From contig NZ_BJXA01000042.1 of the NCBI RefSeq assembly GCF_007990755.1, positions 1 to 64,000 on the forward strand: DNA of 64,000 bases, given 5' to 3'. Shown here piece by piece: positions 1-64,000 of the stretch. The stretch comes from Nocardia ninae NBRC 108245. Its GTDB lineage: Bacteria > Actinomycetota > Actinomycetes > Mycobacteriales > Mycobacteriaceae. The translations under genes were made by a program, and so were the position numbers. The notes under the pieces were generated by a model. It saw only the letters and a list, made by a program, of their open reading frames with translations, was not told where the DNA came from and searched no databases. Within the stretch, counting starts at the first letter, position 1. Every line of letters starts with the position of its first letter.

Positions 1-197
1 GGGGTCGGCGCCTGCGCGGGAGCGGCCGCGGCCGGGGCGGCCGAGCTGTTACCGGAATCACCCGTGGCTTCGGGCGTGTAATCGGCGAGGAACTCGTGCC
101 AACTCTCATCGACCGAAGATGGATCTTGCTTGAACTTCTGATACATCTCATCGACTAGCCACTGGTTCTGTCCGAACTGGGAAGTTGAGCTGCTCAC
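1..197 (-). CDS. kgd: Kgd / SucA multifunctional 2-oxoglutarate enzyme, N-terminus only
   Basis: Only the first 65 or so codons are in the window; the gene continues past the left edge. The peptide begins [17 protein letters not shown] and continues through a SWHEFLADY segment into an Ala/Pro-rich linker. This is the N-terminal E1-assembly motif of mycobacterial 2-oxoglutarate decarboxylase/dehydrogenase (FGQNEWLVEEMY, then SWHEFL), a TCA-cycle enzyme with fused E2- and E1-like parts. I chose the GTG at 197 because similarity starts there; an in-frame ATG at 215 would add six residues. It lies downstream of the ABC exporter in the same direction with a 144-bp gap, so it probably has its own promoter. 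Identity is confident; the start is not. Confidence 0.88.
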
Positions 198-341
198 AGC
201 AGGTGTTCGCCTCATTTCGTTCTTCGCGCTGCGACGTTTGTGACGTGCCCGGCACGGGGATCAGCGGATGCGCGCCGATGCGCCCTATCTGAGGATAGGC
301 CCAGCAGCAAACCGACGGAGCGACTGACCACCCGACAAACC

Positions 342-3300
342 TCACCTCATAGAAGACGACTTGTCCGTAACCGAGAATATTCCCCCGGTTTCACGTGCCG
401 CTGCCCACAGTCGGGCATACCCGCCACCTGCGGCGAGCAACTCGACGTGAGTGCCGATTTCGGCGATCCGGCCGTGTTCGACGACGGCGATGCGATCGGC
501 TCGCGCCGCCGTACCGAGCCGGTGTGCGACGAGGACGGTGGTTCGCCCGCGGGTCAACGATCGACTCGCGGCGAGCACCGCTGCCTCGGCGTCCGGATCG
601 AGGGTAGCCGTCGCCTCGTCGAGCAGTAGTAAGTCGGGGCGCACAAGCTCGGCGCGGGCCAGCGCGACGAGCTGCCGCTGACCCGCCGACAGGCCGCGCC
701 CGCGCTCGCCGACGGGTTGGCGCATGCCCAGCGGCAGGGCCGCGATCATGTCCGTCGCGCCGACCGCCGCCGCGGCTTCGGCGATCTCGGCGTCGGTCGC
801 GCCGGGCTTGCCGAAGGCGATGTTGCCGGCGACGTCACCGCTGAACAGGTGCGCTTCCTGCGGCACGATGCCGAGCCGGGCGCGATAGTCGGTGAGACGG
901 TAGTCACGGATGTCGGTGTCGTCGACCAGGATCGCGCCGGTGCCGTCCGCGTCGGGCGGCAGGTCGTACAGCCGGGCGAGCAGCTTGACGATGGTCGACT
1001 TGCCCGCGCCGGTCGGGCCGACCAGCGCGAGGGTGCTGCCCGCGGGGATCCGCAGCGAGACGTCGGCCAGGGCGAGCTTCGCCACCCCGGGGTAGTGGAA
1101 GCGCACGTCGTCGAGGACGACCTCGCCGCGCAGCCCGTGCTCGATCGGGACCGCGTCGGCTCGATCGCTCGCGATCGCGGAGGGCGTGCGCAGCAACTCG
1201 CCGATCCGGCGCAGTCCGACGCGCGCCTGCTGATATCCGTCGAACACCTGCGACAGCGCGAGCACCGGCGCGAACAGCAGTTCCAGATACAGCACGAAGG
1301 CGACCAGGGTGCCTGCCGTCGTGGTGCCCGCCGCGACCTCGCGGGCGCCGACGAAGATTACCGCGGCCAGCGAGATTCCCGACCAGGCGGTGATGAACGG
1401 GAAGTACAACGCGATCGAGGTCTGCGCGCGCATCCGGCTGTGCCGGTACCGGTCGGAGTATTCGGCGAAGCGGCGGGCTGCGACCGGTTCGTGCCGATTG
1501 GCCTGGACCGCGCGCAAGCCGGCGACGTTCTCCTGGAAGTCGGCGTTCACGGTGGACACGTTCTCCCGCGAGACGGTGTACGCCGTGGACGCGAAGCGCC
1601 GGAACAGCACCGTCGCCAAGAACAGCGGCGGCAGCGTGGCGATCACGACCAAGGCCAGCGATACGTCGATCACCAACAGCGCCACCGCGATTCCGACGAA
1701 GGTCAGGCCGCCGATCAACGAGGTGGCCAGCCCGGTCTGCAGGAACGTGGACAGCGAGTCGAGGTCGGTGGTCATCCGCGTCATGATCCGGCCGGACAGT
1801 TCGCGCTCGTAGTAGTCGAGGCCGAGCCGTTGCAGGTGCGCGTAGCTGCGGATGCGCAGCCCGTACAGCACTCGTTCGCCGGTCCGCGCGGTGATCAGCG
1901 TGTTGGCCGCGCCGACCAGCCAGCCCGCGGCGACCAAGGCGATGCCGAGCCCGGCGGCCAGCCAGAGAGCCCCGGAATCACCGCCACCGACGCCCGTGTC
2001 GATCGCGAATCGCACGATCGGGGGGAAGGCGACACCGACCAGTGCGTCGAGCAGCAGCAGGGCGACCGCGGCGATCACCAGTGCGCGAACCGGGCGCAAC
2101 AGCCTGGTCAGCCGGAACCCCGGATCGGGCTGCCGCAACCGCTGGTCGTCCAGCTTCGGCTGCTCTTTCGCGGGTGGCAGCCGCGCGATTTCCTGGCGTA
2201 GCTCAGGTGTTTCCGTGAGGTCGGCGGCCGCCGCGGCGAAGGTGTGGCCCGCACTGCCGTTGGTGGCGATGGCCGGAATCGCGGCGGCGGCTTTGTGTTC
2301 GGTCAGCTGCGCACCCACCGGTGCGGGCAGCCGGATCACCCGATCGGCGTGGGCGAGGGTCGATTCGCGGTGCGCCAGGATCAGCGTGGTGCGCCCGGCT
2401 TGATCGGGCAGCGTGCCGAAGATCGCGGCCTCGGTGATGGCATCCACCGCGGAGGTCGCGTCGTCGAGCACGAGGATGCGAGGCCGCGCCAGCAGGGCTC
2501 TGGCCAGCGCGATGCGTTGGCGTTGCCCGCCGGACAGGGTCAGGCCGCGTTCACCGACCACCGTGTCGTAGCCGTCGGGGAGTTCGCCGATGAAGTCGTC
2601 GGCGGCGGCGGCCTGCGCGGCCGCCCGGATCTCGGCATCGGTGGCTTCCGGGCGGCCGATCGCGATATTGGCGGCGATGGTGTCGGAGAACAGGAATGGG
2701 TCGTCGAACACCACGCCGATCGCGCTGCGCAGGTCGGCGGCGCGCAGGTCCGCGAGGTCGACACTGTGCTCCGGCGCGGCGCCGAACAGACGGATGTGGC
2801 CCGCGTCGGGCGCGTAGAAGCGGGGGAGCAGCAGCGAGAGCGTGGTCTTTCCCGAGCCCGCGGGCCCGATGATCGCCACCGTCTCGCCGGGCCGCACGGT
2901 CAGGTCGAGTTCGCGCAGCACCGGCTGTTCCGGGTCGAATCCGAAAGTCAGCGAGTCGATCTCGATGCCGAGCGGGCCCGCGGGCAGCGGTGCGGGCTCG
3001 GGTGGATCGGTGATCACCGGAGCGGTGTCGATCACCTGATACACGCGCTCGGCGGCGGCGCGGGTCAGTTGCGCGAGGACCAATGCCCCCGACATGATCC
3101 GGGCGGTACCGCTCATCGTCGCGACGTACGCGGCGAAGGCGACGAACGTGCCGATCCCGATCGTCCCGTGCAACGCGAGCAGCCCGCCGACCACGATGAC
3201 GCCGACCATGCCGAGCTGCGGAATGGCGGCCACCGTCGGCGCGAAGCGCGAGTTCACCGCCGCCGCGCGCATCCGCTCGGCATACAGGGTGCGACTGTGC

Positions 3301-4028
3301 TTTTCGAGCACGTCCACCATCCGGGCTTCCTGCCCGAACCCCTTCACCACCCGGACCCCGGTGACGGTCTCCTCGACATGCTGGGCGACGTCGGCGGCGC
3401 GCTGCTGCGCGGACCAGGTGGCCGCGTAGAGCCGGGGCCGCAGCCGGTAGACCACCAGCGCGATCGCGGGCACGATCAGCAGCGCGAGGATCGCGAGCGG
3501 GGGCGACAGCCACATCATCACGACCGCGGCGAGCACGAACTGCACCACCGCCATGCTCGCCAGCGGCACCATCGCCAGCAGTCCTTGCACCAGTTGCAGA
3601 TCGGTGATCGACCGCGACACCACCTGACCGGTCCGGATCGCGTCCTGGCCGACCCCGTCCAGCCGTTGCAGCGACCCGAGCAGGTCCACCCGCAGCGAAT
3701 GTTGCACGTCCAACGACAGCTTCCCCGCGAGCAACCGCCGGCCGAATCCGGCCGCGAACCGGCCCACCGCGAGCAGCACCAGCAGCCCGGCGACGACCCC
3801 GATCACAGCGGTCTGGCCGGTCCCCGCGGCGTCGATGGCGCGCTTGGTCAGCAGCGGCCCGGCGATCTCCACCCCGGCACCCGCCAGCACGGCCGCGCCG
3901 AGGCCGGCGAGCGTGCCGCGGTGCGTCCGGCTCTCGCCCCACAGCCGGCGAATCCAGCTGGGACCGCCCCGGTCGCGCTCAGCTGACCCGGTGTCTTCGC
4001 CCGCTTCGACTACCCCGCCCATAACCAT
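342..4028 (-). CDS. Fused heterodimer-type ABC exporter, TMD-NBD-TMD-NBD
   Basis: A 1228-residue protein holding two complete type IV ABC exporter half-transporters in one chain. Each half has a six-helix membrane domain followed by an ATPase. The first Walker A is GPAGSGKTT near residue 388 with an LSGGQ signature; the second is GPTGAGKST near residue 1004 with LSAGQ and LLLLDEATATLD. Mycobacteria usually encode such pairs as two genes (for example Rv1272c/Rv1273c), so this is a fusion relative. Likely role is ATP-driven export of a lipid or drug at the inner membrane; the substrate cannot be read from sequence. The first site has DDATSA where DEATSA is usual, a common degenerate-site asymmetry in heterodimeric exporters. 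Confidence 0.9.
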   Translation of the reverse strand: MVMGGVVEAGEDTGSAERDRGGPSWIRRLWGESRTHRGTLAGLGAAVLAGAGVEIAGPLLTKRAIDAAGTGQTAVIGVVAGLLVLLAVGRFAAGFGRRLLAGKLSLDVQHSLRVDLLGSLQRLDGVGQDAIRTGQVVSRSITDLQLVQGLLAMVPLASMAVVQFVLAAVVMMWLSPPLAILALLIVPAIALVVYRLRPRLYAATWSAQQRAADVAQHVEETVTGVRVVKGFGQEARMVDVLEKHSRTLYAERMRAAAVNSRFAPTVAAIPQLGMVGVIVVGGLLALHGTIGIGTFVAFAAYVATMSGTARIMSGALVLAQLTRAAAERVYQVIDTAPVITDPPEPAPLPAGPLGIEIDSLTFGFDPEQPVLRELDLTVRPGETVAIIGPAGSGKTTLSLLLPRFYAPDAGHIRLFGAAPEHSVDLADLRAADLRSAIGVVFDDPFLFSDTIAANIAIGRPEATDAEIRAAAQAAAADDFIGELPDGYDTVVGERGLTLSGGQRQRIALARALLARPRILVLDDATSAVDAITEAAIFGTLPDQAGRTTLILAHRESTLAHADRVIRLPAPVGAQLTEHKAAAAIPAIATNGSAGHTFAAAAADLTETPELRQEIARLPPAKEQPKLDDQRLRQPDPGFRLTRLLRPVRALVIAAVALLLLDALVGVAFPPIVRFAIDTGVGGGDSGALWLAAGLGIALVAAGWLVGAANTLITARTGERVLYGLRIRSYAHLQRLGLDYYERELSGRIMTRMTTDLDSLSTFLQTGLATSLIGGLTFVGIAVALLVIDVSLALVVIATLPPLFLATVLFRRFASTAYTVSRENVSTVNADFQENVAGLRAVQANRHEPVAARRFAEYSDRYRHSRMRAQTSIALYFPFITAWSGISLAAVIFVGAREVAAGTTTAGTLVAFVLYLELLFAPVLALSQVFDGYQQARVGLRRIGELLRTPSAIASDRADAVPIEHGLRGEVVLDDVRFHYPGVAKLALADVSLRIPAGSTLALVGPTGAGKSTIVKLLARLYDLPPDADGTGAILVDDTDIRDYRLTDYRARLGIVPQEAHLFSGDVAGNIAFGKPGATDAEIAEAAAAVGATDMIAALPLGMRQPVGERGRGLSAGQRQLVALARAELVRPDLLLLDEATATLDPDAEAAVLAASRSLTRGRTTVLVAHRLGTAARADRIAVVEHGRIAEIGTHVELLAAGGGYARLWAAARETGGIFSVTDKSSSMR

Positions 4029-4085
4029 CCACGGTAATGACGCGCACCGACACGTCGTTGTTCCCGGTCGTCGGCTGCGCCCGGT

Positions 4086-4868
4086 TCAGAGGTCGAGGCG
4101 GCGCAGGTTCCACCAGCCCGCGCCGCCGATGCCGATGGCCCACAGCAGCAGGACCACGATGGCGGCGGGTGTCGGCGCGAGGAAGTCGCTGTCGGGGTAG
4201 GACCCGACAGCGATGGTGCTGATGGTGGCGGAGCCGGGAAAGAGCGTGACGAAGCCGGTGGCTCCGACGCCGTTGGCGATCAGCCAGAGCAGCGGTTCGG
4301 CGACGACCAGCCAGCCGAGCATGATTCCGATCGCGGTCGACGACGAACGCAGCAGGAACCCGAGGCCGGCGCCGATCAGCGACCAGCAGACCGCGGCGAG
4401 CAGTCCGCCGCCGAGCACGGCCGCCAGATCCAGGTCGAAGTCGAATTTGCCGCGGCCGAAAGCCGCGAGCGTCAGCACCGAGACCAGCTCCACCGCCACC
4501 GCGACCGCCAGCGCGAACACGCCGGTGACCACCAGTTTCGCCGCGGCGAGCCGGTCGCGGTCCCCGGTGAACAGCGCGGTGATCGGCATGGTGTGGTGCC
4601 CGTACTCGGCGCCGGTGCTGGTCGCGCCGAACACCGCCGCCGCCACGACCACCACCGTGAGGCCGATGTACAGGCCCAGGGTCGCGGTGCCGGTGATGGG
4701 TTCGCCCCTGGGATCGGCCTTGCCCGCCATGAGCGCGCTGGCCATGCTCGCGAGGAGCGCGACCACCAGCGGCACCCAGACGAGGAGCCGATTCGCCGGA
4801 AGCGTGGCGACCTTGCGCACCTCGGAGTTGACGGAGGGCAGGAGCTCCGGCGGCAGAATCGTGATCAT
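4086..4868 (-). CDS. ABC-2 type transporter permease
   Basis: A 260-residue integral membrane protein with about six hydrophobic segments and a conserved-looking N-terminal cytoplasmic stretch (NSEVRKVATLPANRLLVW), typical of ABC-2 permeases that pair with a separate ATPase. Its start overlaps the stop of the ATPase gene at 4865 by four bases, so the two are translationally coupled and almost certainly form one transporter. The protein ends in WNLRRLDL. Substrate unknown; such pairs export antibiotics, lipids or ions. The gene order is membrane protein, ATPase, permease, all leftward. Confidence 0.85.
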   Translation of the reverse strand: MITILPPELLPSVNSEVRKVATLPANRLLVWVPLVVALLASMASALMAGKADPRGEPITGTATLGLYIGLTVVVVAAAVFGATSTGAEYGHHTMPITALFTGDRDRLAAAKLVVTGVFALAVAVAVELVSVLTLAAFGRGKFDFDLDLAAVLGGGLLAAVCWSLIGAGLGFLLRSSSTAIGIMLGWLVVAEPLLWLIANGVGATGFVTLFPGSATISTIAVGSYPDSDFLAPTPAAIVVLLLWAIGIGGAGWWNLRRLDL

Positions 4869-5872
4869 CGAGGAATTCCGTAGGGCATCGGCGTCGGATG
4901 ATGAGCGGTCCCGGACAAGCCGGGGTAGGGCGAGATCGCCGGCGCCGGGGGTTTGGTCAGCGAGGCCAGCACCCGATCGGGATGGATCAGATCGGGAATG
5001 ATGCTGTCCAGCCGCACCTGCGCGGCCGTCGCCGCATCCCTGATGTCGGCCTCGGTCGCCTCGGCCACCGCGAGCCGCCCGTCCGGCCGGATCACGGCGT
5101 CGGTGAAGCCGCGCGCGGCCAGCACCGTCGCCAGGGCGATCGGAGTCGAGGCCGCGACGACGAGCCGATCCGGGTGCCCGCGGCGCAGTCGCGCCGGACT
5201 GCCCTGATAGACCACCGCACCGTTGTTCAGCACGATGACGTTGTCCGCACCCGGCAGCACCGCGGCGAGACTCTCACTGGTGACCAGTGCGCTACCGCCG
5301 CGCTTGGCGTGCCTGCGCAGAAAGTCTTGCAGCCAGCCACGTTCGGCGGTGTCGAGGCCGTCCATCGGTTCGTCGAGCACCAGCAGCGGCGGGTCGCCGA
5401 GCACCCCGGTCGCCAGTGCCAGCCGCGTCTGTTGTCCGGCCGACAGCGCACCGGCCTTCGAGCGGGCCACGTCACCGAGCCCGACGAGCTCGAGCACTTC
5501 CTCGACCCGTCCGTCCGGCACGCCGACCGCCGCCGCGTACACCCGGAGGTGGTCGCGCGCGGTCCGCCCGGGATGCAGTCCGCGTGGCGCGAGCACCCCG
5601 CCGACGACCCGAGCCGAGCTGACGGCGTCACGATCCGCGTCGCCACGGGGCCGATTGGTTCCAGGCCCGCCGACCGCCGCGGTCCCCGAGGTGGGCTCGA
5701 GCAATCCGAGCAGAGTCCGCGCGATGGTGGTCTTGCCCGCACCGGGCGGCCCGACGAGGGCGGCGGTGGTGCCGGACGCGACGGTGAAACTCACGTTCTC
5801 GACGGCGGAGACCAGGCCGTAGCGCTTGGTCATGGCGCGCACCGAGAAGGCGAGCGATGCCACCCCGGTCAC
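4865..5872 (-). CDS. ABC transporter ATP-binding protein
   Basis: A 335-residue ATPase of the CcmA/DrrA kind. Walker A is GPPGAGKTT near residue 40, the signature region is LSAGQQTRLALATG, and Walker B with catalytic Glu is LLVLDEPMDGLD. It carries the extra C-terminal 100 residues common in ATPases of ABC-2 exporters, ending in a Pro-rich tail. The start overlaps the stop of the upstream EcsC-like gene (ATGA-type overlap at 5869-5872) and its stop overlaps the permease start, so the three genes form one tight operon. Powers the permease encoded at 4086-4868. Confidence 0.9.
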   Translation of the reverse strand: MTGVASLAFSVRAMTKRYGLVSAVENVSFTVASGTTAALVGPPGAGKTTIARTLLGLLEPTSGTAAVGGPGTNRPRGDADRDAVSSARVVGGVLAPRGLHPGRTARDHLRVYAAAVGVPDGRVEEVLELVGLGDVARSKAGALSAGQQTRLALATGVLGDPPLLVLDEPMDGLDTAERGWLQDFLRRHAKRGGSALVTSESLAAVLPGADNVIVLNNGAVVYQGSPARLRRGHPDRLVVAASTPIALATVLAARGFTDAVIRPDGRLAVAEATEADIRDAATAAQVRLDSIIPDLIHPDRVLASLTKPPAPAISPYPGLSGTAHHPTPMPYGIPR

Positions 5873-6609
5873 TGCGGCTTGGTCGGCGGTTGCGGCTGCG
5901 ACGGGTCGATCGCGGTGAGCGGATCGGCGTCCACGATGAGGTGCCGGTCGGCCGGCCAGACCACCGGCGGCGGCCCGAAGGCCTGGCGCGCGTTCTTGAT
6001 CGTGGTCTTGCCCATCGCCCGGTTGCCGACGCCGCCGATCACCGCACCGATGCCCGCGGGCACCACCTTGCCCGCCATCAACGCGGCGCGGCGGGTGATG
6101 AAGCGGACGATGAACCGCTTGAGCAGCGAATCGTTCATCGAGGAGAGACCGGGAATCCGGTTGGCGAACACCGTGCCCCAGTTCTTCGCCGACGTGCCGA
6201 CGGTTTTCTGCACGATATCCATGCCGCCTTCGCCGAGCACGACGGCGAGCACCAGCGCCCGGCGCTGCTCCTTGTCCTCCGGCGAGATGCCGTGCACGGC
6301 CGCCACCGCGAGGGTGAATACGGCCGAGGCCTCCATGAAGAACGTGGTTTCCGCGCTGACCGCCGCGACCGCCGCGACCGTGCCGACGCCGGGTACCGCC
6401 GCCGCCGCGCCGACGGCGCTACCACTCCCGGTCACCGCGAGCAGGTACTGGTTCTCCAGGCGCTCGATGATCTGTGCTGGGCTTTCCGACGGGTGGGAGC
6501 GCCGGATCCGGTCGACATACTTGGCGACCGCGGGCGCCTGCATACGCGACCCTGAATCGAGTAGCTGGACCACCGTCTTCTCGAACGCGCCTTTGAACAT
6601 CGGCGGCAC
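5869..6609 (-). CDS. EcsC-family-like membrane protein
   Basis: A 246-residue protein with a soluble N-terminal part, a glycine/alanine-rich hydrophobic centre (GSGSAVGAAAAVPGVGTVAA) and a second hydrophobic stretch near residue 185. The pattern resembles the EcsC-like proteins of actinobacteria and the type of membrane protein that lies near kgd in mycobacteria; I cannot confirm the match. It is the first gene of a three-gene overlapping operon with an ABC ATPase and permease, so a role in assembling or regulating that transporter is plausible but inferred. Confidence 0.65.
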   Translation of the reverse strand: MPPMFKGAFEKTVVQLLDSGSRMQAPAVAKYVDRIRRSHPSESPAQIIERLENQYLLAVTGSGSAVGAAAAVPGVGTVAAVAAVSAETTFFMEASAVFTLAVAAVHGISPEDKEQRRALVLAVVLGEGGMDIVQKTVGTSAKNWGTVFANRIPGLSSMNDSLLKRFIVRFITRRAALMAGKVVPAGIGAVIGGVGNRAMGKTTIKNARQAFGPPPVVWPADRHLIVDADPLTAIDPSQPQPPTKPQ

Positions 6610-6698
6610 CCTCCTCTTCCGGTCTGCTGGTTGAACTCTATGGCACCTACGCCGACCAGCTCGTCATGACAACGATGTACCCAGCCTCGCCGGTTCCA

Positions 6699-7721
6699 TC
6701 AGTCCGGCTGGTGCAGCGCGGGCACCCGCTCGGCCAACGGCGGCGGGGGCGGGGGTGTGCCGTCACCGAACGGCCTGCCGCCCAACGCCTCCCGGCCGTG
6801 CGGGGTGAGCCAGTTCGCCAGGTCCGGTCCCTTCGGCACGATCCCGGTCGGATTGATGTCGCGGTGCACCACGTAGTAGTGCTCCTTGATCTGCGCGAAG
6901 TCGGTGGTGTCGCCGAAGCCAGGGGTTTGGTAGAGGTCACGCGCGTACGCCCACAGCACCGGCAGCTCGCTCAGTTTCGAGCGGTTGCACTTGAAGTGGC
7001 CGTGATAGACCGGGTCGAACCTGGCCAGTGTGGTGAACAGCCGCACATCGGCCTCGGTGATCGTGTCGCCGACCAGATAGCGTTGCGTCGCAAGGCGTTC
7101 GGAGAGCCAGTCCAGCCGGGCGAAGAGCCGGTCATAAGCGGCCTCGTAGGCGTCCTGCGATCCGGCGAAACCGCAGCGGTAGACGCCGTTGTTGACGTCA
7201 CGGAACACCGCCTGGTTCACCTCGTCGATCTCGGCGCGCAGCGCTTCGGGGTACAGCTGCGGCGCGCCGGGCCGATGGAACTCGGTCCATTCGGTGGAGA
7301 AATCAAGGGTGATCTGCGGGTAGTCGTTGGTCACCACCTGCCCGGTCGGCACGTCCACCACCGCGGGCACCGTGATGCCGCGCGGATAGTCCGGGAAGCG
7401 GGCCAGATACGCGTCGCGTAGTCGGGGGATGCCGAGCACCGGATCGACGCCGCCGGGATCGAGATCGAAGGTCCAGCTGAGCTTGTCGTGCGTCGGCCCG
7501 CACAATCCCAGCGAGAGCACGTCTTCCAGGCCGAGCAAGCGACGCACGATGAGCGTGCGGTTGGCCCACGGGCAGGCCCGCGCCGCGATCAGTCGATAGC
7601 GTCCCGGTTCGACGGGGTAGCCGTCGCGACCGTCGGCTGTGATCCGGGTGGTGATGTAGTTCGTGTCCCGCTTGAACTCGCCGGGCTCGACATAGGAGCC
7701 GCCTTCCGCCGACTTGGTCAC
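6699..7721 (-). CDS. Glutathionyl-hydroquinone-reductase-like GST family protein
   Basis: About 340 residues. The N-terminal thioredoxin fold carries the CPW motif (AARACPWANR) that supplies the catalytic cysteine in the YqjG/ECM4 group; the C-terminal helical domain contains YLVGDTITEADVRLF and an FKCN segment, both hallmarks of this group. These enzymes reduce thiol-hydroquinone conjugates; in mycolic-acid actinobacteria the thiol would be mycothiol rather than glutathione (inference). I chose the GTG at 7721 because homology begins soon after it; a longer reading frame to 7838 would run into the promoter region of the divergent crotonase gene and looks non-coding. The C-terminus has a run of prolines. 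Confidence 0.85.
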   Translation of the reverse strand: MTKSAEGGSYVEPGEFKRDTNYITTRITADGRDGYPVEPGRYRLIAARACPWANRTLIVRRLLGLEDVLSLGLCGPTHDKLSWTFDLDPGGVDPVLGIPRLRDAYLARFPDYPRGITVPAVVDVPTGQVVTNDYPQITLDFSTEWTEFHRPGAPQLYPEALRAEIDEVNQAVFRDVNNGVYRCGFAGSQDAYEAAYDRLFARLDWLSERLATQRYLVGDTITEADVRLFTTLARFDPVYHGHFKCNRSKLSELPVLWAYARDLYQTPGFGDTTDFAQIKEHYYVVHRDINPTGIVPKGPDLANWLTPHGREALGGRPFGDGTPPPPPPLAERVPALHQPD

Positions 7722-7836
7722 CTCGACAGTCTGGCAGACAAAGGTCTTACGCTGACCGAATGAGTGAGCGAAGCGAACGAATCCACGACACAGCCCCCAC
7801 GGGGATGCCGGAGCCGAGCGCCAGCGAGGCGCAGGC

Positions 7837-8631
7837 ATGACCGATCAGAAGGCCACTCGCCTGGAACGCGAAACCACCGACGGCGGCGCCGAGGTAGCGA
7901 CCCTTACGCTCGCCAATCCGCCGCTGAACCTCTTCGACCGGGCGATGCTCGACGCCCTGATCGAGGACTTCGCCGAGCTGTCGGCGAACCCGCCGCGCGC
8001 GCTGCTGCTGCGCGCCGAGGGCAAGCTGGTCTCCGGCGGCGTCGACGTGCACGTCTTCGACGGTCTGTCGGTGGACCAGGGCGCCGAACTCTGGCGGACC
8101 CTGTTCGCGCAGATCATCCATCCGGTCGAGGCGCTGCCGTGCCCGGTGGTGTTCGCCGCGCACGGGCTGACGTTGACCGCCGCCTTCGAGATCGCGCTGG
8201 CCTGCGACATCATCCTGGCCGCGCCGAAGGCGAAGTTCGGTCTGGTGGAGACCGTGGTCGGCCTGACGCCGTCGATGGGTGGCCCGCAGCGGCTGGCCGA
8301 GCGTGCGGGCTCGGGCCGGGCGCGCGAGTTCGTGATGACCGGCGACCTGTACGACGCGGCGACCATGGCGGAGTGGGGCGTGGTGAACGCCGTGCACGAC
8401 GACGTCGACACGGCCGCAAGGGCATTGACGCACCGCCTCGCGCAGGGGCCGACGATGGCGCACGCCGCGACCAAGAAGATCATCGAGGCGTGGCGTTCCG
8501 GCGGTGTCGCCCATGCGGATTCGGTGACACCGGCGGTGTCCGGGGCGCTGTTCGACACCGCCGATCTGCAGGGCGCGGTGCGCAGCTTCCTCGAGGTCGG
8601 GCCGGGGAAGGCCACCTACACGGGGCGGTGA
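7837..8631 (+). CDS. Enoyl-CoA hydratase/isomerase family (crotonase) protein
   Basis: 264 residues with the crotonase fold order: LANPPLNLF near residue 30, an oxyanion-hole segment SGGVDVHVF near residue 68, a second one around AHGLTLTAAFEIALACD, then FGLVETVVGLTPSMGG, which holds the family's usual catalytic acid position. The C-terminal half has the trimerisation helices. Likely hydrates or isomerises an acyl-CoA; substrate unknown. Its start is 115 bp from the divergent GST-like gene. The acyl-CoA ligase-like gene follows 92 bp downstream in the same direction, which suggests a small acyl-CoA unit. Confidence 0.85.
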   Translation: MTDQKATRLERETTDGGAEVATLTLANPPLNLFDRAMLDALIEDFAELSANPPRALLLRAEGKLVSGGVDVHVFDGLSVDQGAELWRTLFAQIIHPVEALPCPVVFAAHGLTLTAAFEIALACDIILAAPKAKFGLVETVVGLTPSMGGPQRLAERAGSGRAREFVMTGDLYDAATMAEWGVVNAVHDDVDTAARALTHRLAQGPTMAHAATKKIIEAWRSGGVAHADSVTPAVSGALFDTADLQGAVRSFLEVGPGKATYTGR

Positions 8632-8723
8632 CAGCTAGGACACGTTCATCGCCTCTGCCCGCGAAAATGTGACTCTCGTCATATAGTCGCAGTGCCTGCT
8701 GACTCGAGGCGCGCGGAGGACGG

Positions 8724-9992
8724 ATGTCGCAGTTGCTCGTCGAATACCCCCTGACCCATCCGCATGGCCGTGATGCCCCGCTGGCGCGCGGCGCCGACGG
8801 GGTGCTGCGGTACGGCAACCTGACCCCGGCACTCACCGAGCTACTCGACCTGCAGGTGCACGCGTTCTCCACGCGGGAGGCCGTGGTCGAGGTCGGTGGC
8901 CCGCGGCTCACCTACCGGGAGTTGTGGCACTCCGCCTCGCGCATTGCGGGCGGGTTACAAGAGCACGGCATCGGTTACGGCGACCGGGTCGCGGTGCACA
9001 TGCCCGCGGGCGTGCGCTGGGTGCAGGCGTTTCTCGGCGCGCTGCTCAGCGGCGCGGTACCGGTGCTGGTGCACGACGGCTTACCCGACGCGGTGGCCGA
9101 GCGGGTGATCGCCGACAGCAGTGCGGATTTCGTGCTCGGCCGCGAGATCGCGCGCGGCGCGGAACTGCCCGACGGCGCCGCGTTCATCGATGACGGTGCG
9201 GCACTGGGAGATCTGGCGCTGCTCAGCTACACCAGCGGCACCCCGCGCTGCTCGACCACCGCGCCCAAGGGCGTGGAGCTGACCAACGAAAACCTGCTGT
9301 CGGCAATACGTTCGGTGGTCGCCGCGCTCGACCTGCCGACCGACGGCCTGCGCAACCTGGTGCTGCTGCCGCTCGCCCATGCCAGCGGCTGCGTGGACCA
9401 ACTCTTACCGACCTTCGCGGTCGGTGGCACCGTGGTGCTGGCGCGCGATACCCGCGGGCTCGCGGAAGCCATTGTGGCCGAACGGATCGACATGGTGTCG
9501 GCAACGCCGCGGATCTTCGCGGGCCTGCTGCCCGAGCTCGCCGCGTTGCGCGCGGACGGCATGCACACCGAGGGCATCGCCAGGATCAGCAAGGCGGGCC
9601 ATCGGGGCGAGCGGGCCGTGACGCCCGCTACCCCAGCCGATTTGGCCGTGGAACTGCGCGAGATGTTCCCGGTCGCCCGGCAATGGTCGATCTGGGGCGC
9701 CACCGAGACCAGCGGCATCGGCCTGGCCGTCGACGACGCGGCGGAGTCGGCCACCGACGCCGACACGGTGCTCGGATTCCCGTTCGGCGGTACCGAACTG
9801 GCGCTGTGGGGACCGCAGGCGCAGGCGGGCCACGGCGAACTGCTGTGCCGCGGCCCGAACGTCTGCCCGCGCTACTGGAACGACCCGACGACCACCGCGG
9901 CTCGCTTCACCGGTACCTGGTTCCACACCGGCGATCAGGTCACCATCGATACCGACGGCCTGGTGCGCCGCGACCTGGCTCAGGCCGAATAG
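8724..9992 (+). CDS. AMP-dependent acyl-CoA synthetase-like protein, C-terminal domain missing
   Basis: 422 residues that match the large N-terminal domain of adenylate-forming acyl-CoA ligases: a YTSGT phosphate-binding motif near residue 172, WGATETSG near residue 328, and TGDQVTID near the C-terminus. The roughly 100-residue C-terminal lid, with its hinge and catalytic Lys, is absent: the frame stops soon after the TGD motif. The phosphate loop is also unusual, YTSGT being followed by PRCSTTAPKGV instead of TGxPKGV. The stop is seven bases from the convergent phosphatase gene, so the truncation looks like a deletion at the junction. It may be inactive or act only in the first half-reaction. 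SD-like GGAGG precedes the ATG. Confidence 0.8.
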   Translation: MSQLLVEYPLTHPHGRDAPLARGADGVLRYGNLTPALTELLDLQVHAFSTREAVVEVGGPRLTYRELWHSASRIAGGLQEHGIGYGDRVAVHMPAGVRWVQAFLGALLSGAVPVLVHDGLPDAVAERVIADSSADFVLGREIARGAELPDGAAFIDDGAALGDLALLSYTSGTPRCSTTAPKGVELTNENLLSAIRSVVAALDLPTDGLRNLVLLPLAHASGCVDQLLPTFAVGGTVVLARDTRGLAEAIVAERIDMVSATPRIFAGLLPELAALRADGMHTEGIARISKAGHRGERAVTPATPADLAVELREMFPVARQWSIWGATETSGIGLAVDDAAESATDADTVLGFPFGGTELALWGPQAQAGHGELLCRGPNVCPRYWNDPTTTAARFTGTWFHTGDQVTIDTDGLVRRDLAQAE

Positions 9993-9999
9993 TCCTGCG

Positions 10000-10746
10000 T
10001 CACTCCAACATCCGCTCGCGCAGCCGTGCGCGCAGCTCCGGGGTGATCCCGGCGGCCGTCAGGTAGGAGTCCACATCGCCGTGCAACTCGTGCATGGATG
10101 CGGTAGCGGTGCTGAGATATTCCTCGCGCACGCCCAGCAGATCCACCGAGAGTTCTTCACCGCCGAGCAGTTTCGTCGTCATCATGGCGCGCAAGGCGGG
10201 GATGGCGCCGTTGCTCAGCAGGAAGTCGGCCTCGACGTCGGTCTCGGTCACGCCGACCGCGCGCAGCAGCGTGGCGACGGCCCAGCCGGTGCGGTCCTTG
10301 CCGGCCGCGCAGTGCACCAGCACCGCACCCTCGCCGCGCGCGATCGACTCGGCCAGCGCGGTGATCGCCGCATGGGCCTCGGGCAGCGCCGGGAACATCC
10401 GGTAGACCTCGAGCATGTGCGCGAACGCGCCCTGGGCGTCGGTGTGGTGCGGCGGCGCCTCGGCCATCCTGGCGTCGAACGGCGTCACGTTCAGCCGGAC
10501 GCCCTCGGGCAGCCGGTCGCTGCCGATGTGGCCGATCTCGCGTTCGCCGCGCAGGTCGTGCACGTCGCTGACGCGCAGTTCGCGCAGGGTGGCCACCCCG
10601 GCGTCGTCGAGGCCGGTCAGTTGGGCCGAGCGCAGCAGCACGCCGGGACGGACCTTCGCGCCGTCGTCGGTGCGCAGCCCGCCCAGATCGCGGAAGTTGA
10701 AGGTGCCGGAGATGAAGTACTGGTCGGCTGGCGGCGAGAGAGTCAC
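10000..10746 (-). CDS. ptpB: PtpB-like tyrosine/dual-specificity protein phosphatase
   Basis: 248 residues. The N-terminus has the FNFRDLGGLRTDDG segment of the family (FRDV/FRDLGG) and the catalytic P-loop is HCAAGKDRTG around residue 150, supplying the nucleophilic Cys and Arg. The C-terminal part (EEYLSTATASMHELHG, then YLTAAGITPELRARLRERM) matches Mycobacterium tuberculosis PtpB, which also has an EYL...YL.DAGI ending. Members dephosphorylate phosphotyrosine and sometimes phosphoinositides. It converges on the truncated acyl-CoA ligase gene; no operon partner is evident. Confidence 0.87.
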   Translation of the reverse strand: MTLSPPADQYFISGTFNFRDLGGLRTDDGAKVRPGVLLRSAQLTGLDDAGVATLRELRVSDVHDLRGEREIGHIGSDRLPEGVRLNVTPFDARMAEAPPHHTDAQGAFAHMLEVYRMFPALPEAHAAITALAESIARGEGAVLVHCAAGKDRTGWAVATLLRAVGVTETDVEADFLLSNGAIPALRAMMTTKLLGGEELSVDLLGVREEYLSTATASMHELHGDVDSYLTAAGITPELRARLRERMLE

Positions 10747-11186
10747 CGACTCAGGCTATCCGGCCGCGGGCGTCGCGCGGGTGTCGTTTCCGGATCGGAC
10801 TCGACACCGCCAGATGACCGTTTTGCGTGCTTCACCTGTGTGATCGGCCACAGGATTCGGGGCACCTCGGTACGCGCCCGTACAGTGGACAACGGTCTGC
10901 TTATCAGCCGGGCAGGGCTGAGAGTGACCCCGAGAGAGGGAAATCCGGGCAGGGCTCGATGGCACCCCGACCATTCCGTTTGGGTAACAAAACATTCTTG
11001 CGGTCTGGAAATACCCATTGAACCTGTTCTCAAACCCCGAAAACCCTCTACCATTGATGAACGTTGGACCGGGCAGCCTGGGATTACCAGCGGAGTGCCC
11101 GCCATGTTCGACGAGTCGCGCCGACGAGGGTGCGCGAGATCTTTTCGCCGAGGGAGTCGTCGTTGAGCGTACGAGGAGACACCGCA
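10747..11186. other. Intergenic region without a convincing gene
   Basis: About 440 bp between the divergent phosphatase gene and the TetR-like gene. It is less GC-rich than its surroundings in the part near 10980-11060. I see no credible reading frame and no remnant of a helix-turn-helix that would complete the downstream TetR-like protein. A CTGAGAG and a GAACCTG near 10918 and 11018 recall parts of a TPP riboswitch, but the remaining conserved segments are missing. Confidence 0.5.
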
Positions 11187-11642
11187 GTGGTTCGGCTACG
11201 GCCGACCATCTGCGAGGCCGTCGAGAAGGCGGCCGCGTCACTGGATCACGGAGGAGTGCGCGCGCTACGGGTGCTACTGCACGCCGGTGTGAGCGCGTAC
11301 TGGCCATTGGTGAAGGCCGCCCCATCCAAGCAGGTGCAGGCCTACGAGGCCACGGTGCAGACCCTGCGTCAGCGCTGGGAGGCGCAGACCGATTGCCTGG
11401 CCGACCCCACCGCGTCCGCGGTCTATCGGGAGATGGACACCGAGGTCGCCGCCTTCTTGCAGCTGTGTGCCGACCGATCGGGTGTGCAGTGGCTCGAACC
11501 GGTGGAGGCCATCGCGACCTACGCGGTCTCGGTGCTGCAAGGCACCGTGTTGCGCTGGCTCGCCGATTGCAACGACGAAACTATGCTGGTGGTCCTCGAC
11601 GATCTGGTGAGCAGCCTGGCCACCCGCGCCGCCGAGGTCTAG
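11187..11642 (+). CDS. TetR C-terminal-like protein lacking the DNA-binding domain
   Basis: 151 residues, all-helical, resembling the ligand/dimerisation half of TetR-type regulators (ALRVLLHAGVSAYWPLVK, then YEATVQTLRQRWE, ending VLDDLVSSLATRAAEV). The roughly 45-residue N-terminal helix-turn-helix is not present. The GTG at 11187 is chosen because GAGGAG lies about eight bases upstream; the frame is open further upstream but that extension does not look like a helix-turn-helix. It may be a decayed regulator or a non-DNA-binding partner. No operon partner is apparent. Confidence 0.6.
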   Translation: MVRLRPTICEAVEKAAASLDHGGVRALRVLLHAGVSAYWPLVKAAPSKQVQAYEATVQTLRQRWEAQTDCLADPTASAVYREMDTEVAAFLQLCADRSGVQWLEPVEAIATYAVSVLQGTVLRWLADCNDETMLVVLDDLVSSLATRAAEV

Positions 11643-11726
11643 TCGCCGCCGGGCGTGCGGTGACCTCGGAAAATGGGTTACCGCAAGTACTGGACGTTTG
11701 ACCAGTTTGATGGTTGAGTTGATGGG

Positions 11727-12905
11727 GTGACGGACACGTCCCCCATCGCGGGGCTGCACGCGGCCACCGCCGAACTCGACCCGCCGCTGGCCGCCCTGGA
11801 CCTGACCGCCTTGCGCGCGAACGCCGCCGACCTGGTGCGCCGCGCGAACGGTGTGCCGATCCGGGTCGCCAGCAAATCCGTGCGCTGTCGCGCCGTCCTC
11901 GAAGAAGTGCTCGGCGGTGAGCTCACCGCCTCGGGTGGCTTTGCAGGCCTGATGAGCTACTCGTTGCCCGAGGCCATCTGGCTGGCCCGGCGCGGCGCCC
12001 GCGACATCCTGCTCGGCTACCCGACCGTCGACCGGGCCGCGCTGGCCGAACTCGCCGCCGACGAGACGCTGCGCCGCTCGATCACCCTGATGATCGACGA
12101 TGTCGCCCAGCTCGACCTCATCCGCGCCGCCCTCGGAACCGACCTGGTGCACCCACGGGTGTGCCTCGATGTCGACGCCTCCCTTCGGATCGGCCCGATC
12201 CACCTCGGGGTCCGCCGTTCGCCGATCCGCACTCCCGAGCAGGCCGCCGCCCTCGCCGCGGCCGCGTTGCGCCGCGGGTTCGAGGTGGTCGGCGTGATGA
12301 CCTACGAGGCGCAGATCGCCGGCATGCCCGACAGCAATGTCGCACTGCGCCTGATGAAGCGGGCCTCTGCCGCGGAAATCACCAAGCGCCGCAAGCGGGT
12401 ACTCGACGCGGTGCGTTCGGTGACCGGCAAGCTGGAGATCGTCAACAGCGGCGGCAGCGGGTCGATCGAGGTCAGCATCGCCGATCCGGATGTCACCGAG
12501 GTGACCGCGGGTTCCGGACTCTATGTGCCGACGCTGTTCGACCACTACCGGTCCTTCACCCCGAGGCCCGCACTGTTTTTCGCCACCTCGGTGCTGCGTC
12601 GGCCGACCCCTTCCATCGCAACGGTTTTCGCGGGCGGCTACATCGCGTCCGGCCCGACCGGTGCGTCGCGCGTACCGATGCCGGTGTGGCCCAGCGGTTT
12701 ACGACTGATCGGCACCGAAGGTGCGGGCGAGGTGCAGACCCCGTTGACCGGTGCGGCGGAGCTGCGCATCGGCGACCGGGTGTGGTTCCGCCATGCCAAG
12801 GCGGGCGAACTGTGCGAGCGCTTCGACAAGGTGCACCTGGTCGACTCGGACGGCACCAGGACCACCGTCCCCACTTATCGCGGCGAAGGCAACTGTTTCG
12901 GCTGA
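11727..12905 (+). CDS. Alanine racemase-fold PLP enzyme (amino acid deaminase/aldolase)
   Basis: 392 residues with the N-terminal alanine-racemase TIM barrel. LTALRANAADLVRRANG is followed by IRVASKSVRC, in which the Lys is the expected PLP Schiff-base residue, and the C-terminal beta domain contains FFATSVLRRPTPSIATVFAGG. This arrangement matches the D-threonine aldolase / D-serine dehydratase-like group of actinobacteria, which act on beta-hydroxy D-amino acids; the exact substrate is unknown. GTG start at 11727. Convergent with the downstream nuclease-helicase gene, from which it is separated by one base. Confidence 0.82.
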   Translation: MTDTSPIAGLHAATAELDPPLAALDLTALRANAADLVRRANGVPIRVASKSVRCRAVLEEVLGGELTASGGFAGLMSYSLPEAIWLARRGARDILLGYPTVDRAALAELAADETLRRSITLMIDDVAQLDLIRAALGTDLVHPRVCLDVDASLRIGPIHLGVRRSPIRTPEQAAALAAAALRRGFEVVGVMTYEAQIAGMPDSNVALRLMKRASAAEITKRRKRVLDAVRSVTGKLEIVNSGGSGSIEVSIADPDVTEVTAGSGLYVPTLFDHYRSFTPRPALFFATSVLRRPTPSIATVFAGGYIASGPTGASRVPMPVWPSGLRLIGTEGAGEVQTPLTGAAELRIGDRVWFRHAKAGELCERFDKVHLVDSDGTRTTVPTYRGEGNCFG

Positions 12906-12906
12906 G

Positions 12907-15900
12907 TCAGAGCCGCAAGAACCCGGCCAGCTCGGGCATCTCATCCGGACTGGCGGGCAGGTACTCGCTCAGCAGCGGTGAGCGGATGATGATCGCCTTC
13001 CACATCGCGCGGCACAGCGCGGCGTGAATCAGCGCGCGCGACAACAGGAATGGCATTCCGTAGGGCGCGTCGGCCGGGCTGGACGTGGTCATCGAGAGCA
13101 GGACCACGGCGGCCTCCCGGCCGCGGAATCGGTCCGGGGTGCCGACCAGCACGTCCTCGATCCTGGCCCGGGCGAGCAGCGTTCGGATCCGCCCGACCTG
13201 CGCCGCGTACGGCGCGACCACGAAGATGTCGTGCGGATGCAGCCGCCGGGTCATCGCCCCGATGGTCCAGTTCATCGCGAGCAGCGCGCGTACCCGGCGC
13301 ACCACCTCGCGAGCCTCGGCCGCGGACTCGGTGGCGTTGCCGTGATGGGGCACCAGCACGGTGCTCACGCCGGGCGACTCGCCGTCGAGTTCCCTTGCCA
13401 GCGTGACGGTTTCGTTGGCCCGCAGCCGTCCGTCGTAGTACAGCCGGGAGATCGGGTCGCACACCTGCGGATGCATCCGCCAGGTGCGATCCAGGAAGTA
13501 GCCGCGCTCGCCGGGTAGCGTGTGCCGCCCCTCGGCGAGCCAGCCGAGCACCGATTCGCCGACCGGTTCCGGGTGGGCGCTGTGCGTGGCGGGCGGCACC
13601 GGATCGCCGAGCAGCAACAGGTTTCGCGCGCTGACCCCGACCGCGACGGCGTCGGCCAACGGGAACCGGCCCGCGTCGGCGATCACCAGCAGATCGAGCC
13701 CCGCCCTCGGCACCATCGCCTCGTTCGCGAAATCCGTTGGCGTACCGCCGAGTACGCAGCCGCTGATGGCGTTGTCCAGGAAACGCGCGTACCGAGAGGC
13801 GTCGATGACCACCCATTCCGGCGCCACCGATTCGACGTCCTTCTTGGCGACCAGCTCCGGCAGCACCCCGACCCGCACGACCGCGTCCAGCAGGTTCTCC
13901 ACGGTCGAATGGGTCTGCCCCACAATGCCGATCCGCCATTTGTGCCGGGTGACCAGACGCTCGAGCACCCGGGCGGCGGTGGAGGTCTTGCCGGTGCCCG
14001 ACGGGCCCTGCACGGCGAGGTAGGAGTGGTCGAGTTCGCGCATCGCGGCGGTGATCGCCGCGGCATGGTCGCCGTGCACCTCGGGCAACGCGGCGCCGCC
14101 GCGTAGCCGGGGCGGGCGGCGGGCGAGCAGGTCGAACACGGCGCCCTCGGGGATCTCCGGGAGCGCGACGAGCAGCTGCTGGGCGGCGAATTCGACCGCG
14201 GTCTCGGCGTTCCAGTCCCACGCGGGTAGGCCGGGTGCGATCGCGGTGGGTAGTTCGTCGTAGGGTTCGCAGCCGTCCGGCAGCAGCTCTTCGAGCCGGA
14301 CCGCGTCGTCGAATTCGGCGTCCACTGAGCAGCCGAGCACGGTGGCGACGGCGGTGGCGCGGCGTCCGACGGCGGTGACCATGCCCGCGGCCGCGGGTCG
14401 GTCGTAGAAGGTGTAGACGGTGGTGCCCGGCGTCAGCACGGTGGCCGGTCCGGGGCCGCCCGCGCTCCAGCTCGAACCGATCCGGCCGGTGAGTGTGAGG
14501 TAGCGCCGCATGGTCGGGCGGTCCGGGCTGCGATGCCACTTGGTGTCGACGGTGCCCCATTCGGCGACCAACACCCCTGGGGCGTCGGCCCATTCGTCGA
14601 CCGGGTGGCTGAGCCGATCGACGTGCGCCCACCACAGTGGCTGCCGTTCGCGCCGGTGATAACCGAGCGCCGCGGCCATCATCGCGGCGACGTGGCGCGG
14701 TTCGTCCTGTGCCGCGGCGTATTCGGCGAGCGCCGCCTCGAACGAGGAGGGCCGCGAGGGCGGGATGGGCTCTAGCCCGTCGGGACCGGCCACCTGACAC
14801 CAGGATCCGGTCCGCTCCAGCGTCACCGCCTGCGGGTCGATGCGCTGTTCGGCGGCTTGATCCAGCAGCCAGTCCCGTAGGCGCAGCACGGTCAGGCAAT
14901 CCCGTTCGGCGTCGGCCGAATGCGCCGCGCCGGGCAACAATCGCGCCAGCCTGCTCAGCCGGTAGGAGCGTTCCCCGATGATCAGCGCGTTGCGCACGAT
15001 CGGATACAGGTCGACCAGCACGCCGTCGCACAGCAACTCGTCCACGATCTCTTCGCCGACGCCGGTGCTGCCGGTGCAGTGCAGCAGCGCGGTGCGTACC
15101 GCAGCGGTGTAGTGGTAGACGTGCATGTCCGGATACATCCGCCGCCGCTGCGCGAGATAGTCGAGCACCTCTTCCAGCGCGCGCCGCTGCCCAGCCGCCT
15201 CGCTGCCCGGTTCGCCGTCGACGCCGAACGGTCCGCGGAAGGTCAGGTGCACGGTGCCCGGACCGCCGACGTCGACGGCCAGCGGGGTACGCCCGCCGCC
15301 GACGACGGTCAGCGAGAGGTCACCGGCGGAGGGCGGCGGGAGTGCGCCGAGTGCGATCGGGTCGACCAGGCTGTGCGTCGGCTGCCCGGAATCCTCCCGG
15401 CGCAGCTGGATCTCGGCCTGGCGGCGCAGTGCGGTGAAGGTCCGCGGTGGCACGCCGCGCACCGTGCTCTCGGTGCCGACCAGCCGGTCGATGGTGCTCA
15501 CGCCCGCCTCGCGGAGTCGAGCCCGCGTGGTGGTCGGCATACCGGCGACGAGGAGCAGATCGCGTGCGGCCGCCGCGGCCGTCGTGCAGGTTTCGCAGCG
15601 CCCGCAGGCCAGATAGCGCGGATCACCCCACTGCGCGGGTAGCAGCTCGCTCAGTTTTTCGTCGAGGATGCGTTCGACTCGGCGCCTGCGCGCGCGATAG
15701 ACCGGGATCAGATCGCTCAACGCATATGCGCTGTTGTCCTCGCCGAGATGCAGCCGGACCAGCGGGCCGGTCAACGATCCGCTGTGGTCCACCGCGTCGG
15801 CGCAGGCGGCGAGTTCCAGTGCGGTGCCGACGCGGTCGGCCTTGCTGTGCGCGGTGCCGTGCACGGTGTAGCGCACCCGATGACCGGCGCGCACCAGGAA

Positions 15901-16278
15901 ATCGCAGGAACAGTCGAAGGTTCCGTCGAAGAAGGTGGCGCCGTGGATCACGTGCACGCCCGCCCGCAGCGCCGCGATGGTCTCGGCATGCGCGGCCGTC
16001 AGCGCCGCGATCAGCGTCTTGCCGCTGTCCGATTTGTGCTGCGGGCGTTGGATCTCCACCATCGAGCTGCCGAAGCGGTCGCGGAAGTCGCTGAGCCTGC
16101 GATCGCGCGAGTCGTCGAACCAGGTGCGCGGCTGGGGCGCCCATTCCGCGGTGGTCGCCGGATCGGCCGCGACGGTTCCCAGTTCGGTATCGAGGGCGCG
16201 AAGCAGCGCGAACTCACAGCGCGCCGCGCGCACGAGGTCGACGGCGGAGCAGACGACACGATCACCGAACACGAACAA
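12907..16278 (-). CDS. RecB-like nuclease / SF1 helicase fusion (Rv1251c-type), catalytic motifs degenerate
   Basis: 1123 residues from a TTG preceded by AGGAGG at seven to eight bases. The N-terminal part resembles TM0106-family RecB nucleases, including a Cys cluster (LACGRCETC) and a SLVDP-type domain. The C-terminal third is a Dna2/Upf1-like SF1 helicase: Walker A GPSGTGKTS near residue 758, RTWRMHP, and TPDRFRGREAAVVLLSM. Several catalytic residues normal for the family appear lost: Walker B reads VIADAGRF where VIDEAGQ is expected, motif III reads GDPVPP instead of GDPQQ, and the nuclease D-T-K position reads G-T-A. DNA repair role is the family inference; this copy may be a pseudoenzyme. 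It lies beside deaD, as in mycobacteria. Confidence 0.82.
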   Translation of the reverse strand: MFVFGDRVVCSAVDLVRAARCEFALLRALDTELGTVAADPATTAEWAPQPRTWFDDSRDRRLSDFRDRFGSSMVEIQRPQHKSDSGKTLIAALTAAHAETIAALRAGVHVIHGATFFDGTFDCSCDFLVRAGHRVRYTVHGTAHSKADRVGTALELAACADAVDHSGSLTGPLVRLHLGEDNSAYALSDLIPVYRARRRRVERILDEKLSELLPAQWGDPRYLACGRCETCTTAAAAARDLLLVAGMPTTTRARLREAGVSTIDRLVGTESTVRGVPPRTFTALRRQAEIQLRREDSGQPTHSLVDPIALGALPPPSAGDLSLTVVGGGRTPLAVDVGGPGTVHLTFRGPFGVDGEPGSEAAGQRRALEEVLDYLAQRRRMYPDMHVYHYTAAVRTALLHCTGSTGVGEEIVDELLCDGVLVDLYPIVRNALIIGERSYRLSRLARLLPGAAHSADAERDCLTVLRLRDWLLDQAAEQRIDPQAVTLERTGSWCQVAGPDGLEPIPPSRPSSFEAALAEYAAAQDEPRHVAAMMAAALGYHRRERQPLWWAHVDRLSHPVDEWADAPGVLVAEWGTVDTKWHRSPDRPTMRRYLTLTGRIGSSWSAGGPGPATVLTPGTTVYTFYDRPAAAGMVTAVGRRATAVATVLGCSVDAEFDDAVRLEELLPDGCEPYDELPTAIAPGLPAWDWNAETAVEFAAQQLLVALPEIPEGAVFDLLARRPPRLRGGAALPEVHGDHAAAITAAMRELDHSYLAVQGPSGTGKTSTAARVLERLVTRHKWRIGIVGQTHSTVENLLDAVVRVGVLPELVAKKDVESVAPEWVVIDASRYARFLDNAISGCVLGGTPTDFANEAMVPRAGLDLLVIADAGRFPLADAVAVGVSARNLLLLGDPVPPATHSAHPEPVGESVLGWLAEGRHTLPGERGYFLDRTWRMHPQVCDPISRLYYDGRLRANETVTLARELDGESPGVSTVLVPHHGNATESAAEAREVVRRVRALLAMNWTIGAMTRRLHPHDIFVVAPYAAQVGRIRTLLARARIEDVLVGTPDRFRGREAAVVLLSMTTSSPADAPYGMPFLLSRALIHAALCRAMWKAIIIRSPLLSEYLPASPDEMPELAGFLRL

Positions 16279-16531
16279 ACGCGGCCCTCCTGTGTCTTGC
16301 GGGACACCCGCACCCGATTCGTGACGACGAACGGGCTGCGCGATTGTCGCCCATCGACACCTCGGGCCGCTGCGGGACATCCGCACCCGGCCGGCATCGA
16401 TGAGCGGGCAGCGCCATTGTCGCTCATCACGTCTCGAGTTTTCGCGGGACACCCGCTGCCGTCAGCACTAATTACGTACCGGACGGCAACACTCTAGCTA
16501 GCGAGGCTGACCTCGCCGTACTCTCCCCGGC

Positions 16532-18322
<1,791 letters not shown>

Positions 18323-18631
18323 TGACCAGGAGTTTACTGGGTTCTGATCCTGCGGGTTACGTCGCCATCCTGGTCAGGCCGATATCACCTGGCTGGAGTG
18401 GATTAGCGGCTCCCGGACCATCCGGGGTTGTCTGTAGGGTTCCCGCGGAAATTCGTAGAGATTACGTAGAGTCCGCACGCATCCGTGGCCTCTGCGCCGT
18501 AGGCACCTCTTGGCCTGAGCAGCCACGATGGACCCCGTCCTGTAGCGGCTCTACATGCTCGGAGGCAGTTGTCGTCCTAAGAATGGGCTGAGGTCTTCAC
18601 GAACGCCCTAGGGAGCTTCGAGCGGCCCCAC

Positions 18632-18667
18632 CGGCGTGTCTAAAGCACGACACGCCGACGAGTTTTT
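18632..18667 (+). terminator. Rho-independent terminator without an obvious upstream gene
   Basis: A perfect 9-bp stem (CGGCGTGTC / GACACGCCG) with an 8-base loop, followed after five bases by five T residues on the plus strand. No plus-strand gene lies upstream between deaD and this point, so it may end an unannotated RNA or be left over from a gene cut by integration. Confidence 0.65.
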
Positions 18668-18731
18668 GAGTCCAGCTACCGAGTCGTTAAGCCGCGAAAG
18701 TTGTGGAGATCACAGGCAACGGCCCCACGAG

Positions 18732-18764
18732 AAGGCCCCCGGAGTCCGCTCCGGGGGCCTTTCC
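18732..18764 (-). terminator. Bidirectional terminator hairpin
   Basis: A 13-bp perfect stem (AAGGCCCCCGGAG / CTCCGGGGGCCTT) with a four-base loop, flanked by A residues on one side and T residues on the other, so it can work on both strands. It lies 12 bases beyond the stop of the leftward resolvase-like gene. Confidence 0.8.
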
Positions 18765-18775
18765 GACTTCGGCGT

Positions 18776-19054
18776 TCAGTGCCGGTGAACTAGAAACTCG
18801 GTCTGCACGCCGAGTTCGGTCAGGCCGTCCAGAATGAACACTGCCTCATCGGTGTCACGGGCGACCCGGTCGAACTCCACGAACCGGATTGTGTCTCCGG
18901 GCTGCACTCGCTCAATCAGCTGCGCCCAGTCTTCGCGCGGGTCGTCTTCGGTGTAGGCGTCGTGGAAGACGTGGTCGCAACCGGAACGCCGGAGGGAGAC
19001 CACTTCGACAGTGAGGTCCCAGGGATGAGCGGCGCGGGCGTAGCCGTAGATCAT
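18776..19054 (-). CDS. Serine-recombinase N-terminal-like protein without catalytic serine
   Basis: 92 residues with the fold pattern of the resolvase/invertase catalytic domain: MIYGYARAAH at the N-terminus, GCDHVFHDAYTEDDPREDW in the middle, PGDTIRFVEFDRVARD and a final helix GLTELGVQTEFL. In active enzymes the first motif reads YARVST with the Ser as nucleophile; here it reads YARAAH, so strand cleavage is not expected. The DNA-binding C-terminal domain is also absent. Probably a regulatory or structural derivative. Last gene of a leftward set after the XRE regulator and TrmO-like genes. Confidence 0.65.
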   Translation of the reverse strand: MIYGYARAAHPWDLTVEVVSLRRSGCDHVFHDAYTEDDPREDWAQLIERVQPGDTIRFVEFDRVARDTDEAVFILDGLTELGVQTEFLVHRH

Positions 19055-19154
19055 GCACTCAGGGTATCTACAGCGGCAACCGGATAGGATCACTTGTGCG
19101 CGCAGAGCCGTTGTCACCCTGTGACCCGCATAGGCGGCTCTGCCCAACGGGCCG

Positions 19155-19625
19155 CTAGAAATAGTCCTTCAGCATCTCGGTAGACCATGAAGCTTGCCGG
19201 ACTTCTCCACGTGGACCGAACTCCGCAAACCACGGCTTGATGTCCAGCACGGGGGTTCCGTCCACAGCATCGAGTTCCGCAACGTGGAGATCGAGGCCGT
19301 CCACTCGAAGCAGTCGGGTGCGGGAGACTCCTAGCCAGTTGATCCGCCGCATGTTCCTATGGCCGAAGATGCCAACTTTCGGCCATTCAGGATTGTCACG
19401 GGCGCTTCGCGCGCCAAAGTGCAGATCCGCTTGGTCCGTGAGGTGGAACCGGAACACGATTTCAAGATGGCTGAACGCTTCCAGCCCCTGTACCGACTCT
19501 TCGGTGAACCGGGGGTCATCAATGCGAATGATCGCCTCGCTGCCTCCCCAGTGATCATCCGTAGGTTCGCTGCGGCCACCAACCACGTGGGCAACCGGGA
19601 CCACTTCGAACACTTCGTCTGCCAT
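19155..19625 (-). CDS. TrmO/TsaA-like SAM-dependent tRNA methyltransferase
   Basis: 156 residues of the TsaA (YaeB) beta-barrel family: a GLEAFSHLEIVFRFH segment near residue 45, a GIFGHRNMRRINWLGVS loop and LDAVDGTPVLDIKPW near the C-terminus. TrmO methylates N6-threonylcarbamoyladenosine 37 of tRNA. The usual SAM-site motif RSPHRPNPIG is altered to GHRNMRRINW, so the substrate may differ. Thirteen bases separate it from the regulator gene upstream and it is read in the same direction, suggesting co-transcription. Confidence 0.75.
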   Translation of the reverse strand: MADEVFEVVPVAHVVGGRSEPTDDHWGGSEAIIRIDDPRFTEESVQGLEAFSHLEIVFRFHLTDQADLHFGARSARDNPEWPKVGIFGHRNMRRINWLGVSRTRLLRVDGLDLHVAELDAVDGTPVLDIKPWFAEFGPRGEVRQASWSTEMLKDYF

Positions 19626-19637
19626 ACAACCCCTGTC

Positions 19638-20915
19638 CTATTTTCCGATGGCCGCTAGATAGTCTGCGGCTTGCTCGTCAATCTCTTGTATATCGGCGAT
19701 CGGTCGTCCGAGGTAGGGAGCCACAGTTGCGCGGATCCCACGGGCAACGTTCCGGGTGCGCCCCGACTGCACGCCGGCCATTGCGTTAAGCGCTGATTTC
19801 CATGTGGCGCAAGCCTGTTCGAGGTTCCCGCTTCTCGCCTGGACGGTGCCCAGATAGCCGAGCGTTACCGCGTGGGTTCGGGTGAACGTCTTAGCCTGGC
19901 GCTTGCGGACGCTGAGCTCGAACTGATCCGCGGCTCCGGACAGGTCACCCGCGTCGCGCAATGAGCAAGCGGTTTCGTGCGCGAGACTCGCTTCGGAGAA
20001 GAAGAACACGCGAGCAGGCTCAGTATCTGAGCTGGACGCCGCCGCCAGATCCTCTTCAGCTCTGAGAAGCGCTCTCGCCGATTCTGTGCGTCGTCCCGCC
20101 GCACTCAATGCTTTGGCGTGTACCACTTTCAGTAGCGCACGTTCACGAGGGCACGCGTTTCGGTAGCGGGCGCCTTCGACCGATGCTTCGGCGAGCTGTA
20201 GACCTTGCCGATGGTGGCCAAGGTCGACGGCCTGGTGCGCCATCGCACGCAGGACATGGCCGACCAGCGGAGCGTCGTCTGCCTCGGCGGCGAGCTTGGT
20301 CGAGGCGACGAAGAACCGTTGGGCGACAGAGTGTTCGTCGTTGTCGAACCCCATCCATCCGACCAGATACGCCATTTCGCCCGCTGCTGCGAACATGTCG
20401 CGCCGCACGGCTGCGCTCGCGAAGGAACCCTTTAGGAAGCTCGTCACCTCGCTGGTGAGGTACTGAGCAATAGCCGTCCGACCGTGCCCTCCGCCCAGGC
20501 GTTGATCCATCTGGGAAAACAAGCGCATCATTTCTCGCACAGCGGCAACATCCGCTGCGCCCACGTGCCTATTACCTGACTTCTTCTGCGACAGGTCAGA
20601 CGCCGCCGGAACGAGCCAGCCAGGGAGCAACACGGAAGCGCTGATGGCTGTGGAGTACCCGACACGTAGGAAAGAGCGCCGTTCCACATCAGCCCTTCCG
20701 AGGTTCGCGAGCGTATCAACAGGGTCTCGGATCTGACCGAAACGCTTTTCGTAACACGCTATGACATCGGCCGTGGGCGTGCGCTCTCCGGACTCGTAGT
20801 AGTTGAGGGCCGACTTACTGAACGGTATCTGGGTCGCCAACCCACGCAGGGATATCCCGGCGGCTTCGCGGGCCGCGTGGAGCTGCGCCCCGACGACTGC
20901 GGCGTGGGGGTCCAT
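19638..20915 (-). CDS. XRE-type regulator with TPR-like C-terminal domain
   Basis: 425 residues. The N-terminal 60 hold an XRE helix-turn-helix (REAAGISLRGLATQIPFSKS followed by LNYYESGERTP). The remaining 350 are helical repeats rich in Ala with motifs such as ETACSLRDAGDLSGAADQFE, as in TPR-containing regulators common in Streptomyces and Nocardia, some of which respond to peptide signals. The divergent plus-strand operon starts 186 bp away; a direct repeat TGTGGACA-CG-TGTGGACA lies 20 bp upstream of its start and is a natural operator candidate. It may belong to a chromosomal island rather than the phage. Confidence 0.8.
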   Translation of the reverse strand: MDPHAAVVGAQLHAAREAAGISLRGLATQIPFSKSALNYYESGERTPTADVIACYEKRFGQIRDPVDTLANLGRADVERRSFLRVGYSTAISASVLLPGWLVPAASDLSQKKSGNRHVGAADVAAVREMMRLFSQMDQRLGGGHGRTAIAQYLTSEVTSFLKGSFASAAVRRDMFAAAGEMAYLVGWMGFDNDEHSVAQRFFVASTKLAAEADDAPLVGHVLRAMAHQAVDLGHHRQGLQLAEASVEGARYRNACPRERALLKVVHAKALSAAGRRTESARALLRAEEDLAAASSSDTEPARVFFFSEASLAHETACSLRDAGDLSGAADQFELSVRKRQAKTFTRTHAVTLGYLGTVQARSGNLEQACATWKSALNAMAGVQSGRTRNVARGIRATVAPYLGRPIADIQEIDEQAADYLAAIGK

Positions 20916-20934
20916 GCCCTCGATCTAACCGTTT

Positions 20935-20952
20935 TGTGGACACGTGTGGACA
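20935..20952. promoter_or_regulatory. Direct-repeat operator candidate of the XRE regulator
   Basis: Two copies of TGTGGACA separated by two bases, with an ACACGTGT palindrome across the junction, just upstream of the XRE regulator gene. Position and symmetry suggest autoregulation; binding is not shown. Confidence 0.45.
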
Positions 20953-21100
20953 AGAATCCATACATCTCCAGGTCGTTCGCTGCTTGTCTAGGAGTGCGCC
21001 CGGTAGGTGCCTCGAGGTCGGACCGAGTCACCCTCACCCCTTTAAACCCCTGGGGGCCGGGCCACCTATCCGCTCGAAGCGAGCAGGGGGATGAAACGCG

Positions 21101-21592
21101 ATGAAGAACATACCGTTTGGTGACACCGCAGTCTCTCGATGCGTCTACTACCGGTTGGTGTGTGGACTGCCCGCCAACATCGACCCGCCCGGTTCGGGGC
21201 GTCTGACGTTTCCTGCCGGGAGTACCGGCGTGCTGACGATGCCTGGATCGTTAGGGGGCGCGCTGCGGACCTATATGCAGCGCCACGGCGTTGCTGTCGG
21301 CCCGATCGTGGCGCACGGCGGCTCGAACCGGTGGAGCTTCTTGGTACGGCCTGATGTGCCCGATGACGACACGCGGGTGTTCAACGACCTGTTCCGGCTG
21401 AACGTGATGATCGTTCGCAAGGGAACGATTCCGTTGCCGTCGCCGCCCGAAGAACTGCGAGGCGGCAGCAGATGGTGGATAGAACCACCGTGCAACACGT
21501 TTCGTCCTTCGGGCAGGGTCGTGGTGGAGGCGATACGCGCGTGTACCGGTATCAATCGCGATTCGCAGTCGTTGGCGGTGCATCGTGGCTGA
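21101..21592 (+). CDS. Hypothetical protein of actinobacterial islands
   Basis: 163 residues, first gene of a plus-strand operon in which each gene overlaps the next. The central segment GSLGGALRTYMQRHGVAVGP followed by HGGSNRWSFLVRP recalls a Nocardia/Rhodococcus family of unknown function that occurs next to XRE regulators (from memory). The N-terminal RCVYYRLVCGLP and a GAGCAGGGGG-like SD upstream support the ATG at 21101. No catalytic motif is visible. Confidence 0.6.
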   Translation: MKNIPFGDTAVSRCVYYRLVCGLPANIDPPGSGRLTFPAGSTGVLTMPGSLGGALRTYMQRHGVAVGPIVAHGGSNRWSFLVRPDVPDDDTRVFNDLFRLNVMIVRKGTIPLPSPPEELRGGSRWWIEPPCNTFRPSGRVVVEAIRACTGINRDSQSLAVHRG

Positions 21593-21857
21593 TTGCGGAT
21601 GTGGGTGCGGGTGTGGCCCGTGGATCAAGCTCTCGCACTGCGGTGTGGGAATGCATGACGGGGCGAACCAGCTGGTCAAGGTCGTGTGCCCGTCGCGGTT
21701 TTGCATGAAATGGGTTCCGTTGGTTGCCGGGAAGATCGGTTGGCACGAAGGACAGGTGCCGGGCGTGTGCCCGTTCATCGGCACACGGGTTGTCGATGAC
21801 ACCACAGATATCGACCCTGACTACTTCGCCAAGATGCGGACGAAGAGGGAGGCGTGA
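21585..21857 (+). CDS. Small Cys-rich hypothetical protein
   Basis: 90 residues from a GTG that overlaps the preceding gene by eight bases. The N-terminus is ADCGCGCGCGPWIK, an alternating Cys-Gly run, followed by a second Cys pair (VCPSRFCMKW) and a third (GVCPFIG). The pattern suggests metal binding. Ends in a GTGA overlap with the next gene, so the operon is translationally coupled. Confidence 0.55.
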   Translation: MADCGCGCGCGPWIKLSHCGVGMHDGANQLVKVVCPSRFCMKWVPLVAGKIGWHEGQVPGVCPFIGTRVVDDTTDIDPDYFAKMRTKREA

Positions 21858-22081
21858 CCGTGGGCACGTTCGAGGACCTTCGCCGGCGCGTGACCGTGCA
21901 AGCCGCCCGCGCCGGATACGAATTGAAGCGCAACAACCGTCCACCCTACGGATGGTCCCTGATCAGCGCAGGCAGTCATGAACCGGTGAAGTCGGGCTCG
22001 TTGGATCATCTCGAAAATTGGCTGGCTGAGCAGTGGGCGACAGCATGTTCCGACAGCGGCAGCGATCGGCGGAACGGATGA
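21854..22081 (+). CDS. Hypothetical protein
   Basis: 75 residues from a GTG overlapping the previous stop (GTGA). Basic N-terminal half with EDLRRRVTVQAARAGYELKR, then YGWSLISAGSHEPVKSGSL and an acidic C-terminal helix. No recognisable family. Coupled to its neighbours by four-base overlaps. Confidence 0.5.
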   Translation: MTVGTFEDLRRRVTVQAARAGYELKRNNRPPYGWSLISAGSHEPVKSGSLDHLENWLAEQWATACSDSGSDRRNG

Positions 22082-22296
22082 ACGCCGACGCATCCCCGCA
22101 TCCGGAGGAGCCCGACGTCCATCTACGCGTCACGCTACGGGGCGAATCGCTGGACTTCGCGGCGTGCCTTACCTCGGCACTGGTCTTCGTCCAGGAGCAA
22201 CAGCAGCGGCGCTACATCGACAGCGTGAGCGTGATCCCCGGTGCCACAACCGGATTGGATCGACTCCCGAATGAACGACTCTACGAGGGGCCATGA
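22078..22296 (+). CDS. Hypothetical protein
   Basis: 72 residues if the ATG overlapping the previous stop (ATGA) is used; an upstream in-frame ATG at 22045 is possible. Contains VHLRVTLRGESLDFAACLTS, a beta-rich stretch, and ends before the next ATGA overlap. Function unknown. Confidence 0.5.
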   Translation: MNADASPHPEEPDVHLRVTLRGESLDFAACLTSALVFVQEQQQRRYIDSVSVIPGATTGLDRLPNERLYEGP

Positions 22297-22649
22297 TGAC
22301 GCTCAAGCCTATCGCGGTCGGCTACCTCCGTCGGGACATCGCCGGAGTAGCGCAGCCGTGGAACGAGACTCAAATACGCAGCACGGCAAGGCGACTCGGC
22401 TACAACCTCGCCAAGACCGTAGTCTTCGGCGCGAACACCGCAGACCCGGTACAGGAACTCATCGAGGCGGCTCGACGGGCGAAGGCCGACGCCGTGATCG
22501 TACCCAGCGTTACCCACTTCGAGGGCAACGCCGTCCCCGATGACCTCACACAGGTAGTCGACGTGGTGACCGTGTCACCTGAACAGACCTACGCCCGTTG
22601 GACGCTGAAACCTACGCGGTGGAGCGACCACACCCCAGGCCCCGCGTGA
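22293..22649 (+). CDS. Resolvase-domain-like hypothetical protein
   Basis: 118 residues with an N-terminal strand PIAVGYLRRDIAG, then helices and VQELIEAARRAKADAVIVPS, an order like the catalytic domain of small serine recombinases, in which YLRVST would carry the nucleophile. The Ser position is not conserved here and no DNA-binding domain follows. Similarity is by pattern only. It overlaps its neighbours in an operon that also leads to a nuclease-like gene. Confidence 0.5.
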   Translation: MMTLKPIAVGYLRRDIAGVAQPWNETQIRSTARRLGYNLAKTVVFGANTADPVQELIEAARRAKADAVIVPSVTHFEGNAVPDDLTQVVDVVTVSPEQTYARWTLKPTRWSDHTPGPA

Positions 22650-22731
22650 CGGGTGCCACCTGCTTGTACCTTGACCGTGAACCGTTTGACCGATGCACCG
22701 TTCCACCAGGCCACTACGAGGAGAAGCCGCA

Positions 22732-23229
22732 ATGGATGACCAGATGGGTTTCGATATCGAGTTCGATGACAAGACCCAAGCATTTCTTGAATGGGTCGCA
22801 CCCGAACGCATGGAAGCGCAGATACGGGCATTCCTTATTGAGACGATCCCCGGCACGGCCGACTACGTGGATGAGTGGTGGCAGCCACCGTTGACGGTAC
22901 GAGTTCTGGAAGCTACCAAGCAATTTTTTGGAGGTCGAGACGGATTTCTCGAACCCGAAAATCGAGACGCGGCGGACCAGTTCATCCGATTCTACGGTGA
23001 ATGCTTTGTACGTCGCGGTGGGATGGCTTGGACCAATCGTCCCGAGTGGAGTAGCGCTCCGCTGTATGTCGATTTCAGTCCGGCCGTGCACGACGGAACC
23101 GGCGACGAGTCTCGGAGCATATTCGCAATGACAGATTATCTGTTCCTCGAAGATGACGGACCGGAAATGGCCGACTATGTGATCACCTCGGCCGCGCGGG
23201 ACATACGAAAAGCCCGTAAGGGCATGTAG
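22732..23229 (+). CDS. Hypothetical acidic protein, possible partner of the downstream nuclease-like protein
   Basis: 165 residues, acidic, starting MDDQMGFDIEFDDKTQAF. GAGGAG lies eight bases upstream of the ATG. Central motif RFYGECFVRRGGMAWTNRP and C-terminal helix SAARDIRKARKGM. No family recognised. Acidic size and its position 14 bp before a PD-(D/E)XK-like gene would suit an immunity or adaptor protein, but that is inference only. Confidence 0.6.
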   Translation: MDDQMGFDIEFDDKTQAFLEWVAPERMEAQIRAFLIETIPGTADYVDEWWQPPLTVRVLEATKQFFGGRDGFLEPENRDAADQFIRFYGECFVRRGGMAWTNRPEWSSAPLYVDFSPAVHDGTGDESRSIFAMTDYLFLEDDGPEMADYVITSAARDIRKARKGM

Positions 23230-23243
23230 AACTCAAAGCGGGG

Positions 23244-24482
23244 GTGGGCGCCATCATGCCCGACGAATATGACGCTGTACGCAAGAACCTGACCCCTTAC
23301 GAGCGCGGCTTGTACTTCGAACTGGGCCGGGCGCATGAGATGGGGGAAACCGCCGATAAGGGCTGGGTTAAACAATTCAGGATACAGACCGCTAAGGGTC
23401 CGCGCATTCTGGATAACGCGAGGACCGCAGGTCAGGGCATAGAAAGCGTCGAGCGGAAGTCGGGTAGGGTCAATGAGCGGGAGTCGCGCGAGCAGATAGC
23501 CAAAGAGCACGCTGGGATCGCCGCCGGTCAAATAGCCCGCTCTCGCTGGGAAACAGTGGCGGGTGAAAAGGTCCCCGACAAGACGCGCGAATTGATGCAG
23601 GACACGGCCGACGCTACCAAAGGTAAGTTTCAGCACGTCGAAATAAGTCGAGAGGCAGCAGCTCGCGCAATGGTGATCGGGCGGAGCCTAGTCAGTCAGC
23701 AGCTCGAATTGGTGAGACCGTACGAGCTGCAACGGGCCGACCGAGCCCGTGAACGACTGGCGAAAATACGCGTAATCGCAAGGGCAAAAGAAAAGGCCGA
23801 GAAATTCCGCACGGCGCAGCAGTTCCAAAAGGCCGCTGCTCGTGGCAGGGAAGACGCTCCGCGCTACGTCCAAGCTGAACGTGCACGGCAGACTGAACTA
23901 CGAACCGAGCGGGCTAAGGCCCGTGTAACACCGGAGGCCGAGCGCGCGGCACGCGCAGTTGCCGAGAAGGCTGTCAGGGAATTTAAAGAACGACTCAGCG
24001 CCGGGGCTGTCTCGGCAGGCAAAGCGCCCGAGAAGACCACCGCGGGACGAGAGTCACCCGAAGCAGCAAAAGCGGCCCTGATCGAACAAGTGGAACGTGA
24101 CGCCGCCCGTCTCGCGGCGCGGGAGTTTCCGTTCCCGGTGCCTGATAAGCCCAGAGAGCAACAAACCGTCGAGGTTGGGGAACGGAGTACCCCGGAGCTG
24201 GCCGAGGCTGCCAGGGTGGAACGTGAAGCGGCAGAGAAGGCCCGAGCCGGGCGTGAAGCCGCCGAGAAAGCACGCGAGGCAGCCCAGGAACGGGCAAGAG
24301 CGATGGAACAGGCGCAACTGCACGGTGTTTCGCCCGAAGTCAGGAACCTTCTCGCCTTGGGCCAAGCCCATCCGCCGACAGCGGCGGTTGAGACGAAACC
24401 CGGCTACGCGCCTGGCGTCGAGCGGGGCGGTACCGGGCAGGGGCAGGACCGCGCACGCGGCATAGATCCACGTGGGCGTTGA
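23244..24482 (+). CDS. PD-(D/E)XK-like N-terminal domain with long coiled coil
   Basis: 412 residues. Residues 50-110 have a restriction-endonuclease-fold pattern seen in actinobacterial toxin and phage nucleases: RILDN (Asp 57), then VERKSGRV (Glu 70-x-Lys 72), then EQIAKEHAG and a late SRWETVAGE strand. Residues 150-370 are a charged, Arg/Glu/Ala-rich coiled coil; the tail is Gly-rich and basic. Could be a nuclease toxin, a conjugation or partition accessory protein, or a structural coiled coil with a chance match. GTG 23244 or ATG 23256 are possible starts. Last gene of the overlapping operon starting at 21101. Confidence 0.6.
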   Translation: MGAIMPDEYDAVRKNLTPYERGLYFELGRAHEMGETADKGWVKQFRIQTAKGPRILDNARTAGQGIESVERKSGRVNERESREQIAKEHAGIAAGQIARSRWETVAGEKVPDKTRELMQDTADATKGKFQHVEISREAAARAMVIGRSLVSQQLELVRPYELQRADRARERLAKIRVIARAKEKAEKFRTAQQFQKAAARGREDAPRYVQAERARQTELRTERAKARVTPEAERAARAVAEKAVREFKERLSAGAVSAGKAPEKTTAGRESPEAAKAALIEQVERDAARLAAREFPFPVPDKPREQQTVEVGERSTPELAEAARVEREAAEKARAGREAAEKAREAAQERARAMEQAQLHGVSPEVRNLLALGQAHPPTAAVETKPGYAPGVERGGTGQGQDRARGIDPRGR

Positions 24483-24487
24483 CGTAT

Positions 24488-25075
24488 TCAGCCCGTGAGC
24501 CAGCGTTCTATGAGTAAGTTGACGAGAAGTGCCAGAGTGAAGCCAAGTGCCGTGACCACTATTCCGGCGGTAAACGTGCTGACTCGCCACATACCGCTCC
24601 GAGACGGACCGGTATTCAGCGACACGTCAGTATCGGCAAGCGACGACGTGACCTGGGGATCTACTTTGCCGTCGACTACCACGGTGGCCCGAATCTGGCG
24701 GTGCTTCGGCAATAGCGTCGGTTTAAGTGAGAGAAAGGTGTCGTGAGCGGTGAATGGGGGACCAGAGGCGGAAGCCAGGGAAAGGATCTTCGCCTCTAGG
24801 TCGATTAGAAGCGGGTTGCGGCCGTCAAAGTCCGTGCTACGCACATCTTTGGGTCCGATGTTCTCAAGGATCACCAATGCCACGTGAGGATTTTTGACCT
24901 CCTGGCCGTCGTAGCGGACTTCGAGGCTATGGGCCGCCGTCGCATCCGTGATGAGCGACTGGGCCGAGATCGTGATCTGTACACGGTTTCTGCGCCGATT
25001 CGCCACGTAGTAATACACGCCTGCGATCACTCCGATGCCGGTGAGGATTACGCCGCCGAGCTTGATCCAGTCCAC
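24488..25075 (-). CDS. Hypothetical membrane-anchored protein
   Basis: 195 residues from a GTG at 25075. An N-terminal transmembrane helix (GVILTGIGVIAGVYYYV) is followed by a basic stop-transfer RRRNR, a 110-residue beta-rich domain, and a C-terminal helix (TAGIVVTALGFTLALLV). An in-frame ATG at 25192 would add 39 Arg-rich residues of doubtful coding quality; it lies inside a perfect palindrome. Converges on the nuclease-like gene, six bases away. No family recognised. Confidence 0.6.
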   Translation of the reverse strand: MDWIKLGGVILTGIGVIAGVYYYVANRRRNRVQITISAQSLITDATAAHSLEVRYDGQEVKNPHVALVILENIGPKDVRSTDFDGRNPLLIDLEAKILSLASASGPPFTAHDTFLSLKPTLLPKHRQIRATVVVDGKVDPQVTSSLADTDVSLNTGPSRSGMWRVSTFTAGIVVTALGFTLALLVNLLIERWLTG

Positions 25076-25181
25076 AGCAAGAAGTGTGCCCGAGCTGACG
25101 TCCGGTTGGTGGTGCAACGAAGATTCTCTCTGCTCGGCTGAGCGCCGATGTCCAGGGAAAGCCGACCGACGGCCGAGTCTT

Positions 25182-25197
25182 CTGATATTCATATCAG
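25182..25197. promoter_or_regulatory. Perfect 16-bp palindrome upstream of membrane-protein gene
   Basis: CTGATATTCATATCAG, two 7-bp arms with a 2-bp centre, in an AT-rich patch in front of the leftward membrane-protein gene. Typical size of a dimeric repressor site. The regulator is unknown. Confidence 0.45.
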
Positions 25198-26152
25198 TAC
25201 TAAAATGGCGTGAATCATCTTGTGCCGCAGTAGGTTGCACGGTGCGGATGGCCGCGCGTAAGGTCAGTGGTCCAACCAAATAGTGAACCCCGGCGGTGCT
25301 GGTAACACCCCGGGGTTCGGACCCAAGATAGGACCTTGGATCATGCGTAAGTCTAGCCGTTTCAGGCTCGCGTCCACGAACGGACGCCATCCCTCTTTCT
25401 CCTCCAGCCGGCCGCCCGGTCTTCGAGCGTGACGCTCGTTCTTCAGCTCTGAGCCCATCGGCTCGAGCGTTCAACACGGCCCCGGCTAGTGCCTATCGCG
25501 ACCCGCCGTTTCGGCATGGGCGGATAGGTCTGTTCCCGGCGCGCCGGTCCCTTCCTTCACTCCGTGCGCCCGGGAGATCACTACGGGTGGGTCGCCTTGC
25601 CCGCGTTGCCGTCGCCCGTCAGAGGGGCCACAGCAACCTATTCCGATCACGAGCGGTCGACCCGGTAAAGGCGGACTCGGACGGGGCTGACGTGGCAGTC
25701 AGACCGACCGCTCGGAACATCCCAGTCCCGACGTGCCGAGTAATCCCCGGCGCGTGTGGCCTAACCGAAGCGATCCGATACGACCGACCAGGCGTGCGCT
25801 CGGGCTACCCGTCGCCCTCGCGGTAACGGGGTAACCCTGCCCTCGCTCACCTCCATTCCCTCCCAGGTGAGTGGAGGGCTAGACATATTTGCCCGAGTTC
25901 TGCGGCGACGGTAAACTCGGCCACACTTCCTCCACCCCGTCCAGGGGTGGAAAGTGGCGAAGGGGCATTCGTCCTCTTTGTTCGTTGTTGGCCCCTTCGG
26001 CGTGGGGGGCCAACCCCCAACAGTCCACGCGAAGCCTTTACCACTTCAAGATCCGCCACGCCGGGCCGGACCTTGGTTCAACCAGACTTCGATCTGGTCG
26101 AGCTGGGGCCTGCCCATGCCCTCTCTCGATCAGCGAGAGGAGCATGATCTGA
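25198..26152. other. Long stretch without a confident gene
   Basis: About 950 bp with several short open frames of doubtful quality and strong hairpins, including a 9-bp stem at 25285-25318 (GAACCCCGG / CCGGGGTTC). Near its right end the sequence GATCTGGTCGAGCTGGGG appears, the first of three related copies, encoding FDLVELG in one frame. A gene remnant related to those at 26368 and 26880 could end here. This is also a possible place for the left end of the phage. Confidence 0.45.
26091..26108 (+). repeat. FDLVELG repeat, copy 1
   Basis: GATCTGGTCGAGCTGGGG. The first 14 bases are identical to the copy at 26536 and close to that at 27045. Each copy is followed within about 20 bases by a hairpin; here CCTCTC / GAGAGG, placed just before the small membrane-protein gene at 26153. 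Confidence 0.55.
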
Positions 26153-26371
26153 ATGGACTGGGCCACAGTCGCTCTCGGAGTGGGCATGCCGGTTACGGTC
26201 GCTGCTGTCACCCGATGCTGCATGTTCTTCTATGCGCTGCACGGGACAGATCCGAAGGACCGGCCTGCGATCATCCGGGCGCTAGGACGTATGCACCAGG
26301 ACGCACGCTCTGAGCTGCGACCGATCCGCCGCCGCGACACCGACAAACCCGAACTGCCGAGCGGTTCGTGA
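26153..26371 (+). CDS. Small membrane protein, copy 1
   Basis: 72 residues. A hydrophobic N-terminal helix (WATVALGVGMPVTVAAVT) is followed by CCMFFYALHGTDPKDR and an amphipathic C-terminal helix. It is clearly related to the protein at 26599: both have MFF, a D-P pair and an R-M-x-x-[DE] helix in the same places. GAGAGGAGC precedes the ATG. Its stop overlaps a possible small gene at 26368. Role unknown; tandem small membrane proteins at prophage ends can be toxin, holin or exclusion proteins. Confidence 0.6.
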   Translation: MDWATVALGVGMPVTVAAVTRCCMFFYALHGTDPKDRPAIIRALGRMHQDARSELRPIRRRDTDKPELPSGS

Positions 26372-26562
26372 ACAAGCCACCGCTCCTTCAGGTGCGGCCT
26401 GCTTGTCCTCCCACACCTCCACTCCGTCCCCGGCAGTTGATCCCGGCCAATCGCGACGGTAGCCTGTGGGCAGAGTTCGCCGTTGTGGTACCAGCCCGCG
26501 GCACATATGGACTTGCCCTGGTGTCGAGCAGATTTGATCTGGTCGAGCTAGGGGAGTACTAG
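26368..26562 (+). CDS. Possible small protein ending in FDLVELGEY
   Basis: 64 residues from a GTG overlapping the previous stop (GTGA), Pro-rich at the start and ending SSRFDLVELGEY. Its end matches the repeated DNA element found also at 26091 and 27045. Coding status is uncertain, but the coupled start and shared C-terminal motif argue for it. Confidence 0.35.
   Translation: MNKPPLLQVRPACPPTPPLRPRQLIPANRDGSLWAEFAVVVPARGTYGLALVSSRFDLVELGEY
26536..26553 (+). repeat. FDLVELG repeat, copy 2
   Basis: GATCTGGTCGAGCTAGGG, followed by a stem CCCTCT / AGAGGG at 26563-26586 and then GGAGGAAG, the likely ribosome binding site of the next gene. Confidence 0.55.
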
Positions 26563-26598
26563 CCCTCTCTCGGCCATCCAGAGGGAGGAAGAAATTCC

Positions 26599-26835
26599 GT
26601 GGACGGTGGAACCATCGTTATTGTCGCCACCGCATGTGCGGCGGCGGTCCCAGCCGTTGTGGCGGCCGTTGCCAAGGCCGCAATGTTCTTCAGGGCGATG
26701 CGGGATACGCCTCCTGATTTGGAGGGCCGATCGAAGGTCATCGAATCGTTCGGCAAGATGTGCAGGGAGATGAAGACCGAGCTGCCGATGCGGGGTGTCC
26801 AGAACGGTATCGACCGGGCGGAGGCTGAGGAGTAA
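26599..26835 (+). CDS. Small membrane protein, copy 2
   Basis: 78 residues from a GTG preceded by GGGAGGAAG. N-terminal helix VIVATACAAAVPAVVAAVA, then AKAAMFFRAMRDTPPD and an amphipathic Lys/Glu-rich helix. Paralogue of the protein at 26153, and the two intervals carry the same upstream arrangement (VELG element, hairpin, gene), indicating tandem duplication. Ends ten bases before a LexA box. Confidence 0.65.
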   Translation: MDGGTIVIVATACAAAVPAVVAAVAKAAMFFRAMRDTPPDLEGRSKVIESFGKMCREMKTELPMRGVQNGIDRAEAEE

Positions 26836-26844
26836 ACCAAGTTG

Positions 26845-26860
26845 TCGAACATTAGTTCGA
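26845..26860 (+). promoter_or_regulatory. Perfect LexA (SOS) box
   Basis: TCGAACATTAGTTCGA fits the mycobacterial/actinobacterial SOS consensus TCGAAC-N4-GTTCGA at all twelve defined positions, extended by one more pair (G...C). It lies 19 bases before the ATG at 26880. A -10-like TATCGT at 26868-26873 sits between box and ATG, so the transcript would be leaderless. Confidence 0.8.
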
Positions 26861-26879
26861 CTTGAGGTATCGTCGGCCC

Positions 26880-27131
26880 ATGCCTCAACTCTCGCGCCGC
26901 GACTGGGCGACCATGAACCTGGAAAATGTGCGTGACCAGCTGCTAGACGCGGCTGCGTTCGGGAAGTACCTGCCGCCCGAGCAGTTGGAGCACGCGGCCG
27001 GAAAGATCGGCGAAGGGCTTCGGGTCTTCCTGGAGTTGACGCCCGATCCGGTTGAGCTCGGGGACATCGAAGCCCCTGGCAGCGCGAAAGGCTGCCAGGG
27101 GCAATCGTCTATCCGAGAGTTCCACCGTTAG
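26880..27131 (+). CDS. SOS-controlled small protein, probably leaderless
   Basis: 83 residues: MPQLSRRDWATMNLENVRDQ, then a helical middle (LEHAAGKIGEGLRVFLEL) and DPVELGDIEA. No family recognised. The perfect LexA box and the -10 element immediately before the ATG mean DNA damage should switch it on, and the lack of an SD fits a leaderless start. The last 15 or so codons run through a terminator hairpin, so the natural stop region may have changed at this junction. An inducer or antirepressor role is attractive for a prophage but is inference. It converges on the late operon. Confidence 0.6.
   Translation: MPQLSRRDWATMNLENVRDQLLDAAAFGKYLPPEQLEHAAGKIGEGLRVFLELTPDPVELGDIEAPGSAKGCQGQSSIREFHR
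27045..27063 (+). repeat. VELG repeat, copy 3 (diverged)
   Basis: GATCCGGTTGAGCTCGGGG inside the SOS-controlled gene, encoding DPVELG. Two mismatches to the other copies in the first 14 bases; again a hairpin (27072-27102) follows. Confidence 0.5.
27072..27102 (-). terminator. Terminator at the end of the late operon
   Basis: A 12-bp perfect stem (GCCCCTGGCAGC / GCTGCCAGGGGC) with a 7-base loop, six bases beyond the stop of the last late gene. It can serve both strands; the T-run is poor on each. Confidence 0.75.
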
Positions 27132-27975
27132 GGACCTCGGGCTTGTAGTTGATGTGTTCGACGTCGCGAGACCAGCGGGACACGATCATCGACGACAGCC
27201 GGGTGCCGCCGCGGATCGAGCAGTACGCAGAGCTGAACGTGCCGTTGTTGACCGGGGCGTACGCGATGCCCAGCCGAACCGTCTTCCAGTGGCTCGGGGC
27301 GGCGGGGTCGGCTTCAGCTGGCATGTTGTCGATCACGAACGTGTGCGAAAACGCGCTGCTCTGAGGAAAGTTCACGCCGAACAGCCCCGACTGCTCGAAC
27401 GACATGTTCGCCATCGCATGGAACCGCCGGGCTGTGTACAGCGTGCCGTCCGCGTTGACAACCTCGATGGTGTACTGCGGCAGAATCGGGTTATAGGTCG
27501 TGACGACCGTGAAGTACGGCGGGGAGATGATCGGGATAATCGTTTGGTTCAACGTGTAGCCGGACATGGTCGCGTGGACGTCCACGCGCCACAGCCCGCC
27601 CGCCGTCAACACAATTCCGTTCGTGGCCGGATCGACCGCAGCGCGCTTCGACGGTCCGAGGGCGGTATCGAATGGCGCCACAACCCATTTCGACGGCGGG
27701 ACATCCCAGTTGTAACCCATGAACGCTGAACAGTGACCGGAGGCTGCCTTGATCAGATCGGCACGGTTACGCAGTGAGTTCTGGCCGTCGTAGTGGTCAG
27801 CCCATGTCACGGCTTGCTTCTGCCGGAACAGCCCCCACCCGTCGACCGCTTTGCCGAGGCCGGCGCGGGCCGGGTTGGCGATGGTGTCCTTGACGTTCCC
27901 GATTGTGTGCTCGCGGGCGAACTTCTCGCCGATGACGTAGGCGTTGTCCGGGGCCGGGAGGTGCGGAGTCGTCAT
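27109..27975 (-). CDS. Minor tail protein, paralogue of the upstream gene
   Basis: 288 residues, last gene of the late operon. Shares with the neighbouring 244-residue protein an N-terminal AYVIGEKFAR, a DGQ..LRNRADL segment, an FMG..W.V....WV..PFD block, AFSHTFVI, and an identical C-terminal VPNGGTLG. The centre is beta-rich, as in receptor-binding or tail-tip proteins. Position after the tape measure and holin candidates corresponds to L5 gp31-32. Overlaps the upstream stop by four bases (ATGA). Confidence 0.7.
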   Translation of the reverse strand: MTTPHLPAPDNAYVIGEKFAREHTIGNVKDTIANPARAGLGKAVDGWGLFRQKQAVTWADHYDGQNSLRNRADLIKAASGHCSAFMGYNWDVPPSKWVVAPFDTALGPSKRAAVDPATNGIVLTAGGLWRVDVHATMSGYTLNQTIIPIISPPYFTVVTTYNPILPQYTIEVVNADGTLYTARRFHAMANMSFEQSGLFGVNFPQSSAFSHTFVIDNMPAEADPAAPSHWKTVRLGIAYAPVNNGTFSSAYCSIRGGTRLSSMIVSRWSRDVEHINYKPEVPNGGTLG

Positions 27976-28706
27976 CCCAGTGTTCCCCCGTTGGGCACAG
28001 TCGGTTTCACGGCCGGGTTGTCTGTCCCGAGGTCCCAGCGGTTGACACTCAGCGCGGAGCGCAGCGTCCCGCCGTAGACGGTCGCCGAGTTCTTCGGGTG
28101 GTAGACCGAGACGGTCACGTAGTACGCATCATCGGCGGGAATCACGAACGTGTGGCTGAAAGCTGCTGTCTCCGCGCCGAGTTGGGTGATCACGATGTCG
28201 TACTCATGGGCGGTGAAGGTCTTGTTGTCGCCGACCTGCTTGACTTCTACGAGCACCGCGGCCGGGGTGGCTCCGCCGCCCCATTCTGCCGGTGCCGGAG
28301 CGAAGGTTACGTGAGCATCGCTGCGCCACAAGCCCTTTGACTTGAATCGGATTCCGTTCAGGAACTTGTCGGCACCCTTGTTCGGGCCAAGCTGCTCATC
28401 GAAGGGGAGTGTGACCCACCGCCCTCCGAGGACGTTCCACGACTTCCCCATGAACAGTGACTGATATCCGGAAACGGATTCGAGCAGATCGAGACGGTTG
28501 CCCATGTCGGTCTGGCCGTCGCGAACCGTGTCGGCCAGTTCTGCAAGGTTGTCTTTGATGCCGCCGAATTCTCCTGCGGCAGCGTTGTATTTGGTGCGAG
28601 CGGCACCGGTGATAGTCGGCAACACCGACTCTCGGGTGATGTCCCGGGAAAACTTCGACCCGATGACGTACGCCCCATCCGGCGGATTAGCACCAGGAGC
28701 CGTCAT
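27972..28706 (-). CDS. Minor tail protein, paralogue of the downstream gene
   Basis: 244 residues. AYVIGSKFSRD at the N-terminus, a helical linker with DGQTDMGNRLDLLESVSG, then a beta-rich domain containing AFSHTFVIPADDAYYVTV and the same C-terminal VPNGGTLG as the 288-residue neighbour. The pair arose by duplication and has diverged most in the middle, the region likely to contact the host. Ends in an ATGA overlap. Confidence 0.7.
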   Translation of the reverse strand: MTAPGANPPDGAYVIGSKFSRDITRESVLPTITGAARTKYNAAAGEFGGIKDNLAELADTVRDGQTDMGNRLDLLESVSGYQSLFMGKSWNVLGGRWVTLPFDEQLGPNKGADKFLNGIRFKSKGLWRSDAHVTFAPAPAEWGGGATPAAVLVEVKQVGDNKTFTAHEYDIVITQLGAETAAFSHTFVIPADDAYYVTVSVYHPKNSATVYGGTLRSALSVNRWDLGTDNPAVKPTVPNGGTLG

Positions 28707-28717
28707 GTGACGTTTCC

Positions 28718-29086
28718 TTACCTAGGTAGAGCGGTCGGGCGACGCGGCGGACGTCGGCCCGGGACGTTGTCCCTGATCCATTCGTGTAGTTCCTCGATGT
28801 GGTCGAGCGCGATCTTCAGCAGCGACTTGGTGTTGCGGTTCTCGGATTCGAGAACCGCTACCCGCGACGTGAGCGCTTCCACCTGTGAACGCAGCGGAGC
28901 GACCAGAACCACCGCAGTGTCCGCGATGATCCGGGCCGCCTCCGCGTCCACCATGCCGCCCTCCGCCTCGGTCTTGCCCGCAGCGGCCTTTACCTGCCTA
29001 CGGTTGAACCAGGCGGTCACACCGGCCCCGGCAGTGCCGGAACCGATGACCGTTGCGACCGTTTCGAGGATTCCCCCCGAGGTCAC
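28718..29086 (-). CDS. Small membrane/coiled-coil protein, holin candidate
   Basis: 122 residues from a GTG that overlaps the preceding stop (GTGA). A hydrophobic N-terminal segment (LETVATVIGSGTAGAGVTAW) is followed by a basic stop (FNRRQVK) and a 70-residue coiled coil ending in an Arg/Pro-rich tail. A single-helix protein next to another small membrane protein is the common arrangement of holin pairs in actinophages. Function inferred from topology and position. Confidence 0.55.
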   Translation of the reverse strand: MTSGGILETVATVIGSGTAGAGVTAWFNRRQVKAAAGKTEAEGGMVDAEAARIIADTAVVLVAPLRSQVEALTSRVAVLESENRNTKSLLKIALDHIEELHEWIRDNVPGRRPPRRPTALPR

Positions 29087-29286
29087 ACCTTCTCTACGGG
29101 CGTCACAGCCGGCCGGATCCACAGACCCGCCAACAGCGGCGACACCAGGGCGTAACCCTGTGTCGCGAAGTCGATCCACGCGGTATCAACCGCCTTGCCA
29201 GCCGCTACAGCCACGATCGCCGACACCGCGACCAGCAGACCGCGGATCAGCGCGGGCTCCGGGATGCGTGCAAAAGTCTCAGCCAT
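29083..29286 (-). CDS. Small membrane protein, holin candidate
   Basis: 67 residues with two hydrophobic helices (IRGLLVAVSAIVAVAAG and ALVSPLLAGLWI) joined by an acidic turn, a class II holin layout. Translationally coupled to the single-helix protein downstream. The lysin genes lie far away upstream of the terminase, as in L5-type phages, so holin assignment rests on topology alone. Confidence 0.55.
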   Translation of the reverse strand: MAETFARIPEPALIRGLLVAVSAIVAVAAGKAVDTAWIDFATQGYALVSPLLAGLWIRPAVTPVEKV

Positions 29287-29293
29287 TCCAACC

Positions 29294-29695
29294 TCACTTC
29301 AATTCGATAGCGTGATCCCGCTCCGGAGTTGGGTCCGGGATCATTCCAGCCGCCCGGTACTGGGCGATCATCGCCGCATTCTCAGCGGCAGTTAGTGACT
29401 CGATATCGGGGATAACCCGAGTCTCGGGTGCGGGTGTGTCGATCGGCACCCAGGCCGACGACGCGTTCCACTGCGACTGTGGACCGGCCGCAGGCTTCTG
29501 GAACTTCTTCACCTGGAGTTCCGGATGGTGCCGAAACCCAAGCTCGTACAGATGTTTTGACCATCCACGGAGAATGTCCGGGTGGGTCACCATCGGCGCA
29601 CCGCCGACGTTCGGCAGATGGATCAAAGCCCAGAGCGCATGTTCCTCCGGGCTTTCCACATCGCAGTTGTCTTGGCTCGGAATACCGACGCTCAC
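29294..29695 (-). CDS. Phage gene 29-type protein (DUF2744-like)
   Basis: 133 residues beginning SVGIPSQDNCDVESPEEHAL with WALIHLPNVGGAPMVTHPD and WSKHLYELGFRHHPE. This matches the recalled pattern of L5 gp29 relatives (GIP...NCD...PE...W...LP...GAP...WS.HL...G). Encoded among minor tail genes. The C-terminus is a short helical tail. GTG start overlaps the upstream stop (GTGA). Confidence 0.75.
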   Translation of the reverse strand: MSVGIPSQDNCDVESPEEHALWALIHLPNVGGAPMVTHPDILRGWSKHLYELGFRHHPELQVKKFQKPAAGPQSQWNASSAWVPIDTPAPETRVIPDIESLTAAENAAMIAQYRAAGMIPDPTPERDHAIELK

Positions 29696-31335
29696 ACAAC
29701 CCCTAGCTGCTGTAGTGCTGACAGAATGTCTCGTAGCTGATCGAACGCGGCCATCATCGGGTCTTCTGGTTCACGATGGCCGATATCTATTTGCCAGCCA
29801 GACGGCCCGTCCGAGGTGTACTCATACGAAATCTTGGTGACGCGCTCGACGTACACCAGGTTTTCCGGCATCCCCAAAACCGTTGTGCCGACTCGGTCTC
29901 CTAGCCAAAAATCCCCTTGGCCTTGATCACCTAACCGGTATGGCACCGAATCAGCGATCTTTACCGAATGAGCAGTTCTCCGGCGCGACGCCCAGAGGCC
30001 AGCGCGGAGGGCCACCAAAGCGGCCAAGGTATAGGCGCGGTCCCCGCCCCCGGACCCCCATCGCTCGTAGTAGTGGGTCCAGCCCAATTCTTGTGCCCGG
30101 GGGACGTCCTGCCACGATTGAAATGCGGCGACCACGTCGGTATACAAAGGCCGCAAGATCATTTCAACGGCCGAGCCAATTTGTGATTGAGTGATCAAAG
30201 ACCCAAGGAATCCGGCCACCGCAATGATCGTTGCCCCCAGGGCCTCATTCACGCCGGGGGCGGAATGACCACCGATGACTACCTTTGTATCAGTGGCCTC
30301 GTAGTAAATAAACTCAGACGACTCGATACCGGTATATGGAGACTCTTCGAACACAACCCAGGGAGCCTCGGCCATGGTGCCGCGGAAGGTCGGATCGTAG
30401 TACTCATCTGGGAAGTTCGGGTTCGCGACGAAGTCGCGGTTCTCGGTGAGGCCATTGGACCCGATCGAGGTAACCATACGAACCAGGCCATTGATCAGAT
30501 CGCCGTCAAAGCTCGTACCATTCGTCCAGGCGCTTTTGTCTTCGATGCCGAACACGAGGCACCCAGGCTTCAGCTTGGCACCCGGCCATGGAGGGGGATC
30601 GCCGGGCAGATACCGGCGTGCTTCGATGTGGAGTTGGCCGTCCTGAAGGATTTGCTTGGCGACATCGTGGAACGGTTTGAATCGAGAGAACACGAGCGCG
30701 AAAACGGATCGGTCGTTGAGAATCGAGAACGGCTTGACCACCATCGACCACGTTGTCTGATCGAAGTTGAACCATTTCGACGGATCGAGCGGATCGTCCG
30801 GAAGTGACCACCACGATCCTTCTTTTCTCATGACGGCGAAAAGAAGGGTTATACACAAACTCCACCGCGCAGGCCCAAACGCGGCCCATATTTTCGGGAA
30901 TTGCAGCTCCGGGGGGAGCCAAGGGTTCGAAAATATAATCAGGTGCTTGAGGTGCTCATAATCATGGAGAAATGACACCTCAAGGTAGGTCCGGCCGTCT
31001 TTTTCTTTGACGACCTTGTAGTTGTCCATGGCGCCGGACCAACGCGCGCCCTGTTTATCGAACGTCACCATCACGTTCTTTTTTTGGCGTCCCCGGTGGT
31101 TGATGATCCATTTCGCGATGTAGTGCGACAGGGACAGCTTGAGGTAGGCGGTGCCGGTGTCGTTCTCGACAAAGGTGAACCCGTGGGCTAATTCGCCGAC
31201 TACTTCACCGAACAGGCGCATGTCGCCGTCCCAGATCCGGATCAGTGCCTTGCGAAGCCGATCCTGGACCCACTGCGCCTTACGAGCTTGGATCTGCCGG
31301 TGGACCTCGTTGAGGTCGACAATGGTTGACTTCAC
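29692..31335 (-). CDS. Minor tail protein (Gp37/Gp28-like)
   Basis: 547 residues from a GTG that overlaps the distal tail gene stop (GTGA at 31332-31335). Starts KSTIVDLNEVHRQIQARKAQW, followed by WDGDMRLFGEV and a long beta-rich body with LSHYIAKWIINHRGR; the C-terminal third has VGTTVLGMPENLVYVERVTK. It matches the pattern of large minor tail proteins (Gp37-like) that follow the distal tail protein in Rhodococcus and Mycobacterium siphophages. Likely part of the baseplate hub. Confidence 0.75.
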   Translation of the reverse strand: MKSTIVDLNEVHRQIQARKAQWVQDRLRKALIRIWDGDMRLFGEVVGELAHGFTFVENDTGTAYLKLSLSHYIAKWIINHRGRQKKNVMVTFDKQGARWSGAMDNYKVVKEKDGRTYLEVSFLHDYEHLKHLIIFSNPWLPPELQFPKIWAAFGPARWSLCITLLFAVMRKEGSWWSLPDDPLDPSKWFNFDQTTWSMVVKPFSILNDRSVFALVFSRFKPFHDVAKQILQDGQLHIEARRYLPGDPPPWPGAKLKPGCLVFGIEDKSAWTNGTSFDGDLINGLVRMVTSIGSNGLTENRDFVANPNFPDEYYDPTFRGTMAEAPWVVFEESPYTGIESSEFIYYEATDTKVVIGGHSAPGVNEALGATIIAVAGFLGSLITQSQIGSAVEMILRPLYTDVVAAFQSWQDVPRAQELGWTHYYERWGSGGGDRAYTLAALVALRAGLWASRRRTAHSVKIADSVPYRLGDQGQGDFWLGDRVGTTVLGMPENLVYVERVTKISYEYTSDGPSGWQIDIGHREPEDPMMAAFDQLRDILSALQQLGVV

Positions 31336-32216
31336 CAGAGCCCCCACGGGCGACTCCACGGCCTTTTGAGGCGGAGCTGGATCTTCGCGCCGACCGGGGC
31401 TTGTGCGATGGTGACGGGCAGCTGGGCTTTGCGCGTGTAGGGCGGGATCGGGTGGCGGAACCGCACACCGGCCATCCGTGCCCACACCTGAGAGCCCGAC
31501 CACGACACGATCTGCGGGGATCGAGGGTCGACATCGACCTCGATGTCCTCGCCCTCAATGAGGCTCGGCATGACAATCCGCCGGGCGCCGAAATCATCGC
31601 TGTGCCAGGAGAAGTCCGGCAGGACGACTCGCGACGGTGCCGACACCAGCCACATCGGCCAGACCGGTTGATCGGTCGGATTGAGCTCGGCGAGGTCGAA
31701 CTCATGGGTCACCGCGGCCGGATTGACGTCTCCGTCCTTGATGAGAGGCGTAGTCGTCAGGTCGCGGTCGAGAACCCATTCGTGGACGCTCTCTTCGCCG
31801 TACCAGAACGGGTCTCCGGCGATGACCGTCATCAACGTGAGGTTGAGCGGGTTCAGCGTCGGGTCGGTCGACATGTCGACCAGCGGCGATTCCCCCAGCC
31901 GAACCGAGAGGTAACGCCGGCCGGAATCGGTGGTCACCCACAGCTTGCAATCCCGCTCGAACGACCAGGCTTTACGCCACTCGCTGTCGCGGTCCAGCCA
32001 CGTCCGGCCGGGCTCTGGATCGTTCAGGATCTCGACGCCGAACACGATGTCTCGGCGCATGATCTTGTGCGCCAGGTATCGAGCGCCCGGCAGGTTCGCC
32101 GGTTCCTCCCACACCGTTCGCACGGGTGGGTCGTAGATTCCGTCTAGAGAAGTCCCGAGGTAGACGCCTTTATCCCCGGCGTCGGGGCCAGCGAGCGTGA
32201 ACGTTTCACCGTTCAC
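31332..32216 (-). CDS. Distal tail / minor tail protein
   Basis: 294 residues from the first ordinary start codon (GTG at 32216); the frame is open and looks coding for another nine to eleven codons (I-E-I-E-T-V-V-E-L-E-G), reaching the tape-measure stop at 32246. GGGAG stands six bases before an ATC at 32243, so an unusual start is possible. Contains GPDAGDKGVYLGTSLDGIYD, HKIMRRDIVFGVEI and DPFWYGEE, the usual marks of the actinophage protein encoded next to the tape measure. Forms the ring below the tail tube. Confidence 0.75.
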   Translation of the reverse strand: MNGETFTLAGPDAGDKGVYLGTSLDGIYDPPVRTVWEEPANLPGARYLAHKIMRRDIVFGVEILNDPEPGRTWLDRDSEWRKAWSFERDCKLWVTTDSGRRYLSVRLGESPLVDMSTDPTLNPLNLTLMTVIAGDPFWYGEESVHEWVLDRDLTTTPLIKDGDVNPAAVTHEFDLAELNPTDQPVWPMWLVSAPSRVVLPDFSWHSDDFGARRIVMPSLIEGEDIEVDVDPRSPQIVSWSGSQVWARMAGVRFRHPIPPYTRKAQLPVTIAQAPVGAKIQLRLKRPWSRPWGLW

Positions 32217-32245
32217 GCCCTCCAGCTCGACTACAGTTTCGATTT

Positions 32246-35200
32246 CTATCTCCCGAGGTATTGGGATTTCTCTCGGGTCTTGCGGTTGCGTTCCATCGCG
32301 TTCACCTCCTCTACGGAGGACACGTTGTAAACGATCTTTGCTCCCTGTTCGAAGAGCTGAGGGAGGAAACCGGACCCATTGATCCCGAGATCAGACAAGA
32401 ATTGCTGCTTGGTGGACTCCATGAAGTCCTTGGGAATATCGTTGAACTTCGCCTGCTCGGCGGCCTTGTCCCATTTGCCGCCGATATCTTCGAAGCCGAA
32501 TGCCTCACCGATCTGGTTTGCGGCAGCGCGAAGGGTTTTCTGTAGGACTGTCAGCCCGTCTTCGACACCTTCATTCAGATTCAGGGCCAGCTCTTTGCCC
32601 TTGCTCTTCATCTGATCGGTAGGAATGGCACGCTCGATCTGCTTGGAGAACTCAGCCTTGACGGCAGGGCCGTTCTCGGCAACTCCGGCGGTGAGTTGTT
32701 CGGTGGCTGATTTCTTGGTCTTCTTCGCCGTGTCCGAAATTTGCTTACCAGCGTTATCGATGGCCCCGACCATGATGATCAAGCCCAATTGTCCGGTGTC
32801 TCCGAACACTTCCTTTGCGGCCTGCATGAGTTGGGTCGCCGCGTTAACGATCGATTTTTGCTGGTCGGTCATTCCCTCAGCGAATGCTTCGCCTACCGAT
32901 TGGCCCGAATACAGAACCCAGCCTTGCCCCGAGAAGGGGCCTTCTTTCGCGGGCGAGAACGGAAAGAGATCGCGAATTGCGCTTAGCCCACTCTGAACCG
33001 CGCCCTTCGCTGACTCGAACGCGCTATTGATGCCGCGGATGAAGCCGTCTATCAAAGCTTTACCTGATTCGACCAGGTAGCTACCGATATCGCCGAGGGC
33101 GTCTTTCGCTTTCTGCGGAAGATCCCGGAACCATTGCGTAAAGTTGTCGGCTGCGTCCATCAGGAACGTCAGCCAGCGCTCAAGGGTCCGTCCGAGGAAG
33201 TTGGTGGTTTCGTTCCAGGCGGCTTCCCAGTCGCCGGTGAAGATCGCTTTCCAGGTGCGGAAGGTCGTCACAAGCCCGTCGAGGACTGTGCCGACTATTC
33301 CCTTGATCAGGTCGAACACTGTCGACACGACCGTCAGCAGAAATTCGATTGCCGGGACGGCTACAGTGAGAATCGTGCTTGCGAAAGCGCCGATATGCGG
33401 TAGGGCGCGAGTGAACCAGTCAAGAAACTGGATCAAGTAGGGAAGAATCGCGATTACGATATCGAGTAGCTTCGGAAGCACCTCGCTGATCAGCTTCTCG
33501 AAAATCGGTGTCAGTTGCGGAAGTAGCTGGATCATTTGATTGACCCATGCCTCGGCGAATTCGACCAATTTTGGAATCAGCGGTTCGAGCTTGACCAGAA
33601 AATCGGCGAAAACCTTGACTAACTGAACAAACAGCGGCATAATTTGCGGAAGCGATTTGGCTAGCCCGTCAGCGAAAACTACCGCCAATTGGGCGAGCCC
33701 GGAAACGAGCCCAGGCAGAATCGGAGCCAAAGCATCGATCGCCTGAGCGAAACCGGTTCCAAGCGAGACCGCGATTTTGCTGAACGCCTCGGTCAATTTT
33801 GGCAGGCTGGGCTCCAACGCCTTGAAGGCGGGCAGCAGGGCATTATTCAGGCTCGTCGCAATGGGGTCGAGAAATTGCCCGAAAATTCGAATGGCTTCGA
33901 CCAATCCGTTCCCGAGCAGATCCATCAATTTAGTCAGTGACGGTGTCATTTTCTCGAGGATCGGCCCCAGTGAATCGAAAATCTGCGATCCGATATTGAG
34001 CAAATTCGAAGCGAAAGACGTGAAAAGAGGCTCGGTCCGCTCGAAAAAATCTCCGAAAGACGCCATGAAGTCGCCGAGCGGCTTTCCAATTGTGCCCATG
34101 GCGCGGGCGCCAGCCTCGAACAATTTATTGAACATGACACCGAGGCCGTCGAAAGTCTGCGAAAGCCCGGTGAACATCTGATCGAAAGTTCCGTCAGAGG
34201 TGAGCCGCTGAATCAGGGCGTTGAAGTCCTGACCGAATTTATTGAGCGACCCCGAAAGTTTGCCGAAGTTGCTCGCACCGGACTCGGCCATCGTCAGGAA
34301 CGCCGACGTCATGTCGACGGTGAAGCCGGTCAGCTGGCTGAAGAACTGTCCGGTCTTGGTGAGGATGGTTTCGATCTGCGCCATACCGCGCGCCGAGGTC
34401 ACGACGTCGGTGAAGCCCTGTGCCATGTCGGACAGCCCGTTGACCGTCGCCTTCAGGCCCCGGTCCAGGACGTCGAAGATTCCGGAGTCCTTGATCTGCT
34501 GGAAGATCGGGGAGAGCCGGTTTTCCCACTCTTGCGACAACGACGCCTTCAAGGCGTCGATCTCGGGACGCAATGTTTGGGCTGCACGTTTGATGCCGTC
34601 CATGCCCAGTGCGATGGCGGCGAACGCCGCGCCAGCGGCAGAGACCAACGCCGGGATACTGCCGAGCAGTCCCACGATCAGACCCAGGCCGGGGGAGGCA
34701 ATCGCCGCGACCAGCAACAGGATTCGGCCCAGGGTGAAGAACCCTCGGCGGATCTTGGTGATCGAGGTGTTGAACGAGTTGGTAATTCTGTTGTCGATGT
34801 CGTCGCCGACGCGGCGCACGTTCTCGCGATGCCGGTCGACCTCACGGTCGACTTCGCGCCACTGCTCGCCATAACGGCGGACGCGTTCGATCTGGTCTTC
34901 GATGTCGCGCCGCAGCCGCGCCATGGCTTCTGGGTCCATGTCAGCGCCGAACCGCATACGCGTGGCGCCCTCGGCTTCTCCGATGAGGCGGTGCAGCTCG
35001 CGCCGCAGCAGGTCACCGTCCGGGGTGAGCGGAATCCGAGCCCCTGCCGCGCGGGCGGCCTGGCCCAACTCGCGCCGCATCCGGTTCATGAACTCGCGGT
35101 CGAAGTCCGGCTCGACAGGAACAGGAACGCGCGGCCGTTGCCGGGTGTTGCCCACCGCGTCTTCGAATCCGCGGGTGTCGGGTACCACCCGGACGCGGAT

Positions 35201-35317
35201 TCGTAGGGTCCGCTCCATCCGCTCGATGAAGCGGTCCAGGCTCTTGCGGAAACCGTCTGTATTAGGAACGACGCGGACTGAGATCCGGTCGACCTCTGTG
35301 CCTCCCGGCCCGGCCAT
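32246..35317 (-). CDS. Tape measure protein
   Basis: 1023 residues, the longest phage gene here. The N-terminal 300 residues are Arg-rich with coiled coils and two similar V-R-V-V-P-[ND]-T repeats (ISVRVVPNTDGFRKSL and IRVRVVPDTRGFEDAV). A hydrophobic stretch follows (LVAAIASPGLGLIVGLLG), then long amphipathic helices, and a C-terminal LFPFSPAKEGPFSGQGW typical of tape measures. By the usual 0.15 nm per residue the tail would be about 150 nm. No peptidase motif was noticed. Confidence 0.92.
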   Translation of the reverse strand: MAGPGGTEVDRISVRVVPNTDGFRKSLDRFIERMERTLRIRVRVVPDTRGFEDAVGNTRQRPRVPVPVEPDFDREFMNRMRRELGQAARAAGARIPLTPDGDLLRRELHRLIGEAEGATRMRFGADMDPEAMARLRRDIEDQIERVRRYGEQWREVDREVDRHRENVRRVGDDIDNRITNSFNTSITKIRRGFFTLGRILLLVAAIASPGLGLIVGLLGSIPALVSAAGAAFAAIALGMDGIKRAAQTLRPEIDALKASLSQEWENRLSPIFQQIKDSGIFDVLDRGLKATVNGLSDMAQGFTDVVTSARGMAQIETILTKTGQFFSQLTGFTVDMTSAFLTMAESGASNFGKLSGSLNKFGQDFNALIQRLTSDGTFDQMFTGLSQTFDGLGVMFNKLFEAGARAMGTIGKPLGDFMASFGDFFERTEPLFTSFASNLLNIGSQIFDSLGPILEKMTPSLTKLMDLLGNGLVEAIRIFGQFLDPIATSLNNALLPAFKALEPSLPKLTEAFSKIAVSLGTGFAQAIDALAPILPGLVSGLAQLAVVFADGLAKSLPQIMPLFVQLVKVFADFLVKLEPLIPKLVEFAEAWVNQMIQLLPQLTPIFEKLISEVLPKLLDIVIAILPYLIQFLDWFTRALPHIGAFASTILTVAVPAIEFLLTVVSTVFDLIKGIVGTVLDGLVTTFRTWKAIFTGDWEAAWNETTNFLGRTLERWLTFLMDAADNFTQWFRDLPQKAKDALGDIGSYLVESGKALIDGFIRGINSAFESAKGAVQSGLSAIRDLFPFSPAKEGPFSGQGWVLYSGQSVGEAFAEGMTDQQKSIVNAATQLMQAAKEVFGDTGQLGLIIMVGAIDNAGKQISDTAKKTKKSATEQLTAGVAENGPAVKAEFSKQIERAIPTDQMKSKGKELALNLNEGVEDGLTVLQKTLRAAANQIGEAFGFEDIGGKWDKAAEQAKFNDIPKDFMESTKQQFLSDLGINGSGFLPQLFEQGAKIVYNVSSVEEVNAMERNRKTREKSQYLGR

Positions 35318-35325
35318 GCGTACTC

Positions 35326-35757
35326 CTAACCGGAGCTGGCAGCGGTCCTAGCGCGGCGCATCAGCTCGGCGAACTGGTTTGGTTTCGAGGTCCGCCGGGT
35401 TTCTGCCTCCGGCGTCGGAATCGGTTCCGGCGGTGCGGGTCTGCGCTTCGCGTGAGCCGAGATGTAGAGGTAGGACAGTTCGCGTATCGCGTTGACCTGA
35501 GCGACCGCGAGATAGCGGTCCTCGTCCCACCCTCTGTATTGCGGGCCACCCCGCCATGCCGCGACGAAGGCGGCATCGTGCGGCAGGTGCGCTATCAGCG
35601 CCATACACCGCCGCGGACTGAGCCCGGATCCGGCGACGAAGATGTCTCGAAGGTCCAGGCCGTAGTGATGCTGGAAGTCGGCTAGAAGCTCCTCGCCGTA
35701 CCTGTCGATCAGGCCGGCGAGTTCGAGGCTTCCCCCGGCGAGGTGGCCTCCATCCAC
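35326..35757 (-). CDS. Tail assembly chaperone, frameshifted C-terminal part
   Basis: Open frame that overlaps the end of the upstream chaperone gene by 49 bases in the -1 frame. It has no convincing SD of its own and contains ELLADFQHHYGLDLRDIF and WDEDRYLAVAQVNAIRELSY, typical of the second half of tail assembly chaperones. Expected to be made only as a -1 frameshift fusion with the 119-residue upstream product. Immediately precedes the tape measure gene, which is the rule in siphophages. Confidence 0.85.
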   Translation of the reverse strand: MDGGHLAGGSLELAGLIDRYGEELLADFQHHYGLDLRDIFVAGSGLSPRRCMALIAHLPHDAAFVAAWRGGPQYRGWDEDRYLAVAQVNAIRELSYLYISAHAKRRPAPPEPIPTPEAETRRTSKPNQFAELMRRARTAASSG

Positions 35758-36068
35758 CGCTGAAACACCCGCTGCAACAGCAGCTCGTCATCACCGATCT
35801 CGCGAAGCAGTTTCACCCCGCCGGTTTCGGCGGCAAGCTTGATCACCTCGCGCATACTCGCCAGCACCGGTTCCAGGTCGGCGTCCTCGTCCTCAGCGTC
35901 GATCTGCATGGACTTCAGATGCGCCTGTACCTTGTCGCGGTCCTTCTTATCCAGACGCAGCAGGTTCCGGAGCACGACCTCCGAGCCGTCGCGCAGCGGG
36001 ATGGTGACCGGTGCGAACTCGTTCTCGATCTCCTCACGAAGCGAATCGAGCGTGAAAAGTGCAGCCAT
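35709..36068 (-). CDS. Tail assembly chaperone, short form
   Basis: 119 residues, acidic, containing NEFAPVTIPLRDGSEVVLRN and ADLEPVLASMREVIKLAAE. This is the short, more abundant chaperone; the long form arises by frameshift near its end at GGGGGAA. The two forms bind the tape measure during tail assembly. Follows the major tail gene with a gap of about 90 bases. Confidence 0.85.
   Translation of the reverse strand: MAALFTLDSLREEIENEFAPVTIPLRDGSEVVLRNLLRLDKKDRDKVQAHLKSMQIDAEDEDADLEPVLASMREVIKLAAETGGVKLLREIGDDELLLQRVFQRWMEATSPGEASNSPA
35730..35736 (-). promoter_or_regulatory. Probable -1 programmed frameshift site
   Basis: On the coding strand the heptamer is GGGGGAA read G-GGG-GAA; slipping one base back gives GGG-GGA and joins the short chaperone frame to the longer one. 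It lies nine codons before the short-form stop, in the normal place. Confidence 0.7.
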
Positions 36069-36160
36069 GGCGAGCCTTTCAGAAATAGCGGAAGAATGCG
36101 GCGGGCACAGAGAAACCGAAGGGTGCGGAGGCCCGCCAAGAAGACCGCACCCCCCGAGCT

Positions 36161-37048
36161 CTATTCGGCGGGGAACAAGTCCTCGTTGATCCAGGAGTAG
36201 AGATCCTGATTGCCGAGCTGGAGGAACGTGGCGCGAACCGGCAGAGTCGCGAAGTCCTCACCCGAGAGCTTGATAGCTTCATCGCGCCGGAGATTCGCAC
36301 GTGGCACGTAGTGACCTAGCCGTACGTCACCGTCGACAATCAAGGTCAGGATCGCCTTTTCGTTGACCGGCGCAGACCCGCCCTTCACACCGAACACACC
36401 GGCCACGGTCGAGTTGTTCTTGCCGTAGTACAGCTTCAGCCCCGAGCTGTCGAACTGCTGGAGCTGCATGGTCATGTGATCGGAGATCGCCTCTTTCTCG
36501 ACCTCGCGCAAAGCCTTCTTCTGCCACGTGCCCTTGGTCTCGGTGTTCCCGCCCTCGTAGGCCATCTCGGGCAGGTTTTCCAGGCTGGTGTGGCCGATGA
36601 TGTTCCAGCCATTCGGCGCGGTCGTAACCGCCGCTGCCACAGCCGGGTTGGTGCCGCCAATCAAGCCGGTCGAGCTCAGCGTCAGCGAGATTGCCTTGCC
36701 CTGGAGGCGTCCGGCGAAGGCGAGCACTACCGGGGTCGCGTTGATCGGCCCACCCGACACATAGATCGCATTACCAGCGCCGATGCTGGGCAGCGTGCCC
36801 AGCAGCTCGGCAACCTTCGCGCCGCTGGCGTCCCAAGGGATCTCGACCGCGGTATCAGTGGTCGCGCCCTTCGCGGTGAACTTGCCGCCGGTCGCACCGC
36901 CGGACATCGTCAACGTCTGTACCTGACTACCGAAGGTCAGCGGGTCGAGTGTCTTGAGAGCGGCCGGGGTCGGGGGAAGAGTGCCGGGCGCGGCAACGTA
37001 GATGTAGCCAGCGCCAGGTGTGATGACGGCGTGGTCGTTCAACGCCAT
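36161..37048 (-). CDS. Major tail (tube) protein
   Basis: 295 residues, beta-rich, starting MALNDHAVITPGAGYIYVAA with an Ig-like or tube domain. WNIIGHTSLENLPEMAYEGG is a recognised segment of actinophage tube proteins. Lies between the tail terminator and the frameshifted chaperone genes, the canonical place. The C-terminus is QDLYSWINEDLFPAE. Confidence 0.88.
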   Translation of the reverse strand: MALNDHAVITPGAGYIYVAAPGTLPPTPAALKTLDPLTFGSQVQTLTMSGGATGGKFTAKGATTDTAVEIPWDASGAKVAELLGTLPSIGAGNAIYVSGGPINATPVVLAFAGRLQGKAISLTLSSTGLIGGTNPAVAAAVTTAPNGWNIIGHTSLENLPEMAYEGGNTETKGTWQKKALREVEKEAISDHMTMQLQQFDSSGLKLYYGKNNSTVAGVFGVKGGSAPVNEKAILTLIVDGDVRLGHYVPRANLRRDEAIKLSGEDFATLPVRATFLQLGNQDLYSWINEDLFPAE

Positions 37049-37060
37049 AGAAAAAGGCTC

Positions 37061-37480
37061 CTAAGCAGATTTGCGCGGCGGCCGAAGGCCAAGCCGGATC
37101 AACCCCTGAACGCGCCAGCTGTCCATGTAGAGGGACGAAAATTGCGTGGCGCCCATGGTTTCGAACACAGAGTTCAGATATCCGTGCTCGGTGAGTACTT
37201 GACGCTTGGCCGCGTCGTACAGAGCGGAAAGCGCATCCTGGTAAAGGTCTTCTGTCTCGATCAGGCCATCGACCGTGTACGCGGTCATCTCGATCACCGG
37301 CGCGGACAGATCCTCCGGGCGTTCCAGGTTCCGGAATCCGCCCAGGGAGCGGATGTTGATCATCGGAAACTGGCGATAATCTAGATCCTCAACCCAGCTA
37401 CCGACCTTCACGGCCTCCGGCAGGGCGGCTCGAAGGATCGGAATGACGACGGCCTGAATGCGTGGCATTCTTCGTGTCAT
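37061..37480 (-). CDS. Tail terminator protein
   Basis: 139 residues: MPRIQAVVIPILRAALP, then WVEDLDYRQFPMINIRSLGG and EMTAYTVDGLIETEDLYQDA. Position between a gp10-like connector and the tail tube gene and size fit the tail terminator family. ATGA-type overlap with the gene upstream. Confidence 0.78.
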   Translation of the reverse strand: MTRRMPRIQAVVIPILRAALPEAVKVGSWVEDLDYRQFPMINIRSLGGFRNLERPEDLSAPVIEMTAYTVDGLIETEDLYQDALSALYDAAKRQVLTEHGYLNSVFETMGATQFSSLYMDSWRVQGLIRLGLRPPRKSA

Positions 37481-37806
37481 CGCGCCTTTTTGGGTAGTTT
37501 CTCCGCGAGTCCAGCGGCTCCGGTGATGATGTACAGGCCGGGCGTGAGCTTTCCGTCCTTCGACACATGGCCGAACTCGATTGCCGCAGCGGCCTTTTGC
37601 TTGCCTTTGGTGTCCACGAGATTGACGAAGCTGTCGACGTCGCCGTGGGTCACCGTCACTTCGGCGTGGCCTTGGTGGCGATGCGCTGCAAGCTTGGCTT
37701 TCGCCCGGTCAGCGACGTCACCAGCCGTGTCAGCGACAGCCTTCACCACGCCTGGGAGGTTCGAGATGAGCTTGTTCATCCGTGCCTGAGACATGACGAC
37801 GCCCAC
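37477..37806 (-). CDS. HK97 gp10-like head-tail connector
   Basis: 109 residues from a GTG overlapping the upstream stop and preceded by AGGAGG at five bases; an ATG at 37794 is an alternative. Contains KAVADTAGDVADRAKAKLAA and AAIEFGHVSKDGKLTPGLYI, the usual helix plus strand pattern of gp10-type neck proteins. Ends in an overlap with the tail terminator gene. Confidence 0.72.
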   Translation of the reverse strand: MGVVMSQARMNKLISNLPGVVKAVADTAGDVADRAKAKLAAHRHQGHAEVTVTHGDVDSFVNLVDTKGKQKAAAAIEFGHVSKDGKLTPGLYIITGAAGLAEKLPKKAR

Positions 37807-38165
37807 TAGAACCTCCTGATCAGATAGTTGAGATGGGCGGTCCGGCGGCTTCCGTTGAAGCGCACTGCATCGCCAAACAAGGCCCAGCGCTGCCCGTTCC
37901 ATTCGATCTGCGACTGCGCCCCCAGCGGCACACCGTTGTTGAACCCCCGTAGGAACCGAACTCGGTACAGCTGCTCGGACTCATAGCCCTCGTTGTCCTG
38001 TTCGGTGCGTCGCGCGCTGGTGCCGGACTGCGCGGCGCTGCGAACCATCGCCCGCGCCGGGAATCCGACCTTCGCCGGTCGCGTCTTGGTATTGCCGTCC
38101 GCATCGGTAACGACCTCTTCGGGGTACACCACGACGGACTCATTTGCCTTGTCCAACAGACTCAT
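37806..38165 (-). CDS. Head closure / connector protein
   Basis: 119 residues: MSLLDKANESVVVYPEEVVT, then a beta barrel ending with LGAQSQIEWNGQRWALFGDA and GSRRTAHLNYLIRRF. Size, beta content and position after the first connector match head-closure proteins. Overlaps both neighbours by a few bases. Confidence 0.75.
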   Translation of the reverse strand: MSLLDKANESVVVYPEEVVTDADGNTKTRPAKVGFPARAMVRSAAQSGTSARRTEQDNEGYESEQLYRVRFLRGFNNGVPLGAQSQIEWNGQRWALFGDAVRFNGSRRTAHLNYLIRRF

Positions 38166-38572
38166 ACGTCCCGCCAGAACTCAGGCTCGGGCCGTGCGCC
38201 GAGCGGCGGCCACGGCAACCGTGGATGGATCAGGAACACACGCTCAGTGACTCCGAGTAGCGACCACTCGTAGTCCAGGATTTCCAGCCGGCCGGTCGCC
38301 TCTTTCCAGTTGAGCTGGTATGAGTACGAGCCGTCGACTTCGCCGGTCAGAGCGTCCGGGTTGCGGACAACCCTCATGACGGCGTTCGCTTCGACCATCA
38401 CGACAATGCCGGGGTCGATCTGACCGGCTGTGATCAGTTCGTCCAGATTCTTGATCCTGGCCCTGATCAGTAGCTCAGCATCGTTAAGGAGTGTCGCTGC
38501 TTGGGTCGACTCGTCCGGCGTCAGGGGCCTTCCGAGGCGACTTGCTACGTCCGCTGGTACGGCTCGCGCCAC
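38162..38572 (-). CDS. Head-tail connector (Gp19/Gp15-like)
   Basis: 136 residues, mostly helical: RPLTPDESTQAATLLNDAEL, then ANAVMRVVRNPDALTGE and SYQLNWKEATGRLEILDYEW. This is the pattern of actinophage Gp19/Gp15 connectors. Starts at a GTG preceded by CAGGAG within the overlapping gene upstream; ends overlapping the head-closure gene. Confidence 0.78.
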   Translation of the reverse strand: MARAVPADVASRLGRPLTPDESTQAATLLNDAELLIRARIKNLDELITAGQIDPGIVVMVEANAVMRVVRNPDALTGEVDGSYSYQLNWKEATGRLEILDYEWSLLGVTERVFLIHPRLPWPPLGARPEPEFWRDV

Positions 38573-38663
38573 TGGTCACCTCCTGGAAACCGGAAAACTT
38601 CAACTGTTCGCCGTACTCGTCATCGACTTCGACATACGAGCCGAGTGGATGCTTCAAAAGCAT
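38484..38663 (-). CDS. Small protein between capsid and connector genes
   Basis: 59 residues from an ATG preceded by GGGGAGGACATCTAC. LKHPLGSYVEVDDEYGEQL followed by FSGFQEV is the pattern of a short protein encoded after the capsid gene in many actinophages. The C-terminal half overlaps the connector gene by 89 bases in another frame. Upstream of its ATG the frame stays open up to the capsid stop. Function unknown. Confidence 0.6.
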   Translation of the reverse strand: MLLKHPLGSYVEVDDEYGEQLKFSGFQEVTSGASRTSGRSKSPRKAPDAGRVDPSSDTP

Positions 38664-38720
38664 GTAGATGTCCTCCCCGCCGGGAGCGCTGAAAGACGTT
38701 CCCGGACTGACGAATTCGGG

Positions 38721-39719
38721 TTATGTGGCGGTGACGTTGTCGAACTTGACGAACGCCTGCTTGTCACCGAGGACCCAACCGAAGGTCACCTCAACAAGCA
38801 ACGCGGCCTGGTTGGTCTGCCACAGGTTCACGGTGTTCGTGCCGTCCGAGATGGACGCGGTATCGGTGAACTTGTAGCGGATCGAATCGGCGAAACCGAT
38901 TCGCAGCTGGGAGAAGTCACCACCGATCACACGAAGACCGGTGTCGGCCGCCGCGCCCAACTGGCCCGAGACGGCGCGGCCGTAGTAGGCCGGGAAGCCC
39001 AGCACATCGGAAACCTGCGCCGACAGGTCGATAGCACCCGGATTGAGGGTCTTGCCCGACATGTCCCGTGCCGCGGCCTCTTTGACCAGGGTCGAGCGGA
39101 ATCGGGGATCGACAGCCCAGCCGTTGAATTCGAAATCTGGGTTGTTCGCGACCAGGTCATAACCCGCGAGCAGGTCTTCGTACACCGTGCCCGGCGACAC
39201 CAGGAACTTGACCACGTTAGTGGTGTTCGCGATGACGTTGGTGGTATCGATGCCCTGGAGCGAGGTACCGGTAAGCGGCTGCTTGCCGTGGAACACTGCC
39301 AGGTCGATACCGCGACCGATCGCATACGCGAGGTCTGTGCGGATCTGGTCGTAGAAGCCCTGCGGGTTGGTCTTGGCGAACTCTTCCGAGAACGTGACGA
39401 TGGTTGCGATCTTGATCGGCTGGAAGCTCTTCGAACTCCAAGCGGTACCCGAGATCGGCTTAACGCCACCTTCTCGCTGGGCATTGGTAGTGCCGGTGCC
39501 GACCTGGCCGACTTCCGGGCGCTTGGTGGTGACCGGGATAACGGTCTCACCGAAAGTCACCGGGATAGGCGAACCCAGCCGCAGAGCAAGCGAGGATTCC
39601 TGCGCCTTCTGAAAGATGGGGCCGGTGATCGTCTTCGGCAACAGGTTATCTGGGACATAAGCCAGACGGCCCTGGTGATTCGCGGCAACGTTGGGAGCAA
39701 GTTCGTTGATCTGTGCCAT
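38721..39719 (-). CDS. Major capsid protein (HK97 fold)
   Basis: 332 residues. N-terminal AQINELAPNVAANHQGRLAY, then PVTFGETVIPVTTKRPEVGQ, a spine helix and FSEEFAKTNPQGFYDQIRTD, and the A-domain with DLVANNPDFEFNGWAVDPRF. This is the HK97-type capsid pattern of L5-like phages. A separate scaffold gene lies 15 bases upstream, so no delta domain is needed. GGAG-type SD before the ATG. Confidence 0.92.
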   Translation of the reverse strand: MAQINELAPNVAANHQGRLAYVPDNLLPKTITGPIFQKAQESSLALRLGSPIPVTFGETVIPVTTKRPEVGQVGTGTTNAQREGGVKPISGTAWSSKSFQPIKIATIVTFSEEFAKTNPQGFYDQIRTDLAYAIGRGIDLAVFHGKQPLTGTSLQGIDTTNVIANTTNVVKFLVSPGTVYEDLLAGYDLVANNPDFEFNGWAVDPRFRSTLVKEAAARDMSGKTLNPGAIDLSAQVSDVLGFPAYYGRAVSGQLGAAADTGLRVIGGDFSQLRIGFADSIRYKFTDTASISDGTNTVNLWQTNQAALLVEVTFGWVLGDKQAFVKFDNVTAT

Positions 39720-39734
39720 GGAGGCGGGAAATCC

Positions 39735-40238
39735 TTATCGAATGTTGTTCCGCAGAATCGCGCCGAAGACATCGGCAGCGGATTCGACCGACGCACCGCC
39801 CATTCCCTGGGTCGGGTCGGTCGCGGAAGCGGAGACGGGGGAGCCGAGTAGCGTCTTGACGGTCTCGGCGTGGGCCTGCAATTCCTCAGCGGTAGAGCCC
39901 TGGAGCAAGCTCGCGAACTGTTCGGCGCGTTCGCCAGGAACGCCGGCCGCCAGTGCGGTACGAAGCCGGAGAAGATCGATCGATGCCGCAGCGGCCTGAT
40001 CAGCCGCGGCCTGCTTCTCGGCATTCGCGGTGTTCAGCTGCTCCGCGACCGCAGCCTGAGCGGCCGTCAGCGCGGTGTTCAGCGCATCGTTCTTCTCGAT
40101 GCGGTACCGCGCAGCTTCGGCGCGAACGTCGGCAAGCTCTTTCTTCACCCAGTCCGGGACATCGGCCTGATTGGTGTTCTGAGGGCTTGCACCCTGGTCT
40201 TGGACAGAGTTGTCCTGGGCAGGGTTTTCGGTTGACAA
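39735..40238 (-). CDS. Capsid scaffolding protein
   Basis: 167 residues from a TTG preceded by AGGAGG at four bases. Acidic N-terminus (TENPAQDNSVQDQGAS), central coiled coil (AEQLNTANAEKQAAADQAAA) and a Met/Gly-rich tail. This is the usual makeup of scaffolds just before the capsid gene. A hairpin with a following T-run lies immediately upstream. Also note TTGTCAAC at the start codon, which resembles the repressor operator core. Confidence 0.85.
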   Translation of the reverse strand: MSTENPAQDNSVQDQGASPQNTNQADVPDWVKKELADVRAEAARYRIEKNDALNTALTAAQAAVAEQLNTANAEKQAAADQAAAASIDLLRLRTALAAGVPGERAEQFASLLQGSTAEELQAHAETVKTLLGSPVSASATDPTQGMGGASVESAADVFGAILRNNIR

Positions 40239-40255
40239 AATGCCTCCTGGGCACA

Positions 40256-40279
40256 CAAAACACACTCGCCTGGAGTGTG
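40256..40279 (-). terminator. Hairpin between protease and scaffold genes
   Basis: A 7-bp perfect stem (CACACTC / GAGTGTG) with a five-base loop, followed on the minus strand by TTTTG. Likely a partial terminator or an RNA processing point that sets different levels for the scaffold and capsid genes. Confidence 0.6.
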
Positions 40280-40293
40280 AGAGTCAGAAAGAA

Positions 40294-41226
40294 TCAGGCA
40301 GCGTCAGGAAGTTGTTCCGAGCCGTCTTTTTTGAGCCGCTGATATCCGGCTTCTACAGCACGACGAAACGCGTTCACCGCGTCTCGACCAGACTTACCGT
40401 CCGTCGTGTCATTCCAAAGTCTCCGTGCCGCCAGATAGTCAGCGCGGCCGGGCCAGTTCTTGCGGTCGAAAACGGGAACGACCTTGCACCGGCAACCGGT
40501 GTGCCATTTCCGCATCATCAGACGCATCTGTTTGTCACGGCCTTCGCCGAACAATCGAATCGCCATCTCGTCGGTGCCGTGGAAACCGGCGTTCGAGGCA
40601 GACCCATAGGTAGGGCCACGGCTGACCATCATTTGGCAGAACCCGCACGGCTCCGCGCTGGTCGTGACCCGTGCCCACCCGACTACCTGTTTACGGCTTC
40701 GCTCGCTCGGCCGGGGTGTGACGCCCGGCGCGGGAGCAGATGAGCCCTTGGGTTCGATTTCGCGGGGTGGATCTTCCGGTCTGTCCGGCTCGGGATCGGC
40801 ATTGGCTGCGCCGGGGTCGGTTTCAACCGCGTCGATGATTGTTCGGCGTCCTGCGCCTTCAACGACTTTCAGCGTCCGCAACGTGACTGCGTCGACCGCT
40901 GAGCTAGCAGCGTCCTCCTGGGACATCTTCCGTCGCTCGGGCTCCATGTCTTCGCGGAACCAATCGGGGCTGTAGCCGGGCAGCTGGACGTCATGGCGCG
41001 GTGCGCCGGGCAGGTGCTCGGCGCGCTGGGAATCGTAGAACCGGCGGGCCAGCTCGGCGGATTGCCGTCGCGCCCGCTCGATCGTCGGATACAGCAAGCG
41101 GAGCAGCAGCTCCCAGTCCAGCATCGACATATCGGTGCTTTGGAACTGTTTGGTCAACAGGTAGACGGTCGCCGCGGATTGCACGTCGATCTGGCGTTGC
41201 GCTTCGGCGTATTCGTCTACGTTCAC
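40294..41226 (-). CDS. MuF-like capsid maturation / minor head protein
   Basis: 310 residues. A helical N-terminal part (DWELLLRLLYPTIERARRQS) is followed by a Pro-rich linker and a C-terminal MuF-type domain with CGFC and HTGCRCKVVPV. Cluster A annotations call this the capsid maturation protease. Starts with an ATGA overlap with the portal stop (41223-41226). The metal-binding Cys/His pattern is intact. Confidence 0.82.
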   Translation of the reverse strand: MNVDEYAEAQRQIDVQSAATVYLLTKQFQSTDMSMLDWELLLRLLYPTIERARRQSAELARRFYDSQRAEHLPGAPRHDVQLPGYSPDWFREDMEPERRKMSQEDAASSAVDAVTLRTLKVVEGAGRRTIIDAVETDPGAANADPEPDRPEDPPREIEPKGSSAPAPGVTPRPSERSRKQVVGWARVTTSAEPCGFCQMMVSRGPTYGSASNAGFHGTDEMAIRLFGEGRDKQMRLMMRKWHTGCRCKVVPVFDRKNWPGRADYLAARRLWNDTTDGKSGRDAVNAFRRAVEAGYQRLKKDGSEQLPDAA

Positions 41227-42662
41227 GCAGCCGCCTTCTTAGGTGGCGAGGCGTTCTGCGGTACGGCACTAGATGGTCCCGGCTTCACCGGCTGACCGGG
41301 TGGTCCCGGAACTGTTGGTGCGGCAAGCATCTTCGCCAACTGCGAGGCAGATGATTCCTTGTCCCAGTCGTCCATCTGTTGGCGCTGCTCATCGGTGTAA
41401 CCCAGTTCGATACGAACCATCTCCACCGGAACGATCGGCCGTCCGTCCGCAGACTTCGCGGTGGCAAGCTTGGTGTAGGCGTCTGCCTTCGACGCCAGAG
41501 TGGGCGTACTCGGATCCCGCCATACGGCTTCGAGCCGCCGGAAATCCTCGGGCACATCCCTTTTCATCACCCGCATTGCCAGACGCATCGCTCGCTCCCA
41601 CGAGCCGCCGAACTGGCGGGCGGTCCGCTCGACCGTCTTGACCAGCCGGATCTCCGACGCTTGGATAGCCTCGGCCGACGCCGGGTTGTCGGAGTTGAAC
41701 GCAAGGTACTGGGGCGGAAGACCGGTGTAGCTGGCGAACTGTCGGCTGAGTTCACCCATGACATCGGTGAAGTTCCGCAGATCGGCGGCCGAGAACTGAA
41801 ACGCACTGCCGGCCTCGTTGGCGAATGCCGCCAATCGGCCGTAGTACATCTCCTCCAGCTCGGCTTTCGAGCCGTTCGGGGCGATCTCCGACTTCTCGAC
41901 ACCGAACACGAGCCGCAGCGGAACGGCCATCAGTTCCTCGGCGGCCTGGAGGTTCATCATCAGCCTCGCGGCGGCGTCGGTCACCGCGCGGATTTCCGGC
42001 GTCAACACCGAGGTGCCGTAGCGGTTGGACAGCTTGGCGCCATGCACGATCGGCACCACGGGTACTTCGCCGAGGTTGTGGGGGATCCGTTGCTCAGTCG
42101 TCCACTGCGATGCAGCGCCCTGCGCGCGGACCAGCAACAGCGTCTCGTTCGGAAGGAGAAGTGTTGCCCGCTCGGGCTCTCCAGTGGCTTCCCTGGCCTG
42201 GTAAATCCGAAGTGCGCGGGTCACCTTGCGAGTGCGCGGGTCCATCTCCGCGTACATGCTCAACGGAGACTCCAGTCGAATGATCGGGGAATCCTGATCA
42301 TCGTCTTCGCCTGGCGCTGCGACCGTGATGTAGGAACGCCCGTAGATCAGAGCGTCCATGTGGCCGAGCGAAGATTCCTCATCGAGCTCGTTGTCCTGCC
42401 ACCACTGCCTGATGTCGTCCAGCCCCTCGTCCTTTCCGGAGAGACGAAAGTCCTCCAGGTCGAGACGTTGTTCGAGTGCTCGCAGATACAGCGCGGGCCA
42501 ACCGATGTCCATGCGGAGCCGGGCCATCTCTGGCGGTGTCGCCATCCCGAGCGTCTTGAGTCTGTATTTGCTCTCGGCGTACTCGGCGGACTCCTTGAGA
42601 TCCGGTGTAGCGGCCGATAGCGCGTTGGTGAGGTGGTTGACGTGTTCGTCTGTCGTTGTCAG
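41223..42662 (-). CDS. Portal protein
   Basis: About 479 residues of the SPP1/L5 portal kind: DIGWPALYLRALEQRLDLED, DALIYGRSYITV, GEVPVVPIVHGA and FASYTGLPPQYLAF. There is no ATG, GTG or TTG near the expected start; a CTG overlaps the terminase stop exactly as CTGA (42659-42662), so CTG initiation is likely. The alternative is a GTG at 42743, deep inside the terminase gene. Forms the dodecameric DNA entry ring. Confidence 0.85.
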   Translation of the reverse strand: MTTTDEHVNHLTNALSAATPDLKESAEYAESKYRLKTLGMATPPEMARLRMDIGWPALYLRALEQRLDLEDFRLSGKDEGLDDIRQWWQDNELDEESSLGHMDALIYGRSYITVAAPGEDDDQDSPIIRLESPLSMYAEMDPRTRKVTRALRIYQAREATGEPERATLLLPNETLLLVRAQGAASQWTTEQRIPHNLGEVPVVPIVHGAKLSNRYGTSVLTPEIRAVTDAAARLMMNLQAAEELMAVPLRLVFGVEKSEIAPNGSKAELEEMYYGRLAAFANEAGSAFQFSAADLRNFTDVMGELSRQFASYTGLPPQYLAFNSDNPASAEAIQASEIRLVKTVERTARQFGGSWERAMRLAMRVMKRDVPEDFRRLEAVWRDPSTPTLASKADAYTKLATAKSADGRPIVPVEMVRIELGYTDEQRQQMDDWDKESSASQLAKMLAAPTVPGPPGQPVKPGPSSAVPQNASPPKKAAA

Positions 42663-44335
42663 GCCAGGATCACCGCCCCTCGGCCTCGGTTCTTCTTGCT
42701 CATCAAAAAGTCCTGCCTGCTGCCAAACGCCAGCACGGCGCACACAGCGGCGTCGATCTTGCGGCCGCTGTCTTTGCTGGCTTTGCGGATGCTGATTGCG
42801 TCATAGGTCGTCGGGTGCCGACGAGCGTTCAAAATGTGTTGGCGCAGAATGCGGTTGCCGTCGTGGATGACTTCCTTCTCCAGCACCGCGTCAAGGAATC
42901 GCTCGCAGTCGAGAGCGAAACGCTTCTGTTGTCCGCGCATGTCGAACGCGATCGGATGACCGGGCGTCGCGTTGACCTTGATTTTGCGTCGATAGTCGCG
43001 AGACCAGATATCGACGTATGCCTCAAATTCTCTTACGTCTGCGCGCATCCCGACGACGTCGTATCGTTCGAACGCGCTTCGTACAGCCGCGTCGACATCG
43101 TCTCGCGGAACCTCGCCGTTCGGATGGTCGGCTGGATCCCAGACGTTGAGCAGGAACACCGCGCCGTCCTCGATCCGGCACGCCACCAACGCTGTGTGGT
43201 CGTTGCTCTTGGAGCCGTCGAACCCCAGCGTGATGCGATCGTTCGCCTGGAGCTGCACGGTCCCGTGAAGCCGGTCCCATTCGTGTGGAGCAATCCAGCT
43301 GTCTTCGCTGGCGTTAACTTGGTTCAAGAACTTGCGGCGGCTCTCGCTGACCGGGCGTCGCCGGTCCAGCATCGACGCGATAATGACGTCGAGATCCAGC
43401 CAGACCGCATCACCGCGGGCTACCTCCAGCCCGGCCCGCAACCGGGCTACACCTGTCGCGTATCCCTCCGGGTCCTCAATCGGGGAGGGAATCTCGGACA
43501 GGGGAGTGTCAGCAGGCGCTTCAACCGCGTCGTAGAGCAGGCCGGTATCAATTGCCTTGCCTGACAACACATCCATGTAGGCGTCGTGATCACGCTCGCC
43601 AACCGAGTCTTCGCCTGGGACGTGTGCGTTGCAGATCGAAAGTGCTCGGCAGCTTCCATAGCTGGCCTTGTCGACGTTTCCGGCGATGACCTCGGCCATT
43701 CGGTGGCCGTTGTTGGCTTCGACCCACCACTGAACTTCATTGAGGATCACGAACGTTGGACGTTTGCCCTCAAGGCTCAGAGGTGAGCTGGTAACGCCTT
43801 CGATGATTCCGCCGTCTGCCGAGTAGATGACGGTCTTGTTGATGTCGAGCTTGAATTCTTCTTTGAGTCGCTTCGACGCCATAGCCGGAAATAGGCTGAA
43901 TGTGTTGCGTGTCTGGTCCAGCGAGACGGCCGCACACTGAATCCAGGCTGCGTGCCGCTTCTTTCCTACCGGGTCGCCTTTGGTGTTCCAATGCGAAAAA
44001 GCTACTGGCCCACAGAGTTCGGCAAGGGCGAGCGCGGCTGACACGGGGTCTTTGCCCCACCCCTTGAGCCTTCTCAGGACGCCGGATCGATACACGAACT
44101 TGCCGTGCTGATCGATGGCGTACCACCACACGATGAACCTGATCTGCTCATCGGTCGGCATGAACGGTGTTCCGGCGTTCGGTCCGCCGGGTGTCAGAAC
44201 GTATTCGAACAACCAGGCAAGGACTTGCCAGCCCAAGGTCTTCTCGGGGAGGAACCATTGCCCGTTCCCATGTTTGCGCCACGTCGGGCCGTAGATATGG
44301 GGTGGGGCGGGTAGGAGGTCTTTGTGGTACTCCAC
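42659..44335 (-). CDS. Terminase large subunit
   Basis: 558 residues. The ATPase half has a WGKDP Walker-A-like loop (RLKGWGKDPVSAALALA) near residue 90 and FVILNEVQWW as Walker B with the catalytic Glu. The nuclease half begins LGFDGSKSNDHTAL, with acidic residues further on (ADVREFEAYVDIW, KIDAAVCAVL). Typical of Cluster A and other actinophage terminases. GTG start at 44335. Cuts and packages concatemers at cos together with the small subunit at 48264. Confidence 0.92.
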   Translation of the reverse strand: MEYHKDLLPAPPHIYGPTWRKHGNGQWFLPEKTLGWQVLAWLFEYVLTPGGPNAGTPFMPTDEQIRFIVWWYAIDQHGKFVYRSGVLRRLKGWGKDPVSAALALAELCGPVAFSHWNTKGDPVGKKRHAAWIQCAAVSLDQTRNTFSLFPAMASKRLKEEFKLDINKTVIYSADGGIIEGVTSSPLSLEGKRPTFVILNEVQWWVEANNGHRMAEVIAGNVDKASYGSCRALSICNAHVPGEDSVGERDHDAYMDVLSGKAIDTGLLYDAVEAPADTPLSEIPSPIEDPEGYATGVARLRAGLEVARGDAVWLDLDVIIASMLDRRRPVSESRRKFLNQVNASEDSWIAPHEWDRLHGTVQLQANDRITLGFDGSKSNDHTALVACRIEDGAVFLLNVWDPADHPNGEVPRDDVDAAVRSAFERYDVVGMRADVREFEAYVDIWSRDYRRKIKVNATPGHPIAFDMRGQQKRFALDCERFLDAVLEKEVIHDGNRILRQHILNARRHPTTYDAISIRKASKDSGRKIDAAVCAVLAFGSRQDFLMSKKNRGRGAVILA

Positions 44336-44352
44336 CCGCCTCCTTTCCTGGA

Positions 44353-45615
44353 TTAAGTTGGAATAGAGCGAGCCAAGGTCGACGCCATGAGCTCAACGCC
44401 CTTGAACGAGGGATGGATGGTGTCGCATGTCAGGTCGGCGGGGAGTGCAGCCGCATCGACCTGGGTTCGCATCGCTGCGTCGAAGTCCACGAAACCCGCT
44501 GCGCCGTATGGCAAGCTCGCTAGCCATTCGTTGGCAGCGATTCGAGTCGAGTTGCCCGTGCTCGATCGTGGGATCGTGGCACCGAGGTAGATCGGCTTCT
44601 CTCCGATCGTCGCTCGAATCTGCGCCATCAATGCCGCAATATCTGCCTGGTATTGGGCCAGCGTCCGGCCACCCGATGTGAAGTCGTTGCTACCGGTGGC
44701 GACAATCGCACCGTCCAGCTGCGCCGCAGCAAGATCCATGCGCGAGAAGAATTGCGGAAAGTTGGTCGGCAAGTACTGAGAGGTCATCATCCCCGCCATG
44801 GACATGTTCACGGCCAGCGCGCTGTTCCTCGCCGCCCACTGATTGGGATAGTTGCGCCAAATCGGTTGCGGGACGATGGTTGAATTGGTCGTACCCCGCG
44901 ACCCCATTACTCCCTCTGCGATGGAATCTCCGATGTACAGCCACGCCGAACGTGTTGTGACAGTTTCGTACTCGATGATCAAATCCAATGGGATGCCAGC
45001 AGGAATCGTGGAACCCGCTGTCACTGTGGGGTCGAGCGCTGAGGCGACTGAGGTCCAGTAGAAGCACTCGCCGATGGTCAGGCCGATATTGGTAGACGAC
45101 GCCACGGTATAGGCGATGGCAAGCAGGTACTCCAGGCCCGCCTGGAGCTGTTGCGCGGGGTCTGTGACCCATGGAGAGGCGTAAAAGCCCCCGTCACCGG
45201 GGATTGGGAAATCGGTAGCCACGATATTGAAAGCGGCATTTCCAACGAACCCGCCTGTGCGGGAGGTGGTTCCGGAACCGGTCGTAATTCGGGCGGCTTC
45301 TCCAAGCCGAATACCTTTGCCGGTCAACACCGGCCTGGCAGAACCGGTCATGCCGTAGTTGCGGGCTCTCACCCGCCACCGGGTGGAGGAGACCGGTAGT
45401 CGCACCGAGGTACGGAAGCCCGCCTGGGTGTTGACCGTAATCGGTGTCGTCGCGACGGTCTGGTCCATCCCACCGTTGCAGTAGGGGATGATTCGGGTCT
45501 TCTCGGCCGCGTACGCGCCCGCGATGCCGTCCTCAATGTGATTCATTCGAGCCGCCGATATCGGCGTAGTCTTTGACGGGGGATCGTTTTCCCACGCCTG
45601 CTTCACATAGGGCAC
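44353..45615 (-). CDS. SGNH/GDSL hydrolase with phage-fibre N-terminus
   Basis: 420 residues. The first 40 (YVKQAWENDPPSKTTPISAA, then RMNHIEDGI) are a typical attachment region of actinophage fibre or collar proteins. The C-terminal 200 hold an SGNH hydrolase: block I IGDSIAEG with nucleophile Ser, block III GSNDF, and block V DTIHPS. Could deacylate cell-wall lipid or sugar. It occupies the place between amidase and terminase where L5 encodes LysB, the mycolyl-arabinogalactan esterase, but the fold is different. No signal peptide. Confidence 0.82.
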   Translation of the reverse strand: MPYVKQAWENDPPSKTTPISAARMNHIEDGIAGAYAAEKTRIIPYCNGGMDQTVATTPITVNTQAGFRTSVRLPVSSTRWRVRARNYGMTGSARPVLTGKGIRLGEAARITTGSGTTSRTGGFVGNAAFNIVATDFPIPGDGGFYASPWVTDPAQQLQAGLEYLLAIAYTVASSTNIGLTIGECFYWTSVASALDPTVTAGSTIPAGIPLDLIIEYETVTTRSAWLYIGDSIAEGVMGSRGTTNSTIVPQPIWRNYPNQWAARNSALAVNMSMAGMMTSQYLPTNFPQFFSRMDLAAAQLDGAIVATGSNDFTSGGRTLAQYQADIAALMAQIRATIGEKPIYLGATIPRSSTGNSTRIAANEWLASLPYGAAGFVDFDAAMRTQVDAAALPADLTCDTIHPSFKGVELMASTLARSIPT

Positions 45616-46260
45616 TTACGCTCCGGGATAGAGGGTTTCGGAAGGAAACAGCGATTCGGACGGGTACGGGACGGACGGCCCCACCGCGGCGGTGATCAGG
45701 TATGCCTGTGCGCTACCGGGCGCGGTTACAACTTCTCCGACGACGGACACCGCGCCTTGGAGCGGAAACGCCTGCGCGGCGCTACCGGCAGCTGAAACTT
45801 CTACGAGGGCTCCGGCAGCAGGCGCGACAGAGGACGCCATCGCGACGGCCCGGCCCAACTCCAGGTTTGCCACGACGTCGGCGGAGATGTGGGCGAGGAC
45901 AGGGAAGCCTCCTGCGGTCGCTCGACCCGCAGTGATGGACACCTCCACGCCGGCCGACCCTTCGACCGGGGTACTGGCGGCCATCCCGGTCGCCGTGGAC
46001 AGGTGCACGACCGGCGCCACGCTCGGGACCAGCGCGTGAGCGTTGGCCGAGCCCGCCGCAATCTGGAGCTGCACGCTCGGCCCAGCTGCCGCGATGATCG
46101 GCAGTCCTGAGCCGCCAGCCTGGCTGACACCGAGTTCCACAAGCGCAGAACGGGTTCCGTTCCACAGCAGCCGATCGCCGAGCCACACGCGTGTCGCGTG
46201 TTGGTTGTCGCGACCCCGCACGATCCGGTACGGCTCAACGCCGCGACGACGGATCGGCAT
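45616..46260 (-). CDS. Ala-rich repeat protein, virion-associated candidate
   Basis: 214 residues. After a 40-residue head (RVWLGDRLLWNG) it is built of about six imperfect repeats of 25 residues of the form A-x-V-x-[LV]-x-x-A-x-G-x-A-x-A-x-x-x-P, for example VHLSTATGMAASTPVEGSAG. Such hydrophobic beta repeats are found in actinophage head fibres. It lies next to the SGNH protein and two other small putative structural genes. Confidence 0.65.
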   Translation of the reverse strand: MPIRRRGVEPYRIVRGRDNQHATRVWLGDRLLWNGTRSALVELGVSQAGGSGLPIIAAAGPSVQLQIAAGSANAHALVPSVAPVVHLSTATGMAASTPVEGSAGVEVSITAGRATAGGFPVLAHISADVVANLELGRAVAMASSVAPAAGALVEVSAAGSAAQAFPLQGAVSVVGEVVTAPGSAQAYLITAAVGPSVPYPSESLFPSETLYPGA

Positions 46261-46263
46261 GGG

Positions 46264-46698
46264 CTAAGCCACCGTGAAGGTAAGCAGCCCTGCGGCATTC
46301 ACTTTCGTCGTGAACGTCGAGTTGGTGGACGAGATGTTGCCGCCGAGATCGCCGTAGGCCATCAGTGGCTTGTTCGGCGTGCCATTGTCGACGTAGATCA
46401 CGGCCCATTTGGCCGTGATAGTCGAGTTCGGCCACGATGGGTCATCGAAGTCGATGGTGATCGTGTTCGATGCCGGGTCATAGGCCCACGTCAGGTCTGC
46501 AACCGTCTGTCCGCCAGCGGTGTAACCCGGGCCTGTTGCCTCGCTAGCGACGTGCGCGAAATACTGGTGCGTGTCCTGATCAGGCACGTAAGCCGAGCCG
46601 CACAGGGCGAGCTTGACAGGATGGCTGTTCAGATTGATTTCGCCTGCAAAGAGGGACCGCGTCAGTCGGCCGTAGATTTTGGTGACTTCGCCAGCCAA
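46264..46698 (-). CDS. Putative virion protein
   Basis: 144 residues from a TTG preceded by AGGAG at five bases. Beta-rich: KLALCGSAYVPDQDTHQYFA, TAGGQTVADLTWAYDPASN and WAVIYVDNGTPNKPLMAYGD. The pattern recurs in actinophage head or tail proteins of unknown function. Start chosen over a longer frame that would overlap the upstream gene. Confidence 0.65.
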   Translation of the reverse strand: MAGEVTKIYGRLTRSLFAGEINLNSHPVKLALCGSAYVPDQDTHQYFAHVASEATGPGYTAGGQTVADLTWAYDPASNTITIDFDDPSWPNSTITAKWAVIYVDNGTPNKPLMAYGDLGGNISSTNSTFTTKVNAAGLLTFTVA

Positions 46699-46706
46699 CG
46701 AGACTC

Positions 46707-47117
46707 CTAGTAAGTGAGGTAAGTAGTGTTTGGATCGCGCGCTGGCAGCGCCGTGAATTCGGCCTCGGTCATCCATACGATGCGATCGACACCGCCCGCA
46801 TTGCGGACGTAGTCGCTAAGCCCCGTGGAAGGCGGCAGTGGCAGGTGAGCATCGAGGAGATCCCACAACTTCACGGTGCCACCGGTATCAGGCACGAGGA
46901 TCGGATAGACCTGGTTGCCGATCGTCACATCCGCGGGTCCGGGATCGAGATCCGGCGACGTGAAGCTGCCGTCCGGCAGAATCTCCACCAGGTGGTTGTA
47001 TCGAATGACGACGCCTGACCCCGAATGATCCTTGCGGATATCGCGGGCAGTGAACGCGATCTGCCGAACCGCTCGAGAATGCCCGATGTCGATGATGCGG
47101 TCAGCGATGATCGTCAC
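46707..47117 (-). CDS. Putative head fibre / minor virion protein
   Basis: 136 residues: MTIIADRIIDIGHSRAVRQI, then PSTGLSDYVRNAGGVDRIVW and MTEAEFTALPARDPNTTYL. The last segment (M-T-x-A-E-[YF]-x-x-L-x-x-x-D-P-N-T-x-Y) is common at the ends of phage fibre or head-decoration proteins. Overlaps the lysin stop (47114-47117). Confidence 0.62.
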   Translation of the reverse strand: MTIIADRIIDIGHSRAVRQIAFTARDIRKDHSGSGVVIRYNHLVEILPDGSFTSPDLDPGPADVTIGNQVYPILVPDTGGTVKLWDLLDAHLPLPPSTGLSDYVRNAGGVDRIVWMTEAEFTALPARDPNTTYLTY

Positions 47118-47881
47118 GCGGCGTGCTTCTCCAGCGCGTCAAGTCGCCGCAGAACCTCGGCGAGTGCGTCCACCACGGTCTTGTCGCCGAGTTGCCTCCA
47201 GCCGGTGTACTCGCCCGCGTCACGGGCACCGTCGCCCGCCAGCTGCTCGCGAATGTCCTTGACATCACTACCGATCGGGCCGACGTAGCCGACGATGAAG
47301 TCTTCGATGTGCTTGACTTCTGCTGCGCTCAACGGCGCATCCTCCCTGTCAATGAATGCCTGGACATCGCGGCGAAACGCGCGCATGTCGATGCCGGCCG
47401 GGTCGATTTTTCCTTCGCTGCTGTACTCGCGATGGGCGGCGCAATCGCTTGCGTCCCTGCCGATTCGGCGCAGAATCGCCGCACAGCCACGCTTGTAGGC
47501 ATCCAGCTGCTCGGGTGTCCAGTCGCTACCGTCACCGCGCGAAACTGCCTCAATGCCAATCGTGTGGTAGTTCGCGTTGTTGGTCGGCCAACCGTCCCAA
47601 CTACCGAACCCTGCGTGCCAACAGACGCCGACCGCGATCACGCGAAATGTGCCGTCACGCTCCAAAACCAGCTGTGCCAGAGGGCCTTCCAAATCGGGTC
47701 GGCCGAACTGGACGATGCGCCAGTCCTGGCTTCCGCCTCCAGCGGTGTGATGACAGATGACACCGCGAATGTCGCGGAAGTCGGCGTGCCCTCGGCTCCG
47801 CCAGCCATCGTGTTCGATGACTCGCAAGCCCTCCTCGCGGAGGACATCAGCGAGCCACACCGGATCACCGGTCCAAGACAT
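47114..47881 (-). CDS. Endolysin, N-acetylmuramoyl-L-alanine amidase (PGRP fold)
   Basis: 255 residues. The zinc amidase domain has GVICHHTAGG, a CWHAG loop and ASDCAAHREYS with KIDPAGID, giving the three zinc ligands and the conserved Lys. The C-terminal part (SAAEVKHIEDFIVGYV onward) is a short helical tail rather than a classical wall-binding domain. Serves host lysis; it lies before the terminase as lysA does in L5. No signal peptide, so it needs a holin. Confidence 0.9.
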   Translation of the reverse strand: MSWTGDPVWLADVLREEGLRVIEHDGWRSRGHADFRDIRGVICHHTAGGGSQDWRIVQFGRPDLEGPLAQLVLERDGTFRVIAVGVCWHAGFGSWDGWPTNNANYHTIGIEAVSRGDGSDWTPEQLDAYKRGCAAILRRIGRDASDCAAHREYSSEGKIDPAGIDMRAFRRDVQAFIDREDAPLSAAEVKHIEDFIVGYVGPIGSDVKDIREQLAGDGARDAGEYTGWRQLGDKTVVDALAEVLRRLDALEKHAA

Positions 47882-48103
47882 GCAGAATCCAATCGAAATA
47901 GCTTGTTAAGTAGCCGAAGGGCCGAAAGATGGTTAGTGCCCGTATCTGTCCGGGCCGACGACACCCCGAAATTTGTCCCCCTCGGAGCGGGTGCGTCTGT
48001 TGCTGGGGGCACCTAACGTCCCCAACGCCTCATCTTCTATGCCGCGTGGCTATCGCGGGGTCGGGTACTTGGCTTCCTTGCGGCACGACCGTTTTCCCCA
48101 TTG
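47882..48103. other. Intergenic region upstream of the lysin gene
   Basis: About 220 bp with no convincing gene. A short GC-rich inverted repeat is visible near 47940-47960. Probably untranslated leader between tRNA and lysin gene. Confidence 0.4.
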
Positions 48104-48176
48104 CTGATGCCCCCAGAATCGAACCAGGATCTTGCGGTGCAACCGTCCGCTGCTCTACCAGTTGAGCTAGACATCA
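48104..48176 (-). tRNA. Phage tRNA, anticodon GUU (Asn), atypical anticodon loop
   Basis: A 73-base cloverleaf: acceptor TGATGTC / GGCATCA with one G-U, D arm GCTC / GAGC with the GG pair, anticodon stem GCGG / CCGC, T arm with TTCGATT. The anticodon loop reads CGGTTGC; positions 34-36 are GTT, so Asn. Position 33 is G instead of the universal U and the stem's last pair is A-A, so function is doubtful or depends on modification. CCA is not encoded. L5 also encodes tRNAs, beginning with Asn, just before its lysin gene. Confidence 0.72.
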
Positions 48177-48181
48177 AAGAC

Positions 48182-48215
48182 AAAACAGCTCCGGAGGGAC
48201 ACCCTCCTCCGGAGC
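48182..48215 (-). terminator. Terminator between small terminase gene and tRNA
   Basis: A 10-bp perfect stem (GCTCCGGAGG / CCTCCGGAGC) followed on the minus strand by TGTTTTG. Lies about 50 bases beyond the small terminase stop. Confidence 0.75.
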
Positions 48216-48263
48216 CGGAGCACGGAACCGTGCTCTAGACCGAGACCAGACGGTCACACGGCC

Positions 48264-48686
48264 CTAACTGCCCGCCTGAACTCGCTGACGGAACATCTCG
48301 GCGATATCGACTACTTCCGCGGCCTGGCCGCCACGCTCGACCTCCAGACGTACTCTGCGCCTGGCGCCCTCGGTCACCAACAGGTCATTGAGCATCGACT
48401 GAACGACCGAAAGAACCTGACCGTTCACCCTCGGAGACTTCAACAGGCCGTCGAGAAAATGCATTGTGAGACGGGCCATCTCCCAGTCCGATGGCTCGTA
48501 GTAGTCGGCCTGCGCCGAGTGCCGCAGCGACTCGTACAGGTCCATCACCAGCCCGTGCGGGGCAGTCAAATCCAGATCCGGAATCGACACCACGCCAACC
48601 GCGGCTACTGTGTCGATCGGCCCGTCCGGCTTGTTGCGCCGGACCCTTTGATCGGACCTTTTAGGAACAGGGCCACGAGCGCCCAC
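48264..48686 (-). CDS. Terminase small subunit
   Basis: 140 residues: GARGPVPKRSDQRVRRNKP at the N-terminus, a recognised start of actinophage small terminases, followed by LTAPHGLVMDLYESLRHSAQ and a helical C-terminus. Binds cos and delivers DNA to the large subunit. Separated from the large subunit gene by lysis and virion genes. Confidence 0.8.
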   Translation of the reverse strand: MGARGPVPKRSDQRVRRNKPDGPIDTVAAVGVVSIPDLDLTAPHGLVMDLYESLRHSAQADYYEPSDWEMARLTMHFLDGLLKSPRVNGQVLSVVQSMLNDLLVTEGARRRVRLEVERGGQAAEVVDIAEMFRQRVQAGS

Positions 48687-48720
48687 ACTGACCTCCTGGG
48701 TCTGACGGGCTCCTGTCCCG

Positions 48721-49032
48721 TCAATGACATAGCGACCCAGGGTGACGTTCGGTAGGGCGAAACCTCCGGGCTCTCAACTCGCGCCGTCGCGCAACGCTGG
48801 CCGCTGCGCCCTCGGCGGCAGATTTGCGGCCATGGCACGTCGTGCACACGGCTCTGAGGTTGATCAGGGAGTGATCGTTCCCCGGGCGTATGTGGTCGAC
48901 CTCTGATGCCTTGTGCAGGCAACCGGCTAGGCCGAGCTGACACCGTTGTTCGTCGCGTTGCATAACCGCGGCCCGCCTAGCGGGCCAGTCGGCCGGTAGA
49001 TCGTGACGTCGGTTGGACTTATACCAACTCAC
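48721..49032 (-). CDS. HNH endonuclease
   Basis: 103 residues. CQLGLAGCLHKASEVDHIRP followed by NLRAVCTTCHGRKSAAEG gives a ββα-metal HNH domain with the Cys pairs, the D-H and the final H. HNH proteins next to terminase subunits help cleave cos in many phages. The GTG start overlaps the stop of a 28-codon gene (GTGA). Confidence 0.88.
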   Translation of the reverse strand: MSWYKSNRRHDLPADWPARRAAVMQRDEQRCQLGLAGCLHKASEVDHIRPGNDHSLINLRAVCTTCHGRKSAAEGAAASVARRRELRARRFRPTERHPGSLCH

Positions 49033-49115
49033 ACCAGCAGCGGCAGGACCAGCGCAACGATGGAAGTAGCCACCTTCGCGACTTCAAGCCACTGTTCAAC
49101 AGACAAACCGAACAC
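49029..49115 (-). CDS. 28-residue hydrophobic protein coupled to the HNH gene
   Basis: GTG start with GAGAGGA seven bases upstream; the product is FGLSVEQWLEVAKVATSI then VALVLPLLV, an amphipathic start and one short membrane helix. Its TGA overlaps the HNH start. The SD and the coupling make translation likely. It is the first gene of the late operon. Function unknown; could be a leader that controls late translation. Confidence 0.6.
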   Translation of the reverse strand: MFGLSVEQWLEVAKVATSIVALVLPLLV

Positions 49116-49134
49116 CGAATCATCCTCTCTTCGG

Positions 49135-49352
49135 CAGCGGCCTACCTACGGCCGCTGTCCGGCCGGGCCGAGCCGAAGGCTCAGCATTCCCTTGGCGGCG
49201 TGAGGAAGCCGAAGGCTTCCGAACCGTTAGACCGGTCGAAGAACGGCCCTTGAAGGCCGTTCCGATCGGTTTCGGGACCGCCCGTAGAGGGGCGGTCAAC
49301 CGGTCCGGCCGAACCGGCTTCACGCCGGCTCGGGTCGGTCGATCGGCCGACC
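49135..49352. repeat. Array of seven consecutive hairpins near the arm junction
   Basis: Stems in order: CAGCGGCC/GGCCGCTG, GAGCC-gaa-GGCTC, GGAAGCC-gaa-GGCTTCC, GAACGGCC/GGCCGTTC, GACCGCCC/GGGCGGTC, CCGGC-ttcac-GCCGG, GGTCGG/CCGACC. Loops are three to eleven bases. It lies upstream of the first late gene and would be transcribed if the late promoter is to its right. May be a structured late leader, terminase binding region or pause array. Confidence 0.65.
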
Positions 49353-49680
49353 GTTCGGGGTCGTCGTTCGGGACTACGTCCCTCTCTCCTACCCCTCACT
49401 AGTAAGTAGGTGACCAATTCTCCGAAAACCGTTGTTCGTACGGCGTCTAGTGGCGCAGCTCACACAAACTTTCTCGGCGACCTGGGAGTTTCCGGCATAG
49501 CTAGCCGATAGCGAACTTCCATACCCGTACAGGAACGGGCAGCCGCAGTGACGAGCCGGTGCCGGTGGGGGCCGGGGGAGGGTGCCCCCTGGGGTACCGG
49601 GGGTGACGCGACGCGCGACCGTAGCGGCTCGACTGTTCGGCGGTCCAGGGATCTCGATGTGCTATGCGCCACAGTCGAAT
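49353..49680. other. Junction of the two phage arms; expected cos region
   Basis: About 330 bp without a gene between divergent late and early operons. Contains a GC-rich segment with GGGGG runs and GGTGCCCCCTGGGGTACC near 49580-49600. In L5-type phages the physical genome ends lie between these two operons, so the joined cos should be here or in the hairpin array. The exact cut cannot be seen. Confidence 0.55.
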
Positions 49681-49714
49681 TCATGTTGACATGCACCACC
49701 GGTATACGTAAGTT
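49677..49714 (+). promoter_or_regulatory. Early promoter 1 with operator over -35
   Basis: TTGACA at 49686-49691, 17-base spacer, TAAGTT at 49709-49714, then seven bases to a GTG. CATGTTGACATG is a 5-2-5 palindrome over the -35 box, and its reverse complement reads GGTGCATGTCAAC, 10 of 13 positions like the L5 stoperator GGTGG[AC]TGTCAAG. Corresponds in place to L5 Pleft. Confidence 0.82.
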
Positions 49715-49721
49715 CGGTGCT

Positions 49722-49910
49722 GTGAATGAGACACAGACCAGCCCGCTAGCCATGCTGACCAGATCCGAGCAGTTCCACCTGCTCGGCGAGTGGCACAGCG
49801 TAGGTAAGTACCGATCTATGCGTCCGACCTTTCAGGAGCAGCGCGACCACGCCGCGTACGAGACCGGGTACGTGTTCGGTCTTCTGACCGGCGAAAGCCA
49901 CCAGCTCTAG
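49722..49910 (+). CDS. First early-arm protein, leaderless
   Basis: 62 residues from a GTG located seven bases after the -10 box, so the mRNA should begin at or next to the start codon. The product includes LTRSEQFHLLGEWHSVGKYR and a helical C-terminus YETGYVFGLLTGESHQL. No SD. Under the control of the repressed early promoter, so expected to be among the first genes made after infection or induction. No family recognised. Confidence 0.6.
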   Translation: MNETQTSPLAMLTRSEQFHLLGEWHSVGKYRSMRPTFQEQRDHAAYETGYVFGLLTGESHQL

Positions 49911-49965
49911 TCCGACTGCTACGGAGTGCGCCGGAAGGCGCGCCCCTTCCTAGGGAGATATCAAC

Positions 49966-50406
49966 GTGCACAACGGATCTCGAATCATCCGCGCCGTAAT
50001 AGCCGCTACCGTCTTGGTCAGCGTTCTGTTCATGGCCGTTATCGTCTGGGCAGGGCGACAAGTCGGTGACGATGCTGCCGACGCTTCCCCCTCGGTCACC
50101 GCGCCGCCCTTCCCGCTCGGGTGGCTGACGAAATCGACGCTGTACTTGCCGAACGGCGATACGGTGCCCGACCTGTACGCCGAACTTCCCCCGAGCGCGG
50201 TCGAACCCGCTGTTCCGGAGGGCTCAGCGCTGTTCGACTGCCGAGTGGACGGCAACCAGCTCTGCGGCGTAGACGCCTACGTCACCGGCCCGTACGGGGA
50301 GCCTATGCGGGTCGCTCCGGGCTACTGGGGCTATCACTGCTTGGGCGAGATCGGCAACCCTGGCGCGCGGGCAGCGCTCGGCATGGTCGAAATCGAGTGC
50401 CAGTGA
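49966..50406 (+). CDS. Membrane-anchored or secreted hypothetical protein
   Basis: 146 residues from a GTG with GGGAG ten bases upstream. N-terminal helix (IIRAVIAATVLVSVLFMAVI) followed by a 110-residue outer domain with three Cys (FDCRVDGNQLCGVDA and YHCLG). An early membrane protein may serve exclusion of other phages; this is a guess. Ends in a GTGA overlap with the next gene. Confidence 0.65.
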   Translation: MHNGSRIIRAVIAATVLVSVLFMAVIVWAGRQVGDDAADASPSVTAPPFPLGWLTKSTLYLPNGDTVPDLYAELPPSAVEPAVPEGSALFDCRVDGNQLCGVDAYVTGPYGEPMRVAPGYWGYHCLGEIGNPGARAALGMVEIECQ

Positions 50407-50546
50407 ATACAGCACTGCGGCACGTCGACTACCCGCATTGTCCGGGCCAGCTGTACATGTGCTTTGCCTGCGAGGCGGGCGAGTGTGTGTGCGATCCAGC
50501 GACCGACGCGGGCTGCGTGTCGGATGAGTGCCTGATCACCGCCTGA
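50403..50546 (+). CDS. Cys-rich micro-protein
   Basis: 47 residues from a GTG overlapping the previous stop. Eight Cys in a 31-residue stretch (CPGQLYMCFACEAGECVC, then C twice more) suggest zinc or disulfide binding. Acidic. Function unknown. A strong hairpin follows. Confidence 0.6.
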   Translation: MNTALRHVDYPHCPGQLYMCFACEAGECVCDPATDAGCVSDECLITA

Positions 50547-50559
50547 TCACCCTTTAAAC

Positions 50560-50590
50560 GGTCCCGGCGCGTCCTTAGCGCGCCGGGGCC
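50560..50590 (+). promoter_or_regulatory. Hairpin with UCCUUAG loop, copy 1
   Basis: 12-bp stem GGTCCCGGCGCG / CGCGCCGGGGCC, loop TCCTTAG, one T-G pair at the third position. Same stem length, loop and wobble position as the hairpin at 55357. No T-run. It lies 26 bases before the next start codon, so it is at least as likely to affect translation or processing as termination. Confidence 0.6.
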
Positions 50591-50616
50591 ATCCACCAGG
50601 ATAGGACTAATCCCGC

Positions 50617-50838
50617 ATGTACTACACACTCGGATTCCCCACGGTCGATCTTGTGAAGCGGCCGATCTCCGCGCCGCTCGGGACGTACTTCACAATCCGA
50701 ATGGCCTACAAAATGCAGCAGCACCCCCACGTGATCCGCGCGCACGGTGCCCTGTTCAAGGAGCAAATCGAAAACCTCAGCGAACGCGACCTTATCGCGT
50801 TGAACGCTGCGATCAGCGCGTACATGCCCGCTAGATGA
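50617..50838 (+). CDS. Hypothetical early protein
   Basis: 73 residues: MYYTLGFPTVDLVKRPISAP, then a helical C-terminal half ending DLIALNAAISAYMPAR. An AGGATAGGA sequence lies upstream. Overlaps the next gene by four bases (ATGA). No family recognised. Confidence 0.55.
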   Translation: MYYTLGFPTVDLVKRPISAPLGTYFTIRMAYKMQQHPHVIRAHGALFKEQIENLSERDLIALNAAISAYMPAR

Positions 50839-51023
50839 GTGCAGCGGAGCGTTATCTAGCGCGGCAGTTCGAGGTGTTCATGGTCGCGCAAGCGCTCGGC
50901 AGGCTCCCTAGTGAGCCGAATCGGGCGAACATCGCCGACATGGTGAACAGGGTTCCTCGTGCTGTCATGCTCCGCGCGTGGGACGCAGCGCGGAGGCGTA
51001 CCAATGCGCTGCACCCGAGATAG
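50835..51023 (+). CDS. Hypothetical early protein
   Basis: 62 residues, basic and helical: SAAERYLARQFEVFMVAQAL, then NIADMVNRVPRAVMLRAWDA. Coupled by ATGA to the upstream gene. Terminator follows after about 30 bases. Function unknown. Confidence 0.55.
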   Translation: MSAAERYLARQFEVFMVAQALGRLPSEPNRANIADMVNRVPRAVMLRAWDAARRRTNALHPR

Positions 51024-51053
51024 CACACCTACAACTGAATAATTCCCAGCAAT

Positions 51054-51083
51054 CACCCGGTCAGTTCTCTGACCGGGTGTTTT
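51054..51083 (+). terminator. Rho-independent terminator
   Basis: Perfect 11-bp stem (CACCCGGTCAG / CTGACCGGGTG), loop TTCT, followed by TTTT. Ends the first early transcription unit. Confidence 0.9.
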
Positions 51084-51310
51084 GTGTTCCCGCGGACCAT
51101 CCGGGCAGCTCGTCCAGCTACTTGAGGGCGACCGGAACGGGTGTGCTCGTGCCGAGACCTGTTGTGCGCGTATGTATCTCGCACGGAGTATGCCGAGAAT
51201 GCCCCCTAGTCGCGCCGCTGAGCGATCGAAGCGGCCCGCAGCGGCAACCCGTTACCCCCGGCCATTTTCGGCGCTTAGATCGGCAAATAGGGCGAGTTGA
51301 AGAAAATGGC
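51084..51310. other. Gap before the second early promoter
   Basis: About 230 bp. A 72-codon open frame exists but has no SD and an Arg/Ser/Pro-rich composition typical of chance frames. Nothing else noticed. Confidence 0.4.
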
Positions 51311-51348
51311 GGATTCATGTTGACATGCACCGGAGGTGCACGTAATGT
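51311..51348 (+). promoter_or_regulatory. Early promoter 2 with operator over -35
   Basis: TTGACA at 51320-51325, 17-base spacer, TAATGT at 51343-51348. The 19 bases from ATTCATGTT to GCACC are identical to those of promoter 1 at 49.68 kb, including the CATGTTGACATG palindrome. An ATG follows after five bases, but the frame it opens is poor, so this promoter probably makes the structured leader downstream. Confidence 0.82.
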
Positions 51349-51700
51349 CGTTCATGTCAGGCCGAGCGGCCGGACATTCAGAAACAACTTCCGATTGCAC
51401 GGCAAGGCGCGAACTACTCGCGGACCGTACGTGTCAATCAACTGTCCTTTGTGAACTTCATAGTGTGGGGCCTACGCCCGGAACGAATACCGAATTGACT
51501 TGTCTTCGGTATTCGCGCTCGGGCGTAACTACGGCTCGCCGTAGCCGCCGTTCCGTATGGGGTAAATCGGCGTTTGCTATCGCGAGTCACCCCGTAGTCA
51601 AACCTCTAGATGCGCCGCATACATGGCGCTCCGGATGGCCAGGACTTCAATGCCGGGCTCACGCCTGGAAAAGCTGGGTCATACCAGCGCGGGGACGAAA
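51349..51700 (+). ncRNA. Structured leader or non-coding RNA from promoter 2
   Basis: About 350 bases with no convincing gene. At 51474-51526 there is a long hairpin: outer stem ACGCCCG / CGGGCGT, inner stem GAATACCGA / TCGGTATTC with a 12-base loop. A second hairpin, CTACGG / CCGTAG, follows at 51529-51544. The region ends at the gene at 51715, which has its own strong SD. Could be a regulatory RNA or a long 5' leader. Confidence 0.55.
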
Positions 51701-51714
51701 AGGAAAGGAGCACC

Positions 51715-52065
51715 ATGTCAACAGTTTCGTTCAAATGCGAAAGTGAACTTGAAGCCCAAGTAGTCGCGAACGCTGTAAACCGGTACCACCACATCCTCCG
51801 GCAGCGAGGGCTAAGTCCCGAAAGTTATTCGCCATACCCGGAAGGGTCCGGCGTAATACTCGACTGGGCAGATGTTAAGGCGGCAGCTCGGAGTATGAGC
51901 GGCGGAACCGTAACGGGTATGTCGGTACATATGGCCCGCGCTATCCGTGAAGCTCTATTGGACAAGGAGAAGAACGGCAACGATGCCGATTTCTCGGCCA
52001 TCGCGGGCAAGTTGGCTAGCCGGTTCACCAGCGAAATTTGGTGGTCGGAAACCGGCCGTCAATAA
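51715..52065 (+). CDS. Hypothetical early protein
   Basis: 116 residues, ATG preceded by GAAAGGAG at four bases. N-terminal half SFKCESELEAQVVANAVNRY, central SGVILDWADVKAAARSMSGG, C-terminal helix. The start codon lies inside CATGTCAACA, which matches the core of the repressor operator in the opposite orientation. Function unknown. Confidence 0.65.
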   Translation: MSTVSFKCESELEAQVVANAVNRYHHILRQRGLSPESYSPYPEGSGVILDWADVKAAARSMSGGTVTGMSVHMARAIREALLDKEKNGNDADFSAIAGKLASRFTSEIWWSETGRQ

Positions 52066-52113
52066 AGGTATGAGCTGAATTCAAACCATCCGAAGAGGTT
52101 TGAGCCTGAAATT

Positions 52114-52146
52114 CGCTCCAGCTACTCGGGCGGCTGGAGCGTTTTT
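52114..52146 (+). terminator. Rho-independent terminator
   Basis: 9-bp stem (CGCTCCAGC / GCTGGAGCG) followed by five T residues. A further inverted repeat TCAAACC / GGTTTGA stands just before at 52081-52103. TTGAAGTTCAA follows immediately, as it does after the terminator at 53553. Confidence 0.85.
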
Positions 52147-52176
52147 GAAGTTCAAACATGATGAAAGGAAAAGTAT

Positions 52177-52383
52177 ATGGGTTTTCCGAAAGAGTTGGAC
52201 CTAGGTGGAACGGTGGAAATATTCGACCGATCCGGAAGCGGGCTCCGAGTTGTTGACTTCGGCGACTTCATTCGTTTCGTAGTGTCGGAACCTGGGCGGG
52301 ACCATTGGGGCGTTGACGTCGACGCAAAAGCGATCAACGCTGTCGTTTGCGCGCTTTGCGAGTGGCTGTACGTAGAGGATTGA
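52177..52383 (+). CDS. Hypothetical early protein
   Basis: 68 residues: GFPKELDLGGTVEIFDRSGS, then DHWGVDVDAKAINAVVCALC and an acidic C-terminus. SD GAAAGGAAAAG before the ATG. Precedes a run of paralogous acidic proteins, to which it does not clearly belong. Confidence 0.6.
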   Translation: MGFPKELDLGGTVEIFDRSGSGLRVVDFGDFIRFVVSEPGRDHWGVDVDAKAINAVVCALCEWLYVED

Positions 52384-52384
52384 C

Positions 52385-52600
52385 ATGAAATCAATCTTTC
52401 TCAAATGGAAACAGCAGAGCGAGCACGGTTACCTGGTCAACGTGCCGGATGATTTCGAGTTGGAAGATGTCCCGTACGGCGTTCTCCGGAACATGGCGTG
52501 TTGTGTAGCGCCGGACGTCGACACCTATGAAAACGGCTACGAATACGCATTCGAGGCCGAAGACATGGAGTTCGATCCGGACGCGGTTTCGTTGTTCTGA
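52385..52600 (+). CDS. VPDDFEL-family small acidic protein, member 1
   Basis: 71 residues: MKSIFLKWKQQSEHGYLVNV then PDDFELEDVPYGVLRNM. Shares M-K-[ST]-[IV]-x-[LI]-x-W and V-N-V-[PV]-D-D-F-[ED]-L with the next genes. Strongly acidic C-terminal half. Probable single beta-alpha domain. Function unknown. Confidence 0.65.
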   Translation: MKSIFLKWKQQSEHGYLVNVPDDFELEDVPYGVLRNMACCVAPDVDTYENGYEYAFEAEDMEFDPDAVSLF

Positions 52601-52611
52601 AAAGAGTTGAG

Positions 52612-53073
52612 ATGAAAACAATAGAGCTCAGATGGCATTCTGAGCATGACCATGCGGCAATCGTGAATGTTGTAGACGACTTCGATCTGAAGAACTATGA
52701 CGACCGTGCTCTCGTTGATGCCGTGCTAGAGCTAGGACAGTACACCGCAATCGCCAACGAAGAATCAGACTTTAAGGCCGAGATTGTCGAGTTCCGCCCT
52801 GACGCTGAGCTACTGAAGATGGAAGACGAGCATATGAAGACTGTTGTGATTGAGTATGTCGAGACACGCGGCTGCATAGTCAAAGTCGCCGTGCCGTTTG
52901 ATTGGCGGATTGAAGACTACGAGGAAACCATAGATGACGATGTCGCCTGCTTGGATGAATCCGACGTAAAAGTCGACAGCGTCGACAGGGGAGGTTTCGT
53001 GGTCCTCCAAACCGCAGGATTCGATCCGACGTTGCCGGTTCTTTATGGTGACGATTCGGTGTGCGGACGTTAG
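52612..53073 (+). CDS. VPDDFEL-family protein, double-domain member
   Basis: 153 residues with two copies of the family domain: MKTIELRWHSEHDHAAIVNV then VDDFDLKNYDDRAL, and from residue 76 MKTVVIEYVETRGCIVKVAV then PFDWRIEDYEET. Ends with PTLPVLYGDDSV, similar to NPLLPVLYRTNSV of the next protein. Looks like two adjacent genes fused after duplication; an internal ATG at the second copy could also be used. Confidence 0.65.
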   Translation: MKTIELRWHSEHDHAAIVNVVDDFDLKNYDDRALVDAVLELGQYTAIANEESDFKAEIVEFRPDAELLKMEDEHMKTVVIEYVETRGCIVKVAVPFDWRIEDYEETIDDDVACLDESDVKVDSVDRGGFVVLQTAGFDPTLPVLYGDDSVCGR

Positions 53074-53081
53074 GGCATGGT

Positions 53082-53324
53082 ATGAAATCTGTCACGATCA
53101 CCTGGGAAGAGACCGTTTACCGTGAGACGACGGTGAATGTGCCTGATGATTTCGAGCTAGAGGCCGCATACGCCAAGAATATTTCGGACAGAGTGTCTGA
53201 CCTTGATGATGATGACATCACGGACGACAGTCCGGATCGTGAGTCATTCGCGATTATCGAGGAGGGTCCGTATAACCCTTTACTGCCTGTCCTGTACCGC
53301 ACGAACTCAGTGTCTCGTGGGTAA
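53082..53324 (+). CDS. VPDDFEL-family small acidic protein, member 3
   Basis: 80 residues: MKSVTITWEETVYRETTVNV then PDDFELEAAYAKNISDRV, an Asp-rich middle (DLDDDDITDDSPD), and a C-terminal PYNPLLPVLYRTNSV shared with the preceding protein. Third gene of the tandem family. Overlaps the next gene by eight bases. Confidence 0.65.
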   Translation: MKSVTITWEETVYRETTVNVPDDFELEAAYAKNISDRVSDLDDDDITDDSPDRESFAIIEEGPYNPLLPVLYRTNSVSRG

Positions 53325-53541
53325 AGGGTCGACCGCGTCGAGTAAACAATACTTCAAACGTTTAGACGGCGGGATCAAGGGTTGCATGGGTTACGGCTGC
53401 CTAATGCCTGCTACGTGGTGGGCTGATTGGGAGCACAACAACTGTCCCCGGTTCGCGTCCACCGCATATTGCGACGCTCACGGCACGCATGAAAGGAATG
53501 ACCCGAGCGGGAGAACAAAAGTACGAGCGCTCCGGCGTTGA
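53317..53541 (+). CDS. Small zinc-binding-like protein
   Basis: 74 residues from a GTG overlapping the previous gene. Cys/His pattern GCMGYGCLMPATWW, NNCPRF, YCDAHG suggests a small zinc finger. Basic C-terminus. A terminator follows. Confidence 0.55.
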   Translation: MGKGSTASSKQYFKRLDGGIKGCMGYGCLMPATWWADWEHNNCPRFASTAYCDAHGTHERNDPSGRTKVRALRR

Positions 53542-53552
53542 ACATCAAATTG

Positions 53553-53576
53553 GGCCACGGTTTACCCGTGGCCTTT
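53553..53576 (+). terminator. Rho-independent terminator
   Basis: 8-bp perfect stem GGCCACGG / CCGTGGCC with a five-base loop, followed by TTTCTTG. TTGAAGTTCAA follows, then an AGGAG ribosome binding site. Confidence 0.82.
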
Positions 53577-53605
53577 CTTGAAGTTCAAGGAATAGGAGAT
53601 AACAA

Positions 53606-54190
53606 GTGTGCGAATGCACCTGTGGGAACAACCATGTCAGATTCGCCAGGATACTGGCGGGGTACCTTACCGACGATTGGGAGGTCGAAAAGCCCGACGA
53701 TATCGACAACTCGGCCACGCTGACCGGCCCAGCCAATATGCAGCTGTGGTTAAGAATCGAAGGACCGCACCCGGGACGGGAATACACGCGACTCCGGATC
53801 GGTGGCCGGTTCGGAAGCGAGTACCGGTATCTGCCGGACGGGTCCGACGCTGAGCAGTTCACCGTCGTGCTTCGTGACACCGATGGTGCGGCCATCGCTG
53901 CCGAGCTGGAGCGCGATCTCATCCCTCGCTACCGGCTAGCGCTGAACGCAGCACTTGCACAGGAATGGGATCACGCTGCGCGACAGCACAAGCTGATGGA
54001 ACAGTTGCGAGAAGTCCTGAATCCGACCATGTCTGACGTGTACGCCACGACTGGACGATTCGGCATCAAACATCAAGGTGTCGTAGATGTCAGCGGGCCA
54101 GACAACGTGCTGATCTCGCTGCGCGTGGGGGCCGAAACAGCCCTGGAGATCGCGCGAGCAGTCCAGAAAATCGAATCTATTTGGGTTTGA
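53606..54190 (+). CDS. Hypothetical protein with N-terminal Cys motif
   Basis: 194 residues from a GTG with AGGAG seven bases upstream. Begins CECTCGNNHVRFARILAGYL, followed by a beta-rich part (WLRIEGPHPGREYTRLRIGG) and a helical part (AAIAAELERDLIPRYRLALN), and ends with EIARAVQKIESIWV. Family unknown. A weak hairpin follows before the DUF932 gene. Confidence 0.65.
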   Translation: MCECTCGNNHVRFARILAGYLTDDWEVEKPDDIDNSATLTGPANMQLWLRIEGPHPGREYTRLRIGGRFGSEYRYLPDGSDAEQFTVVLRDTDGAAIAAELERDLIPRYRLALNAALAQEWDHAARQHKLMEQLREVLNPTMSDVYATTGRFGIKHQGVVDVSGPDNVLISLRVGAETALEIARAVQKIESIWV

Positions 54191-54255
54191 GCCAGAGAGC
54201 GGTCACCGAGCTTGCATCGGTGGCCGTTCGCTCGTTCAAAACAGAAAGGCAGATG

Positions 54256-55338
54256 ATGTCACAGGAAACAATCGAATGGTTGAACAACTATACGTTGATC
54301 GGCCAAACCGACAAGCGCGGAAAGGCTTGGCACTACCGCAAGGCCGACCAGGACGACAAGTCCAATCACTACCCGGGATTCGTTCCCGTCGCGGATGTTG
54401 TTGCGCGACTGTTCAATTGGGAGGCGCAGGCCGCACCTATCCGCTACGACGTGCCCGGCACGGTCGAAACCTTCACCAGCATCGGTGACGGCGAGATGAT
54501 TCGGACCATCACCGACGATTCGCGAAAGGTCATCTACCGCAGCGATACCGGCGCGTTGCTAGGCGTGTTCAAAGAGGGCTACAGGATTCACCAGTTCCAG
54601 GAATGGTTGCTCGACAACCTTGCCAGCCTGATCACCCCGGACGGTCTCGCAGTGTCCACGGACTCTCTCGGCATCGGATCCGCCGGTCTGCTGAAGAACG
54701 GGGCACAGGCGTGGGTGCAGATCGAACGCCCCGAGAACGTCACGACTCCGCAAGGCGTCGAGTTCAGATCGTCTCTACTCGCCACGTCCTCGCACGATGG
54801 CTCTATCGCGACTCAGTACGCGGCCGTGCAAACGATCGTGGTGTGTGACAACACGATGGCGTCGGCGCTGAATGAGGCGCGCGGCACCGGCAAGCGGTTC
54901 AAGTTCAAACGAACCAAGAATTCGCTAGACAAGATCAGCGATGCCCGGCAGGCACTCGGCATCGTTGTGGAGTCGGCGGACCGCTTCGCCGCCGACGTGG
55001 CGCAGCTGTGCGCGACCACGGTCACGGATCGCCAATTCTCGGAGTTCCTGAAGCTGTGGGCACCGGTGCCAGATGAGAAGGGACGCGGGCGCACGCTGGC
55101 CGAGAACAAGCGCGACGCGCTGAAAGCCATGTACGACACCGACATGCGAGCGGCCCCCTGGCGCGGCACGGCGTTCGGTGTCCTGCAATCGGTCAACACC
55201 TACAACCATCACGGTTCGACGGTGCGCGGTGAGACCACCCGGGCCGAACGGAACATGTCTAATGCGATCACCGGCAAGACAGGGGAAGCGGACGCGGAAG
55301 CACTCGACATGCTGAACAGAGTGTTGGTGTGCGCTTAA
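54256..55338 (+). CDS. DUF932 phage/plasmid-like protein
   Basis: About 360 residues. Matches the DUF932 (TIGR03299) pattern: TDKRGKAWHYRKADQD near the start, GVFKEGYRIHQFQEWLLDNL, then SSLLATSSHDGSIATQYAAV and VVCDNTMASALNEA, and NTYNHHGSTVRGETTRAERN near the end. Function is unresolved; present on many phages and plasmids. ATG 54256 is preferred to 54253 because AAAGG is then six bases away. Confidence 0.85.
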   Translation: MSQETIEWLNNYTLIGQTDKRGKAWHYRKADQDDKSNHYPGFVPVADVVARLFNWEAQAAPIRYDVPGTVETFTSIGDGEMIRTITDDSRKVIYRSDTGALLGVFKEGYRIHQFQEWLLDNLASLITPDGLAVSTDSLGIGSAGLLKNGAQAWVQIERPENVTTPQGVEFRSSLLATSSHDGSIATQYAAVQTIVVCDNTMASALNEARGTGKRFKFKRTKNSLDKISDARQALGIVVESADRFAADVAQLCATTVTDRQFSEFLKLWAPVPDEKGRGRTLAENKRDALKAMYDTDMRAAPWRGTAFGVLQSVNTYNHHGSTVRGETTRAERNMSNAITGKTGEADAEALDMLNRVLVCA

Positions 55339-55356
55339 AGGCTTCAGCACACTTGT

Positions 55357-55387
55357 GGCTCCCGGTCGTCCTTAGCGACCGGGGGCC
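55357..55387 (+). promoter_or_regulatory. Hairpin with UCCUUAG loop, copy 2
   Basis: 12-bp stem GGCTCCCGGTCG / CGACCGGGGGCC with loop TCCTTAG and one T-G wobble, matching the hairpin at 50560 in everything but stem sequence. No T-run. The next gene begins 34 bases further. Confidence 0.6.
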
Positions 55388-55421
55388 GCTTCGTATCCGA
55401 GCTATCGAGAAGGGGAACACG

Positions 55422-55652
55422 ATGGGGCCAAACCCGAACCACCTGCTAGCCGAGTTCCGTCAGGCCGTCGCAGAATCCGAACACCTTGCTGAAGAGTTCA
55501 ACTCAGATGATGACAAGGAGCACTCGCCAACGGAGTTCGAACGGTACGACGACCAAATGACCGCCCTATACCGAAGGGCGATCGAAGCGATGGACGCTCT
55601 AGACGGCTATCTCTCGCACGGCGGGCAACCGCCTGACGAGTGGCTGCGCTAG
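55422..55652 (+). CDS. Hypothetical acidic helical protein
   Basis: 76 residues: LLAEFRQAVAESEHLAEEFN, then DDDKEHSPTEFERYDDQMTA. GAGAAGGGGAA precedes the ATG. Probably a single helical hairpin. Family unknown. Confidence 0.6.
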   Translation: MGPNPNHLLAEFRQAVAESEHLAEEFNSDDDKEHSPTEFERYDDQMTALYRRAIEAMDALDGYLSHGGQPPDEWLR

Positions 55653-55684
55653 AACATCGTGGCGGGCACAGGGATTCGACCGTA

Positions 55685-56113
55685 GTGTCGGTTCCTGTGA
55701 CCAGTTCTTCACCCTCGCAGGGTGATTCACGCGCCTATCCCAAGACCGAGCCGCTTCCTGCCGGACCGGTTCCCTACCCGGGCTCCGGCCCGGCGTCAGC
55801 CCCGGCGCCAGCGGGTCCTTCGTACCCGCTGGGAACCTCGCAGTTGCCTCCGTACGGAGCCGCGTACCCGCACGGCCATCCGGTCCCGCAGTACCAGCAG
55901 CCGTATCCGGCGGGGCCAGGGGTATGGCCGGCGGGAGGTCCGCAACCGCCGAATCCTGGCTACGTCAGCCCGCGGCAGCCGATGGTGATGATGCAGAACG
56001 TCACCGTGACGCCGCGCCGGAGATGCAACCACCCGCTGCACTTCGCGCTCACCTTGATCTCTTGTGGGCTGTGGGCTCCGGTCTGGCTGTTCCTGGCGAT
56101 CGTTCAGCGGTAG
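55685..56113 (+). CDS. Pro-rich protein with C-terminal membrane helix
   Basis: 142 residues. A Pro/Gly/Tyr-rich 90-residue N-terminal tract is followed by RRRCNHPLHFALTLISCGLW and APVWLFLAIVQR, a single C-terminal membrane helix with a Cys-His-His start that is common in actinobacterial and actinophage membrane proteins. GTG at 55685 has only a weak SD. Being expressed close to the repressor gene, a role in superinfection exclusion is possible. Confidence 0.62.
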   Translation: MSVPVTSSSPSQGDSRAYPKTEPLPAGPVPYPGSGPASAPAPAGPSYPLGTSQLPPYGAAYPHGHPVPQYQQPYPAGPGVWPAGGPQPPNPGYVSPRQPMVMMQNVTVTPRRRCNHPLHFALTLISCGLWAPVWLFLAIVQR

Positions 56114-56369
56114 TACGGATGTGAAGGCTTGAGCCGCGCGGAAACAACTCGGCCTGCGATCGGGGCCAGGTTCGTGGTTTGGATGTGTCTGATCGGTGCA
56201 GGGACAGTAGAGGTTTGAGGCTGTTCTAAAAGGCGGATACGGAGCGTTCCCGCAGATCAGGCTGTGCGAGAAGGCATTTGAGTCCTCGGTGGGCAAACCT
56301 AATTTGGTACCCGTCAGGTTGACTTCTAAACAAGTTGTGACAGAGACTTGGGTCACATCGGTAGAAGTG
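56114..56369. other. Intergenic region upstream of the repressor gene
   Basis: Part of a 400-bp control region. Contains GGTTGACTTC near 56320 and TTGTGACAGAGACTTGGGTCAC, which are promoter-like but have no good -10 partner. No gene visible. Confidence 0.45.
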
Positions 56370-56385
56370 TCGAACGCGTGTTCGA
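56370..56385. promoter_or_regulatory. Perfect LexA (SOS) box upstream of the repressor gene
   Basis: TCGAACGCGTGTTCGA, twelve of twelve defined bases of the actinobacterial consensus TCGAAC-N4-GTTCGA. TACCGT follows directly and could be a -10 element. It lies 130 bases before the repressor ATG; no other start is nearby, so the target transcript is either the repressor mRNA or an antisense RNA. Confidence 0.78.
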
Positions 56386-56436
56386 TACCGTAGGGACGGG
56401 TTGGGGCTGAAGGGGAGGGGGGAGTGGGGATGACGT

Positions 56437-56467
56437 AGTTGACATATGCCCGCAGACACTGTCAACT
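56437..56467. promoter_or_regulatory. Operator pair in front of the repressor gene
   Basis: AGTTGACA and its exact inverted copy TGTCAACT, 15 bases apart. The core TTGACA/TGTCAA is shared with the operators of the two early promoters. TAGTCT at 56467 may serve as -10. Suggests autoregulation of the repressor. Confidence 0.65.
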
Positions 56468-56514
56468 AGTCTGTTGTGACAGCGGACAAGTCGGGGGCCG
56501 AGAAGGACCAACAA

Positions 56515-57024
56515 ATGAATACAGTCATTGACGGATTGTCAGCCGAGGTGGTTCAGGCGCTGGTAGATAAGGGCGAAGGCTTCGCCGCAATCGCGAGACG
56601 CTTTGGATACACGCGGCAATACGTTCAGCAGTTCGCGGCTCGTAACGGTATTTCCCTACCGAAGACGCCGCGAAGGATGGTGGGGGAGGAATTTCCCTGG
56701 AAGGTACCCTCCGCGATGCAGCGGACACCGCCGTACCGGCGGATGCGGGACCACGGGGAGTTTATGGCGACCGGCGGCGAAGGTATGTCGGATGAGAAGA
56801 AGTCAAGGCTCCGGTCTTGGTATGCCATGCTTCGGAAGTACAACTATGTACTCGAGTTCGATCCTAAGCTCCCTCCTACTGTCGGTGTTTCCCCGGCCGG
56901 AGGCTTCGCCTACCGTCCGCGCGAAGAGCGCGACGGAAAGAAACTTCTGATCAGGCTTAACGAGCACACTCGGCTGACATCCGACGGGAAGAAGATTTGG
57001 GTGTTTCCGCCGAAGGACCCGTAG
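56515..57024 (+). CDS. Immunity repressor, L5 gp71-like
   Basis: 169 residues from an ATG with GAGAAGGA seven bases upstream; a GTG at 56476 would add 13. N-terminal helix-turn-helix (GEGFAAIARRFGYTRQYVQQ), then a region that matches recalled L5 gp71 closely: YRRMRDHGEFMATGG (L5: FQRLRDHGEYM), MSDEKKSRLRSWYAMLR (L5: MSEDKKKRLLSWWKMLR), VLEFDPKLPP (L5: VLEFDPSIEP) and RLNEHTRLT (L5: RVNEHT.LT). L5 gp71 shuts off the early promoter and binds stoperators along the genome. Matching operator sites exist in this window. Perfect SOS box upstream. Confidence 0.9.
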   Translation: MNTVIDGLSAEVVQALVDKGEGFAAIARRFGYTRQYVQQFAARNGISLPKTPRRMVGEEFPWKVPSAMQRTPPYRRMRDHGEFMATGGEGMSDEKKSRLRSWYAMLRKYNYVLEFDPKLPPTVGVSPAGGFAYRPREERDGKKLLIRLNEHTRLTSDGKKIWVFPPKDP

Positions 57025-57042
57025 CGAAGGGGATGGACGAAC

Positions 57043-57321
57043 TTGCTTGATCTGCTGCGCCACGATTCACTTGTCGTAGTGAATAACCTGCCGTGGGTGC
57101 AGGCGTTTCTCGAGGTAACCGCTGGAACCGTCTTGCTGCTCGTCCGTCGAAGTCTGGCCTTGCCCTTAGATGACGAAGACTACGATCCGGTCGCGGATTT
57201 CATCAAGATACGCAGAACAGAGCTGTTGTCGGAACGGACGGAAAAATTTCCTGAATTCATGTTCGGATGCGCTCTTATGTCCTGTTACCGTGTCGACGGT
57301 GTCAAGGAAAGCGCAGCATAA
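57043..57321 (+). CDS. Hypothetical protein after the repressor
   Basis: 92 residues from a TTG with GAAGGGGATGG upstream. LLRHDSLVVVNNLPWVQAFL, a hydrophobic stretch (EVTAGTVLLLV), then a charged C-terminal half with PVADFIKIRRTELLSE. Follows the repressor with an 18-base gap and may be co-expressed in the lysogen. Function unknown. Confidence 0.55.
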   Translation: MLDLLRHDSLVVVNNLPWVQAFLEVTAGTVLLLVRRSLALPLDDEDYDPVADFIKIRRTELLSERTEKFPEFMFGCALMSCYRVDGVKESAA

Positions 57322-57337
57322 CCACATAGGAGTCAAT

Positions 57338-57355
57338 ATGGTGGGGACCGGATGA
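57338..57355 (+). CDS. Five-codon upstream reading frame (M-V-G-T-G)
   Basis: AGGAG, five bases, ATG GTG GGG ACC GGA TGA. Its stop overlaps the ATG of the exonuclease gene as ATGA. It has the best SD in the area, so ribosomes probably start here and reinitiate at 57352, just before a terminator-like hairpin. Confidence 0.5.
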   Translation: MVGTG

Positions 57356-58173
57356 CCGGTTCGACCACAGACGAGAGGCCGCCCGGCACCGGGCGGCCTC
57401 TTTCTGTTTCCCAGCACAAAACATACGAGCGATGCTCCTACGGCTATTACTTGGAGCGCATCGAGGGAGTCTGGCAGCGGCCCGCGGCGTGGCTATCACA
57501 AGGCACTGCGTTCCACGAGGCAGCCGAAGCCTATGAACGGTCCGGCCGGGCAATGACCGTGCCGGAGATGCAGGAGGTGTTTCGGGAGTCCTACGCGCAC
57601 GAAACGAACAAGATGGCCGACGAGACTCCGAACCTGGCCTACTGGTTCAGTTCTGGGCCGTACGCCGGGCCGCAGGACATCGAACGCCGGTACGGAATCG
57701 GACTCGAACAAGTCGAGCGGTACCCGGCCTGGTACGAAAAGCACCCGAACGAAGTCATCTGGATAGATCCAGACGGCGAGCCCGGCATTGAGTTGGGGTT
57801 CGTTGTCGACCTGGACGGCATCACCGTTCGTGGGTTCATTGACGCGGTGATCCTGGACGAGACCACCGGCCGGATGAGGGTCCGAGACAACAAGAGCGGC
57901 AACCAACCCGGCGATGATTTTCAGCTCGGAACCTACAGTGCCGCCCTGGCGGTCAAATACGGGATCGAGCAGCCCTCGATCGGTGACTACTGGATGGCAA
58001 GGACCGGTAAGCCGACGTTCGACTACGACCTCGCAGAGTGGACGGTCGACCGAGTCACCGAAGAGTTCCACCAGCTAGCGGCAAACATCGAAGCAGCACG
58101 ATTCATCCCGGATCCGGAACCGTCGAAATGCCGGTTCTGCTCAGTTGCGTCATCGTGCGAATTTTCCATGTGA
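57352..58173 (+). CDS. Cas4-like RecB-family exonuclease
   Basis: 273 residues. LSVSQHKTYERCSYGYYLE at the N-terminus, GTAFHEAAEAYE, GFIDAVILDE with the active Asp, VRDNKSGNQ (D-x-K), QLGTYSAALA and a C-terminal Cys set CRFCSVASSC which, with the N-terminal Cys, would bind an iron-sulfur cluster. Cluster A phages encode this enzyme near the repressor (L5 gp69 region). A terminator-like hairpin lies across codons 8-15, so part of the gene may be under attenuation or the true start may be later. Confidence 0.85.
   Translation: MTGSTTDERPPGTGRPLSVSQHKTYERCSYGYYLERIEGVWQRPAAWLSQGTAFHEAAEAYERSGRAMTVPEMQEVFRESYAHETNKMADETPNLAYWFSSGPYAGPQDIERRYGIGLEQVERYPAWYEKHPNEVIWIDPDGEPGIELGFVVDLDGITVRGFIDAVILDETTGRMRVRDNKSGNQPGDDFQLGTYSAALAVKYGIEQPSIGDYWMARTGKPTFDYDLAEWTVDRVTEEFHQLAANIEAARFIPDPEPSKCRFCSVASSCEFSM
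57374..57406 (+). terminator. Terminator-like hairpin inside the exonuclease 5' end
   Basis: AGAGGCCGCCC / GGGCGGCCTCT, 11-bp stem with loop GGCACC, then TTCTGTTTCC. Ends the repressor transcript if ribosomes do not mask it. It begins 22 bases inside the exonuclease gene. Confidence 0.72.
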
Positions 58174-58188
58174 CCTGAACAACCAGTG

Positions 58189-58220
58189 CGCCCCTAGACC
58201 AACGTCCCGGGGCGTTTTTT
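58189..58220 (+). terminator. Rho-independent terminator
   Basis: CGCCCC / GGGGCG with a 14-base loop that can extend the stem, followed by six T residues. Follows the exonuclease gene. Confidence 0.8.
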
Positions 58221-58244
58221 GTGCCATGACCAGGAGGTACTGAC

Positions 58245-59048
58245 GTTTACACACTGCTCCAATCCCAGACCATCCGAGGCGCAGCGGGCAAGCCACTACC
58301 AACGGTCTTCAGAGCGCTTGCCGACAAGGGCACCGAATTCCTGCTGGGCCAGCTCGTGCTCGTCGCCGCCGGGCCTGGCACGGGCAAGAGCCTGTTTGCA
58401 CTCACCCTCGCCTTGCGGTCCAAGGTTCCGACCCTGTATTTCAGCGCTGATAGTGATGCGTTCACCCAGCTCACCCGCTCGGTAAGTGTCCTAACCGAAT
58501 GGCGCCACGAAGAAGCCGCCAAACGAGTACTCGCCGGAGACCTCAACATGGTTTTCGACCTGCTGACCAAGGTTCCGATCCGCTTCGTCTATGAAGCGTC
58601 TCCAACGCTGGATGACATCGAGCGCGCGATGCTGGCGTACGACGAAGTGCACGGCCACTTCCCTCAGTTGGTCGTGGTCGACAACATCACGAACGTGTCC
58701 ACCGCGGCCAGCGGTGAAGACCCGTTCGCCGGCCTGGAAGCCCTTGCCGACTACCTACACGGGATGGCGCGCCAAACCGGCGCGTGCGTGGTGTGCCTGC
58801 ACCACGTCACCGGCCCGTATGTTGATGCCGCTAAGCCCATCCCGTTGTCGGGGGTCAAGGGCCAGATCACCAGAGTCCCCGAAACCGTACTGACTCTCTT
58901 CAGACCGGTACGTGAGTTCGGTGGAGACGTTCTCGGGGTGTCGACGGTCAAAAACCGCGCAGGCCGCGCGGATCCATCCGGCATGGATTTCGCTGAACTC
59001 GAATGGATCGGCGACACGATGACGATCCGTGACGTCCGTGCCGCCTAA
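58245..59048 (+). CDS. RecA/DnaB-like AAA ATPase (replicative helicase-like)
   Basis: About 267 residues. Walker A AAGPGTGKS near residue 42, Walker B QLVVVDNITNV, GQITRVPETVLTLFRP near the end and a KNRAGRADPSG loop, the pattern of phage DnaB-like RecA ATPases. The usual start codons are absent: the first is a GTG at 58356, only six residues before Walker A, but coding clearly extends upstream (YTLLQSQTIRGAAGKPLPT). A perfect AGGAGG stands seven bases before a GTT at 58245, so a rare start or a sequence error is likely. Confidence 0.82.
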   Translation, partial: VYTLLQSQTIRGAAGKPLPTVFRALADKGTEFLLGQLVLVAAGPGTGKSLFALTLALRSKVPTLYFSADSDAFTQLTRSVSVLTEWRHEEAAKRVLAGDLNMVFDLLTKVPIRFVYEASPTLDDIERAMLAYDEVHGHFPQLVVVDNITNVSTAASGEDPFAGLEALADYLHGMARQTGACVVCLHHVTGPYVDAAKPIPLSGVKGQITRVPETVLTLFRPVREFGGDVLGVSTVKNRAGRADPSGMDFAELEWIGDTMTIRDVRAA

Positions 59049-59475
59049 ACCGGCGAAGCGGTGCGTGGACTGCACAACAGAAACGATCACAACCCGCCGC
59101 GCAGCTCCGCATCCAGGCCCACGATGCGCGACTCATCATCGGGAACGACGAGCGAAGCTCCGAAAATCTAGCCACGGCAGGCACATCGAAGCTACGTACG
59201 GAATCACCTCGGCGGAATATCAGCGGCTGCTAGACCACCAGGGCGGAGTGTGCTTCATATGCCGCCGTGCGACCGGCGCACGAAAACGACTCGCCTGCGA
59301 CCACTCACACGCCACCGGGGAAGTCCGCGGGCTGCTCTGCAAGCGCTGCAACCGCGATGTCCTCGGACACCTACGAGACGACATTGCCGCTGCACAGCGA
59401 GTTGTCGCATACCTCACCGATCCCCCTGCGTACCGCGTGATCGGGCGTCGGGTAGTTCCAAACCACGAAGGATGA
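59029..59475 (+). CDS. Recombination endonuclease VII
   Basis: 148 residues. An N-terminal Cys pair (KRCVDC) and the EndoVII core YGITSAEYQRLLDHQGGVC followed by ICRRATGARKRLACDHSHA, TGEVRGLLCKRCNRDVLGHL. Cys pairs bind zinc and the D-H/N residues form the ββα-metal site. Resolves branched DNA before packaging. Starts in the last codons of the ATPase gene; GTG 59038 is an alternative. In L5 the same enzyme lies between helicase and primase genes. Confidence 0.9.
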   Translation: MTSVPPKPAKRCVDCTTETITTRRAAPHPGPRCATHHRERRAKLRKSSHGRHIEATYGITSAEYQRLLDHQGGVCFICRRATGARKRLACDHSHATGEVRGLLCKRCNRDVLGHLRDDIAAAQRVVAYLTDPPAYRVIGRRVVPNHEG

Positions 59476-59479
59476 CCAA

Positions 59480-59839
59480 TTGCGCTCTGTCGCCGAAAAT
59501 CTGACTATCGCCCTGGGGCTGATCAACGAGAACGGCCTCGGACGAGGGTTGCTCTATAACCGGGAAACCGGCTGTTACTGCTCTCTAGGTGCTATCCATG
59601 CGGCTCGCACCGGCCTGCGCGGGTTCTCTGTGGCTGTCGATGAGGACCGCAGGCTGGGAACGAAGCTCGCGTACCAGAACTCCCCAGAAGCCGAGGCCGT
59701 CCGCCTGTCCATGCTGGCGATGGATCTTCTGCCGGATGCGGACGGCGACTTCGCCGACCTCTACCGGGTGAATGACTCTGTGCCCAATCCCCAGACGGTG
59801 ATCGAAGCGTTCGAGCGGGCCATCGAGAACGCTGCGTAA
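59480..59839 (+). CDS. DUF6197-like hypothetical protein
   Basis: 119 residues from a TTG: MRSVAENLTIALGLINENGL, GRGLLYNRETGCYCSLGAIH, then an acidic helical end. The L-Y-x-x-x-T-G-x-Y-C-x-L-G-A segment matches a widespread actinophage family of unknown function. Overlaps the primase gene start by one base. Confidence 0.65.
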   Translation: MRSVAENLTIALGLINENGLGRGLLYNRETGCYCSLGAIHAARTGLRGFSVAVDEDRRLGTKLAYQNSPEAEAVRLSMLAMDLLPDADGDFADLYRVNDSVPNPQTVIEAFERAIENAA

Positions 59840-60234
59840 TGGCCGCCATCGTCTCGGCTATCCAGCGGTACTACCCGGACTGGATCCCGCCCGAGGACCG
59901 GCAGACCTACAACAAGTGCCTATGTCCGTTCCACGGCGAATCGCGGCCTTCTGCGTCGATCTCATTCGAGCACAACCGATTCAACTGTTTCGCGTGCGGT
60001 GCCTCCGGCGACGCGATCGACATCATCAGACACCAAGAGGAGGGCATCAGTTTTGCAGAGGCTAAGCGCCTCGCAGCGGACCTATCTCCAGGACGCGACG
60101 ACTCTGTACGCGAGAGCGTTCCGAGGCAGCCCAGCCGAAGAGTATTCGGCCAACCGCGGACTAACGACCTTGGAACGACAGGGGCTAGACCCGCTACTCC
60201 TGGGATTCGTAGCCGAACCGCTCCCTGGTCATGA
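59839..60234 (+). CDS. DNA primase, zinc-binding N-terminal part
   Basis: 131 residues. CLCPFHGESRPSASISFEH and FNCFACGASGDAIDII form the CHC2 zinc finger of DnaG-type primases, with GISFAEAKRLA after it. Beyond about residue 85 the frame becomes Arg/Pro-rich and overlaps the TOPRIM gene in another frame, so the real product may end at 60234 or be joined to the other frame by frameshifting. Confidence 0.82.
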   Translation: MAAIVSAIQRYYPDWIPPEDRQTYNKCLCPFHGESRPSASISFEHNRFNCFACGASGDAIDIIRHQEEGISFAEAKRLAADLSPGRDDSVRESVPRQPSRRVFGQPRTNDLGTTGARPATPGIRSRTAPWS

Positions 60235-60724
60235 GGACTACTCGGGGTTCCTCGCGATCCCGTATCTGAGAACGGCAGCAGACGGCGTTCTCTCGGTCGT
60301 CTCGATCCGATTCCGTTGCATCGCCACAGATTGCGAGCATCAGGGGCACGGCAAGTACATGACCCTCGCCGGGGACAGACCCCGGCTGTACAACTCTGCC
60401 GATCTACTCGTCCCGTCGAGATTCATCTTGCTCACCGAGGGCGAGCTGGATGCGATAGCCGCACACAGGATCGGACTACCGGCGGTCGGTATCCCGGGTT
60501 CTACAGCGTGGCAGCCCCATTTCCGGGAACCGTTCCTCGGGTATGAGTCGGCAATCATCCCGGCAGATGGTGACAAGCCAGGGCGCAAGTTCGCGGTGCA
60601 GACATCCAAACATCTACCGAATTCAAAAGTCATCTACCTACCGGACGGTGAAGACGTCAACTCGCTGATCATGTCCGAAGGACCGAAAGCGTTTAAGGAG
60701 CGACTGGGGTTTGAGACCGATTGA
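60053..60724 (+). CDS. DNA primase, TOPRIM part
   Basis: 223 residues from a TTG with GAGGAGG nine bases upstream, lying inside the first primase gene in the +1 frame. EYSANRGLTTLERQGLDPLL, then FILLTEGELDAIAAHRIGLP and AIIPADGDKPGRKFA give the TOPRIM fold with its Glu and DxD-like acidic residues. Together with the zinc-finger protein it makes up a DnaG-like primase in two pieces, overlapping by 182 bases. Confidence 0.82.
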   Translation: MQRLSASQRTYLQDATTLYARAFRGSPAEEYSANRGLTTLERQGLDPLLLGFVAEPLPGHEDYSGFLAIPYLRTAADGVLSVVSIRFRCIATDCEHQGHGKYMTLAGDRPRLYNSADLLVPSRFILLTEGELDAIAAHRIGLPAVGIPGSTAWQPHFREPFLGYESAIIPADGDKPGRKFAVQTSKHLPNSKVIYLPDGEDVNSLIMSEGPKAFKERLGFETD

Positions 60725-60974
60725 GGTCACGGTGTACACGCGGCCGAACTGCCAACCGTGTGCGTATACCAAACGAACGCTGATCAAACAGGGCGTCGAC
60801 TTCGCCGAAGTCGATATCACCGATGATCCACAAGCATTCGAGTACTTGAAATCCCATCTCGGAGTACGGGAAGTGCCCGTGGTCGTGGTGATGGAACGCG
60901 CCGATTATTGGACTGGCGCGCGAGAGGAGAAGATCCGCGAATGGACGGATCAGATGACCACGAAGAAGGACTAG
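60711..60974 (+). CDS. nrdH: NrdH-like glutaredoxin
   Basis: 87 residues from a TTG: IEVTVYTRPNCQPCAYTKRT has the C-x-x-C redox site, and VREVPVVVV holds the cis-Pro. Donates electrons to class Ib ribonucleotide reductase; L5 also encodes an NrdH-like protein in this arm. The extended C-terminus (EEKIREWTDQMTTKKD) is charged. Overlaps the primase gene by 14 bases. Confidence 0.82.
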   Translation: MRPIEVTVYTRPNCQPCAYTKRTLIKQGVDFAEVDITDDPQAFEYLKSHLGVREVPVVVVMERADYWTGAREEKIREWTDQMTTKKD

Positions 60975-61072
60975 ACGACGATTGCAGCCTCGATGGTTGG
61001 GGATGCGAGTCAGATGAATGCGACTGCGCTGATGAATTTTTCGAAGACTGGGAAGGTGTTCAGACAGATTGA
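60941..61072 (+). CDS. Small acidic Cys-containing protein
   Basis: 43 residues: MDGSDDHEEGLDDDCSLDGW followed by GCESDECDCADEFFEDWEG. About 40 per cent Asp/Glu with four Cys. GAGGAG lies 14 bases upstream of the ATG. It overlaps the NrdH gene by 34 bases in another frame, and its stop overlaps the next start (TTGA). Could mimic DNA or bind metal. Too short for most gene finders but well placed. Confidence 0.55.
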   Translation: MDGSDDHEEGLDDDCSLDGWGCESDECDCADEFFEDWEGVQTD

Positions 61073-61512
61073 ATAGCAAGGTTGATCCGCCGTACTACCA
61101 GGGTTTCAGCAACGGGGCCGAGATGATCGACATCACGGAAAACCTCACTCCCAATGCCGCGCAAGCGGTTCAGTACATCGGGCGGTCATGCCGAATGGAT
61201 GGAAACAACAAGGGGGGCATTGCGGAGGACCTGAACAAGGCGCTCTGGTTCATCACCCGTGAACTGTGTCGGATCGGAGCGGAAACCCAAGCCCGGCCCC
61301 GCGACAGTTCGCGTCGTATCGCGCGGATGTGGGGCCGGATCGAAGACGTACCAGAAGGCGTAGAAGTCACCGACATCGATGGCGATGGAGTGGTGAAGGT
61401 TGACGGAATCACTTTCCGGACCTCCTATGGGCGCACCGGATTGCTTGCTGAGCGCTTCGAGACCGATGGAACTGATAACGACTACGCCCCGTTCACCGAG
61501 GTGATTGCTTGA
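61069..61512 (+). CDS. DUF3310-like protein
   Basis: 147 residues from a TTG overlapping the upstream stop. YYQGFSNGAEMIDITENLTP, AAQAVQYIGRSCRMDGNN and AEDLNKALWFITRELCRIG follow the DUF3310 pattern (H/P-Y, E-x-I-D, K-Y-I-x-R, E-D-L-x-K-A). The C-terminal 60 residues are an extra beta-rich part. Sometimes annotated as nucleotide kinase-like; function uncertain. Confidence 0.75.
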   Translation: MNSKVDPPYYQGFSNGAEMIDITENLTPNAAQAVQYIGRSCRMDGNNKGGIAEDLNKALWFITRELCRIGAETQARPRDSSRRIARMWGRIEDVPEGVEVTDIDGDGVVKVDGITFRTSYGRTGLLAERFETDGTDNDYAPFTEVIA

Positions 61513-62273
61513 CCAAGCGAGTAGTCATCATCTCCGATACCCAGATCCCCTACGACGACCGCAAGGCGGTCAGAGCCGTGATCCGGTACATCGGCGACAC
61601 CCAGCCAGACGAAGTTATCCACATCGGCGATCTGATGGACTTCCCGCAGCCGAGCCGCTGGAACAAGGGCACGGCCGGCGAGTTCGAGGGCAGCGTCTTG
61701 GAGGACTGCGAACAGGCCAAACGCCGGTTTCTGGGGCCGCTGAGAGAGGTCTACGACGGGACCGTCGGAGTCCACGAGGGAAATCATGACCTTCGACCAC
61801 GAGAATATCTGAGCAAATATGCCCCGGCACTCGCAGAGTCCGGGGCATTTAACTTGCCGACACTGCTCGACTTCGACCAGTTCGGCGTGAGACTGCTTCC
61901 GGATTTCTACGACGTGGCACCCGGCTGGATTACTACGCACGGACATCGAGGCGGTATCCGGCTTAGCCAGGATGCTGGCAAGACAGCGCTGAACGCAGTG
62001 AAGCGTTTCAACAAGAGTGTCGTCATGGGCCATACCCATCGGCTAGGAACAGCGCCGCACTCTGTCGGATACGGCGGAAAGCTGGAAACCCTAACAGGAT
62101 TCGAAGTCGGGCATCTGATGGATATGGGACAAGCCCAGTACCTCAAAGGTGCCTCTGCCAACTGGCAGAAGGGCTTCGGGATTCTCACCGTCGACGGCAA
62201 CCACGTTCGGGCCGAGCCGATCCCGATCACGGGCAAGAAGTTCACGGTTGATGGCCGTGTGTGGACGGTGTAG
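61509..62273 (+). CDS. Metallophosphoesterase
   Basis: 254 residues from a TTG overlapping the previous stop. VVIISDTQIPYDD, HIGDLMDF, VHEGNHDLR, TTHGHRGG and VMGHTHRLG supply the metal ligands of the calcineurin-like fold; the first motif is D-T-Q instead of D-x-H. L5 gp54 is the likely counterpart. Probable nuclease or phosphodiesterase in DNA metabolism. It ends inside the next gene. Confidence 0.88.
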   Translation: MTKRVVIISDTQIPYDDRKAVRAVIRYIGDTQPDEVIHIGDLMDFPQPSRWNKGTAGEFEGSVLEDCEQAKRRFLGPLREVYDGTVGVHEGNHDLRPREYLSKYAPALAESGAFNLPTLLDFDQFGVRLLPDFYDVAPGWITTHGHRGGIRLSQDAGKTALNAVKRFNKSVVMGHTHRLGTAPHSVGYGGKLETLTGFEVGHLMDMGQAQYLKGASANWQKGFGILTVDGNHVRAEPIPITGKKFTVDGRVWTV

Positions 62274-62281
62274 GGAGTTTG

Positions 62282-62839
62282 TTGGATACCAAGAAGGTAC
62301 AGAAGCTGATCGCCCGCGCGGGGAGCGCGGTGGTGCGGGAGTGGCCGGGCGTCATCGACGCAGAAGACCTCGGCCAGGAGTTGTGGCTGTGGATTCTGAG
62401 GAGCCGTTCGGTACAAGACAAGCTCACCGCTTCCGATGACTACCTGTCATACCGGCTGCTGGTCCAGCACGGGCACAAGATCGCAGCGGCGGAAGCCGAG
62501 AAGAACGTTCGCTTCGCGACCAACGTGCAGTACTCCACCGAGGACGTACGAAAAGCACTTGAAGGTGAATTGCGGTGGGCCGAACTACTCGATGACCTCA
62601 CCTCCGCAATGGAGGTGATCCGCGAGAAGCACCCGCAGTACGCCGACGCGATCCGAAAGCGGTTCGGTGAGAAACAAAAAGGCGTCGACTACAACGCTGT
62701 CAAGCGCGGTGTCATCGCGATCACCGATGAAATGAACCGTCAGGCGCGAGTGAAGCGAGCCGAGTACGGCGACGGGCCAGGCGCAAGGCGCGTGGTCTCC
62801 AATGCAGCGGCGCAGACCGCATCGAAGGGCAACGAGTGA
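62282..62839 (+). CDS. Sigma-factor-like hypothetical protein
   Basis: About 185 residues from a TTG. DTKKVQKLIARAGSAVVREW, then IDAEDLGQELWLWIL recalls sigma-70 region 2 (D-A-E-D-L-x-Q-E-x-W/F), followed by a helical region with QYADAIRKRFGEKQKGVDYN, a possible region 4. Phage proteins of this kind are often called sigma-like. Function as a transcription factor is inferred. Confidence 0.62.
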   Translation: MDTKKVQKLIARAGSAVVREWPGVIDAEDLGQELWLWILRSRSVQDKLTASDDYLSYRLLVQHGHKIAAAEAEKNVRFATNVQYSTEDVRKALEGELRWAELLDDLTSAMEVIREKHPQYADAIRKRFGEKQKGVDYNAVKRGVIAITDEMNRQARVKRAEYGDGPGARRVVSNAAAQTASKGNE

Positions 62840-62997
62840 AAGACATCCTGGACGCCGAGCTCAACGGCAACGGCTCCATCGAGATGTACCGGGGCTGGGT
62901 TCATCCGGACATCCATTTCGACCAACAACCGGCCTTGCTGGACAACTGGTCTGACGACGATATCGAAATGTACTGCGGAAAGAGGAATGTAGCTTGA
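62836..62997 (+). CDS. Small hypothetical protein
   Basis: 53 residues from a GTG overlapping the previous stop (GTGA): KDILDAELNGNGSIEMYRGW, then HPDIHFDQQPALLDNWSDDD. Acidic. Overlaps the next gene by four bases (TTGA). No family recognised. Confidence 0.6.
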   Translation: MKDILDAELNGNGSIEMYRGWVHPDIHFDQQPALLDNWSDDDIEMYCGKRNVA

Positions 62998-63473
62998 CCA
63001 ACGACCCGTTCGCCAACGCCACGACGGCTGACGCTGCGACCGAAGCTGAGAGCACGACCGCGGCCAAGCCCGGCCCAACTCGCCGTGACGGCAAGGTGGT
63101 CGTCACGCTCAAAGGCGGCCGAGACTTCGATGCTCCGTGGATCGTGCACCACGCCGACAGTGTCGCCGAAGCTGAGCAGCTGGTGAGGGATTCCCGAGCC
63201 CTGATGAAGCTGTCACAGGAAGCGGCAGCACATTTCGCTGGCCTCGCACCCGGCAAGCCCGCGCCACAGGGCACAGAGCCAGCTGCACGGTCCGCTCCTG
63301 CCGCCAAGCCCGCCTACCAGCAAGCACCCGGCGGGGAAGGCCGCCATTGCAAGCACGGGGAAATGGTTTTCAAGTCCGGCGTCGCGAAGAACGGCGGAAA
63401 GCCGTGGTCGGCATTCATGTGCCCGGCTCCGGCCGGCACGCCCGACCAGTGCGAGAAGCAGTGGCTTCGCTGA
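62994..63473 (+). CDS. Phage DNA-metabolism protein with C-terminal zinc-ribbon-like motif
   Basis: 159 residues from a TTG. GKVVVTLKGGRDFDAPWIVH and ADSVAEAEQL are a recurring actinophage pattern; the C-terminus CKHGEMVFKSGVAKNGG, then FMCPAP and CEKQWL looks like a zinc ribbon. A disordered Pro/Ala linker joins the halves. Possibly single-strand DNA binding, by layout only. Confidence 0.65.
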   Translation: MTNDPFANATTADAATEAESTTAAKPGPTRRDGKVVVTLKGGRDFDAPWIVHHADSVAEAEQLVRDSRALMKLSQEAAAHFAGLAPGKPAPQGTEPAARSAPAAKPAYQQAPGGEGRHCKHGEMVFKSGVAKNGGKPWSAFMCPAPAGTPDQCEKQWLR

Positions 63474-63495
63474 TCTGACCTAGTAACCCCCGAGG

Positions 63496-63522
63496 GCGGC
63501 TCTCCTATCGGGAGTCGCCCTT
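63496..63522 (+). terminator. Hairpin between early genes
   Basis: GGGCGGCTCTCC / GGGAGTCGCCC with a four-base loop and one or two imperfect pairs, followed by TTCAG. Weak terminator or processing site. Confidence 0.5.
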
Positions 63523-63561
63523 CAGTCCCTAGAACCGAAACGAGAACGGGAGCACCGCACC

Positions 63562-63801
63562 GTGACCACTGCTGAAACCGCCTTCTTGTATCGCCGGATC
63601 GAGGATCTGGAGGCCGAGAACGAAGCACTGAAGACGAAGTACGACAACCGAAAAAAGCTGTCGCACAACGATGTCCGATGGATCCGGCGGCTAGCCGACA
63701 ACGCGAAGCTCAGTCACGCGGAGCTGGCGGAGATGTACGGCGTCGGTGAGCCCAACATCAGCCGCATCGTCAGGCGCATCTATTACCCCGAGGTGGCGTG
63801 A
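63562..63801 (+). CDS. Coiled-coil helix-turn-helix protein
   Basis: 79 residues from a GTG with GGGAGC upstream. A short coiled coil (LYRRIEDLEAENEALKTKYD) is followed by a helix-turn-helix: VRWIRRLADNAKLSHAELAE then MYGVGEPNISRIVRR. A small regulator or DNA-binding accessory placed directly before the polymerase gene, with a GTGA overlap. Confidence 0.78.
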   Translation: MTTAETAFLYRRIEDLEAENEALKTKYDNRKKLSHNDVRWIRRLADNAKLSHAELAEMYGVGEPNISRIVRRIYYPEVA

Positions 63802-64000
63802 AAGAACTCAGCTACCGGCTCCGCGGCGAGCCTGTCTATATCCGCATACCTGAGACAGACGCCGACCTCACGCAGTTCTCCGACTGGATCGACGGACACA
63901 AACGGCACCGGATCGGGATCGACACCGAGACAACCGGCCTGGACATCTACAGCGCCGGATACCGGCTTCGCACCGTGCAATTCGGCACCGGCACCGAATC
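63798..64000 (+). CDS. DNA polymerase I-like, N-terminus only
   Basis: First 67 residues, cut by the window edge. GTG overlaps the previous stop. IPETDADLTQFSDWIDGHKR leads to IGIDTETTGLDIYSAGY, the Exo I motif (D-x-E) of the 3'-5' exonuclease domain of family A polymerases, and RTVQFGTG. Matches the L5 gp44 position and start. Completes the replication gene set. Confidence 0.85.
   Translation, partial: MKELSYRLRGEPVYIRIPETDADLTQFSDWIDGHKRHRIGIDTETTGLDIYSAGYRLRTVQFGTGTE

Follow-up and report, generated by a model that had tools for sequence, protein, structure and literature searches.

A LexA box before the immunity repressor of a Cluster-A-type Nocardia prophage: a candidate damage-switched repressor promoter

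Prophage immunity and the DNA damage response

According to the textbook rule, DNA damage destroys or bypasses the repressor of a prophage, which is thereby freed. Destruction is exemplified by the RecA-cleaved repressors of lambda-type phages, while coliphage 186 (Tum) and Gifsy-type prophages employ LexA-controlled antirepressors. Host LexA can also act at phage promoters directly, as in the Bacillus phage GIL01, where it is found at lytic promoters (PMC6182141). In Cluster A (L5/Bxb1-type) phages the repressor promoter lies in the upstream intergenic region and autoregulation has been proposed; expression falls over the next gene and Cas4 after the repressor (PMC6550527). A damage input is not mentioned in the accessible part of that account. 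A second damage regulator, PafBC, is independent of LexA and recognises the motif TGTCGG-10N-TA-3N-T, with variants TGTCAG and TGTCAC, whose direction is essential (PMC8151990). Some genes, recA included, carry this RecA-NDp (PafBC) motif together with an SOS box (PMC8223512), and PafBC is triggered by single-stranded DNA, as the title of PMC11804915 states.

Here an SOS box is described in front of the immunity repressor of a Nocardia prophage, within a stretch of 64 kb that was analysed as a whole (the window). The locus resembles the Cluster A immunity system in its homologous repressor and in the order repressor, small gene, Cas4-RecB exonuclease, DnaB and other replication genes; it differs in carrying the LexA box. 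With 186 and the Gifsy-type prophages it shares a putative host LexA operator in the immunity region and a switch tied to SOS, but the interval between box and repressor contains no clear antirepressor gene, and the predicted promoter is directed into the repressor gene itself. GIL01 would be similar in that host LexA acts at phage promoters, whereas here the gene concerned is the repressor and the phage is of an unrelated type. Host promoters of the recA type, with both LexA and PafBC motifs in one control region, have a parallel in Gordonia phages described below; the differences are that an immunity repressor rather than a repair gene would be controlled, and that the Nocardia prophages have the box only. 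Among the open-licence PMC papers found by searching, none describes, to judge from title or abstract opening, control of a Cluster A immunity repressor by LexA, PafBC or DNA damage, in agreement with the initial annotation, which knew of no L5-type phage that uses LexA directly. Cluster A immunity, the SOS box and the PafBC promoter are each of a known kind; such wiring of them appears to be new.

The SOS box, the repressor unit and the prophage

The box and the genes and sites around it are as follows.

56121..56133, plus strand: candidate stoperator-like (repressor-binding) 13-mer GTGAAGGCTTGAG
56207..56219, plus strand: candidate stoperator-like (repressor-binding) 13-mer GTAGAGGTTTGAG
56370..56385, no strand assigned: perfect LexA (SOS) box TCGAACGCGTGTTCGA, with 12 of 12 defined consensus bases
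56515..57024, plus strand, with an alternative GTG start at 56476: Cluster-A-type (L5-type) immunity repressor (phrog_357, E 6.7e-59)
57043..57321, plus strand: 92-aa gene directly 3' of the repressor (phrog_4421)
57373..57402, plus strand: hairpin resembling a terminator (stem of 13 bp), within the 5' end of the exonuclease frame as annotated

The box ends 129 nt before the likely repressor ATG, which is preceded by an RBS-like stretch, and 90 nt before the alternative GTG. The initial annotation had reported a perfect box here and a total of two in the window, and both statements are exact: the only perfect matches lie at 26845-26860 and 56370-56385. Sites with one mismatch are absent from the window, while those with up to two mismatches number 11, against a shuffle mean of 4.15, a count attained in 0 of 100 shuffles. 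The whole host genome (9,698,742 bp) holds seven perfect boxes, two of them inside the window, and 91 boxes with at most one mismatch compared with 16 for a reversed-pattern control. Six other Nocardia genomes, all with prophages, contain two to seven perfect boxes each, and the reversed-pattern control gives zero in all six. The motif suits this host, since host lexA and recA bear boxes with a single mismatch (TCGAACAGATGTTTGA and TCGAACATCTGTTCGT).

This last observation bears on the possibility that the box is bound by some other regulator with an SOS-like site, for example one of the ArsR family, and that it responds to something other than DNA damage. In E. coli the ArsR site does differ little from the mycobacterial LexA consensus (PMC8151990). 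Such a reading is nevertheless improbable, given that the same box stands at host lexA and recA, that perfect boxes are few in each genome and that in Gordonia phages the box comes together with the PafBC damage motif.

The downstream gene, called an immunity repressor in the initial annotation, is confirmed as one: a profile built from the repressor and related sequences matches 7r6r/7tz1, an immunity repressor of solved structure, with E 1.7e-61, and 1,098 phage records match the repressor at E 0.01. Against Pfam at E 0.001 it matches no family, the self-cleaving (S24-type) domain included, and therefore shows no sign of RecA-stimulated self-cleavage, in which it differs from the lambda-type repressors. 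Because no self-cleaving domain is seen, nothing in the region other than the box evidently connects SOS with immunity.

The transcription unit is presumed to consist of the repressor and the 92-aa gene and to end at the hairpin at 57373-57402. A small gene occupies the same position after the repressor in the other six prophage-type loci too; for the 92-aa gene itself, tblastn against phages gives zero matches at E 0.01. The region has no excess of terminator-like sites (three against 2.3 in shuffles), the stem at 57373-57402 being the longest, and the hairpin is in place in the sibling prophages of genomes G484 and G040 and was not found in the other four prophages. As it falls within the 5' end of the exonuclease frame, the true start of that gene may lie further in, or lytic transcripts may need to read through the hairpin.

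The prophage has the Cluster A plan. The order of repressor, small gene, Cas4-type exonuclease and replication genes is present, with a DNA polymerase at 63798 and an integrase at contig position 70372; the early arm is on the plus strand, and tape measure, portal and terminase are on the minus strand at about 32-44 kb. No phage record is a close match to this stretch: 22 match it in part, none covering 80% of it. A minus-strand gene at 19638-20915, upstream of the structural genes of that strand, encodes a helix-turn-helix regulator (phrog_10886, E 1.1e-66) that may or may not belong to the prophage. Two promoter-like copies, 77% identical (ATTCATGTTGACATGCACC), lie at 49676-49723 and 51310-51357, with TAAGTT or TAATGT 17 nt after TTGACA; they are possibly the early lytic promoters, the -35 element of which would be covered by an operator. 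The 13-mers at 56121 and 56207 belong to a motif with six sites of at most one mismatch in the 64 kb, where 20 simulations gave 1.35 on average and at most four, and TGTCAA has only 15 matches in the window. The set is a weak candidate for stoperators, because the motif was derived from these same sequences.

The second perfect box, at 26845-26860, precedes an 83-aa DUF6374 gene (PF19901, E 7.3e-29; region 26845-27131). This gene has matches in 102 of 148 Nocardia genomes, and each of the best 30 loci has a box, with no mismatch in 16 and one in 14; the layout is box, usually 7 nt, TAnnnT, close to the start codon. From these sequences DUF6374 looks like an SOS-controlled, leaderless small-protein family. 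In the sibling prophage genome G484 the DUF6374 gene lies about 29 kb before the repressor. Elsewhere in the host, a perfect box with an abutting TACACT precedes a 296-aa gene (locus L004, contig C50, 38861), which has no Pfam match at E 1 and is possibly an undescribed SOS gene.

Conservation of the box and of damage-type motifs among relatives

Repressor matches occur in 14 of 150 same-genus genomes searched, the host's own included, and fragmentary matches (L029-L033) were left uncounted. Seven of the loci form the prophage set: the window and L138-L143, recognised because early genes of the phage flank the repressor (in G008 endonuclease VII is the only one). Six of the seven have a box with no more than one mismatch in the 540 nt before the repressor, the exception being the prophage of G035; a first-order Markov model of each upstream region predicts 0.0000-0.0027 such boxes per locus. 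The position of the box varies from -105 to -486 relative to the start of the repressor match. Four near-complete, solitary homologues with no phage genes around them (L144-L147) have no box. A tree of 73 repressors has those with a box in three places: window, G484 and G040; G042 and G008; and G019, which stands next to a Segniliparus sequence. Two label changes are needed within Nocardia, and a single origin of the box is possible. The suggestion that the G008 box is coding sequence was rejected, as the longest frame upstream ends about 106 nt short of it.

Beyond Nocardia, 99 loci show no excess of boxes at -600 to -1. Only three have a site with at most two mismatches (L070, L125 and L133), two of them with a single mismatch: L133, from Amycolatopsis, and L070, a Gordonia phage. 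No box was found at a Gordonia hankookensis locus (L116) or a Williamsia locus (L119). Matches with at most one mismatch do accumulate downstream of the repressor (27 at +1000 to +1499, about 1.0-1.5 kb away); these quasi-boxes were set aside as most likely coding, because the exonuclease gene of the window encodes ELGF there.

Gordonia phages of the Soupsvirus (Cluster-A15-type) group, subcluster A15 being that of Soups, Rosalind, KatherineG and others (PMC5559632), carry a one-mismatch box in four of six cases: LastResort, Waits, Nedarya and Anon. The four boxes stand at the same aligned position; their TCGAAC arm is invariant and their centre varies, and the place is kept despite divergence of the flanks, Nedarya being only 76% and Anon 69% identical to LastResort. 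The other two phages are natural rearrangements of the repressor region. Looper (L189) has no box with at most two mismatches in the 700 nt upstream, and its match to LastResort exists only next to the repressor; this phage has a short SprT gene, and only about 70 nt precede the repressor. In ShayRa (L190), which was read from its annotation, there is no repressor gene between gene 83 and Cas4, and the match to LastResort stops 11 nt short of the box.

These comparisons make a functionless chance match extremely improbable. Boxes with at most one mismatch do number 91 genome-wide, but perfect ones are rare, and the box is present in six of seven relatives and is also kept in diverged Gordonia phages; chance was rejected on the shuffles, on the conservation within Nocardia and on the scarcity of perfect boxes.

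The count of loci differs between analyses. Duplicates of counted genomes (L118, L121, L131 and L137) were dropped from the sets of 99, 117 and 128 loci; Nocardia thailandica (L136, with 253 nt upstream) is outside the seven and the 99 and inside the 117 and the 128; and Waits (L186) and Looper are outside the 128. Phages were fetched by name for 17 of the 1,098 matching records, besides the IMG/VR rows, many of which are near-copies, with an identical motif sequence in L046 and L048.

Between the box and the repressor lie the following predicted elements.

56386..56391, plus strand: predicted -10 element TACCGT, abutting the box and conserved in sibling G484
56400-56429 and 56430-56438, plus strand: leader, consisting of a G-rich tract followed by a start-stop mini-ORF (ATG ACG TAG)
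56439-56444 and 56460-56466, plus strand: putative proximal repressor promoter region, with TTGACA, an inverted operator-like TGTCAAC and no clear -10 element

A start of transcription would be expected near 56398. The best -35 candidate, TAGAAG at 56362-56367, has only three of six consensus bases, and a sigma-70 consensus scan of 55200-58400 found no promoter. TACCGT abuts the box in both the window and G484, and the host shows the same layout one base off at recA (TAATCT) and at L004. A TAnnnT aimed at the repressor within 20 nt of the box start was found at all nine boxes tested (six of Nocardia, with LastResort, Nedarya and Anon; the box-bearing L070 and L133 not included), the chance being 0.13-0.35 per locus. 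In four of the nine (G042, G008, LastResort and Nedarya) it precedes the box by exactly 7 nt, for which the chance product over the four loci is about 3e-9, the spacing having been noticed afterwards; at this distance the box would begin at the start site. G042 and G008 also have TTGCCG 17 nt further upstream in common. The layout of G040 differs, with the -10 element 13 nt before the box, and L070 reads TGCAGT where the near-identical LastResort (L182) has TACAGT.

The initial annotation had proposed that LexA holds back an antisense or alternative transcript, or makes the repressor itself LexA-dependent. The last two of these fit the anatomy, since a repressor-directed -10 element is predicted near all nine boxes. 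Control of a leftward (antisense) transcript or short RNA in place of the repressor fits less well. The palindrome TACCGTA does yield a reverse TACGGT in the window and in G484, but the other seven of the nine boxes have no reverse TAnnnT within 20 nt and the ORF tables hold no conserved leftward gene adjoining the box. With a reverse element near two of nine boxes only, a leftward promoter was rejected as the general case, and at this locus it is judged very improbable.

The PafBC motif recurs at the same place. In the Gordonia phages TGTCGG precedes the -10 element at exactly N10, so that LastResort, Waits, Nedarya and Anon have both box and PafBC motif before the repressor; host recA likewise bears both. 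Overall, 11 of 117 loci have TGTCRG-N10-TAnnnT, in the sense orientation, in the 600 nt that precede the repressor. There are 11 forward and 0 reverse copies in the 69,468 bp of upstream DNA, against five forward and four reverse in 675,747 bp elsewhere, and fourteen other spacings give 0-3 forward copies upstream. With the pattern fixed beforehand, four of 11 further mycobacteriophages had the motif (Pharaoh, Priya, Hoot and Centaur), or five with the TGTCAC variant (EvilGenius), which was added after EvilGenius had appeared as a one-mismatch match and in the light of PMC8151990. These 11 were chosen across the range of repressor identity, and some may have near relatives in the IMG/VR rows; at spacings N8, N9, N11 and N12 they contain zero motifs, and Bluefalcon, Bachome, Serenity, Twister, LeoAvram and Batiatus have no PafBC motif upstream of the repressor. 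The two bases after TGTC are GG in 12 upstream sites and one elsewhere, AA in four and none, and AG in three and two; the AA class (TGTCAA) resembles repressor-binding sites. Across all 128 loci the box occurs in 11, the PafBC motif in 16, both in three and neither in 104. No PafBC motif lies upstream of the repressor of the window or of the other Nocardia prophages. To judge from motif matches, a damage-type element at this place is recurrent among relatives and not universal.

A proposed extra promoter for the repressor

The favoured reading, given a probability of about 0.58, is that the repressor unit has an extra, damage-switched promoter with the box as its operator; LexA would keep this promoter off and damage would turn it on, raising repressor. 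In an undamaged lysogen, LexA bound at the promoter would keep the distal start off or low while other transcription supplies the repressor. The damage response would remove LexA, allowing RNA polymerase to start just downstream of the box (about 56398), and the transcript would run into the repressor gene and increase repressor synthesis under damage. Lysogeny would thereby be held or established in a damaged or replication-stressed cell. In some mycobacteriophages PafBC would turn on an equivalent promoter, and more repressor would also be made in a cell with much single-stranded DNA. The likely sign, with damage leading to more repressor transcription, is the reverse of classical (lambda-style) SOS induction and goes beyond what the initial annotation stated.

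The main doubt concerns the sign at the level of protein, as more transcript need not mean more repressor when the leader carries a mini-ORF and a G-tract. G-tract, mini-ORF and SD-like stretch are kept in three siblings, the mini-ORF position reading ATGACGTAG in G484 and ATGTAA in G040, and TTGAC before the repressor is conserved in siblings. The frames between box and repressor in the window are only mini-ORFs (2-7 aa) with an SD-like start; the leaders of G042 and G008 have frames of 10-43 aa with a weak SD. The same damage-induced promoter may thus have the opposite outcome, working repressor falling and SOS helping prophage induction, whether by transcription running over the proximal promoter, by a poorly translated leader or by the 92-aa partner acting as an anti-repressor. 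The evidence for the promoter serves this outcome equally, the conserved leader and the small gene of unassigned function directly after the repressor would be suited to it, and lambda-style logic favours damage induction. It is nonetheless unlikely: the repressor has its own RBS-like stretch and ATG within the same transcript, any upstream promoter would express the 92-aa gene along with the repressor, and the folding of the leader RNA is no better than that of shuffles (z -0.95). The recurrence at the same place of PafBC, which is an activator, fits the making of repressor at least as well.

A published observation is related to the proposed increase in repressor: on infection by the Rhodococcus phage WC1, host SOS genes and the putative repressor are up early (PMC10986025); Harlequin, another R. 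erythropolis phage, has neither box nor PafBC motif. Two mitomycin-treated Nocardia strains gave no prophage, perhaps because none in them is complete (PMC4972346).

A wider generalisation is tentative, and judged somewhat more apt to fail than to hold: in Cluster-A-type phages of several actinobacterial genera the repressor may be wired to the damage response with the sign reversed, so that damage to the host, or the onset of replication of the incoming genome, would leave the phages more immune and less inducible, or turn them to lysogeny. The sensor of damage or single-stranded DNA would be LexA in Nocardia, PafBC in some mycobacteriophages and both in the Gordonia A15-type phages. If damage does raise the repressor, there would be a reason why such Cluster A lysogens might resist damage induction, as well as a candidate promoter for the establishment of lysogeny, and some Cluster A phages would, against the textbook rule, be using LexA or PafBC to make more repressor.
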